Part shown: positions 1 through 42,830 of the stretch, piece by piece
Numbering within the stretch: position 1 is the first letter of the stretch
Layout of the letters: each line of letters opens with the position of its first letter
Assembly: GCA_018303325.1 (NCBI GenBank)
Contig: JAGVYH010000006.1
Coordinates: 1 to 42,830, forward strand
Length of the DNA stretch: 42,830 nucleotides
Origin: Candidatus Woesearchaeota archaeon
Lineage (GTDB): Archaea > Nanobdellota > Nanobdellia > Woesearchaeales > DSVV01
Direction of reading: 5' to 3'
Program-made: the position numbers and the translations under genes
Notes under the pieces: generated by a model
The model's input: only the letters and a program-made list of their open reading frames with translations
What the model was told of the DNA's origin: nothing
Databases searched by the model: none

Positions 1-66
1 TCCATAGGATATATGCCACCAGAAGAGTTTGAAGCAGAGGTTTTAAATACAATTAAGATTTCGTAA
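1..66 (+). pseudogene. C-terminal fragment of an IS3-family (IS150-like) transposase, cut by window edge
   Basis: Frame 1 reads SIGYMPPEEFEAEVLNTIKIS*, resembling the IS3 OrfB C-terminus, followed by aactggttgtcaaccaaaaggggttcactcca, which looks like an IS3-type right end. Confidence 0.6.
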
Positions 67-90
67 ACTGGTTGTCAACCAAAAGGGGTT

Positions 91-264
91 CACTCCATTG
101 CTCTCCGTTATCAGGAGATTGTTGAGCCGCTTATTGGCCTTACTTTTCTTTGTGCTACTTTACTTTTTGGTTCCACTGGTTTTGTTATTTATGTTTGCGG
201 TACATTACCTAAAAATTTAAATAATGGAAACAATAAGCTAACCCCAGTAGATACTCAAAAATGA
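91..264 (+). pseudogene. 3' fragment of a membrane protein gene abutting the IS3 right end
   Basis: Open frame HSIALRYQEIVEPLIGLTFLCATLLFGSTGFVIYVCGTLPKNLNNGNNKLTPVDTQK* with one hydrophobic segment and no internal Met. Confidence 0.35.
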
Positions 265-286
265 GAAATAATTAAGGAACTGTAAA

Positions 287-442
287 ATGAAATCAACTTC
301 ATCAGAAAATTCAACTAAATTTATAGATGTGAACATTGTAGTTGACAAGCTAGCAAAGAAAAGTAAACTAACAAAGAAAAAAGTAGATGAAATAGCACAT
401 AAGATAAACAGAGAGGTCTTTGAGGAGCTTGACAAAAGATGA
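287..442 (+). CDS. Small hypothetical protein (51 aa), possibly antitoxin-like
   Basis: ORF MKSTSSENSTKFIDVNIVVDKLAKKSKLTKKKVDEIAHKINREVFEELDKR*; charged, helical; starts 22 bp after the preceding open frame. Confidence 0.35.
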   Translation: MKSTSSENSTKFIDVNIVVDKLAKKSKLTKKKVDEIAHKINREVFEELDKR

Positions 443-505
443 AAATTATTGTTGAGCTTCTTGGTGAAGAAACTTAATTAGAGTAAAATAAAAAAGTGGA
501 TTAAG

Positions 506-1180
506 ATGATTAAAAAAAAAGCGCTCCTTTTATTGTCAGGCGGGTTTGACAGCCCTGTCGCTGGATATTTGATGAAAACTCAGGGTTTAGAAATTATCGC
601 ATTACATTTCTCGCTGGAGCCATTCACAGATAACAGCGCAGAGATTAAATCAAAAAAGATTGCAAAACATTTAGGCATTAAAAAATTCATCACAATAACA
701 AACGGACAGCAGCAGGCAGAGCTTACTAAGAAATGCGACCATAGATTTTATTATATTCTCCAAAGGCGGCTTTATTTAAGAATCGCAGAAATTATCGCAA
801 AAAAGAATCCAGAAAATATATTTGGAAAACAAGGAAAAGAAGGAACAGAAGAAAAAGAAGGCTGCGCTTACCTTATCACTGGCGACAACATAGGTCAAGT
901 TGGCTCACAAACATTAAAAAACATGGAAGTGATCACACGTGCAGTCAACCTCCCAATTTTAAGGCCAGTTTTATGCAATGATAAAAACGAAACAATAGAT
1001 TTTGCAAAAAAGATTGGAACATATGAATTATCAGTCGGCCCTGAAATGTGCTCTGTTCTCGGCCCAAAACATCCAGCGACAACATCAACACTTGAAAAGG
1101 TTGAGAATGAGGAGAGAAAAGTTGATATTAATCAATTAATTGAAGGTTCTTTGAAGACGATGAAGATTGAAAGTTTATAA
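506..1180 (+). CDS. ThiI-like adenylyltransferase/sulfurtransferase domain protein (no THUMP domain)
   Basis: PP-loop LLLSGGFDSPVA, YLITGDNIGQVGSQTLKNM, PILRPVLCNDKNETIDFAKKIGTYE, PEMCSVLGPKHPATTS. Confidence 0.85.
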   Translation: MIKKKALLLLSGGFDSPVAGYLMKTQGLEIIALHFSLEPFTDNSAEIKSKKIAKHLGIKKFITITNGQQQAELTKKCDHRFYYILQRRLYLRIAEIIAKKNPENIFGKQGKEGTEEKEGCAYLITGDNIGQVGSQTLKNMEVITRAVNLPILRPVLCNDKNETIDFAKKIGTYELSVGPEMCSVLGPKHPATTSTLEKVENEERKVDINQLIEGSLKTMKIESL

Positions 1181-1339
1181 AAAAGTGGGAAGTTTATAGT
1201 TAATTTTTTGTTTAGTTCCAAGGCGAAGCCACACGTTCACTATGATTGTTTAGTTTATTATTATTTTATCTATTCTTCTTTCTTGTTGTCTTCCTTGTTA
1301 CAACATCATTTTATAATCTAAATTAAACTTATATATCCT

Positions 1340-2518
1340 ATGAGAAAACTAAATATAGGAATAATTGGCTGTGGTGGCATATCAAAAGCACATATAAATT
1401 CATATATTGGACAGATTTATAGACCTCAAATCTCAGAAGATAATACCACAGGCAAATATGTCCTCAATCTTGAAGATACAAAAGCAAATGTTGTGGCAAT
1501 TTGCGATTTGTTGGAAGAGAAGGTTGAAGAAACATCTAAATATTATGCTGAGCAAGGCTATACAATTGCTCATAAATTCTCTGGAGAAGATTCATACCAA
1601 CAACTTTTAGAATTAAATCTCGATGGAATCAGTATATGCACACCACCGATACCTGATAAAGAAAAAATTATCCTCGCAGCACTTTCTGCTAAAAAAAACA
1701 TTTTAGTTGAAAAACCATTAAGTTATGACTTGAAACCTGCCAAGCGTATTGCAGATGCGTTCGAGGGAACCAATATTTCTGCAATGTGCTATAACTGGAG
1801 AAATACTTTTATCATGAAAAGATTAAGAGAAATAATTAATAATAATGCAAATGGTAAATTACAGCATCTTTCAGTAATTCACGTTGAGCCATGGAATTAC
1901 TTTGAAGAATCATTCTATACCAAATTAGGTTATTTGCTAGAGCATAATATTCATGATGTAAATTATCTTAGATTTTTGAATGGTGAAATCAGAGAAGTTG
2001 AGGCAGTAGCTTATGGAAGTTATGGGCGGCTGCCAAAAAATCCTTCGTCGATAACCATAAATTTTACATATGAAAATGGCGTAAAAGGTGTGTTTCATTC
2101 AATGAATGGCACAAGAGAAAGCTCATTTAATATTACTGCTGTATTCGAGAAAGGAATAGTTCATGGTTTTAAATCTGACATAAATCCAGACTTTGAATGG
2201 CAAGATGTGCCGTATTACAGACTTTTTGGACCAGACGGAAGAGAAATATACTACCAATCTTCACCAAATCTATCATTAAAACCAAACCTATCATCAAAAC
2301 CAATTCTAACACCTGACGGAAAAATTTCATGGATAACTGTTAATGAACAAGGTGTCAACGGCGGCTTATCGCACAATCAAATAATAAATGATTTCTTAGA
2401 AGCAGTACAATACAAAAAAGAGCCAAGAAGCAGTGTTGTCGACGGATATAATGACATCAAAGTTATTTCTGCTGTAACTCAGTCAATACAGGAGAACAAG
2501 AGAGTTATTGTGGATTAA
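1340..2518 (+). CDS. Gfo/Idh/MocA family oxidoreductase
   Basis: N-terminal GIIGCGGISKAHINSY; DGISICTPPIPDKEKIILAALSAKKNILVEKPL motif. Confidence 0.9.
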   Translation: MRKLNIGIIGCGGISKAHINSYIGQIYRPQISEDNTTGKYVLNLEDTKANVVAICDLLEEKVEETSKYYAEQGYTIAHKFSGEDSYQQLLELNLDGISICTPPIPDKEKIILAALSAKKNILVEKPLSYDLKPAKRIADAFEGTNISAMCYNWRNTFIMKRLREIINNNANGKLQHLSVIHVEPWNYFEESFYTKLGYLLEHNIHDVNYLRFLNGEIREVEAVAYGSYGRLPKNPSSITINFTYENGVKGVFHSMNGTRESSFNITAVFEKGIVHGFKSDINPDFEWQDVPYYRLFGPDGREIYYQSSPNLSLKPNLSSKPILTPDGKISWITVNEQGVNGGLSHNQIINDFLEAVQYKKEPRSSVVDGYNDIKVISAVTQSIQENKRVIVD

Positions 2519-3882
2519 ATAAGTTTATTGTATTTAGTTCGAGTTCGCTTCTCCTCTGCTTTCCCTATCTCATACAAAAACCAGATAATAGAAACAATAG
2601 CAGCAGCAATATTTCCAATCAGCGCAGCCACTGCAACTGACAAATACCCATAACCTAACACAAACACGAACAAATATGAAAGAGGAACAGCTATAATCAA
2701 TGATCTTATAAGATTTACAACAAATCCAGGCATTCCATTTCCCATTCCCTGCATTGCCCTGCTTATGATCATAGTGACGACGATAAATGGAAATGTTAAT
2801 ATATCTAATTTAAGGTAAGGTATCCCCATCAAAATAAGATTAGTGTCCGCAGTAAATATTCGTATAGATAATGAAGGAAATATAAAGAACAATAATGCTA
2901 TAACCAATGTAAACATTATGCCTATTTTAGTGCCATATTTAACGATTTCTTTCACTAAATCAATTCTTTTTGCGCCGTAAAACATTCCTACTAACACCAT
3001 TATTGCCATTGACAGTGCTACAATCGGCATGATTGCAACGCTGTCTAATCTTGAAACCAAGCCAAAAGATGCAACGTAGTCTGTTCCAAAATAAGCCATT
3101 AATCTGTTAATAATCATTACATACAAAGACATCATTAACATTATCAGGCTGGCAGGAATTCCTATAAACATAATTTCTTTCAATAATTTTGATGAATACT
3201 TAAACGAGCGCGGATGAATAATAAGTTTAGAATCTTTTTTCAAATAATATACAGACAGCATCAGCGAGAGGAAAATCGAAATAACAGTGGCAATTGCAGC
3301 GCCTTTGACTCCCAAGTTAAATGTATAAATAAATATTGGGTCTAGAATTATGTTTGTAACCAGTCCAAAAATCTGAATTTTCGTAGGTGTTTTTGTGTCT
3401 CCCTGCGCAGAGAAAATACTGCTTATGATAAACGACAAGAACATAAATATCATTCCGTAAAACAAAATTGACATATAACTAATAGAAAGGTGAAGAACTG
3501 TTTCAGTAGCTCCAAACATTGAGAACAATGGTTTAATAAATATCATTCCAGTTATGGTTAGAACAATACTAAAAATAATAGAAAGAATGATTCCATGCAT
3601 GGCTGTATTTTCAGCGTCTTCTTTTTTTCCTTCTCCTAAAAATCTGGATATTCTTGAGCTCATTCCTATCCCAAGGCCAGCATTTAACCCAATTAAAATA
3701 AAAAATACAGGAAAGGAGAATGTTAATGCAGCAATTGATTCTGCGCCAAGCCTGCCGACAAACGCAGTATCAACTATATTATACATAACCTGAACAAACA
3801 TTCCTATAACTATTGGCAGTGATAATTTGAGCAATGCTTTTTTTGGCTCCTTAATAAAGCTCTCGATGCGTTTATGCAGCAT
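2515..3882 (-). CDS. MATE family efflux transporter
   Basis: 455 aa, ~12 hydrophobic segments; LPIVIGMFVQVMYNIVDTAFVGRLGAESIAALTFSFP. Confidence 0.92.
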   Translation of the reverse strand: MLHKRIESFIKEPKKALLKLSLPIVIGMFVQVMYNIVDTAFVGRLGAESIAALTFSFPVFFILIGLNAGLGIGMSSRISRFLGEGKKEDAENTAMHGIILSIIFSIVLTITGMIFIKPLFSMFGATETVLHLSISYMSILFYGMIFMFLSFIISSIFSAQGDTKTPTKIQIFGLVTNIILDPIFIYTFNLGVKGAAIATVISIFLSLMLSVYYLKKDSKLIIHPRSFKYSSKLLKEIMFIGIPASLIMLMMSLYVMIINRLMAYFGTDYVASFGLVSRLDSVAIMPIVALSMAIMVLVGMFYGAKRIDLVKEIVKYGTKIGIMFTLVIALLFFIFPSLSIRIFTADTNLILMGIPYLKLDILTFPFIVVTMIISRAMQGMGNGMPGFVVNLIRSLIIAVPLSYLFVFVLGYGYLSVAVAALIGNIAAAIVSIIWFLYEIGKAEEKRTRTKYNKLI

Positions 3883-3929
3883 ATATTCAGAACAGAAAGA
3901 GGGGATTTATATTTGTTTGGGATTGATGG

Positions 3930-4112
3930 GCTTCATCAAAAAATTCAACAAAATACTTTTCTATGCAAAAAATAATAACAATGGCCGGGCGAGGCGAAGC
4001 TTTAGCTGAGTCAAGTAGAACTTTTTCAGAGAAAAAGTCCGTCTGTGTCATGATTGTTGTTGTTTTTTGCCCATACTATTACTCAGAAACTCTAAAAATT
4101 TTTTGATGAAGC
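3930..4112. repeat. Large imperfect palindromic element, 16-bp perfect terminal inverted repeat
   Basis: gcttcatcaaaaaatt (3930-3945) versus aattttttgatgaagc (4097-4112); inner arms gcaaaaaataataacaat / attgttgttgttttttgc. Confidence 0.75.
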
Positions 4113-4184
4113 AATTATGAAATGAAAAATCATATTAATTCAGAGTTGAGAAAGAAATCTTCAGTTGTAACTAAAGAAAAAATA

Positions 4185-4301
4185 TGAGCCATAAGGGATT
4201 TGAACCCTCGACCTTCCGATGTCTTTTGCTGTTTGTGACTTCTTGCGAAAATCACAGCACATTAAGAGTCGGACGCTCTAGCCAGACTGAGCTAATGGCC
4301 C
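4185..4301 (-). tRNA. tRNA-Lys(CTT) with a ~41-nt intron after position 37
   Basis: Minus strand GGGCCAT TA GCTCAGTCTGGCTAGAGC ... TCCGA CTCTTA [intron] A TCGGA AGGTC GAGGGTTCAAATCCC ... ATGGCTC; acceptor pairs, one G-U. Confidence 0.88.
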
Positions 4302-4414
4302 AAAATGATTCATATAACTATGAGTATATGGCTCTTTTTTAAAGTTTGTTGTTTTTGTTTAGTTCTAATTCTTAATGTCAAGAAAAAGATTAAAAAAACC
4401 TCAGAAATTAACCT

Positions 4415-4930
4415 TCACTTCCCCTTCAGCAGCTTTACTATCGCTTCGCCAAACTTCTTCGCAGCAGAAGGGCCGTTTGCAGTAATTATTCTTCCGTCGA
4501 CAACAACATCTTCCTTGACATAAGTTGCCCCGCTCTGCTTTAAAGCTTTCAGTGATTCTGGTGTTGGGAACACAGTTGCCTTTTTCCCTGCCAAAATACC
4601 TGCATATGCCAATAACATCGGTGCAATGCAGATGGCTGCAATCTTCTGTTCATTGCTGTCAGCTGTCTTAATTATTGTGTTGAACTCAGGCAAACCGCCA
4701 AGCGCAGGTGCGCCAGAACCTCCAACAACAATAATTATATCATAATCTATCTCGACAACTTCGCTTAATGTTAAATTAGGGGTTACTTTTCCACCTAATT
4801 TACCATTGCATTCTTTAGTTGTTGTGCTGGCTGTCTCGACTTCAATTCCAGCGTTTTCCAAAATTTCTTTTGGCTCAAAATATTCTTCATCCCTAAAATC
4901 TTTAGGAGCAATAATAAATAATGCTTTCAT
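4415..4930 (-). CDS. DJ-1/PfpI family protein
   Basis: MKALFIIAPKDFRDEEYFEPKEILENAGIEVETAS; VVGGSGAPALGG; IAAICIAPMLLAYAGILAGKKATVFP. Confidence 0.9.
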   Translation of the reverse strand: MKALFIIAPKDFRDEEYFEPKEILENAGIEVETASTTTKECNGKLGGKVTPNLTLSEVVEIDYDIIIVVGGSGAPALGGLPEFNTIIKTADSNEQKIAAICIAPMLLAYAGILAGKKATVFPTPESLKALKQSGATYVKEDVVVDGRIITANGPSAAKKFGEAIVKLLKGK

Positions 4931-4950
4931 GATATCACCTCATATTGATG

Positions 4951-5012
4951 CTGGGTGCTAGGTTCTAAATGCTAGCAACGAATAATCATCGCCACCAGCA
5001 CCTAGCACCCAG
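4951..5012. repeat. Intercistronic hairpin with heptad-repeat arms
   Basis: ctgggtgctagg (4951-4962) / cctagcacccag (5001-5012), perfect 12 bp; arms have 7-bp periodicity. Confidence 0.75.
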
Positions 5013-5026
5013 AAGCCAGCACCTCG

Positions 5027-5776
5027 TTAATACCCCTGTGTTTTTATTTTTTTTGGGTCTACACCCATATCAATTAATATCTTCTTGATACCCTCAAAAA
5101 AATCAGACGAGCCGCAGACAAAATAATTCTTTTTTTTCAGATTTATATTATTATCATTTGTATTTCTAATCATGGCGGTTAATTTATCTTTATCCAGCCT
5201 TCCAACAAATCCAAACTCAGGATTTTTCTCAACCTTTGTATAAGTTATAAAAAACCTGAAATTTTTGTGTTTCTTCGTCAATTCCATAAATTTATATTTG
5301 AACACAACATCTTCTGGAGTTCTGGCGCTGATTATTTTTGTTATTTTTACGCCATGTTCAACGTCGAGTTTATTCTCAAAGATATAATTAATCATTGAAT
5401 AAAAAGGCATCTGCGCATAACCTCCAGATATAAACACAGCATCTTTCATAGCATCTTCATAAACAAAGTTGCCATAAGGTCCTGCAATGTCCATTGTGTT
5501 GCCCACTTTTAATGTCATAACATGTTTTGACATCAAGCCATTAGGTAATTCTTTGATAGTTAAATCGATATATTCATTGTTAGATCCATTGTTAGGTATA
5601 GAAGAGATAGAATAAGCCCGTTTAATAATCTGTAAATTACCATTAACCATTAATTCTGCGCTTAAGATGACAAAATGACCTGGCTTAAAGTCAAAAACCT
5701 TGCCTTTGACAGGCTTTAATCTAAACGTTTTTGTGTCTTTTGTTTCCTGAATTAGTTTAATTATTTTGTATTCCAT
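5027..5776 (-). CDS. FAD/NAD-binding oxidoreductase (ferredoxin reductase-like)
   Basis: FKPGHFVILSAEL, RAYSISSIPN, GPYGNFVYEDAMKDAVFISGGYAQMPFYSMI, NYFVCGSSDFFEGIKKILIDMGV. Confidence 0.88.
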   Translation of the reverse strand: MEYKIIKLIQETKDTKTFRLKPVKGKVFDFKPGHFVILSAELMVNGNLQIIKRAYSISSIPNNGSNNEYIDLTIKELPNGLMSKHVMTLKVGNTMDIAGPYGNFVYEDAMKDAVFISGGYAQMPFYSMINYIFENKLDVEHGVKITKIISARTPEDVVFKYKFMELTKKHKNFRFFITYTKVEKNPEFGFVGRLDKDKLTAMIRNTNDNNINLKKKNYFVCGSSDFFEGIKKILIDMGVDPKKIKTQGY

Positions 5777-5851
5777 TTTTAAGTATAAAATTATTTGCGA
5801 TTAGCTAGTTATCTCTTGATAAAAGCTAGTAAACTATTAATAAAAACTTAG

Positions 5852-7342
5852 TTATCCTTTAATTACACCCAGAGGTTTTAATTTCACAACAAGATTGCCT
5901 ATGCCAACTTCATGGCTCACTTTCACGACTTCATTTATATCTTTGTAAGCTTCTGGTGATTCTTCTGCAATGCCTTCCCATGACGCGCCTTTTAGGAAAA
6001 TATTCTTCTTGAGAAGCTCCTGCTGTATTTTTTGCCCTCTGAACCTGCTTATTGCCTCGTTTCTTGACATTACTCTTCCTGCGCCGTGTGCTGTGCTGCC
6101 AAATGAAACTTTACCTGCCTTTTCTGTTCCGACAAGAACATAGCTTGCAGTGCCCATTGATCCAGGGATTAAAACTGGCTGGCCTGTCTTTTGGTAGCAA
6201 GACGGCAGTTCTTTTCTTCCAGGGCCAAAAGACCTTGTTGCGCCTTTTCTGTGCACGCAGACTTTTCGTTTTTCTTTTGGTTTGCTTTCTTCACTTAATA
6301 TTTCATTACCACCATCGCCGCTGTTTTCATCGTTTACATAATGCTCCTCTATTTTCGCAATATTGTGGCAGACATCATAAACTACATTTACTTCTGCATT
6401 GCCCAAAACTTTTTCTATACTTTCTCTGACCCAATGAGTAATCATCTGCTTGTTTGCAAAGGCAAAATTAGCAGCTGCATTCATTGCCCTGAGATATTTC
6501 TGGCCAAGCTCTGACTGAATTGGCGCATTAATTAATTCCCTGTCTGGAAGATTTGCATGGCCGTACTTCTGCTCCATTTCTTTAATATAATCGCTGGCAA
6601 CCTGATGCCCTAAACCTCGGGAGCCGCAGTGAACCATAATAGTAATGTGGCCTGTATTATCTATTCCAAAAACTTTTGCTATTTTGTCGTCGAAAATCTG
6701 CTCAATCTGCTGTGCTTCCAAAAAATGATTTCCAGAACCTAAACTTCCAAGCTGGGGCATGCCTCTTTTATAAGCCATCTCGCTGACACAATGAGGGTCT
6801 CCTTTAAGATTTCCGCTGTCCTCTGTCCTTTCCCAATCTTCTTTCTTGCCGTAACCCTGCTTAACTGCCCATTGCGCACCGTCTGCAAGAATTTCCTGCA
6901 GTATCTCTTTTGTAACTTTGCCTATTCTACCTTTTGAGCCGACACCGCTTGGAACATTCTTGAAAAGCTCATTAATTATCTGCTCGCGGTGTTCAACAAA
7001 CTCTTTGACAGGAATTGTCGTCGACAAAAGACGGACTGAGCAATTAATATCATAACCGACTCCGCCCGGAGATATAATTCCCTCTTCGAGATCAAACGCA
7101 GCAACGCCGCCTATTGGAAATCCATACCCTTGATGTGCATCAGGCATTGCATAAGATGCTTTTAATATACCTGGCAAACACGCAACATTTTTCACCTGCT
7201 GTAAAGTGCTGTCTTGCTGTATCATCTTCATTAATTGCGGCGAGGCATAAATAATACCAGGAACTTTCATCTTGTCTGTTTTTGGCAATTGCCAAATATT
7301 TGGCTGAATCTCTTTTACATCCATTGTTGCACCTTTGTACAA
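5852..7342 (-). CDS. rtcB: RNA-splicing ligase RtcB
   Basis: AMPDAHQGYGFPIGGVAAFD, GVGYDINCSVRLL, GSGNHFLEAQ, HCGSRGLGHQVASDY, RKGATRSFGPG, GSMGTASYVLVG, STAHGAGRVMSRNEA. Confidence 0.97.
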   Translation of the reverse strand: MYKGATMDVKEIQPNIWQLPKTDKMKVPGIIYASPQLMKMIQQDSTLQQVKNVACLPGILKASYAMPDAHQGYGFPIGGVAAFDLEEGIISPGGVGYDINCSVRLLSTTIPVKEFVEHREQIINELFKNVPSGVGSKGRIGKVTKEILQEILADGAQWAVKQGYGKKEDWERTEDSGNLKGDPHCVSEMAYKRGMPQLGSLGSGNHFLEAQQIEQIFDDKIAKVFGIDNTGHITIMVHCGSRGLGHQVASDYIKEMEQKYGHANLPDRELINAPIQSELGQKYLRAMNAAANFAFANKQMITHWVRESIEKVLGNAEVNVVYDVCHNIAKIEEHYVNDENSGDGGNEILSEESKPKEKRKVCVHRKGATRSFGPGRKELPSCYQKTGQPVLIPGSMGTASYVLVGTEKAGKVSFGSTAHGAGRVMSRNEAISRFRGQKIQQELLKKNIFLKGASWEGIAEESPEAYKDINEVVKVSHEVGIGNLVVKLKPLGVIKG

Positions 7343-7558
7343 ATTTCAAATGTTACTATTAAAAATATTACTATTAACTTTCACGAATTTGTCAAAACAA
7401 ATTTCGTATAAAAAAATAGAAGTATATTATTTATATAATTTGTGTATTGAATTAGCTATATTCATATTTTAACCTCTTTTTGTGTTCTTAACAACAAATT
7501 ATATAAATAAAAGAAATCAGGTTATATAATACTATATATCTAAAAAGAGGTGTAAAAA

Positions 7559-7753
7559 ATGAAACAAAATTTAGGAACCTTGGACAGAGTATTAAGGTTT
7601 GCATTAGCCTTTTGGTGGCTTGGGCCATGGGCGCTGACATACCAAACAGCATGGATAAATTTGTTAATATTTATAGTTGGATGGATAGCACTCATAGAAA
7701 GTTTCTTTGGCTGGTGCTGGCTCCATGATTTATTAAAGATAAAGAGCAAGTGA
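7559..7753 (+). CDS. DUF2892-like small membrane protein
   Basis: MKQNLGTLDRVLRFALAFWWLG...; two hydrophobic helices, typical YgaP-type inner membrane domain. Confidence 0.75.
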   Translation: MKQNLGTLDRVLRFALAFWWLGPWALTYQTAWINLLIFIVGWIALIESFFGWCWLHDLLKIKSK

Positions 7754-7792
7754 ATTGTTGATTTATTTTTTTATATTTTTATTCAATTACTC

Positions 7793-9496
7793 CTACTTAT
7801 CCCCATACTTCTCCTTTGCTATCTGTATCAGTTTTTGTGTTTCTATCTCTGCCCTTAACCTGCCAAGATATTCCTCGTCCATGCTTAGGGCAATGTACTT
7901 TGCAAACAAAGGATAAGTTTTGTTAACTTCTTCCCAGCATTTTTGCGCAACTTTTCTGTAAGAAATGTGGCCCTGCACAGAGCTTCTCAGCCTTATAAAA
8001 TGCTCTAATTCTCTAATGTTCCACGTGAACAAAAACCTTTTTCTGAATGCAAGCGGTATAATATACTGCGATTCATAAGGATATTTTTTTGATAGGTTTT
8101 CATACAGTGCTTTAACCTTTTCCATGACAGAAACATAGCCATCAATAATGCTTTTATCATTTTTACCTAAATCAACAATCTCTTCAGGTATTTCATAGCC
8201 AAGATGAGTAGAAAATAATGGTGTTGTTTGTGTGTTCATCCTGTGCCTTTGTATATCCCTAAATGCTCCATAATCGCAGACAATCTCCATTGTGAAATAC
8301 GCATGCTCTAATGCTCTCATTGGCCTGTCGAAAGGACCTTTTCTCTTGATATATTCATCAAGTATATTTTCCTTTTCTGCAAATGATAATGTTTTAACTT
8401 TTTCAAAAACCATTGAATAATCATAATGGCTGTCAACTGGACCGAATTCATACAGGATTGCTGCGATTATTTTGTCGTCGGCATTTTCATCAAAAAATAA
8501 GGTTTTGACGTGGGATTCAGTTTCTACATGCTTTTTTTCATTGATAAGTGTCTGTTGAAACTGTTTACTGACAATAACATTTGCAATCTTCATCATTTCA
8601 TTATTTGTTTCTGCGTAGAATTTATTATAGCCGGCAAACATCAGCAGAGTAGGGCAAATCTTGCTGCCCTCATCGAGCATTCTTTTGCCAATATCCTGCG
8701 CCTCTTTTAATGGATGAGAAAGCAATTTTGATATTGCATGCTCAGCTGTCCTTGCATTGAAAGTAAAGCCCATTGACGTCAATGTTCCTGCAGGCAGAAG
8801 ATATCTTACTATGTCGCAGACCTTTGCGTAAATTGAATTTTCATACGCTCTTTCATTGACGCCTTCTTTCCTCGGATTTCTTTGTTTAACATATTCCTTG
8901 AATATCGGCTGGAATCTTTCGTATACATCAAACAATTCAGAGATAACTTGTTTTACCTCTTCTGCATATTCGCAGCTCATTAATTTTTCATCCCAGTAAA
9001 ATACATTCTTGTCAAATATCTGATATCGTGTAGATTTTTCAGTATAACTTCCCAGGCGATTGTCTTCAAGAATTTTAGTTGCAACGATTGAAAGCTTGTC
9101 AATTGCAAATTTTATGCTTGCGTGCTCTGCAACACTGCCGTGGCCATAGCCAACAACCCATTTTTCATGGAATTTCTTTGCCTTTTCCTTTGCTTTTGCA
9201 AGTTCTTCTGCATCAATACCAGATACATTTCCAGATACATCTGCGCTGCTGCCACTATTAGCATCTTCATTGGCTTTTCCCAAATCCAAATCACCGCTGC
9301 CTAAAAGAATCAACAAATTTCTTTTGAAAGAATTCGGGCTTCTGCTCACGTAGGCAAAAAGAACAGCAACAACCTCTTCGGGAAGATTTTTTATACAGTA
9401 GATATCGTCGTTAATATTTGTAACGTGCTTTTTTAATACTGCTTTTTCATCTTCTGTAAACACTTCTTTTTTCATCTCTGCCATTGGTATCACCAT
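7793..9496 (-). CDS. Duplicated FAD-dependent thymidylate synthase (ThyX)-like protein
   Basis: GYGHGSVAEHASIKFAIDKLSIVATKILEDNRLGSYTEKSTRYQIF in the N-half; FRDIQRHRMNTQTTPLFSTHLGYEIPEEI and LAFRKRFLFTWNIRELEHFIRLRSSVQGHISYR in the C-half. Confidence 0.85.
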   Translation of the reverse strand: MVIPMAEMKKEVFTEDEKAVLKKHVTNINDDIYCIKNLPEEVVAVLFAYVSRSPNSFKRNLLILLGSGDLDLGKANEDANSGSSADVSGNVSGIDAEELAKAKEKAKKFHEKWVVGYGHGSVAEHASIKFAIDKLSIVATKILEDNRLGSYTEKSTRYQIFDKNVFYWDEKLMSCEYAEEVKQVISELFDVYERFQPIFKEYVKQRNPRKEGVNERAYENSIYAKVCDIVRYLLPAGTLTSMGFTFNARTAEHAISKLLSHPLKEAQDIGKRMLDEGSKICPTLLMFAGYNKFYAETNNEMMKIANVIVSKQFQQTLINEKKHVETESHVKTLFFDENADDKIIAAILYEFGPVDSHYDYSMVFEKVKTLSFAEKENILDEYIKRKGPFDRPMRALEHAYFTMEIVCDYGAFRDIQRHRMNTQTTPLFSTHLGYEIPEEIVDLGKNDKSIIDGYVSVMEKVKALYENLSKKYPYESQYIIPLAFRKRFLFTWNIRELEHFIRLRSSVQGHISYRKVAQKCWEEVNKTYPLFAKYIALSMDEEYLGRLRAEIETQKLIQIAKEKYGDK

Positions 9497-9498
9497 TT

Positions 9499-9569
9499 AA
9501 CGTTGGTCGTTAGTCGTATATCGTTAGTGGTTAGTTAAACGACCTACGACTAACGACAGACGACTTACA
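9499..9569. repeat. Intercistronic hairpin with heptad-repeat arms (TCGTTAG-type)
   Basis: gtcgttagtcgta (9506-9518) / tacgactaacgac (9545-9557), perfect 13 bp, around a TTAA centre. Confidence 0.8.
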
Positions 9570-9574
9570 ATTAA

Positions 9575-10081
9575 TTATAAATCCACAACAACCTGAACAT
9601 ATTTATCTGTTACTTCCATCTCATTATACGTGACTGCTTTAATATCTCCATGTGTTTCATAATCTTCTATTTTACAGTCACCATATACTTTTGCATGGAG
9701 AACCTTGCCTTCGATAGTTAATTCAACTATGCTGTGCAGTAAAAATGATTCAGTATCTATCAGGAAAAGCAGTTGCTCAAGAAAATTATACAAAAGCTGG
9801 TATTCATCATCTCCACAAACATTTATTTCTTTAATTACCAGTGGACTGACAGTTGTTGTATCAACAATTATATTAAACATCGCAAGTGCAGCGTTGGAAA
9901 ACATTTCCTCAATTGTCTTTCCATAAGCCTTAAACTTGCAGTCAGCAGTATGCTGGAGGTATTCATATGGTTGTTTATTATTGTGTTTAAATTGTTTTAT
10001 TTTAGATAGTATTGGTTTTTTAGGCCGTTGGCTAGTTTTTTGTTTCTTATCACTATTTTTAGCTTTAGTTAAATTATTCAT
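9575..10081 (-). CDS. Archease
   Basis: YEYLQHTADCKFKAYGKTIEEMFSNAALAMFNIIVD ... YGDCKIEDYETHGDIKAVTYNEMEV. Confidence 0.93.
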   Translation of the reverse strand: MNNLTKAKNSDKKQKTSQRPKKPILSKIKQFKHNNKQPYEYLQHTADCKFKAYGKTIEEMFSNAALAMFNIIVDTTTVSPLVIKEINVCGDDEYQLLYNFLEQLLFLIDTESFLLHSIVELTIEGKVLHAKVYGDCKIEDYETHGDIKAVTYNEMEVTDKYVQVVVDL

Positions 10082-10141
10082 TTGGCAAATGGGGAGTACA
10101 TAGATTTAAATGTTTTTCTGTATGATTTATTGTATAACTGG

Positions 10142-11005
10142 TTAAGAATTAAGTAATTTTTTACTAACCTCTTGGGTTGTAAGCTTTTTTCTCTTATCTT
10201 TTTCTGGCTCTGCTAAACAATTATCAGACACAATTACTGTTTCTCCTGATGCTAATTCAAGATTTTCTCTGGCATCTCCTGCTATCTTTCCACCTTTTTT
10301 TGCTGCATCTTTATTCTCAATAAAACCAAACGCATTCCTGCCTCTGGCAATCTTTGTTGTTGACGCTTCACCAAGCATTGTAAAAATTAGTTCTAAATCG
10401 TTCATGTGATCTCTTAAATTCTCTTTTTTTAGACCTTTGAATTCTTTGTATTCGCTAGGAGTCATGCCAAATGTGGCTTTTGAAATTTCTGATGTTAATA
10501 TTCCATATTCTTTTTCAGTTTTTACATCTCTTTTCTTCCATTCATCAGTAAGTTCATCTCTTATCGCGATACCTCTAACTCTTTTCTCAATCCAATCTTC
10601 AGAATATCCTTTAGCTTTGTAGATTTCCTTCATGCGTTTTTGGGCTAGTTCAGGATTTTGTATTTCTTGGACACGCTCATAACCAACTTGAGCTAGCCAA
10701 AGTTTGAAAGGTTCTGCTTTTGGTGAAGGAATTGATTGAATAATTCTGAATGCCCCTTCTGTATTTACACAGTTCATATTTTGATTACCACCAGATGTAT
10801 TTACAGAAAGGGTATGTACAATTTGTACCCATCCTTTATCTAGCTCTTCATCTCTTTGTTTCATCTTTTGGATATATTGTTTAGGATCACTAGAATCAGT
10901 TAGTACAAAGACAATATCTTCGATTACAAACCACCACTCTTCATTAAACCAAGTCCTTCTAATTTTCTTTCCTTGAAAGACAACCAACGCATTATTTATT
11001 TCCAT
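10142..11005 (-). CDS. BRO-N domain / DinD-like protein
   Basis: KIRRTWFNEEWWFVIEDIVFVLTDSSDPKQYIQKMKQRDEEL (Bro-N) followed by the DinD-like region TSEISKATFGMTPSEYKEFKGLKKENLRDHMNDLELIFTMLGEAST. Confidence 0.82.
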   Translation of the reverse strand: MEINNALVVFQGKKIRRTWFNEEWWFVIEDIVFVLTDSSDPKQYIQKMKQRDEELDKGWVQIVHTLSVNTSGGNQNMNCVNTEGAFRIIQSIPSPKAEPFKLWLAQVGYERVQEIQNPELAQKRMKEIYKAKGYSEDWIEKRVRGIAIRDELTDEWKKRDVKTEKEYGILTSEISKATFGMTPSEYKEFKGLKKENLRDHMNDLELIFTMLGEASTTKIARGRNAFGFIENKDAAKKGGKIAGDARENLELASGETVIVSDNCLAEPEKDKRKKLTTQEVSKKLLNS

Positions 11006-11209
11006 TCATAAAGCAGAGGAAACAGAACTATATAAACCTTACGCCGACTTGTCCAGTGAGATGTTCTAAAACACATAATAACTTAATTCTTTGTGGTTAT
11101 AAGGGTTTTAAGCCAGTGGACAAAAGAAAGATTAGAATGGAATAATTAATATAACCTTTATAAATGAAACCTCGTTTCTTTCCTGTGTTTTAGGGGGGTA
11201 TAATATATA

Positions 11210-14200
11210 ATGGTTAAATCGCAGAAACAGGAAGAGAAACTAGACTTAACATTTCAAGACCAGACAACAGAATCTGACATAACACCCAACATAACACCCA
11301 ACATAACACCCAACATAACACCCAACATAACACTCAACATAACACCCAACATAACACCCAGCATAGCACCTAACACATCACCCAGCATAGATTCTGTAGT
11401 CTTAGAAAGATTGTGGCACATGATCCCAGATGATGCAAGATTGGAGAATAACCTTCTGTCAACCAGTGGTTTTTCCAGCAAGACAATGAGCGAATGCGCC
11501 TATATGATCTCTAATGAACACCAAGACAGTGAAAGAAGTGTTGCGAATGCAGGCAAAAAATTGGTTTATTTCCTGTTTCCTGACACTACATTTGAATATT
11601 CACTTAATGATGAAGGGGTATTTGTTAAATCTACCAAGAAAAAAATAGACCCTAAACATACATGGACTTTTCATATGGCTAATGACGAAGCTGTATTCGA
11701 CGAGAGAATGGGTTTTTACAATTTATTCTCAGACAAAGAGCATGAAGTGGCAAAATTCCTGCATGTTTTTTCATCTCGATTAGCGCTTTCAACATCTAAT
11801 GAAGAAATCTTACAAGAAATAAAAGAATTTCAAAGAGTAACTCATCTCCCATTTGAAGTCTTAGAATATTTCTATGAAAAAGTAAAACACAGGGATATAT
11901 TCCAAGATTTGCCGTCGACACCAGAGTTAAATAGTGGTAATGTCGATGGTGATTTTTGTTATAATGCCAGTAGGGATTTCATAAATGATATGAGAAGCAG
12001 GCGGTTTGGATATGGCTTCAAAGCTGATGATGAGGGCCTTTTCTCAAAAATTCCAGAGAAAATTCTAAATGGTATATTGGTAGAAGGCGCAGAGGTTGCA
12101 TTAAGGCGGCAAAAAGAAAAGCTTGAACATAGGTTAAAACATTGGGAAGGGATGTGGCCTCCAATTATATATGGCAAGGCATTTGACCCTGAAAGAGTGT
12201 CTACTGACGACAAGATAATTGATTTTTTTCATGAGCTGAATACCGGCATTGATTTCCTTATGCACATGACACCTGATTATAGGCTTGAAGAAAGATATGA
12301 ATTCAAAAAAAGATTGCTTGTTGAAGAGTACAAAAAGCTGTGCAAACAAATTACAATGTCACCATTGATATTCACACATTATGTTCATTCTTATATCTAT
12401 TTCTGTTATCTTACTCATGACAGAGAAGCATTAAAAGAAATGGTTAGTGTATATTTGGACATCTTTCAGCAGAATAGAATTATTGAGAAGCATGAATGGA
12501 ATAAGGTATATCATGGTGCTGCCAGAAATCTTTTTGAGGCTGATGTTTGGGATAGTAAAGATTTAGATTTAGTAAAAACACTTTTGTTCTCATGGAATGC
12601 GATGAAAACAATTGAAAAGAAAGAAGGAGAGAGTGATGACGCAGTAGATTCTTTAATAGAGAAAATAAGAAGTGTAGTAATTAATGATATTATAAAAGAT
12701 CACGTATTAAAAAAGCTGCCTGAAGTCTTTGAGAAAGAAACATACGACCTAAGTAACTTTGATTATATGATGGTTTTATCGCCATTATTGGGTGTGTTAG
12801 GTGATTCTGAATTAGATTATTGCGTTCTGGAAGCAATAGCAAAACAGACATATGGCCATCCAAACAAATTATTAATGGCAGAAATGTATGCAAGCAATAT
12901 CTTAGGCAGGTATTTCTGTCTCCCTAATGAGCCGGTTAAGCAACTCTCAAATTATAATACTCCAATTCGTGTATTATGGGATATTACTACGCAATCGAAA
13001 ACATCAACCAAAGAGCAATTAACTTATTGGCAGCAAAGATTTATTGAGCTATTCAAGCCAATTGCTGATAAAGATGCTGCAAATCCAAATGGATTTAAAA
13101 GTGCAATTGATAGGGCTGAGGAAAGCAATAGGTTTAGAGCAAGGAATAAAGATAATCAGCATGGTGATACCAACCATGATGTCAATCATGACACAACCCA
13201 TGACATCAATCATGATACCAATGATGATGCTCGCAGAATATATCACACTTGGGGTGGTGCATTTCTCGGAGATTATGTTTATTATCATGAAAATCAAAGA
13301 AGATACGCACAGGCGCATCTTGAAAGGTATGATATTGCATCAGCAAGGCGGCATTTTGCAGCCATTGATGAGAAAGTTGATTATTTTGGCTTAGCTTCAA
13401 AAATGCTTGATGATTTAGCTGGTTCAAATAAAAAACATCTTTCTAAAACAAAAATATTAAACTTGGTTAGAAGCTGCACACTCCTAAGGGGGCTTATTAG
13501 TGGCCATAGGACAATGCTGTCAGAATGGTTTTCAGAAAATATATGTGATAATGAAAACCTTTTCTCTAGGGAAATAATAAATATGAAATACAACTCAAAA
13601 TTTCAATTTTCAAAATATGTAGAGGAAAAAACAAAAGCAAATGAGGAAATGGGCGAGGAAATATTTGAGAAGATAATGGAATATGCAAGCAGATTTTACG
13701 ACGAGGATATATTGCTAGCTGGCGGAAAATATTTGTTGTCGAGAAATGAGCCGTTATTTCCATGGCTGAGAGATTTCTGGCCGAATTTTTCCAATATATC
13801 TATTCTAAGGGATAATGAAGATGTTCTCTGCATAGATGAGATGTGTAATGAAGATATAGATATTGAAGGGAATTTTGCTAAAATTGTTTCCAAGCTTAAG
13901 GAAGAAGCAGTTGCATTTATCGAGAAGAAAGAATACGCATATGCACACATGATTTACAGAAAAATCAATCCAAAAAAAGGCAATCAGGAATTTTTAAGAG
14001 AAGTTTATTCGAGAAATCTGCAGGAAGTGCGTTCGGATGATAAAAATGATGGCACAATTGGATTAACTTTTGTTGACGACAAGGGAAAAGAAACAAAAAT
14101 TACATTCCACACACAGTCTCTCGCAGGGTTTGGCTCAGTTGGTGTTGCAAAACATTCTATTACGGTGAATCACGACGGCAAATCTAAAAAAGGGCGGAGA

Positions 14201-15490
14201 GTTATTGTCACCAAAATAAATGATGATGAAAGAATTACAAAAATTGAATATAAAATCTATAATGAGCTTAGAAGCGTAAACCTTTTCAATGTTGCCAAGC
14301 CATTGGCAGTTAACGGCAGGGAGATTGTCGTCGAATATTCTGGACAGACACTTGTTGAATATGCGCAGAGATATATGCAGGAATTTGCACAAAATCCAAA
14401 TCTTGACTTAAACAGGTATATACGCTATTTAGCGGATGCTATCTCCCAAAAAGTTATGATAAACCAAGTGTTATCCTCAATATTGAGCCATGAAGACAAA
14501 GCTTATCTTGAAGAAAGAAGAATTAAAAAAGTGTTGGAGTATTTCAAAGGAAAATATTCTGAGCGTGAAGTTAATGAGCAATATCATGCATTCAGGGTAA
14601 TGCGCGCGTTCGGTTTTGATGATGAAATGTTCAGGGCTGCTTATACGAGAACGATAGGAAAAGCGCTTAGCGCAATCCCTGAAAAATATAAATCATGGTT
14701 AAAAGACAGTTACGGCGCAAATTTTGCTGTTGAGGGTAGTGAACATTTTACAAGTGACAATAAAGACAGCAGTGGAAAAGCAGACGACAAAGTAGCAAAC
14801 AATGGGAACAACAGAGTGATTGTATTTGATTTTAATAATATCACCTATGATGCGGCGCAGCTTGACGACTCAATACTTATTCATACTTATGGTTTAGGAT
14901 TAACTGAAAAAGGAGAAGAGCAGATGCTGAATGAGTGCATGTTGGCAATGAACTTAGACGAGCATGAGTTTGGAGAAGTAACAGACAAAAGGTGCGGATA
15001 CAAAAGAGGGTTTATCCCGGCAAGCGTGCATAGAAACCTTTTGCTCGCAGGAAACATATTAAGGGCAGTTGAATATGGAAGAGCATCTGAAGAAAGAACA
15101 GCAGATGTTGAGCATCATATCAGAAGAAGCATGAGTTATATACAGAAATTTAAAGATATTTTAGGGCAGGAGTATAATGTTGATAAAGAAGATTTAGTTT
15201 ATATTATCAAAACAGTTGAAGCAAGATGCATGACTTATTTTGAACATAAAGGACATAAGAAAACAGAAAGAAAAAGCACAATGGGTGGAAGCATAATAAG
15301 AGGAAGCACAGAGGGAGAGAGCACAATGGGAAGAAGCATAGAAGGAGAAAGCATAGAAGGAGAAAGCATAATGAGAGATGATTCTTATGGTTCTTCTCAA
15401 GGAATTGTTTCTGGCGATAATTTGGGTAATTTAGGAACAAGTTCTAGTTCTATTCACAATTTAGAGTCAACGCTTGGGTTTAGTGAATGA
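11210..15490 (+). CDS. Giant 1426-aa protein: long helical region plus possible APH/choline-kinase-like C-terminal domain
   Basis: Single long ORF; C-terminal GFGSVGVAKH, RRVIVTKI, KIEYKIYNEL, EIVVEYSGQTLVEYA, KDSYGANFAV, VIVFDFNN in kinase-like order. Three low-complexity repeat tracts. Confidence 0.85.
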   Translation: MVKSQKQEEKLDLTFQDQTTESDITPNITPNITPNITPNITLNITPNITPSIAPNTSPSIDSVVLERLWHMIPDDARLENNLLSTSGFSSKTMSECAYMISNEHQDSERSVANAGKKLVYFLFPDTTFEYSLNDEGVFVKSTKKKIDPKHTWTFHMANDEAVFDERMGFYNLFSDKEHEVAKFLHVFSSRLALSTSNEEILQEIKEFQRVTHLPFEVLEYFYEKVKHRDIFQDLPSTPELNSGNVDGDFCYNASRDFINDMRSRRFGYGFKADDEGLFSKIPEKILNGILVEGAEVALRRQKEKLEHRLKHWEGMWPPIIYGKAFDPERVSTDDKIIDFFHELNTGIDFLMHMTPDYRLEERYEFKKRLLVEEYKKLCKQITMSPLIFTHYVHSYIYFCYLTHDREALKEMVSVYLDIFQQNRIIEKHEWNKVYHGAARNLFEADVWDSKDLDLVKTLLFSWNAMKTIEKKEGESDDAVDSLIEKIRSVVINDIIKDHVLKKLPEVFEKETYDLSNFDYMMVLSPLLGVLGDSELDYCVLEAIAKQTYGHPNKLLMAEMYASNILGRYFCLPNEPVKQLSNYNTPIRVLWDITTQSKTSTKEQLTYWQQRFIELFKPIADKDAANPNGFKSAIDRAEESNRFRARNKDNQHGDTNHDVNHDTTHDINHDTNDDARRIYHTWGGAFLGDYVYYHENQRRYAQAHLERYDIASARRHFAAIDEKVDYFGLASKMLDDLAGSNKKHLSKTKILNLVRSCTLLRGLISGHRTMLSEWFSENICDNENLFSREIINMKYNSKFQFSKYVEEKTKANEEMGEEIFEKIMEYASRFYDEDILLAGGKYLLSRNEPLFPWLRDFWPNFSNISILRDNEDVLCIDEMCNEDIDIEGNFAKIVSKLKEEAVAFIEKKEYAYAHMIYRKINPKKGNQEFLREVYSRNLQEVRSDDKNDGTIGLTFVDDKGKETKITFHTQSLAGFGSVGVAKHSITVNHDGKSKKGRRVIVTKINDDERITKIEYKIYNELRSVNLFNVAKPLAVNGREIVVEYSGQTLVEYAQRYMQEFAQNPNLDLNRYIRYLADAISQKVMINQVLSSILSHEDKAYLEERRIKKVLEYFKGKYSEREVNEQYHAFRVMRAFGFDDEMFRAAYTRTIGKALSAIPEKYKSWLKDSYGANFAVEGSEHFTSDNKDSSGKADDKVANNGNNRVIVFDFNNITYDAAQLDDSILIHTYGLGLTEKGEEQMLNECMLAMNLDEHEFGEVTDKRCGYKRGFIPASVHRNLLLAGNILRAVEYGRASEERTADVEHHIRRSMSYIQKFKDILGQEYNVDKEDLVYIIKTVEARCMTYFEHKGHKKTERKSTMGGSIIRGSTEGESTMGRSIEGESIEGESIMRDDSYGSSQGIVSGDNLGNLGTSSSSIHNLESTLGFSE
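11277..11391 (+). repeat. 12-bp minisatellite encoding (ITPN)n
   Basis: Tandem aacataacaccc units with few substitutions inside the 1426-aa CDS. Confidence 0.92.
13163..13230 (+). repeat. 12-bp minisatellite encoding D/N/T/H-rich tetrapeptides
   Basis: gataccaaccat gatgtcaatcat gacacaacccat gacatcaatcat gataccaatgat. Confidence 0.88.
15284..15377 (+). repeat. 15-bp minisatellite encoding GESIE-type pentapeptides
   Basis: GGSII RGSTE GESTM GRSIE GESIE GESIM. Confidence 0.85.
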
Positions 15491-15530
15491 GTAAGTATAT
15501 TTGTAAGTTTATTAATTCTCACACTTTTTT

Positions 15531-15682
15531 CTGCTCACAATCCGTTTGTGGGACGCAGTCCACCGTTCACGAATAAAGGTAAGATGGTAATATGGTTTGA
15601 TGGTCTGAAGGTACGACGAAAACAAGGCGTTACCATCAAACCATCTGACTATTCATGAGACGTGTGGCTTCGCCCAGGAACT
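15531..15682 (-). repeat. R-family extragenic element (copy R2) with mini-hairpin ends
   Basis: Ends gtgggacgcagtccac (15548-15563) and ggcttcgcc (15666-15674), shared with elements at 29117 and 41514; core carries 8-bp ATGGT-word repeats. Confidence 0.75.
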
Positions 15683-15712
15683 AAAAAAAATACTGAAAAA
15701 GAAAAAAGATAA

Positions 15713-16678
15713 TTACAAAACCAGCGCCATATACGGCCCAAACATCTCAAACACCATGCTCTCAATATTAATCAAGTAATGCACAACAACCTTTTCATTG
15801 TCTTTCTTTTTCTTTAAGAGCTCAAACCCTTCTTTCATGACTTTTTTTCTTTGTGCGCCAAATTCTTTTGCCTTCTCCATGCTAAAATTAAAGAATAGGT
15901 CATTAAACATTGCAATACTTTTATTCACATCCTCAAAAAGCAGGAATGTATCTGTGCTTATCTTTAATTTCTTATTTTCTCCTTGTTTTTTATTCTCTTC
16001 ATATCTTTTATTCTCGTCACCTGTCAAAAAGTCGCATAAAAATTTGAATTCATCAGCGCATTTCTCCAGCTGCTCAACGATAGTGTACATGAAAACAGTT
16101 TTATTATATTCTTTATATCCATTTTTTACCAAAGCTCTTCTGCAAAAATGAGTAAATTTATTATTGGTTTTTTCAAGGTCTTTTATTGTGGAGATTGTGT
16201 TGTAATCATTGTTTTTCAAGGCAGTCAGCAAATCTTCACCCATAACTTTTAACAGCAGCAAGGTTCTTCTCAGCAAAGAATCAAACTCTTTTGGGTCTGC
16301 CTCTGAAATGCTTCTGACAACACATTTGTTTTTTTCTTGCCTAACTATTTCAAAAGCCATTGCTTCATTGTCTATCGCAGTTTTCACATCTTTCAATTGT
16401 TCGGGATGAGTGTAAATAACTTCAATCTCATCATATCCAGCTTTATACATAGCATCAAAGCTCCTTCTCGTTAAAACACCTGTTTTTGAAACATCAAGAA
16501 CACCTTTTTTAAATGGATTCTCGCTGATATTTCCTGTTTGCAGATACAAAAATAGTTTGTCATCTTTTTCTACAATCTCAATTTCATCGCCCTTTTTCAG
16601 GTTAAACTTATCTGTCCATTTCTTTGGCAGTGAAACTGTAAGAGAAGTATTTCCATGCTGAACTAGTTTTCGTTTCAT
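15713..16678 (-). CDS. AbrB-like N-terminal / PhoU-domain protein (phosphate uptake regulator-like)
   Basis: MKRKLVQHGNTSLTVSLPKKWTDKFNLKKGDEIEIVEKDDKLFLYL then a helical PhoU-like region. Confidence 0.82.
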   Translation of the reverse strand: MKRKLVQHGNTSLTVSLPKKWTDKFNLKKGDEIEIVEKDDKLFLYLQTGNISENPFKKGVLDVSKTGVLTRRSFDAMYKAGYDEIEVIYTHPEQLKDVKTAIDNEAMAFEIVRQEKNKCVVRSISEADPKEFDSLLRRTLLLLKVMGEDLLTALKNNDYNTISTIKDLEKTNNKFTHFCRRALVKNGYKEYNKTVFMYTIVEQLEKCADEFKFLCDFLTGDENKRYEENKKQGENKKLKISTDTFLLFEDVNKSIAMFNDLFFNFSMEKAKEFGAQRKKVMKEGFELLKKKKDNEKVVVHYLINIESMVFEMFGPYMALVL

Positions 16679-16694
16679 ATGAATTGTTCCTTAT

Positions 16695-16763
16695 TTGTTA
16701 GTCGTAAGTCGTTTGTCGTTAGTCGTTCGTTAAACGACAAACGACCTGCGACAAACTACTAAC
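16695..16763. repeat. Intergenic hairpin with heptad-repeat arms (TCGTTAG-type)
   Basis: gtcgtttgtcgtt (16708-16720) / aacgacaaacgac (16733-16745) around a TTAA centre. Confidence 0.8.
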
Positions 16764-16852
16764 CTAAATATTAATAAATATGGCCTGCCCCTAAACATAT
16801 ACCTCAAAAACATCAAAAATAATATTGAATTTATAAAGTTTACCAAAAATAC

Positions 16853-17959
16853 ATGAAAATGTACAAATATACATTATACATGAAAAAAGTATATACATGG
16901 CTCACAAAGCTCTTGAGAGCTATGGCAGAATTAGCGGGATTAGACACACTAATAATTGGCACAGAAGCAGGAAGAATCTCAAGAGAGATTGCAGCAGGAA
17001 ACATAAATGCAAACACAATTGTTACATCAGAACAATTTTCTGCAGCAGATAAATTAGTTACTGGAAAAATGCTTGCTGGCTTAGTTGACCATACACAGTT
17101 AAGTGCATTTGCATCACTAAAAGATATAGAAAAGCTTGCAAAAGAGGCGCATGCTCTAGAAACAGCATCTGTTTGCGTCAATGAAGGAAGGATCAGGGAT
17201 GCAGCAGATATATTGTATGATTTAACTTCAAAAGTAAAGGTTTGCTGCGTTATCGGATTCCCTCTCGGTGCTGCAACAAGTCATATAAAATCTTATTCTG
17301 CAGTTGATGCAGTCAAAATAAGAGCAGATGAAGTTGATATGGTTATTAATGTTGGGTATTTGAAAGATAAAGATACTAAAAGATTTAAAGAGGATATTGA
17401 CAGGGTAATGTTTCATCTCTGGGAATATACCTCAAACCACAAAAAAAACGATGTTGTATTAAAAGTAATATTAGAAAACTGCTACTTAACGTCTGAAGAA
17501 ATTGTTTACGCTACACAAACAGTAGCAAAACTAGCTAAAAATTATTTACCCACTAGAAACCATTCAGGACTAAAAGTATTCGTCAAGACATCGACTGGTT
17601 TTGGCACGCCTGCAAAAGGACATGTTCCTAAAAAAGATTATGGCAAAGGAATGGTTGACACAGCAGTTGGTGCAGCAATCGAAGATGTTTATTTAATGAG
17701 GCAGGCGATTGACGAAGTAACAAAAGTAACAAGACATGGAGACACACCTAGTGACACAACCAATCAGGATGATAATTATAAATATGTTGTCGGCATAAAA
17801 GCAGCAGGCGGCGTAAAAGACAGAGAAACAGCACTGAAAATGATGGTTGCAGCTGGATGTTTAATAAGAGACGAACAAACCAGCGAATACAAACTTAGAG
17901 ATGATTACAAAGACCTTTTTAGAATTGGGGCTAGCGCAACTAAAGAGATATGTAAATAA
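16853..17959 (+). CDS. deoC: Deoxyribose-phosphate aldolase (true start may be internal, near 16922)
   Basis: ETASVCVNEGRIRDAADILYD..VKVCCVIGFPLGAATSHIKSYSAVDAVKIRADEVDMVINVGYLKDKD; VFVKTSTGFG; VVGIKAAGGVKDRETALKMMVAAG. Confidence 0.93.
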   Translation: MKMYKYTLYMKKVYTWLTKLLRAMAELAGLDTLIIGTEAGRISREIAAGNINANTIVTSEQFSAADKLVTGKMLAGLVDHTQLSAFASLKDIEKLAKEAHALETASVCVNEGRIRDAADILYDLTSKVKVCCVIGFPLGAATSHIKSYSAVDAVKIRADEVDMVINVGYLKDKDTKRFKEDIDRVMFHLWEYTSNHKKNDVVLKVILENCYLTSEEIVYATQTVAKLAKNYLPTRNHSGLKVFVKTSTGFGTPAKGHVPKKDYGKGMVDTAVGAAIEDVYLMRQAIDEVTKVTRHGDTPSDTTNQDDNYKYVVGIKAAGGVKDRETALKMMVAAGCLIRDEQTSEYKLRDDYKDLFRIGASATKEICK

Positions 17960-18107
17960 TCTGTGGATATTTGTAACTAATCTATGCAAGAATGCTATAA
18001 TTTTCTTAACATTTTTAAAGTGGAATATGTTCCCTTACCTTATATTTAATTTATAGAAAGATTATACAAAGTGTATAGAAATATAGAAAACCACACAAGG
18101 TGAAAAC

Positions 18108-19502
18108 ATGAACATAAACAGAGTAATTTTAATGGTTCTCGACGGCGTTGGTATTGGCGCACAGCCAGATGCAGATCAATATTTCCAAAGAGGTGAAGAC
18201 GGTAAACCTGTTTCTGACAAAAGCGCAGCCACATTGCAAAACCTTGCAATGAAAGTTGGCGGGTTTGATTTGCCAAATTTTGAGAGAATGGGTTTAGGCA
18301 GTATTCTCAATTTTGTTAAAGGAGAAGGTATTGCAAACATGAGGCCAACATATTCACCTATATGCTTCTATGGCAAAGCACTTGAAGCTTCAGGAGCAAA
18401 AGACACTGTGTTCCTGCATTGGGAAATGATGGGAATAATTTCTAAAGGTGCTGCTTTATTTCCAGATGGTTTTCCTGACGAGGTTATTGGCGCAATAATC
18501 AACGCAGATTATAGAGAAGAAACGAAAAATCTGGGAATAACACCAGAAACTTGCAAATGTTTAACAGATGATTATAAGCTAAAAGGAATAATAGAGAAAG
18601 CAAACATTCCTATTTCAGGAACAGATGTTATAAAATTATATCATAAACCCCATGCAGAAACAGGAAAACTTATTGTGTACACGTCTGCAGACAGTGTATT
18701 GCAGGTAGCTGCAAGCGAAGAAATTCTTCCACCAAAATTATTGAATGCAATATGCGCAAAAATTAGAAATTTATTAGGCAGCAACACAGAGCTAGGAAAA
18801 AAATATGGTGTTGCAAGAATTATCTCCAGACCTTATACTGGCAATGATCATGAGCATCTGGAAAGAACATCTAACAGACATGATTTTCCTCTTGCGCCGC
18901 CTGAGCCAACACTTGTCGACAGGCTTCATGAAGCCGGCATACCAACAATAGGAATAGGAAAGGTTGCTTCGCTTTTTGACAACAGAGGATTTAGTGTTGT
19001 TGACGAGAAAGGAAAAGACTCTAATATTGAATTAATGGGAAGAACACTATCAGCAATGGATAAGTATAAGCAAGGATTAATTTTCTCAAACCTTCTTCAT
19101 TTTGACCAGAGTTATGGACATAGACGAGATTCAGTTGGTTTTTACAGAGCATTGAGAGAAGTTGATGCAATGCTGCCTATATTCTTTGAAAGAATAGGAA
19201 TGAATGATTTATTAATCATCACAGCTGACCATGGAAATGACCCAACATATGTTGGTTCAGATCATACACGAGAATATGTTCCTTTGTTTGTTTTTCATCC
19301 ACAGGTGAATGGTTTATTTTCTTATCATGACCCAAATGGTTCTTGTCGAATGACATATACATCTATAGATAGAATGGCGAATCTCAAAACAAGGACATCA
19401 GAGGCAGACATTGGGCAAACAATCGCAGAAGCATTGTTAGGAACACCATGTTTGCAGAATGGACAAAGCTTTTACAGGCAGATGAAAAAAGCGCTGGGAT
19501 GA
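18108..19502 (+). CDS. deoB: Phosphopentomutase
   Basis: INRVILMVLDGVGIGAQPDADQY; DTVFLHWEMMGI; GVARIISRPYTGN; GIGKVASLFDNRG; LLIITADHGNDPTYVGSDHTREYVPLFVF. Confidence 0.94.
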   Translation: MNINRVILMVLDGVGIGAQPDADQYFQRGEDGKPVSDKSAATLQNLAMKVGGFDLPNFERMGLGSILNFVKGEGIANMRPTYSPICFYGKALEASGAKDTVFLHWEMMGIISKGAALFPDGFPDEVIGAIINADYREETKNLGITPETCKCLTDDYKLKGIIEKANIPISGTDVIKLYHKPHAETGKLIVYTSADSVLQVAASEEILPPKLLNAICAKIRNLLGSNTELGKKYGVARIISRPYTGNDHEHLERTSNRHDFPLAPPEPTLVDRLHEAGIPTIGIGKVASLFDNRGFSVVDEKGKDSNIELMGRTLSAMDKYKQGLIFSNLLHFDQSYGHRRDSVGFYRALREVDAMLPIFFERIGMNDLLIITADHGNDPTYVGSDHTREYVPLFVFHPQVNGLFSYHDPNGSCRMTYTSIDRMANLKTRTSEADIGQTIAEALLGTPCLQNGQSFYRQMKKALG

Positions 19503-19533
19503 ATAAACTTTCCCCAAATAAATTCCATAAAAT

Positions 19534-20550
19534 TCACAAAAATAAATTCCAATAACTATTATACATTTCAAAGGCACAAAAATCAATTAAATCCGAATAA
19601 TAAGCTGCTGTTGAAGTTGTAAGTTTACACTTGTCTGCCTTATTTAATTTGTTTAGGTACATTATTCTATTTTTCTTTTTGATTATTAAAGGAGGATTTC
19701 CTTTTTTCAGAAGAATTAAATTAAGCAACATTCTACCTGTTCTGCCATTGCCGTCCATAAATGGATGAATCTTCTCAAATTTATGATGAAAAATAATTGC
19801 TAAAGCAAAAGGGTGCAGCTTATGTTCATTCTCTTTGTACCACTTTAATAATAGCTCCATATCAGCTTTAACGTACGGCGCTGGTGTTGACTCAAAATTT
19901 GCCCTGAATACTCTCACGTCAATGGTTCTGTATCCTTTTCTTACGTCAATATTATTCATAAGAGAATCATGTATCTCACAAATAAACTCATGATTTATAT
20001 CTTTGTTAACTTTGTTAAGTTCGTCAAATAATCTGAAAAAAACTTTCTCTGTGTTTTGTAAGTCATAAACTTCCCTTAAGCTTTTATCTTTTGGCGTAAT
20101 GTTCTCAATTAATAAATCTTGAGCCTGTTTTAATGTAATTGTATTGCCTTCTAAAGAAGCTGTATTAAATGCGAATTCAATAATAAAATTTTTTAATATC
20201 TCTTTTTTAGTAAGCTCATCTAATTTGTAGAACTGATTATCCCAATGCAGTTTGCAAGACTCAATGTATTCTAACGCTTCTTTACTTAAATAACTGTCTT
20301 TTTTTAGTTTTAAGCCTTTTATTTTTTCTAAATAAATGTTTGTTTCTATAAATCTGTTTATTGTGCGGTATGCTTTTTTAATATCATTATAATATTTTGA
20401 TGGAATTTTTTTTAGTTTATCCTTAACTGTGTTTATATCATCCCCTAAATACATTATATCCTTTGTGATTAATTTATTCTTTCTTTTAACAGAGGCTCTT
20501 AAGTAATAATATGCCTTTTTTCCAACAATTTTCTTGTATATATATACCAT
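19534..20550 (-). CDS. Fic domain protein with N-terminal inhibitory motif
   Basis: HPFMDGNGRTGRMLLNLILLKKG (Fic core) and TASLEGNT (inhibitory (S/T)xxxE(G/N)). Confidence 0.93.
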   Translation of the reverse strand: MVYIYKKIVGKKAYYYLRASVKRKNKLITKDIMYLGDDINTVKDKLKKIPSKYYNDIKKAYRTINRFIETNIYLEKIKGLKLKKDSYLSKEALEYIESCKLHWDNQFYKLDELTKKEILKNFIIEFAFNTASLEGNTITLKQAQDLLIENITPKDKSLREVYDLQNTEKVFFRLFDELNKVNKDINHEFICEIHDSLMNNIDVRKGYRTIDVRVFRANFESTPAPYVKADMELLLKWYKENEHKLHPFALAIIFHHKFEKIHPFMDGNGRTGRMLLNLILLKKGNPPLIIKKKNRIMYLNKLNKADKCKLTTSTAAYYSDLIDFCAFEMYNSYWNLFL

Positions 20551-20583
20551 TCTAAGTATATAACATCAACTTATATATATATT

Positions 20584-20742
20584 TTACCCTTTATTTTTGT
20601 AAATTTGAATATAAAGGGTAAGAAGTATAAAAAACACACATCTCACAGAATAGACGTTATAATTAATAATACTCATTATTATGATAACTTATTTTTACGT
20701 TTTACCCTCTATTTTTTAAAATCTCAATGTAGAGGGTAAAAC
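20584..20742. repeat. Two homologous hairpins of ~40 bp
   Basis: taccctttat/ataaagggta (20585-20620) and gttttaccctcta/tagagggtaaaac (20699-20742). Confidence 0.75.
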
Positions 20743-20819
20743 ACATGATAGACACAATATAAAGACAAAAGAATCATAGCGTTAGCAAAAACAGTTCTTA
20801 TCTAAAAGAATACACTTTG

Positions 20820-21479
20820 CTATTCATCAATTATCCCAATTACCCTGCATGGTGCTCCATCTGCATCTTTAATCTTCAATGGTAGAATATAGCATTTAAA
20901 CCTTTTTCCTATTAATTTTTCCAGATTAACCAGATTTTCTACAATTAATATATCATGTTTGAAAAATAATTTGTGGATTTCAAACGGCGCATTATCTGGC
21001 GTAAAAGAATCTAAACCAACTATTTTGACTTTTTTATCTATCAATCTCTGTGCAAGGAGTTTACTTATAGTTGGATTATTCTTGAAAAATTCTTCTGAAC
21101 CTGCTTTCTTTGTATGTTCTGTATAGAAAAACACAATATCATTCTGTTTAACCTCGTCTAAGCTTGGTTCAGGATTATTCTTAGTATCTATCACAATTCC
21201 CTCGCCAATAAATTTATCCATCTTAAAATCTGTAAGTTTTTTCCCTTCTTTTAGCATATGAAAAGGTGCATCAATATGTGTGGAAAAATGAGAACTAAAA
21301 CTAATCCTTTTCTCGTTCCATCCATCTTTTTCAATTGTAGCAGTTTGTTTGATTTCTTGTTTTAAGCTATCAGGAAAAACAGGTGTCTGTTCATCAATCA
21401 TCATTGTTAAATCAAATATCTTCATTTTTCCACCATTTGTAATTATACTAAAAGTCCTTAGCTTCCGAACAAAAAACAA
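20820..21479 (-). CDS. Cyclase family protein (kynurenine formamidase-like); likely start near 21422
   Basis: MKIFDLTMMIDEQTPVFPDS; HFSTHIDAPFHML; VGLDSFTPDN; CYILPLKIKDADGAPCRVIGI. Confidence 0.88.
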   Translation of the reverse strand: MFFVRKLRTFSIITNGGKMKIFDLTMMIDEQTPVFPDSLKQEIKQTATIEKDGWNEKRISFSSHFSTHIDAPFHMLKEGKKLTDFKMDKFIGEGIVIDTKNNPEPSLDEVKQNDIVFFYTEHTKKAGSEEFFKNNPTISKLLAQRLIDKKVKIVGLDSFTPDNAPFEIHKLFFKHDILIVENLVNLEKLIGKRFKCYILPLKIKDADGAPCRVIGIIDE

Positions 21480-21541
21480 GGACTTTTGTATATACTAAAT
21501 GGAATTAATTTGTTCGGAAACTAATTCCATTTAGTATATAT
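21444..21541. repeat. Modular hairpin repeat, copy A (modules M1-M2)
   Basis: tatactaaaagtcctt..ttccgaac..aaggactttt and actaaatggaatta..gttcgg..taattccatttagt. Confidence 0.85.
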
Positions 21542-21594
21542 CGACGAATTTGATACTGGTTTTTTGATTTGCGTTTCAATATTTTCGCTTCAAC

Positions 21595-21951
21595 TTATGT
21601 AATTCTAGTTCCAGTATCAATCTCTTTCTCTGTTGTTAATAAAACACATTCTGTTCCATCTTCTTTTTCAGCGCAGAGCAGCATTCCTTCTGAAAGTTCG
21701 CCGGCAAATTTAGTTGGTTTCAAATTTACCAGTACAACAATCTTTTGGTTTATTAGCCCTTCTTCTTTATAATACGGAACTAAACTAGTAACAATCTGCC
21801 TTGTTTTTTCACTCCCAACATCAACTTGCAGCTTGTATAATTTTTCTGTTCTATGGATCCTTTCTACTTTCACGATTTTCCCAACTCTTATCTCTAATTT
21901 TTTAAAATCTGAATATTCTATTTGTTCCATTTGAGTTACCTCGTAATACAC
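21595..21951 (-). CDS. tRNA-binding domain protein (MetRS C-terminal / Trbp111-like)
   Basis: YSDFKKLEIRVGKIVKVERIHRTEKLYKLQVDVGSEKTRQIVTSLVPYY...LVNLKPTKFAGELSEGMLLCAE. Confidence 0.92.
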   Translation of the reverse strand: MYYEVTQMEQIEYSDFKKLEIRVGKIVKVERIHRTEKLYKLQVDVGSEKTRQIVTSLVPYYKEEGLINQKIVVLVNLKPTKFAGELSEGMLLCAEKEDGTECVLLTTEKEIDTGTRIT

Positions 21952-21964
21952 ACTTCATTAAGGA

Positions 21965-22058
21965 TATACTAAAAGTGATTAATTTTCGAACAAATTAATC
22001 ACTTTTGTAAGTTGGAAAGCAAAGCTTTCTAACTTCTCAGGAATCTCTGATTCCCGAG
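21965..22058. repeat. Modular hairpin repeat, copy B (M3-M5-M6), overlaps the 3' end of the PEP-domain CDS
   Basis: aaaagtgattaatt-ttcgaac-aaattaatcactttt; aagttggaaagc/gctttctaactt; ctcaggaatc/gattcccgag. Confidence 0.88.
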
Positions 22059-23471
22059 TTTTGTTGCAATTTTTGTGCCTACAATGCAAGGAATGCCTAA
22101 TTCTCTAGAAACAATTGCAGCATGGCATGTCATACCGCCTTCGTCAGTTATTATTGCAATTGCTTTTCTCATGCCGACGACATAATCCGGCGCTGTCATA
22201 GGCGTAACAAGAACATCCCCTTTGTTTATTTTGCTGATTTCTTTACCAGATTTAACAAGTTTAACTGTTCCTTTAATTCTACTCTTGTTCCCAATGCTTA
22301 CAGATATGCCTTTGAATTCCTTCAGATTCTTGTCAATCTTAATATCTACAAAAGGCTTAATGATTTCTTCGACTTCTTCGCCAGAAAAGAATTTGTTAAT
22401 ATTCTCCTCATTATAATAATTTCTCATATGATAATCTTTTCTTGTCTTAATTTCTGATGAATGGACTAATTTATGATTATTCAGCAATTCTGTCAAATCT
22501 TCAAACCTGTAGTAATGCAGGTCGTCAAAAGGAATATTGTATATCTCAGAAACCTTTTCTAATAACTCATCTATAAAATGATTAGCAATAAAAATATGCT
22601 TTTTTCTGTTGTCCTGCCACCAGATACAGAAAGCTAATCTGTGCATAATCTTCTCGACATCTTTAGAAAGGCTGTAGGTTTCAATTAATTTTTTCTTTTC
22701 CTTTAATATATTTTCTTTTAAAGCAGTTATTTTCATCAATTTGCCTGGTGCTTCTTTCACAGATAAAGCGCTAAGCTCTTTTTTAAAATGCTCCACAGAC
22801 AATATTTTTGTATGGTGATAACTGTTCAGGAGCCAGAAAAATTTCTGCCGGTGCTCTGCTAGTTTTTTGTCAAATTCTTTCTTGTTGTTTTCAAATCTCT
22901 TAATTTTAAGCAAATCCAATTCTTCTTCCTGATAAAATGAATAATCTTCAGGAGCAGATAACCTTTCAAGGACAAAAGAAAACTCTTTTTCATTTTTTAT
23001 TTTTTTGCTGAGTTCTTTTCTTAGCATCTGCTCTCCGCCCCAGTTGCTAAGCTCAGGCAATAATCCAATCACCCAAAATTTTTGGTAAATTGAAAAAAAG
23101 CAGTTAAAAACATCTCTTAATTCTGCTTTATTCATGTTTTCTATTTTTGTTTTACTCTTTTCTACAGTATACTTAAGAAATTCTTTAATAATTGTCTGCC
23201 ATTCATTATAATTTTTTCTAAATTCGTTATCTGCTAAAATAAATTTCTTAAAATTCTCCTCGCCTATGTCACGAAGCTGTTTGTAATCACAAATAAATGT
23301 AATCTTTTCTTCATGAACCCACATAAGAAAAGACGGCCAAGCCACAAAACGTTTTCCAAATTGAGTTAAAGCGCTGTACCAAATATCAGGATAAACAGGT
23401 CTAGCGTCAATCGGCCCCCAGATGAATAATTCTTTGTTTGGATTTATGTTAATCTTATTAATCTGCTTCAT
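22029..23471 (-). CDS. PEP-utilising enzyme mobile-domain protein; C-terminus altered by repeat
   Basis: GDVLVTPMTAPDYVVGMRKAIAIITDEGGMTCHAAIVSRELGIPCIVGTKIATKL; last residues (GNQRFLRS*) encoded by repeat sequence. Confidence 0.85.
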   Translation of the reverse strand: MKQINKININPNKELFIWGPIDARPVYPDIWYSALTQFGKRFVAWPSFLMWVHEEKITFICDYKQLRDIGEENFKKFILADNEFRKNYNEWQTIIKEFLKYTVEKSKTKIENMNKAELRDVFNCFFSIYQKFWVIGLLPELSNWGGEQMLRKELSKKIKNEKEFSFVLERLSAPEDYSFYQEEELDLLKIKRFENNKKEFDKKLAEHRQKFFWLLNSYHHTKILSVEHFKKELSALSVKEAPGKLMKITALKENILKEKKKLIETYSLSKDVEKIMHRLAFCIWWQDNRKKHIFIANHFIDELLEKVSEIYNIPFDDLHYYRFEDLTELLNNHKLVHSSEIKTRKDYHMRNYYNEENINKFFSGEEVEEIIKPFVDIKIDKNLKEFKGISVSIGNKSRIKGTVKLVKSGKEISKINKGDVLVTPMTAPDYVVGMRKAIAIITDEGGMTCHAAIVSRELGIPCIVGTKIATKLGNQRFLRS

Positions 23472-23494
23472 TTTTCATACTCTTTCTGCATAAA

Positions 23495-23685
23495 TATACT
23501 AAAAGTGCAAAATAATCGAACATTATTTTGCACTTTTGTATACTAAAAGTCCTTAGCTTCCGAACAAAAAACAAGGACTTTTGTATATATAAATGGAATT
23601 AGTTTGTTCGAAAACTAATTCCATTTAGTATATATCTCGGGAATCAGAGATTCCTGAGAAGTTAGAAAGCTTTGCTTTCCAACTT
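23495..23685. repeat. Modular hairpin repeat, copy C (M4-M1-M2-M6'-M5')
   Basis: aaaagtgcaaaataat-cgaac-attattttgcactttt, then M1 and M2 nearly identical to copy A, then inverted M6 and M5. Confidence 0.88.
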
Positions 23686-24498
23686 ACAACTTTCTGAAAT
23701 AACAACACCCTTTATTTTGTAGTCTTTAAATGCCCTAACCAATTCTTTATATTTCATGTCGCTGTCAGGCAGATTTAAATGATTCTTCTCACCCTTTTGC
23801 CCATATTCTATTCCAGAAACATGAATATGCATATTATTTAATGCCTCTTTTCCTAAATGTTTTTCGACGTAACTCAAAATTTCAGAAAATTCTTTGTAAT
23901 TATTATATTTGCTGGCATTTAGTTCAGGTCCTGCATTTCTTGCATGCACATGACTAAAGTCAATGCACGGAAGAACCTGCTCAATTTCCTGCGACAATTT
24001 AACAATCTCCTGAAAAGTTCCCCATTGTGTTCCTTTTCCTGTTGTTTCTGGCCTTATCCAAATTTCATTGCCTTCGTTTTTCAGAGTTTTCATAATATCC
24101 TGCATTTCTTTCTTGACTTTTTCATAAACTTTTTCTGGCGGCATTTCCATATTATAAGCTGCATGAAAAGTTAAGCTGTACCCTCCGCAGAGCCATGCGA
24201 TCCTTGCAGCGTTTAAAATGCGCTGGACAGACGCATTAACTTTTTCAGTTTCCAGACTGTTTAGATTTATAAAATATTGGCCGTGGCAAGTTAGAACAAC
24301 ATTATTTTTGGCAGCAATTTCTTTTACTTGCGGAGCTTTTTCTTTAGAAATATTCACCTGCCTGACAAACTCAAGCTCCATTGCATCTAAACCTAGCTTT
24401 CTAACGTGAACAATACCATTAGAAATGTTTCGTTCTGGCGTTGATAAAGGCACGCCTGCTGTGCCGAATAAAAGTTTATTTATCTTATGTTTACTCAT
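23662..24498 (-). CDS. Endonuclease IV-like TIM-barrel protein; C-terminus altered by repeat
   Basis: LLFGTAGVPLST..; LTCHGQYFINLNS; WIRPETTGKGTQWGTFQEIVKLSQEIEQVLPCIDFSHVHARN; HIHVSGIEYG; VVISES then CKLESKAF* from the repeat. Confidence 0.85.
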   Translation of the reverse strand: MSKHKINKLLFGTAGVPLSTPERNISNGIVHVRKLGLDAMELEFVRQVNISKEKAPQVKEIAAKNNVVLTCHGQYFINLNSLETEKVNASVQRILNAARIAWLCGGYSLTFHAAYNMEMPPEKVYEKVKKEMQDIMKTLKNEGNEIWIRPETTGKGTQWGTFQEIVKLSQEIEQVLPCIDFSHVHARNAGPELNASKYNNYKEFSEILSYVEKHLGKEALNNMHIHVSGIEYGQKGEKNHLNLPDSDMKYKELVRAFKDYKIKGVVISESCKLESKAF

Positions 24499-24546
24499 AA
24501 AAAAGATTAAGAATAAGGATATTAATAAATTTTTGGGTTGATATAA

Positions 24547-24885
24547 TCACTTCCTTTTTACTGTTTCCTTCTTTTTTGTGTTTGTACTCCCAGATCCACC
24601 AATCTTCTTGTTAATATCATCAACCATCTTATCGACGTCTTTTTCGCTCATGCCGTGCATCAGGCTGCCCTGTTCAATTGTCTCAAAAGCAGCGCCGTGG
24701 CAGCCAATACAATGCAATCCGCAGTTTTGCATAACTTCCCATGATTCAGGATATTTAGTCAGAACATCAGCAAAAGTCATATTCTTGTTAACCTTTATCG
24801 TTTTGGTATTCTTGTTGATATCTATTGTTTTAGTATTCTCGTTAATCTTTACTGTTTTAGCTTCTTTTTTTTGTTTACCAGCCAT
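24547..24885 (-). CDS. DUF1858 domain protein (hybrid-cluster-associated redox disulfide type)
   Basis: MTFADVLTKYPESWEVMQNCGLHCIGCHGAAFETIEQGSLMHGMSEKDVDKMVDDIN. Confidence 0.85.
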   Translation of the reverse strand: MAGKQKKEAKTVKINENTKTIDINKNTKTIKVNKNMTFADVLTKYPESWEVMQNCGLHCIGCHGAAFETIEQGSLMHGMSEKDVDKMVDDINKKIGGSGSTNTKKKETVKRK

Positions 24886-24937
24886 AATTTCACTCTCCGT
24901 TTGATTATACTGAACCTAAATATGTAAAACATAAAAT

Positions 24938-25141
24938 TTACTGCACTTTTATTGCGTTAACAGGGCAGCCATCTACAGCTTCTTTTACTTTTTTCTCGTC
25001 TGCCTTCCCAACTTTTTCTTTTCCTTTCTTTACATCTGCCTTTGTATCGTCGCCCATCTCAAAATATTCTGGGCAGATTGCAGCGCAGGCTCCGCATCCA
25101 ATGCAAGCGTTTTTATCAACAGATACTTTCATCGATATCAC
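24938..25141 (-). CDS. 4Fe-4S ferredoxin
   Basis: VDKNACIGCGACAAICPEYFEM...AVDGCPVNAIKV. Confidence 0.92.
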   Translation of the reverse strand: MISMKVSVDKNACIGCGACAAICPEYFEMGDDTKADVKKGKEKVGKADEKKVKEAVDGCPVNAIKVQ

Positions 25142-25232
25142 CTTTAATTATTATTTATATTATTTTTTGTTCATACTTTATTCATTTTTTCTCTTTAAAT
25201 AACTTATTAAATTGTAAATTATTAAAAAAGAG

Positions 25233-25356
25233 TCCCCGCAGGCGGACTCGAACCGCCAACCTTTCGGTATTGGCTGGGTACTTTTCATTCAAGCAAGTAA
25301 ATTGCAATTCAAAGCACCATCTACAGCCGAACGCTCTACCATTGAGCTATGCGAGG
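25233..25356 (-). tRNA. tRNA-Tyr(GTA) with a ~50-nt intron
   Basis: Minus strand CCTCGCA TA GCTCAATGGTAGAGC G TTCGG CTGTAG [intron] A CCGAA AGGTT GGCGGTTCGAGTCCGCC TGCGGGG A; C1-G72 as expected for archaeal tRNA-Tyr. Confidence 0.9.
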
Positions 25357-25479
25357 GTATAATGTCTGTTTTCGAGGAGTGTTTTTATATTTTGTGGTAA
25401 TTTATGTATAATCTAGAAAAATATGGTTTTTTTACATCATAAAATAAACAGTAAAAAAGTAAAATCAAACCACAATCCC

Positions 25480-27051
25480 TCACTTCGCCGTAATCTTATT
25501 GGACAAAGTCCTTTTAACACTTTCTCCTTTGCCTTTGAATTTAACAACTGCCTGAGGCAGTGAAAACCCGCCAATAATCTTTAATTTTGACTGGATTGTA
25601 TAAGAGATTATTCTTTCCTCGAATGGCTCTAATGTAGGTATGTCCCACCTGATAATAGTGCCTTTGTGTTCGTGCTTTATTACTTTCGATGGATGCAGTG
25701 TGCCTACTGAAAACTCTGTGTCGAGCATGCCCATTTGGGGAATTCTGTCAACAAGTTTTACATCTTCAACTGATTTATTAGTTCTGTTTTTCAGATGGAG
25801 CAATATTTTAACATCAGATATGCCCTGATTATCAACATTCATTATCTTTGTTTCTTTTTTAATCACAATAGGGCTTCTGAATATATAATATAAAACTATT
25901 CCAATAATGATAAGGAGAATTATATAAATCAATGGCCTGTAATTTTTTGTTACTAAAACTGTCTTTGACTCTTGAGACTCTAATTCAATGTTCCAAGAGA
26001 AAGATCTTCCATTATCGTCTTTAACCAGCGCTGCTTTCGGCGATGTTTTCATAAAAGGAAGCATAAACAGGGAAGTTGGAACCTTGACTTCTTTTGTCTC
26101 TTTTACATTCCCATTATTTGTATAAGTATAACTTAATATCCATTTGAAGAAAGAGCTGGTTTCATCCTTCTTCTCAGGTATGTCTGTGTATTCAATAATC
26201 TCAATTTGTTTAGTCGCTGGTGTAAACTCAACATCGCCAACTTTTATCTTGACTGTGATTGTATCTTCTTTTGGTGGCTGTGTTGGATTGTAATTAACAG
26301 TAAACAACTCTGTTTTTTTCTCAAGCGAAGCAAGAGACACTATTCTGTCTATATTGTATAAATCGCTTCTTATTGTTATTAAAACATCTGAAAGAGCAAG
26401 AGGATTTTTATTATCCAGCAGAACCTTTAATGTAACTGGCTGCCTTGGATCAATCTTTTCAGGAATATCAAAATTAAATGCAACTGTTGGCTGGTATTTG
26501 GTAACAGGTGGCGTTGGATTTCTGTAAAATATCATAAATGATGCTTCTTTAGAAATGCCTGTTTTTTTCGAATTGAACATAACTTTGAAGTTTTGAAGGC
26601 CAAATCCCAATGCATCGCTGCTTGGGGTTATGGATAAAGGAAAAGTTATTGTTTTGCCGGCACCAACATTAACCCCTGAAAGATAAGACGCAGGATCAGT
26701 AGTAAAGCTCCATTTAGGTATTGCCCCAAAATTAAATTTAAATTCATCTTCCTGTGCTAAGGTGTTATTGATAGTTATCAAAAACTTTGCTGTTTGGGTG
26801 GGATAGATATCATTAACAACAGTGTCAATTTGAACATTAAATGTGTCAGCTGAAGTATCTGTATCTGTTAATGTGCCTGAATCACCTGTTTCTCCATATA
26901 CGGCGCTGACATTAACTATAGAAACAATAACTGGAGCAATAAACAGCCATGTGATTAACAGAAAAAAAAGAAACAACTTACTTTTCATAACCGACACCTC
27001 TCCCTTTTTTAATAGACAAAATTTTTCATACACACACTTTAAGACGTACAC
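25480..27051 (-). CDS. Secreted/membrane-anchored repeat-domain protein; likely start near 26988
   Basis: N-terminal signal MKSKLFLFFLLITWLFIAPVIVSIVNVSAV, beta-rich ectodomain, TM helix PLIYIILLIIIGIVLYYIF, DUF11-like tail. Confidence 0.7.
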   Translation of the reverse strand: MYVLKCVYEKFCLLKKGEVSVMKSKLFLFFLLITWLFIAPVIVSIVNVSAVYGETGDSGTLTDTDTSADTFNVQIDTVVNDIYPTQTAKFLITINNTLAQEDEFKFNFGAIPKWSFTTDPASYLSGVNVGAGKTITFPLSITPSSDALGFGLQNFKVMFNSKKTGISKEASFMIFYRNPTPPVTKYQPTVAFNFDIPEKIDPRQPVTLKVLLDNKNPLALSDVLITIRSDLYNIDRIVSLASLEKKTELFTVNYNPTQPPKEDTITVKIKVGDVEFTPATKQIEIIEYTDIPEKKDETSSFFKWILSYTYTNNGNVKETKEVKVPTSLFMLPFMKTSPKAALVKDDNGRSFSWNIELESQESKTVLVTKNYRPLIYIILLIIIGIVLYYIFRSPIVIKKETKIMNVDNQGISDVKILLHLKNRTNKSVEDVKLVDRIPQMGMLDTEFSVGTLHPSKVIKHEHKGTIIRWDIPTLEPFEERIISYTIQSKLKIIGGFSLPQAVVKFKGKGESVKRTLSNKITAK

Positions 27052-27284
27052 ATCATTTTTAATTACCAGCGAATAATCCTTTTTTGCATATTATATCAAA
27101 TTTATTATTATATGAACAATCCATGTGTTTACTTATATATATAATTTTCTTTTTATGTAAATTGCCGCAAATTTTCGTTAACTTTTTAAATACATCCTTT
27201 ATTCAATCCAGTTATAGAGATGTGGGTAGTCACTTGCCTGAATCTATAATCAAATAGAATAATTAAAACAACGGAAGTGAAAAC

Positions 27285-27884
27285 ATGTCAATGTACAAAT
27301 ATATTAGGCAAATTTGGAAAAAGCCAGAATCTTCTTTAGGAGATGTTTATAAACGTAGGATTTTCTTATGGAGAAGAGAACCAGCTACAATTAGACTGGA
27401 ATATCCTACAAGGCTTGACAGAGCAAGATCCCTTGGTTATAAAGCAAAGCCAGGTTTTATTATTGTAAGGCAGCGTTTACCAAGAGGAGGAAGAATGAGG
27501 GCAAAGCCAGCAGGTGGCAGAAGGCCTAAAACTTACACAAGAAGAAAAGACGTCAAGATAAATTATCAGGTTGTTGCTGAGCAAAGAGCAGCAAAGCATT
27601 ATGTTAACTGCGAAGTCTTAAACAGCTATTGGGTTGCTCAAGACGGTGAATACTATTGGTATGAGATCATTCTGGTTGACAAGAACCATCCTGTAATTAA
27701 AAGCGATCCTCATATTAATTGGATTTGTGAGCCGCAGAATAGGGCAAGAGTCTTTAGAGGATTAACATCTGCAGAAAAGAAGAGCAGAGGATTACGCCAT
27801 AAAGGTATTGGCGCAGAGAAATTAAGACCAAGCAAACATGCAGTATTCTGGAGAAAGAAAGAAAACAGAAAGAGAACTGTTTAA
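27285..27884 (+). CDS. rpl15e: 50S ribosomal protein L15e
   Basis: MSMYKYIRQIWKKPE...RREPATIRLEYPTRLDRARSLGYKAKPGFIIVRQRLPRGGRMRAKPAGGRRPK. Confidence 0.97.
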   Translation: MSMYKYIRQIWKKPESSLGDVYKRRIFLWRREPATIRLEYPTRLDRARSLGYKAKPGFIIVRQRLPRGGRMRAKPAGGRRPKTYTRRKDVKINYQVVAEQRAAKHYVNCEVLNSYWVAQDGEYYWYEIILVDKNHPVIKSDPHINWICEPQNRARVFRGLTSAEKKSRGLRHKGIGAEKLRPSKHAVFWRKKENRKRTV

Positions 27885-27939
27885 GTTTTTTGTTTTTCCT
27901 TTTTTTTATTTAATTTTAATATAATTTAACTGTGATAAC

Positions 27940-28338
27940 ATGATACAGCCTAATTGGGAAAATGTAGCAAAACATTTTTTGAGATCATTAACTTCTATGC
28001 ATCCTTATCTTCACCCTACACCAATTGACGTGATGATTGAATGGAGAAAGGGGATGTATATTGGCCACATACAAATAATTTTTCCAGATTATTCGCCAGA
28101 AATTGTTTCTTTAAGTAAGTCTACTAATCCTTTACATAATGGTTTAGTGGACGCAATAAGAAAATTAGATCATGAAAGGCTTAACTTAATGGCAGATGAA
28201 AAATTAGATTTAACAGGCCGAAATCATGTCTTACGAAGGTTGGAGAACATATTAACAAACCTAACACCAGAACAAACTAAATATATGATTGCTCATCCTC
28301 TTAATTATTATGAGGTTGGTGCAAACATAAAAAACTAA
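27940..28338 (+). CDS. Hypothetical protein
   Basis: 132-aa ORF downstream of rpl15e, same strand; no recognised motif. Confidence 0.55.
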   Translation: MIQPNWENVAKHFLRSLTSMHPYLHPTPIDVMIEWRKGMYIGHIQIIFPDYSPEIVSLSKSTNPLHNGLVDAIRKLDHERLNLMADEKLDLTGRNHVLRRLENILTNLTPEQTKYMIAHPLNYYEVGANIKN

Positions 28339-28417
28339 ATCGTGGGAGTGACCATATACAAAAAGGAACCCCAAACTACTGCAAGCATAGAATAAAAAAT
28401 ATAGATTACACTTTTTT

Positions 28418-28675
28418 CTACCAACTCAATTCATTTAAATCTTTATCTAAATTATCCAAGTCGTTATTATTAACATCCTGTTCTATTTCTTTTATGTCTT
28501 TTGTTGCATCAGATGTTTGCTGTGTTTCTGGCAGTTCTTTCACAAGTTGGGCATCAGGTATTGTTTCTATTGTTGGTGTAGTTTCTGGCTTAACTTTTGA
28601 TTTTGCACAGCCTGCTAATCCTATTAAGAAAATTGTAACTATTACAACAAAGATTAAAGTTAATAATTTTTTCAT
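28418..28675 (-). CDS. Small lipoprotein-like hypothetical protein
   Basis: MKKLLTLIFVVIVTIFLIGLAGCAKSK: signal peptide with LAGC lipobox-like motif. Confidence 0.6.
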   Translation of the reverse strand: MKKLLTLIFVVIVTIFLIGLAGCAKSKVKPETTPTIETIPDAQLVKELPETQQTSDATKDIKEIEQDVNNNDLDNLDKDLNELSW

Positions 28676-28840
28676 GTTCGCACCTCACGTTTTTATGATA
28701 TTCAATTATTAATGTCTATGATTACACTGAAAGACATTAATTCCATGGATATACTTAATCTCACAACATATATTTATAACTTTTGGATTAGAATTCTTGA
28801 AAATCTATATATATCACTAAATGTTTTTCACATTAAATAT

Positions 28841-28915
28841 GGACCAGTGGCCTAGCTTGGATAAGGCGACAGCCTCCTAAGTTGTAGATCGTGAGTTCGA
28901 ATCTCACCTGGTCCG
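28841..28915 (+). tRNA. tRNA-Arg(CCT)
   Basis: GGACCAG TG GCCTAGCTTGGATAAGGC G ACAGC CTCCTAA GTTGT AGATC GTGAGTTCGAATCTCAC CTGGTCC G; all arms pair. Confidence 0.94.
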
Positions 28916-29099
28916 TTTTTACACTATTATTATCATTATTATTTCTATTGTTATGAAAGTGGTATTGAACGCAGTGAAATACCACCGAAGGTATTTTCCG
29001 AGGTTAGTTTCAAATCGAAGATTTGTAACTTCCCAAAAACCGAAGGTTTTTGTGATTGGCTTGCCCAAAAGCTCTTCGAATTTCACCTGGTCCGTTTTT
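28896..29099 (+). repeat. tRNA-3'-end duplication cassette downstream of tRNA-Arg
   Basis: 25-nt direct repeat with 1 mismatch, ttcgaatctcacctggtccgttttt (28896-28920) and ttcgaatttcacctggtccgttttt (29075-29099). Confidence 0.85.
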
Positions 29100-29116
29100 G
29101 TTTTTTTGTGTTTTTT

Positions 29117-29256
29117 CGTTCCAAGGCGAAGCCACCCGTTTCATTAATTTATTTATTGGTTTGTTTTTACGAATTTTATTTTCTGAGAAAACTCTTCGAA
29201 AAAACTTAAACTTTTCATAGGACGGGGGACTGCGTCCCACATACGTGTTGGGAACG
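29117..29256 (+). repeat. R-family extragenic element (copy R3)
   Basis: cgttcc (29117-29122)/ggaacg (29251-29256); ggcgaagcc (29125-29133); gggactgcgtccc (29226-29238). Confidence 0.75.
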
Positions 29257-29301
29257 AAAAAAAGAGGTTAAGAAACAGGATCTCATCTAACTTAACCCGT
29301 C

Positions 29302-29418
29302 TCATTCTTTTTGCTCTCTCAGACAAACAGGGCAGTAACATCTATCTTGATAAACATAATCTCTTACTTTTGTTATTGCTTTGAATTTACAATATTTGCA
29401 GGTCATTTTATTGCACAT
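29302..29418 (-). CDS. Putative 38-aa zinc-ribbon microprotein
   Basis: MCNKMTCKYCKFKAITKVRDYVYQDRCYCPVCLREQKE*: CxxC ... CxxC spacing. Confidence 0.5.
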   Translation of the reverse strand: MCNKMTCKYCKFKAITKVRDYVYQDRCYCPVCLREQKE

Positions 29419-29585
29419 AATTCTTCCTTAACATTTATTAAAAAATTACTCTGTGCTTACAGGTAATATATAAAATGCATTAAATAGTATATTAATCTCT
29501 GCTGTCTGTAATGCTACGACAGAATTTGAACAAGTTATTTACCAAAGGTTAACTTTAAATAGATATCCCGCATAAAACAACTGAA

Positions 29586-30725
29586 ATGATACAAGAAGCA
29601 TTTTTCATGTTCAAACGCAGAATAAAAGGCATTAAAGCCGTTAAAACCTATTCAGGCAATGAAAAGGAAATCTGTTCTCAAATTATAAAGAACTGCTTTA
29701 ATGGTGAATTCTTTCAAGCCAGCGCAGGTAATTTCGCATGTTTTTATATCAGAGATTTCGGCATTTGCATTAAATCACTGCTGGCACTCGGATATAAAAA
29801 GGAAGTAGAATCCACACTTTCATTTGCGCTAAAAACTTATGCAGAACAAGATAAGATTACAACAACAATAACAAAAGACGGCAAATGCGCAGATTATTTC
29901 AACATTGCTCCGGACAGTTTGGCTTTTTTGCTCTATTCATTAAAGATTGCAAGGGATAAAAAGATTGCAAAAACAAAAGCACTTGTTCTTGAATACAAAA
30001 CTTTTTTAGAGAAAGAAATCAGAAGATATTTCGAAACCATTGTCGACAAAAACACAGGGCTTGCCAGAAAAGGATATTTCTCGTCAATAAAAGATCATGC
30101 AGTAAGGAATTCAAGCTGTTATGACAATTGTATGCTGGCGATGATAAGCAGGGAAGCAGATGTTTTAGAGCTGGAAAATCCATTTAAGAAGTTTAATTAT
30201 CCTGCATTAATAAAAACCCATTTCTGGAATGAGGAAAAAGGATATTTTAAAGACGACCTTGATAATGATATTCCAACAGGAGACGCAAATGTATTTCCTT
30301 ATTGGTGCGGCATATTTGATGATAAAAATATGATTAAAAGTTCAATAAAAGCAATTCAGGAAAACAAACTAGACCATCCATTTCCTTTAAAATACTCTTC
30401 AAATACAAATTATGGGAAATTTCTATTCTTGCCTTCTCTATTTGCAAGGAATTATGAGGAAAACACAATTTGGATGCATCTTGGCCTGTGTTATTTGGAT
30501 GTTATTGCAATGACTGATAGAAAACTATTTAAGACATATCTTAATCAATGCCTTAATAAGTACAAAGAATTAATAAAGACTTATAATAATTTCCTAGAAG
30601 TATATAATGCAGATGGCACAGTATACAAAACACCTTTTTATTTATGCGATGATTCGATGTTGTGGTGCAGCAAGTATTTGGAGTTATCCCTTTCAATCAA
30701 ACAAGTTAATAAAAATATAAAATAA
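29586..30725 (+). CDS. Six-hairpin glycosidase-like (alpha/alpha)6 protein
   Basis: GNFACFYIRDFGICIKSLLALGYKKEVESTLSFALKTYAEQ; NSSCYDNCMLAMI; FWNEEKGYFKDDL; TIWMHLGLCYLDV. Confidence 0.65.
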   Translation: MIQEAFFMFKRRIKGIKAVKTYSGNEKEICSQIIKNCFNGEFFQASAGNFACFYIRDFGICIKSLLALGYKKEVESTLSFALKTYAEQDKITTTITKDGKCADYFNIAPDSLAFLLYSLKIARDKKIAKTKALVLEYKTFLEKEIRRYFETIVDKNTGLARKGYFSSIKDHAVRNSSCYDNCMLAMISREADVLELENPFKKFNYPALIKTHFWNEEKGYFKDDLDNDIPTGDANVFPYWCGIFDDKNMIKSSIKAIQENKLDHPFPLKYSSNTNYGKFLFLPSLFARNYEENTIWMHLGLCYLDVIAMTDRKLFKTYLNQCLNKYKELIKTYNNFLEVYNADGTVYKTPFYLCDDSMLWCSKYLELSLSIKQVNKNIK

Positions 30726-30743
30726 ACTCACAACAAACTAAAA

Positions 30744-31664
30744 ATGAAAACAAAAATAAACATAATTGAAGAGAAATATTTTACAACATCGCAGGGATAT
30801 AAATTATTCTATAAATTATTTAGGGGGACAACAAATAAATCTAAACTTACAAATAAGCTTGAACTTCCAAATAAATTTAAAACCAACAAAAAACCATTTA
30901 TAGTTTTTCAGCATGGGTTGACAGGAAACCATACTGTATGGAACGGTCATATGAATTATATGTTCGAGCATGGTTATCCTTTTATTATAATAGACCTTCT
31001 TGGGCATGGTAATTCACAAAAAGCAATAGGCAGGAAATGTTACACAATAGAAAGTCAAGGGGATTATATCTGGCAGATTTTAAAGCACGAAAATATTAAG
31101 GATTACATTTTTGTTGGACAATGTTTAGGTGCTATGATATGTTTGAATAATGAAATTGCTGGAAAGACAGATTCAAAAGCAATAGTCTTAATAGGCACGC
31201 CGTTAAGAAAAATGGTTTCTATATTTATTCATCCTTGGGCAGAGCCGTTTAGGTCAATCTTAAAATTATTTTTTGTTTATTTCTTTGGTGTTTTAGGCAT
31301 GATTTTCAGCAGAAGAAAATACCCTCTAATTCATTATTATAATCATCATAAAGCAGGACGAATTAAAGTGTTTTTGTTAGATATGATTGGAACACCAAAA
31401 GTAGCGTATGGCTGGACAATTGAAAGTATGCTGAACATCAACTTAATACCCTATCTCAATAAAATTAAAAAACCAGTTTTATTGGTTTATGGCGAGCACG
31501 ATATGGAACAACTGAATGATTCATACGAGCAGCTAACCCGCAATCTTAATGTAAAAAGAGATGTAATTTTAACAGGTGTTGACCATCTTGTCACTTTAAG
31601 AGCGCCAATTCAGTTAAGCAAAGAAATAATCAAATTTATTAATGAAATCAAATACAATAATTAA
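30744..31664 (+). CDS. Alpha/beta hydrolase
   Basis: FIVFQHGLTGNHTVWNGHMNYMFEHGYPFIIIDLLGHGNS; FVGQCLGAMICL; LLVYGEHDMEQL; GVDHLVTLRAP. Confidence 0.88.
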   Translation: MKTKINIIEEKYFTTSQGYKLFYKLFRGTTNKSKLTNKLELPNKFKTNKKPFIVFQHGLTGNHTVWNGHMNYMFEHGYPFIIIDLLGHGNSQKAIGRKCYTIESQGDYIWQILKHENIKDYIFVGQCLGAMICLNNEIAGKTDSKAIVLIGTPLRKMVSIFIHPWAEPFRSILKLFFVYFFGVLGMIFSRRKYPLIHYYNHHKAGRIKVFLLDMIGTPKVAYGWTIESMLNINLIPYLNKIKKPVLLVYGEHDMEQLNDSYEQLTRNLNVKRDVILTGVDHLVTLRAPIQLSKEIIKFINEIKYNN

Positions 31665-31684
31665 CAAATACAATCTCAAATAAA

Positions 31685-32404
31685 ATGTTATCTATAATTA
31701 TTCCGACATTGAATGAGGAAAAGTACATAAACAAGCTTCTTAATACTTTAAAAAACCAATTTTACACAAATTTTGAGGTTATTATTGTTGACTGTGGCTC
31801 AACAGACGCAACTGAAATGGTTGTGAACAAATTCAAGCACCGCTTTAAACGGTTGGATTTTATAAGAACAACTGAAAAAAATGCATCAAAACAGAGAAAT
31901 ACCGGCGCAAGAGTTGCTGTTGGTGATATCTTGGTATTTCTCGACGCAGATATGATTCTTTATGACCAGCATTTCCTCTCAAATATAGTCAAGATTTTCA
32001 AGGCTCAGGATTATTTTGGCGCTCTTGTAACTTATATTATGATAGACCCAAAAGAAGCAACTGTATTCGATAATCTGTTTTTTGCAGTGAATAATTTCTG
32101 GTTAAAAATACTGTCAGCAATTGGCATACATATTTCCAGAGGCGGCTGCATGGTTGTGAAAAAGCAGATATTTGACAAGGTTAAAGGATTTAATGAGCAG
32201 ATGTTTGTTGCCGAAGACATAGATTTATTTAGAAGACTTTCCAAAGCTGCGAAAATCAAAGATACTGATTTGGTTGCGCATGAATCTGCGCGAAGATACC
32301 GTCAAGTGGGCTATTTTAAATTATGGTGGCAGTGGACAATAAATGGAATCTGGTGCTTTTTGTTCAAAAAGTCATTGATTAAGGAATGGAAGCCTGTGCG
32401 ATAA
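31685..32404 (+). CDS. Family 2 glycosyltransferase
   Basis: LSIIIPTLNEEKYINKLLNTLKNQ..FEVIIVDCGSTDAT; KQRNTGARVAVGDILVFLDADM; FNEQMFVAEDIDLFRRL. Confidence 0.93.
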   Translation: MLSIIIPTLNEEKYINKLLNTLKNQFYTNFEVIIVDCGSTDATEMVVNKFKHRFKRLDFIRTTEKNASKQRNTGARVAVGDILVFLDADMILYDQHFLSNIVKIFKAQDYFGALVTYIMIDPKEATVFDNLFFAVNNFWLKILSAIGIHISRGGCMVVKKQIFDKVKGFNEQMFVAEDIDLFRRLSKAAKIKDTDLVAHESARRYRQVGYFKLWWQWTINGIWCFLFKKSLIKEWKPVR

Positions 32405-32483
32405 TCTTAATAATCCACCATTTATTAAATTATTATTCAACAAAATAAACCTTCAACAAAATAAAAATTCAGCAAACTTAACA

Positions 32484-33517
32484 ATGGCAAAAATATTATA
32501 CGCGCTTTCTGGCGAAGGATTCGGGCATGCTACACGAAGCAGTATTATAATCAAAAGATTATCGCAAATTAAGAAAACGTCTCAAATTCACAAAATCAAG
32601 ATTGTTTGCGGAGGGAAAGCGTATTTTTATCTTTCAAAGCACTTTAACGACGTGGAAAAAATACAATCCTTACATATTAAATATTTTAATAATAAAGTAA
32701 GCGGTATCGGCACGTTTTTTGTGAATTTGGTTACATTGCCGCAACAAATATTTTCTTATATCAAAATAAAAAGGCTGATTAAAGAGTTTAAGCCTGATGT
32801 TATCATAAATGATTTCGAGCATTTGACTTCTAATGTTGCATTTTTTAACAACATACCACTTATATCAATAGGAAACCATAATGTGATATCAAATTCACAG
32901 ATTAGTATTCCTTTAAAATATTTATGGGAATCTATTAAATCAAAGCTGGTGATAACTTTTGTAATACCTTCTTCTAATTATTATTTTATAACTACTTTTT
33001 TAAGCCAAAATATAACGGCTACATCTTTGTTTATCAAACCTCAAAAACAAATAATCATCTTATAACCCTTTTAAAAACATTTGATAAACAGTTTATCGTC
33101 TATGGATTTAATATTGACAAAACAGATGGCAATATTTTGTTTAAATCATTTAAGGAAAAAGAGTTTTATAAAGATCTGGCAAACTGCAGTGCAGTTATAA
33201 TCAACGGCGGTTTTTCTTTGATGTCAGAGGCGATTTATTTAAAAAAGCCGGTATATTCTGAACCTGTTAAGGAGCAGTTTGAGCAAATCTTAAATGCAAT
33301 CTATCTGCAAAAGTTAGGTTATGGTCTGTTTGCAGAGACCTCCTGTAAAGAAAGCCTATTAACCTTCTTTTCAAAACTTGATGAATACAAAAAGAATTTG
33401 AATAAACTAAACACAAAGAAATTAGATGATGATTTTGACAAAGCAATTGTAAATATTAATGAGAAGATATTATCTCTTGCCAATACTAAAACTTCGTCCA
33501 ACACCAAAATGAAATAA
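32484..33517 (+). pseudogene. MJ1255-like glycosyltransferase (GT28-like), interrupted by one frameshift
   Basis: ORFs 32484-33065 (AKILYALSGEGFGHATRSSIII) and 33137-33517 (CSAVIINGGFSLMSEAIYLKKPVYSEPVKEQFEQILNA) join by a -1 shift at a T6 run near 32995-33001. Confidence 0.8.
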
Positions 33518-34554
33518 TACTTTTCTCAGAAAATTGCTGTTATACGCTTTATTCAGGAATTTAAACGGATTGTTTTTTGCTTTGTCTACAAAAAATCTGT
33601 ATCCTCCATTGCCAAGCTTTTCGTAGAAAAATCTATTGACTGCGCTTGTTTTTAATTGGTTAACAAAGCGCTCTTTTATTAATTTATCATACAGATAACC
33701 TTTCACTTTCTCAATCTCCCCAATATTATTTCCTTCAATTTCTTTTATCTTGTTTCCTTTAACATCCCTGCTTTCAATTATGCTTTTCGCAGCAAGATAT
33801 CCTGATGTAATTGCATATCTCATGCCAAATCCCCAAAGCTTATCCTGCATTCCCGCTGCTTCTCCAACCCAATATTTCTCGTCTTTAAAATAGTTGTCCA
33901 TGATATGAAAATTTCCAAATCCGCTTATTTTTTTGATATTTGTTTTTTTCACATTAATATAGCAAGCACAGTAGCAATGCACCCTTTCCCTTTGCTTACT
34001 AAAATATATCCGTATGCTTTCGGCGCGATACTGTCGTCAAGAATACCTATAGCAATATCTTTATTGTTTGTTCTGAAAGAAATTCCTACTGCAACCGCGA
34101 AAACATCTTTAGGACCTGATGCTATAATATAAATATTGCTCTTGTCATTTTTTATGTCTTTCTCACTCAATGTTTTTCCATAATGAATTTTGACTCCTGA
34201 ATCTAATGCCTGCTTTTTTAGCCCATAATCAATGCTTCCTTTTAATGCGCCCCTTTGGACAATATAAAACATCGGCCGTTTTGATTTAATTACCTTATCT
34301 TTCAATTTGCTGTCTCTAACATGAAGCACATGATACGGGTTTGCGCTAAAATTAATCTTAATATTCATGGAAGTTAGGTCTTGAAGAATATCTTTCTCCA
34401 TTGACCAGTTTTCCAAACCCTGAAGATCGCCGTTAAAGCGCATGCCAGAATCTTTGTTTTTCTCGTAAACATCTATTTTATACCCTGCTTTTGCCAGATT
34501 TATTGCTGCTGTTAATCCGGACAAACCAGCGCCGAGTATTTTTATTGAAGCCAT
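33470..34554 (-). pseudogene. FAD-dependent oxidoreductase (geranylgeranyl reductase-like), interrupted by one frameshift
   Basis: MASIKILGAGLSGLTAAINLAKAGYKIDVYEK in 33949-34554; YWVGEAAGMQDKLWGFGMRYAITSGYLAAKSI in 33470-33982; overlap in different frames. Confidence 0.82.
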
Positions 34555-34612
34555 AATTTGTTTATTTATTTGAGATTTTTTAAATCTTGTTGTTTTAACC
34601 TATTTTAAAATG

Positions 34613-34949
34613 GTATGTATTAAGCCTACCCTAATTTTGTCAGTTTTGCTATCATATCTCGTAAGACTATCAGGAAAGCGAAAACCATCTGTAAACTCAA
34701 GTTCCTTTGCTGTGTCTTAAATATAGGCACGGACATTAATTATTGAGCATAAGATTCCGTGCCTATATACGAGGAACTGTAGTAACTGACGTAAACTTTA
34801 TATCAATAATGTCAGTTACTATATCTGCTGAACATAACTATTAAGATAAGTCTTTATGTTCAGCATTATAAACTAAATTGATACAATTATTTAGTTCCTC
34901 CACTATAATCAGGTTTTCGCCAAAGCTGACCGGTAGGCTTAATACATAC
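34613..34949. other. Large multi-stem structured element (candidate ncRNA or MITE), 18-bp perfect terminal inverted repeat
   Basis: gtatgtattaagcctacc (34613-34630) / ggtaggcttaatacatac (34932-34949); nested stems and three internal 11-12 bp perfect hairpins. Confidence 0.85.
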
Positions 34950-35036
34950 TTAAAACGAAAAACAATAAAAACAAGCAAATATTTTAACCTATTTATATTT
35001 AAAAATAGCTGAAAGAATTATAAAACTGGTGAAAAC

Positions 35037-35687
35037 ATGATATTAATCCTACTTGGCCCGCCTGGATCTGGGAAAGGCACACAATCAAAAAGATTGGTGG
35101 AGAAATATAAATTGCCTCAAATCTCAACAGGTGATATTCTAAGAGCAGAGGTTGCTAAGGGTACTGAATTAGGCAGAAAAGCAAAAGCAGTTATGGATTT
35201 CGGCAAACTCGTCAGCGACGATATTATTTTAGGCATAATTAAAAACAGAATTGAAGAGTCAGACTGTAAAAAAGGATTTATTTTCGACGGTTTTCCAAGA
35301 ACAATACCACAAGCAGAAGGCTTGAAAGAATTATTGAAGCAGAAAAAACTGAAAATAACAAAAGTTCTTAATATAATTCTCGACGATGAAACTGTTGTCC
35401 AGCGATTGGGCGGCAGATGGACATGCACGAAATGCGGCGCAATATTCCATACATTTACAAATCCGCCAAAAAAGAAAAGAACCTGCGACAAATGCAATGG
35501 TGAACTCTACCAAAGAGACGATCAGAAAGAAAGCGCAGTAAAAGAAAGGCTTAATGTTTACAAAAGGCAGACAGAGCCATTGATAGAATTCTACAAAAAG
35601 GAAAAATTATTGGTGGATATTGACGGAAAACCCCAGATTGACGAAATATTCAAAGAGATTACTGAGTTATTGGATGGGGATATTTGA
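35037..35687 (+). CDS. adk: Adenylate kinase (zinc-lid form)
   Basis: ILLGPPGSGKGTQSKRLVEKYKLPQISTGDILRAEVA; FDGFPRTIPQAEGL; CTKCGAIFH...CDKCNGELYQRDDQ. Confidence 0.97.
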   Translation: MILILLGPPGSGKGTQSKRLVEKYKLPQISTGDILRAEVAKGTELGRKAKAVMDFGKLVSDDIILGIIKNRIEESDCKKGFIFDGFPRTIPQAEGLKELLKQKKLKITKVLNIILDDETVVQRLGGRWTCTKCGAIFHTFTNPPKKKRTCDKCNGELYQRDDQKESAVKERLNVYKRQTEPLIEFYKKEKLLVDIDGKPQIDEIFKEITELLDGDI

Positions 35688-35768
35688 GAAACTTAACTTT
35701 CAATAAATACTTATTTTTCATTTATACTTAAATTTTATTAATACTTAGCTCTTGTTTATACTTAATTC

Positions 35769-36743
35769 TCACTCATCATCCTTGCACACATCATAGAAAT
35801 CACACTGCCCCGAATGCCATTTGCATAAAGAAGTAATATTCTTTCGATACTGTTTTTTGTCAGTGGTTTTTGTGTTTTCGTGTATCTTTGCAACTTCTCT
35901 CTTTGCCATCTCAACCAATTCTTTGTCTACATCAAGATACAATGGTGCGCTGTCAAATTTCAGAAAGTCCAAACCTGCTTTTTTCGGCAGAAACCCATAC
36001 TTCTCTTGATATAACAGCGCATATATTGCCAATTGCAGGCGGTATTCAGTCGTAATTACTGCCTTTTTGCTTGTTTTGTAGTCGATAAGATAAACTTCTT
36101 TCTCGCATCTGCTATGAATATTCCCTAAAATATTAGCGTCACTTTTGCCAGAAGGGTTTGAAACATCCTTTTCATATTCATAAATAGCGTCAATAAAACC
36201 TCTGACACCATGCTCCTCTGAAATAAACTCCTCTTCTGTCTTTGGCGTGTGTTTTTTGAAGGCATTTATTAATCCCACTTTGTTCATGTCGTCTGCGATA
36301 TTATGTATAAATCTTTTGAACCATGAAATAACCATTTCTTTAGTTTCCTCGTGGTAGAAATTAATCTCATTTTGCGTTAAGTCAAGATCGTTTATTTCAT
36401 CAGCGTTTTCATTCCAGTGTTTCTTGAACAGTTCCATCAGCACAATCCTTAATTCAAACATGAAATTGCTTTCACTTACTTTAGTTATATCTACTTTAAA
36501 AAAATCTTCAAGAACAGAATGTGTTAACTTGCCTCTTATTAAATGAATTGAAGGAAAAGTTTCAAGCTCTTCGATATAATTATAATAATATTTTCTTGGA
36601 CATTGATTGTAAGTATTAATGGAAGAAGGCGACTGTACTCTTTTGAATTTGTCGCTTTTTATCTCTCTTGCTCTGTGGTTATTCCTTTCTTTTTTATTTT
36701 TTTCACTTGCTTTTTGATTACTTACCCTTTTTTCATCCATCAA
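35769..36743 (-). CDS. PD-(D/E)XK (RecB/Cas4-like) nuclease
   Basis: SSINTYNQCPRKYYYNYIEELE; GKLTHSVLEDFF; VYLIDYKTSKKA; C-terminal CKWHSGQCDFYDVC. Confidence 0.85.
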   Translation of the reverse strand: MMDEKRVSNQKASEKNKKERNNHRAREIKSDKFKRVQSPSSINTYNQCPRKYYYNYIEELETFPSIHLIRGKLTHSVLEDFFKVDITKVSESNFMFELRIVLMELFKKHWNENADEINDLDLTQNEINFYHEETKEMVISWFKRFIHNIADDMNKVGLINAFKKHTPKTEEEFISEEHGVRGFIDAIYEYEKDVSNPSGKSDANILGNIHSRCEKEVYLIDYKTSKKAVITTEYRLQLAIYALLYQEKYGFLPKKAGLDFLKFDSAPLYLDVDKELVEMAKREVAKIHENTKTTDKKQYRKNITSLCKWHSGQCDFYDVCKDDE

Positions 36744-36926
36744 ACTCTCAAAAAACTGAGCTTTTATAAAGATTTTTGTTGTGAAAGATATAATTCTTCT
36801 TATCCTCTTATAATTGTGTTAAACAAATTCACATATAATATCATGTTATATCCAATAAAATTTGAGTTCCTATAAACTAAAACGAGGGGGAGTTCCTAAA
36901 ACGACGAATAGCGAGAAAACTTAGGC

Positions 36927-38618
36927 CTATTTGTCCCGATTCATGTGATGAATAGCTAATTTTGATAATGCTCTTACAAAGAAATCAGTGAACCTTCTAT
37001 CATAATCATCTGCCCCAGTAACTTGATGCCCTAATTCGTGAACATAAGTTTCAACAAAATCCTCAAGTTTACCCAATCTTGTTCTTTTTATCCCTATATA
37101 CTTAGTCCCATCTTGCTCAGTTATGTGAACTCCGTTTGCACATTCAACTTCCCTACCTGATTTCAAAAATAGACCTGAATAAACACGGACATCTACTGGT
37201 GCTACTTGACCCAACACAACTTCATTTATGGTTTTAACTCTATCCAGCATTTGAGTTTCTGCTTCTGTAAGGTCAGAAGTGCTTACCCACTTGTATTCTT
37301 GTTCACATGTAACTTTATCAGCACTTTGTATACCGAGGCTTGCTAAATAATTTGCAATAGAAATATTCAATCTAACTGTCGTATATCCCATCAGTTTTGC
37401 ATCCTTATTGGCATTCACATCATGTGAAGCAATTACAGCATTGACTCCGTATAGTTTTCTAAATGAAGTGACCCACAAATTCTCTGGTGGATATTTATTA
37501 AATATGTATTTCTTGATTAAATCCGTCTTTCCTTTTCTTTCGGATAAATCTCTTCTCATAGTCAATAACATCATCCTATTTTGTGGTAGTCCTCTATCTC
37601 TAAATGCTTCAAACTCATCACAATATCTTTCTGAGGTCTGACATGCAACAGCCAATACTCTCTCAATTATTTGGGTATTACTACAATTTTTTAGTATACT
37701 TTCAATCTCATCAAGAACGCTATTTCTATCTGCAAATATTCTGTCAGGTGAGATGTTTTCTATTCCCAAATCATAACTAAAAATGGAATTCGTTTCTTGA
37801 ATTATTACTCCTTTTATGAAGAGAGCAGTTTCCTCCGTTCCCAAATCAATGATTCTTGAATTGTATCCCCATGATTTTGTTGGTGCTTTTCCTTCGATAC
37901 CTAAAGAGGGAGTAAACAAATTCCCTACTGGTTGTATATCTGAATTGATTAATCCTTTAAAATCAACTTGAGAACAGTCTATGATATATGGATTGATTAA
38001 TCCTTTAAAATCAACTTGAAAATAGTCTATGCTGTCTTTTTCACTATATAGCTCCCGATAAGTGTCATTAAGAGCTAACACTTTGTTAGGAAGTTGAAAC
38101 ACCTCATCCATTAATTCTTGAGATGGATTTGTAAAGACTGTTCTTGAGCCTGCTAGATTATCGCCGTTTTCTGTTACTCGGAAGCAAAGTCTGCTTATAT
38201 TATGCCCCCCTATGTTTTCTGGTTTTGTATAAGGAGAAGCCATCCAATTCCTGGAACGGTATTCTACCTTTAAACCATGACGGATGGCTGCTGTAGCGAC
38301 GAGTTTTAAACCCTCTCCAAACTGACCAACGCTTAAATCATCAGCTGCTTTTGGAGAAAAGAGAACTGATAGCAAACCTGCGTCGTATCCGAAGCCGTTA
38401 TCCTCAAATATAACTTCTTCTGCGGGTTGTGTTGGGTCAGCTTTTTTCAAATCTGCCCATTGACCATCTTGTTTAATTCTTACCGTAGTCACCGTTCCTT
38501 TACTATCAGCAGGAAGATGATTAGAAACGCTATCCAAAACAATTCTCTCTATACCCCATGCAGATTTTCTATAATCTGTTGTTAATGAGGTTTCAATATC
38601 ATAGGTTGTTTTAGACAT
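36927..38618 (-). CDS. GHKL-type ATPase with C-terminal HExxH metalloprotease-like region
   Basis: N-box AWGIERIVLDSVSNHLPAD; FEDNGFGYDAGLL; VGQFGEGLKLVATAAIRHG; VETYVHELGHQVTGADDYDRRF. Confidence 0.85.
   Translation of the reverse strand: MSKTTYDIETSLTTDYRKSAWGIERIVLDSVSNHLPADSKGTVTTVRIKQDGQWADLKKADPTQPAEEVIFEDNGFGYDAGLLSVLFSPKAADDLSVGQFGEGLKLVATAAIRHGLKVEYRSRNWMASPYTKPENIGGHNISRLCFRVTENGDNLAGSRTVFTNPSQELMDEVFQLPNKVLALNDTYRELYSEKDSIDYFQVDFKGLINPYIIDCSQVDFKGLINSDIQPVGNLFTPSLGIEGKAPTKSWGYNSRIIDLGTEETALFIKGVIIQETNSIFSYDLGIENISPDRIFADRNSVLDEIESILKNCSNTQIIERVLAVACQTSERYCDEFEAFRDRGLPQNRMMLLTMRRDLSERKGKTDLIKKYIFNKYPPENLWVTSFRKLYGVNAVIASHDVNANKDAKLMGYTTVRLNISIANYLASLGIQSADKVTCEQEYKWVSTSDLTEAETQMLDRVKTINEVVLGQVAPVDVRVYSGLFLKSGREVECANGVHITEQDGTKYIGIKRTRLGKLEDFVETYVHELGHQVTGADDYDRRFTDFFVRALSKLAIHHMNRDK
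37944..38040 (-). repeat. In-frame 48-bp tandem duplication
   Basis: Encodes QVDFKGLINPYIIDCS QVDFKGLINSDIQPVG; attgattaatcctttaaaatcaacttga repeated at 37944 and 37992. Confidence 0.88.
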
Positions 38619-38754
38619 CTTTTACCTCTTCCAAATATTTCTGTGTTGCCAACTCAATAAAATGACTTTTATTTCTATAAATTTCATTTTTCACAATCTT
38701 CTCAACATCCTTTAATGTGAGGTCTTCCATTGATATTGATACCTTTATCTTCAT
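38611..38754 (-). CDS. Ribbon-helix-helix-like small protein overlapping the GHKL gene start
   Basis: MKIKVSISMEDLTLKDVEKIVKNEIYRNKSHFIELATQKYLEEVKDV*; stop overlaps the next start by 8 nt. Confidence 0.65.
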   Translation of the reverse strand: MKIKVSISMEDLTLKDVEKIVKNEIYRNKSHFIELATQKYLEEVKDV

Positions 38755-38839
38755 CGTAAGAAGTAGTAAATATTGCTACTATTTAAATGTTTCTATTTTG
38801 TAACTACTATTTAGTTATAAACCTAATTTCGCCACTTCT

Positions 38840-39850
38840 TGAGAGTGACTACTGAAACGAAAGATATAAATATAACTTAATTCTAAGAATATACAGTTTT
38901 TACGTCATGAAATAGGTGTTTTTATGCCAAAGAAAAGAAGAAAATTAGATGTATTCTGTCAAAACTCTAAATGTAGGGATTTCAATAAAAAAGGTCTAAA
39001 AAATATTGTTCGCAACGGAAAAAAGAAAAATGGAACTCAAAATTACAAGTGCGCTACTTGTAATGTTTCTTTTGTCAGAACAAAAGGCACACCATTATAT
39101 TATTCAAAACTTCCAAAAAAAGAAGTAGAAAATATTTGTAATCATTTCTCTGAAAAAAATAGTTTTAGGGGGATATCAAGAACAACGAAGCATTCTCTTA
39201 ATGCAGTTTATCGAGTAGCAAATAAAGTTGGAAAACATTGTGAAAAAATAGATGAAAACTATTTAGTTAATCTGGATTTGGATATGGTTGAAGCTGACGA
39301 GATGTTCAGCTTCATAAAAAAAAGGAGAAAAATTGCAATCACTATGGCTTCAAAAACTGCGAGACGGGCACGAACTACACATACATAGCTCTTAAAAGAA
39401 AATCACGGTTAATGCTCAAACCTTTCGTCGGTAAATTGAATGAAATTAGCTGTCTGGAATTCTGGAAAGAAGTAAGTAAACGATTTATTCCTGCTACTGC
39501 AAAATATAAATTCAATACTTGTACCGACGGGAACAAGCAGAATCTCTCTGCTTTGCAAATTGCTTTTCAAAACGGAACTGTAAATTATTCTAAAGTTAAA
39601 AAAATAAGAAATGGAGATATTGTTATTGGTATGATTAACAAGTGTATTTTAGGAAATATGCCGAAAGAAGAAATAGGAATTAGGCATATTGATGGTTTTT
39701 GCGCAAGGCTTCGAGAAAGAGTTTCAAGATATTGCAGAAAATCAAAAACTTTCTCAAAAAAGAAGACACCATTTTATCTGCATCTTTTCAAAAAAGTGGA
39801 ATTGGAAAGATGTTTTTATAGATTATTGTCAGTCATCTTAGTAGTCACTC
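38840..39850 (+). mobile_element. IS1-like insertion sequence
   Basis: Inverted repeat gagagtgactact near 38840 / agtagtcactctc near 39838 flanking a two-frame transposase. Confidence 0.72.
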
Positions 39851-39906
39851 TCCTTTACCTGTGTTATCATCTTCTGATTCATTATTATCAACCATATATT
39901 AAATAA
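38924..39906 (+). CDS. IS1-like transposase in two frames joined by a possible -1 frameshift at an A8 run
   Basis: Zinc-ribbon CQNSKCRDF...NYKCATCNVSFVRTKGTPLYYSKLP, VEADEMFSFIKKK; frame shift gives continuous KKKEKNCNHYGFKNCETGTNYTYIALKRKSRLMLKPFVGKLNE. Confidence 0.78.
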
Positions 39907-40025
39907 TGGCATAATTGTTTATATACCTATGTTGTAGCGGCAAGAACAACTTACCAGCAACATTTTTCCATTTATTAACAAAAAATATTTAAACCCGCAC
40001 AGTTATGGTATCAATGTGTTTGATG

Positions 40026-40190
40026 TATACTAAAAGTGATTAATTTTCGAACAAATTAATCAGGTTTGTAAGTTGGAAAGCAAAGCTTTCTAACTTCTCA
40101 GGAATCTCTGATTCCCGAGATATAATCTCTGATTCCCGAGATATACTAAAAGTGCAAAATAATGTTCGATTATTTTGCACTTTTAGTATA
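40026..40190. repeat. Modular hairpin repeat, copy D (M3-M5-M6-partial M6-M4')
   Basis: Shares M3, M5, M6 with 21965-22058 and inverted M4 with 23495-23541. Confidence 0.88.
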
Positions 40191-40296
40191 AATAGTAATA
40201 AATGATTATGGTAAAATTGTTTGAGATGGTCATAAGTTCTATAAGGAAATACCACCTTCAAACTCTCTTACCTTCGTACCATCAAACCATTTTATC

Positions 40297-41016
40297 ATGT
40301 GGATTTGTAAGCTTAAATGGAAGCATGATTGCATCATCGGAAAAAGATGCGAAAAGTTTAAAGTCAAAGTAATAGGTTATCCTATAGATTTCTATGAAGA
40401 AAGTGCAGTTGTAACTATAAAAGGAAAAGGTATAAACATAAAAGGCAAAAAGAAAAAAGTAACCCAGCAATATTATCTGCATTTTGAGAAGATTTATGGC
40501 GATGAAACCAAGATTAAGCAGTTCTTTTCAGATTTTAAGAAAGACAGGAGATTAAAGCATTTGGAAATAGAAGGCAATACTTTTTTCTTTGCGTATAAAG
40601 TGTCAAAAGAAGATATTCCAACTGCCCATTACTCCAAAAGAATATTTTTCCTAAAACCAGTAATTGTTGACGAGAAAGGTTATGAATCATGGGAGATTGC
40701 ATCATGGAGCAAGGAAAATTTAATGGATTTTATCAAAGAAACAAAAAGCAAAATAAAAGACATGATAGACTTCAAAGTATTGAAGATTGAAAAATCAAAA
40801 CTCAGCGATATTTACTTCCCTCAAATTTTGCCTGAGCTTTCCATAAACCAGCGAAAAGCATTGGAGCTTGCAAGCCATGAGGGATATTTTAATTATCCCA
40901 GAAATATTGAGTTAAGGCAGCTTGCGAAGATTATGAAGATTTCTTTGTCGACATATCGTGAGCACTTGAGAAGGGCAGAGGCAAAGATTATTCCTAATGT
41001 TAGCGAGAATGTGTAG
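40297..41016 (+). CDS. HTH_10 (bacterio-opsin activator-type) transcription regulator
   Basis: C-terminal LSINQRKALELASHEGYFNYPRNIELRQLAKIMKISLSTYREHLRRAEAKII. Confidence 0.85.
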   Translation: MWICKLKWKHDCIIGKRCEKFKVKVIGYPIDFYEESAVVTIKGKGINIKGKKKKVTQQYYLHFEKIYGDETKIKQFFSDFKKDRRLKHLEIEGNTFFFAYKVSKEDIPTAHYSKRIFFLKPVIVDEKGYESWEIASWSKENLMDFIKETKSKIKDMIDFKVLKIEKSKLSDIYFPQILPELSINQRKALELASHEGYFNYPRNIELRQLAKIMKISLSTYREHLRRAEAKIIPNVSENV

Positions 41017-41019
41017 AGT

Positions 41020-41277
41020 TTAAGAAAGCCCTTTCATAGTATACTTTCTTTCTAATTTTTCAATCTTTCTTTCAAGCAATTCTTTATCATAAACTAAACC
41101 AAAATCAGGAAAACCCCATCTTTCTTCTTGCGATTTCTTTGATAATTGTTCTGCCTCGTTTTTGGTATAAATTCCGTATCCTATAACAATCCCAAACGGA
41201 GGACTAATCCACGATGCAATTACATGCTCTATTCCCTCTTCGGAAGATTTGTGTAAATCATTAGTTACTCTTCTCAA
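41020..41277 (-). CDS. Hypothetical protein (85 aa)
   Basis: ORF MRRVTNDLHKSSEEGIEHVIASWISPPFGIVIGYGIYTKNEAEQ..; convergent with the HTH gene. Confidence 0.55.
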   Translation of the reverse strand: MRRVTNDLHKSSEEGIEHVIASWISPPFGIVIGYGIYTKNEAEQLSKKSQEERWGFPDFGLVYDKELLERKIEKLERKYTMKGLS

Positions 41278-41308
41278 AATCGTTATATCATTAGTAGTAC
41301 GTAAATTA

Positions 41309-41405
41309 ATATAGAGGGTTTTGAATAACCTATAAAAATAGTCAAAACCCTTAATAGAGCCGCTTTGAAAACCAAATAAAAACAGGGTTATTCAAAGCTC
41401 TTTAT
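41309..41405. repeat. Hairpin element with two competing pairings
   Basis: gggttttga (41316-41324)/tcaaaaccc (41342-41350) versus ttgaataacc (41321-41330)/ggttattcaa (~41386-41395). Confidence 0.65.
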
Positions 41406-41513
41406 AATTATTAATGTTCTTATCTCTTTTATGCCATTCTTTGTTAGTGTATTAACTTTTAGAGAAATCTAAACTTTTATTAATTTTGTGGAATATGCTT
41501 TTTTGTATTATTT

Positions 41514-41679
41514 TGTTCTAGGGCGCAGCCACCCATCCCATAATTTTTTTTAATTTCCTACTTGATTGGACACGTTCATGATGATTTAGTTTTTTTGTTA
41601 GTTTAATATGACATTTCTTAAAAAACTTAAACAATAATCATGTAACGGTGGACTGCGTCCCACAAACGTGTTGAGAGCG
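41514..41679 (+). repeat. R-family extragenic element (copy R4)
   Basis: ggcgcagcc (41522-41530) and ggtggactgcgtcccacaaacgtgttgagagc at the far end, as in R2/R3. Confidence 0.7.
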
Positions 41680-41880
41680 GTCACATGAAATTAAGAGGAA
41701 TTAATCATCTAAACCAATCTGCTTTTTTTAATAATCTGTCATTGTTTGGGTTTATACTTATTATCAACATAAACATTTAAATAACTCCAAATAAATCAAA
41801 CAGAATAAAGCAGTTAAAGCCAGCGTCGCATACACAAAGACAAAGTCTTTGGTCGCGACGCTGTCATTCGTTTCACTCAT

Positions 41881-41964
41881 GCCAGCGTCGCATAATCCGG
41901 TAGTGCGGTCGCCTCGAAAGCGACTGTCCGCAAGGACTTTCAGGTTCAAATCCTGGCGCTGGCG
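41881..41964 (+). tRNA. tRNA-Ser(CGA)
   Basis: GCCAGCG TC GCATAATCCGGTAGTGC G GTCGC CTCGAAA GCGAC TGTCCGCAAGGACTT TCAGGTTCAAATCCTGG CGCTGGC G; long variable arm. Confidence 0.93.
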
Positions 41965-42094
41965 TAATTTCTTTTAATAGTCTATGTTAGTTGGACTCCG
42001 AACGTAGTGAGGATGTCCAACCAGCTGACATTTTCCCAGGTTTTGCGCACGCAAAAGCTGGTGGTAATCCTGGCGCTGGCGTAATTTCTTTTAA
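41949..42094 (+). repeat. tRNA-3'-end duplication cassette downstream of tRNA-Ser
   Basis: 29-nt perfect direct repeat aatcctggcgctggcgtaatttcttttaa at 41949-41977 and 42066-42094. Confidence 0.88.
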
Positions 42095-42240
42095 GTGTTC
42101 ACTAATATAAGAAAAATGATATGTTTTTATCTTGCTTTCTCAAAATGGCACGCAGCGCGTACCGAATTGACTTGATTTAATTATAACTAAACACACAAAA
42201 CTTAAAAATTTATAAATAAGTTCTTTCTTGTATTTTCCTA

Positions 42241-42830
42241 ATGATCATCACACTCTCCGGCAACATTGCATCAGGCAAATCAACTGTTGCGGAAGCGCTT
42301 TCTCAAAAATTAGGCATGAAACATTACAGTACTGGAGAATTCATGAGGCAAATGGCAAAGCAGAAAGGGGTTTCTCTGCAAGAGCTTGGAAAAAAAGCTG
42401 AGAAAGATTTCTCCATAGACAAAAAAATAGATGACTGGACAATAAATTTGGGTAAATCAGAGGACAATTTTATTATTGACTCAAGATTAGCGTGGCATTT
42501 TATCCCAGACAGCATTAAGATATATCTTTTTGTCGGAAAAAAAGACCAGATGAGAAGGTTAATGCTTGACCAAAAATTGAAAAGAAGGAAAGCAGAAGAT
42601 TTCAAGAATGAAAACGATGCAGTCAAGAAAATAATTGCGAGAGAAAACAGCGAAGATAAGCGGTACAAGAAATATTATAAATTGAATTATCATGACAAAA
42701 AACATTATGATCTATGGCTGAATACAGACGGAATGACAATAGATTACTGCGCTGAAGTTTTAAGAAAATTTATTGAGGAAAAATACGAATTCAAAGGGGC
42801 AGAAACAAAGGGGTTTTTTAATAAATTTTT
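42241..42830 (+). CDS. cmk: Cytidylate kinase (archaeal type), open at window end
   Basis: MIITLSGNIASGKSTVAEALSQKLGMKHYSTGEFMRQMAKQKGVSLQELGKKAEKD...FIIDSRLAWHFIPDSIKIYL; no stop before 42830. Confidence 0.92.
   Translation, partial: MIITLSGNIASGKSTVAEALSQKLGMKHYSTGEFMRQMAKQKGVSLQELGKKAEKDFSIDKKIDDWTINLGKSEDNFIIDSRLAWHFIPDSIKIYLFVGKKDQMRRLMLDQKLKRRKAEDFKNENDAVKKIIARENSEDKRYKKYYKLNYHDKKHYDLWLNTDGMTIDYCAEVLRKFIEEKYEFKGAETKGFFNKF

Follow-up and report, generated by a model that had tools for sequence, protein, structure and literature searches.

In a Candidatus Woesearchaeota genome, the gene for a tiny ribbon-helix-helix (RHH) protein overlaps a gene whose product fuses a GHKL-type nucleotide-binding domain to a zincin-like domain (GHKL-zincin). 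We give a probability of roughly 0.5 to the explanation that this is a chromosomal accessory cassette in which an autorepressed, interchangeable RHH header drives a nucleotide-gated zinc protease. Computational analysis supports both domains, the conservation of the zinc-site residues and of a promoter palindrome, the reuse of the header and the diversity of its cargo. Judged from the sequences, the GHKL-zincin fusion is a real, patchy family, and its pairing with RHH exemplifies a broader header-cargo arrangement rather than a dedicated toxin-antitoxin (TA) system.

The gene pair and its surroundings

The window, i.e., the whole stretch of DNA that was analyzed, is 42,830 nucleotides long and corresponds to positions 1-42,830 of the forward strand of contig JAGVYH010000006.1 in assembly GCA_018303325.1 (GTDB lineage Archaea; Nanobdellota; Nanobdellia; Woesearchaeales; DSVV01). 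An initial annotation made from the DNA letters had described a 563-aa ORF bearing GHKL motifs and HELGH, and a 47-aa RHH-like ORF overlapping its start by 8 nt; the ORF coordinates agree, and the motifs lie where they had been placed (Table 1). The 563-aa frame is regarded as a real gene because relatives with 28-59% identity keep the motifs and because H527, E528, H531 and D538 are invariant in 21/21 aligned archaeal, bacterial and viral relatives, a diverse set.

Table 1. Features of the RHH/GHKL-zincin locus (positions of the window)
Feature	Position	Strand	Basis
Candidate RHH operator TAGTAGCAATATTTACTACTT, palindrome	38761..38781	(-)	axis at -17 from RHH ATG; footprint and palindrome tests
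TATA-like box, archaeal	38782..38787	(-)	at -33 from RHH ATG; -33 to -36 in 8/8 loci
Tiny RHH protein, 47 aa	38611..38754	(-)	ORF; RHH_1 model; kept in 8 GHKL-zincin loci
GHKL-zincin fusion protein, 563 aa, ATG start	36927..38618	(-)	ORF; homologues in archaea, bacteria and viral contigs; AF2 pLDDT 82.4
GHKL nucleotide-site motifs: D29xxxN33 (N-box), DNGFGYD 73-79 (G1), VGQFGEGLK 97-105 (G2)	38304..38534	(-)	near-invariant alignment columns; Foldseek
Tandem repeat 2 x 48 bp, duplicated stretch of disordered linker	37936..38031	(-)	sequence; AF2
Zincin-like C-terminal domain, 184 residues (likely)	36930..37481	(-)	AF2 pLDDT 94.6; abylysin match
Zinc-site motif H527-E528-x-x-H531-x6-D538	37005..37040	(-)	invariant 21/21

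Profile searches place the two proteins only loosely. Pfam matches the 563-aa protein to HATPase_c (E=0.003) and residues 5-43 of the 47-aa protein to RHH_1 (E=0.023), both under the curated cut-offs, and the uncharacterized PHROG entry phrog_6077 matches the 563-aa protein at 5e-8. NCBIfam and PADLOC searches gave nothing convincing for either protein; the top match among the PADLOC models of known defence systems, PtuB (E=0.023), is at chance level and does not make the pair a member of any of them.

Both neighbors named by the initial annotation are present, as a PD-(D/E)XK/RecB-like ORF and an IS1-like ORF. The nuclease (35769-36743) was rejected as a third component, as it is not conserved at other GHKL-zincin loci. 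The IS1-like transposase ORF (38924-39388) is followed by a second ORF (39412-39906) within 38924-39906 (+), possibly a frameshifted or decayed copy. Elsewhere in the window, an FAD/NAD-binding oxidoreductase (33470-34554 (-)) appears to be divided between two frames that overlap, probably through a frameshift; a glycosyltransferase-like reading at 32484-33517 (+) is in two ORFs (32484-33065, 33137-33517), possibly also a frameshift; and a Bro-N-like protein (10142-11005 (-)) resembles one that adjoins the truncated GHKL-zincin of G018 (L021 5846-6691 (-)). Apart from RHH, no neighbor of the effector recurs across families in the loci compared, which show no common defence island. Synteny around GHKL-zincin is kept among G259, G378 and G399, and neither plasmid nor viral linkage was found for the archaeal form.

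The GHKL-zincin protein and its family

Comparison of structure models helps to classify the N-terminal module. In the AF2 model of the 563-aa protein, built on a 21-row alignment, the N-domain matches Hsp90 and TopoVI-B in Foldseek, so that the Bergerat domain that the initial annotation had proposed is supported, and this fold together with the N, G1 and G2 motifs places the protein in the GHKL superfamily. Of the annotated N-box, the motif region stands, but its acid is Asp in nearly all archaeal relatives and not the canonical Glu; the usual E-x-x-x-N form is seen in L033, a relative from a phage. With Asp as the N-box acid in the archaeal clade, hydrolysis is possibly slow or absent. The GHKL-zincin model shares the Bergerat fold with the Hsp90/TopoVI-B ATPases, but differs from them in this substitution and in its fusion to a zincin-like domain. 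Linker residues 199-249 are disordered in the model (pLDDT below 50) and, in this genome, contain the 48-bp tandem duplication.

The C-terminal module carries HELGH at residues 527-531, followed by D538, which would be the third zinc ligand; an HExxH motif with a candidate third ligand is what is expected of a zincin metallopeptidase. Modeled alone, this domain reaches high confidence (Table 1), and among credible PDB matches in Foldseek the minigluzincin abylysin ranks first (prob 0.98, TMt 0.61, E 0.15). The best matches in the PDB structure search include zincins, though none has E<0.001; a zincin fold, as annotated, is therefore likely. Minigluzincins such as abylysin and other small zincins are similar in their HExxH domain and probably in fold, whereas GHKL-zincin has an invariant Asp seven residues past the second His and a fused GHKL domain, and the likeness has no significant E-value. 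A zincin profile run against PDB sequences gave weak matches only (Aip56, E=0.004; SprT-like; NleC), and these were discarded as evidence of kinship. Searches of open-licence papers for GHKL with zincin or metallopeptidase domains yielded no account of a fusion of the two.

The family has the accessory-type distribution that the annotation had supposed. GHKL-zincin matches occur in 14/295 sampled genomes of the same order (~5%) and in 15/335 at the phylum level, and the carriers whose records bear a name belong to uncultured archaea of the Woesearchaeota type. Further carriers came from scanning GTDB species genomes: one each from Pacearchaeota, Nanosalinarum, Parcubacteria and Clostridia. In the tree, 16 archaeal rows form one supported group (98/97); RHH accompanies the gene in 8 of these, was scored as absent in 6 and was unscorable in 2. 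Among the 6, G250 later proved to have an RHH gene one gene farther upstream. A directly upstream RHH is missing from about half of the core archaeal clade.

Two kinds of duplication suggest that pairs of GHKL domains may be the working unit: fused double-GHKL proteins in G006:C46, the Parcubacterium and the Clostridia genome, in which the zincin follows only the second GHKL copy, and a tandem gene pair in G280, whose second gene has lost HExxH. A 50-aa ORF upstream of the G006:C46 gene is AbrB-like by eye and has no Pfam match.

Several copies are damaged (a frameshift in G250, truncation at the contig end in G006:C13 and in-frame TAG codons in AR15 and G089), which indicates that selection on the gene is not uniform. 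The TAG codons are the sole interruptions of these frames, one in the AR15 copy (L055 7305-8903) and two in the G089 copy (L061 6753-8411). A pyrrolysine reading was rejected, as neither genome has a PylRS above the cut-off; decay is the likelier cause.

Two viral contigs bear zincin-bearing GHKL homologues, and these led to matches with 95% coverage in Moorella and Exiguobacterium phages; all are shorter versions. Such phage homologues, together with structural matches to RIIA-like phage proteins, are consistent with an rIIA-type protein of phage-derived or anti-phage nature, in which the GHKL domain would recognize a partner and the zincin would be a variable C-terminal domain acting in conflict. 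T4 rIIA-like proteins likewise have an N-terminal GHKL domain, a different C-terminal domain, phage relatives and a sporadic distribution; to our knowledge, they have no RHH header. The orthologues of rIIA are described as combining a GHKL ATPase with a variable C-terminal domain in counter-defence (PMC7824862). However, the likeness to GHKL-zincin is structural and weak, and no archaeal virus carrying the RHH/GHKL-zincin cassette was found in the searches made, so this explanation is rather doubtful. Derivation of the archaeal protein from a virus or a plasmid was itself rejected, as no close viral or plasmid relatives were found and viral contigs yielded no RHH header.

A conserved promoter and a reused RHH header

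The RHH gene recurs, as had been anticipated. It lies directly before the effector gene and overlaps it in 8 GHKL-zincin loci (the window, G015, G006:C13, G013, AR15, G280, ARS1180 and the RIFCSP 30_43 genome), encoding proteins of 44-51 aa, and a ninth locus has one gene in between. Upstream DNA of the 8 loci has a mean pairwise identity of 0.66 in -40..0 (z=25) and falls to background level beyond -70. The conserved segment includes the palindrome AAGTAG..CTACTT, which adjoins the TATA box across the RHH/GHKL-zincin loci; its self-complementarity, 0.625, is above all shuffles (maximum 0.50). Counting TACTA relative to a Markov null gave a weak signal, as that null itself included the motif; positional tests and AT-matched controls were used instead. 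Although RHH and GHKL-zincin each occur without the other, as would be expected of functionally unrelated chance neighbors, the 8 overlapping pairings, which span several families and share a conserved promoter, make mere coincidence highly improbable.

The same header extends far beyond GHKL-zincin. A profile built from these RHH proteins finds relatives in 143/335 sampled genomes of the phylum, and the header loci analyzed were drawn from the upper part of its ranking. At the 65 loci where a downstream ORF could be reached, the encoded proteins group into 44 unrelated clusters, MoxR-type AAA proteins among them. The two genes overlap at 57/65 loci, most commonly by 4 nt, with the ATG closest to the RHH stop taken as the start codon, a choice that biases the counts toward overlap. 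Among 62 cargos, Pfam identifies protein kinases (7), AAA_5 ATPases (5) and HATPase_c_3 proteins (2), as well as ChaN-like, amidase, transglutaminase and NUDIX proteins; PADLOC matches are chiefly to kinase models. Many unrelated, uncharacterized cargos, including membrane-like and MoxR-type proteins, are seen at header loci L127, L129, L130 and L132-L199.

GTAGTA/ACTACT words are enriched ~10-fold upstream of RHH in 68 header loci relative to AT-matched windows of the same loci. A TATA-like pattern is present in 42/68 headers and a downstream CTACT in 17/68, which indicates that the operator is not uniform over the wider RHH family. In G378:C51 and G356, near-identical RHH genes and promoters precede unrelated cargo, which argues for exchange. 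No open-licence paper linking ribbon-helix-helix proteins with Woesearchaeota was found. As the same header family precedes many other cargos, RHH would be a generic control element and GHKL-zincin one of its payloads.

These observations bear on the initial proposal of an antitoxin-like RHH regulator for the 563-aa protein, and on its reading as a type II TA pair in which a protease toxin is neutralized by the bound RHH protein. Such a pair would account for the overlapping genes with the small DNA-binding gene first, for the promoter-proximal palindrome and for the patchy, often broken locus. However, RHH_1 fills nearly the whole 47-aa protein and leaves no C-terminal toxin-binding tail, the family precedes kinases, AAA ATPases and other large proteins, and many GHKL-zincin genes have no adjoining RHH. 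RHH is thus neither a classical antitoxin nor dedicated to this protein, and a TA pair is quite unlikely.

A related possibility is that the activated zincin cleaves RHH and thereby derepresses the operon. ImmA-ImmR and RosmerTA consist of a small DNA-binding protein adjoining an HExxH protease. These systems and IrrE-DdrO use HTH proteins and have no GHKL domain, whereas here the regulator is an RHH protein of a family common to many cargos. IrrE-DdrO, in which the metalloprotease cleaves the repressor encoded next to it, is the nearest precedent for such a switch (PMC5552922). Although the cassette likewise sets a putative HExxH protease beside a small candidate repressor, most RHH relatives head other kinds of cargo, so that relief of repression cannot generally hinge on the GHKL-zincin protease. 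Moreover, GHKL-zincin genes without RHH exist, and the window's candidate operator has one exact copy in the 1.97-Mb assembly; there is hence no evident regulon, and one outside the locus was rejected. A switch of this kind is accordingly unlikely.

Proposed mechanism and significance

For the autorepressed cassette, the following mechanism is proposed. The RHH header would bind the AAGTAG..CTACTT palindrome by its own TATA box and repress the dicistronic transcript, and the gene overlap would couple translation of GHKL-zincin to that of RHH. The Hsp90/TopoVI-B-like GHKL domain would bind ATP and probably dimerize, and the dimer would gate the C-terminal HExxH...D zinc protease. When a signal relieves repression, GHKL-zincin would be produced, and the dimer, closing under the action of ATP, would license cleavage of one or more putative target proteins. 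A role in conflict or stress response is a guess.

Known regulators offer partial parallels. CopG-type minimal RHH autorepressors are ~45-50 aa long and belong to an autoregulated operon with a second gene; the header is similar in size and in its predicted autoregulated operon with a second gene, but its cargo here is not a replication initiator. CapW/BrxR are regulators that head diverse immune operons. Like these, and like CapK/CapS, a small regulator family also heading diverse immune operons (PMC13373217), the RHH header is one small family placed before different effector genes; unlike them, it has a different fold, and a role of its cargo in immunity would be conjecture.

More broadly, and tentatively at somewhat less than even odds, an interchangeable header consisting of a tiny RHH protein and the AAGTAG operator may silence a large set of accessory proteins in DPANN archaea, unrelated to one another and potentially costly, until they are induced, with GHKL-zincin as a new nucleotide-gated protease effector in that set. 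If true, two things would be new: a protein family, in archaea, bacteria and phages, that fuses an Hsp90-type ATP switch to a zinc protease, and a repressor header that recurs in many DPANN genomes ahead of dozens of unrelated genes. The header, i.e., promoter and RHH gene, would then provide a handle for finding coordinated accessory or conflict genes in these mostly uncultured organisms.
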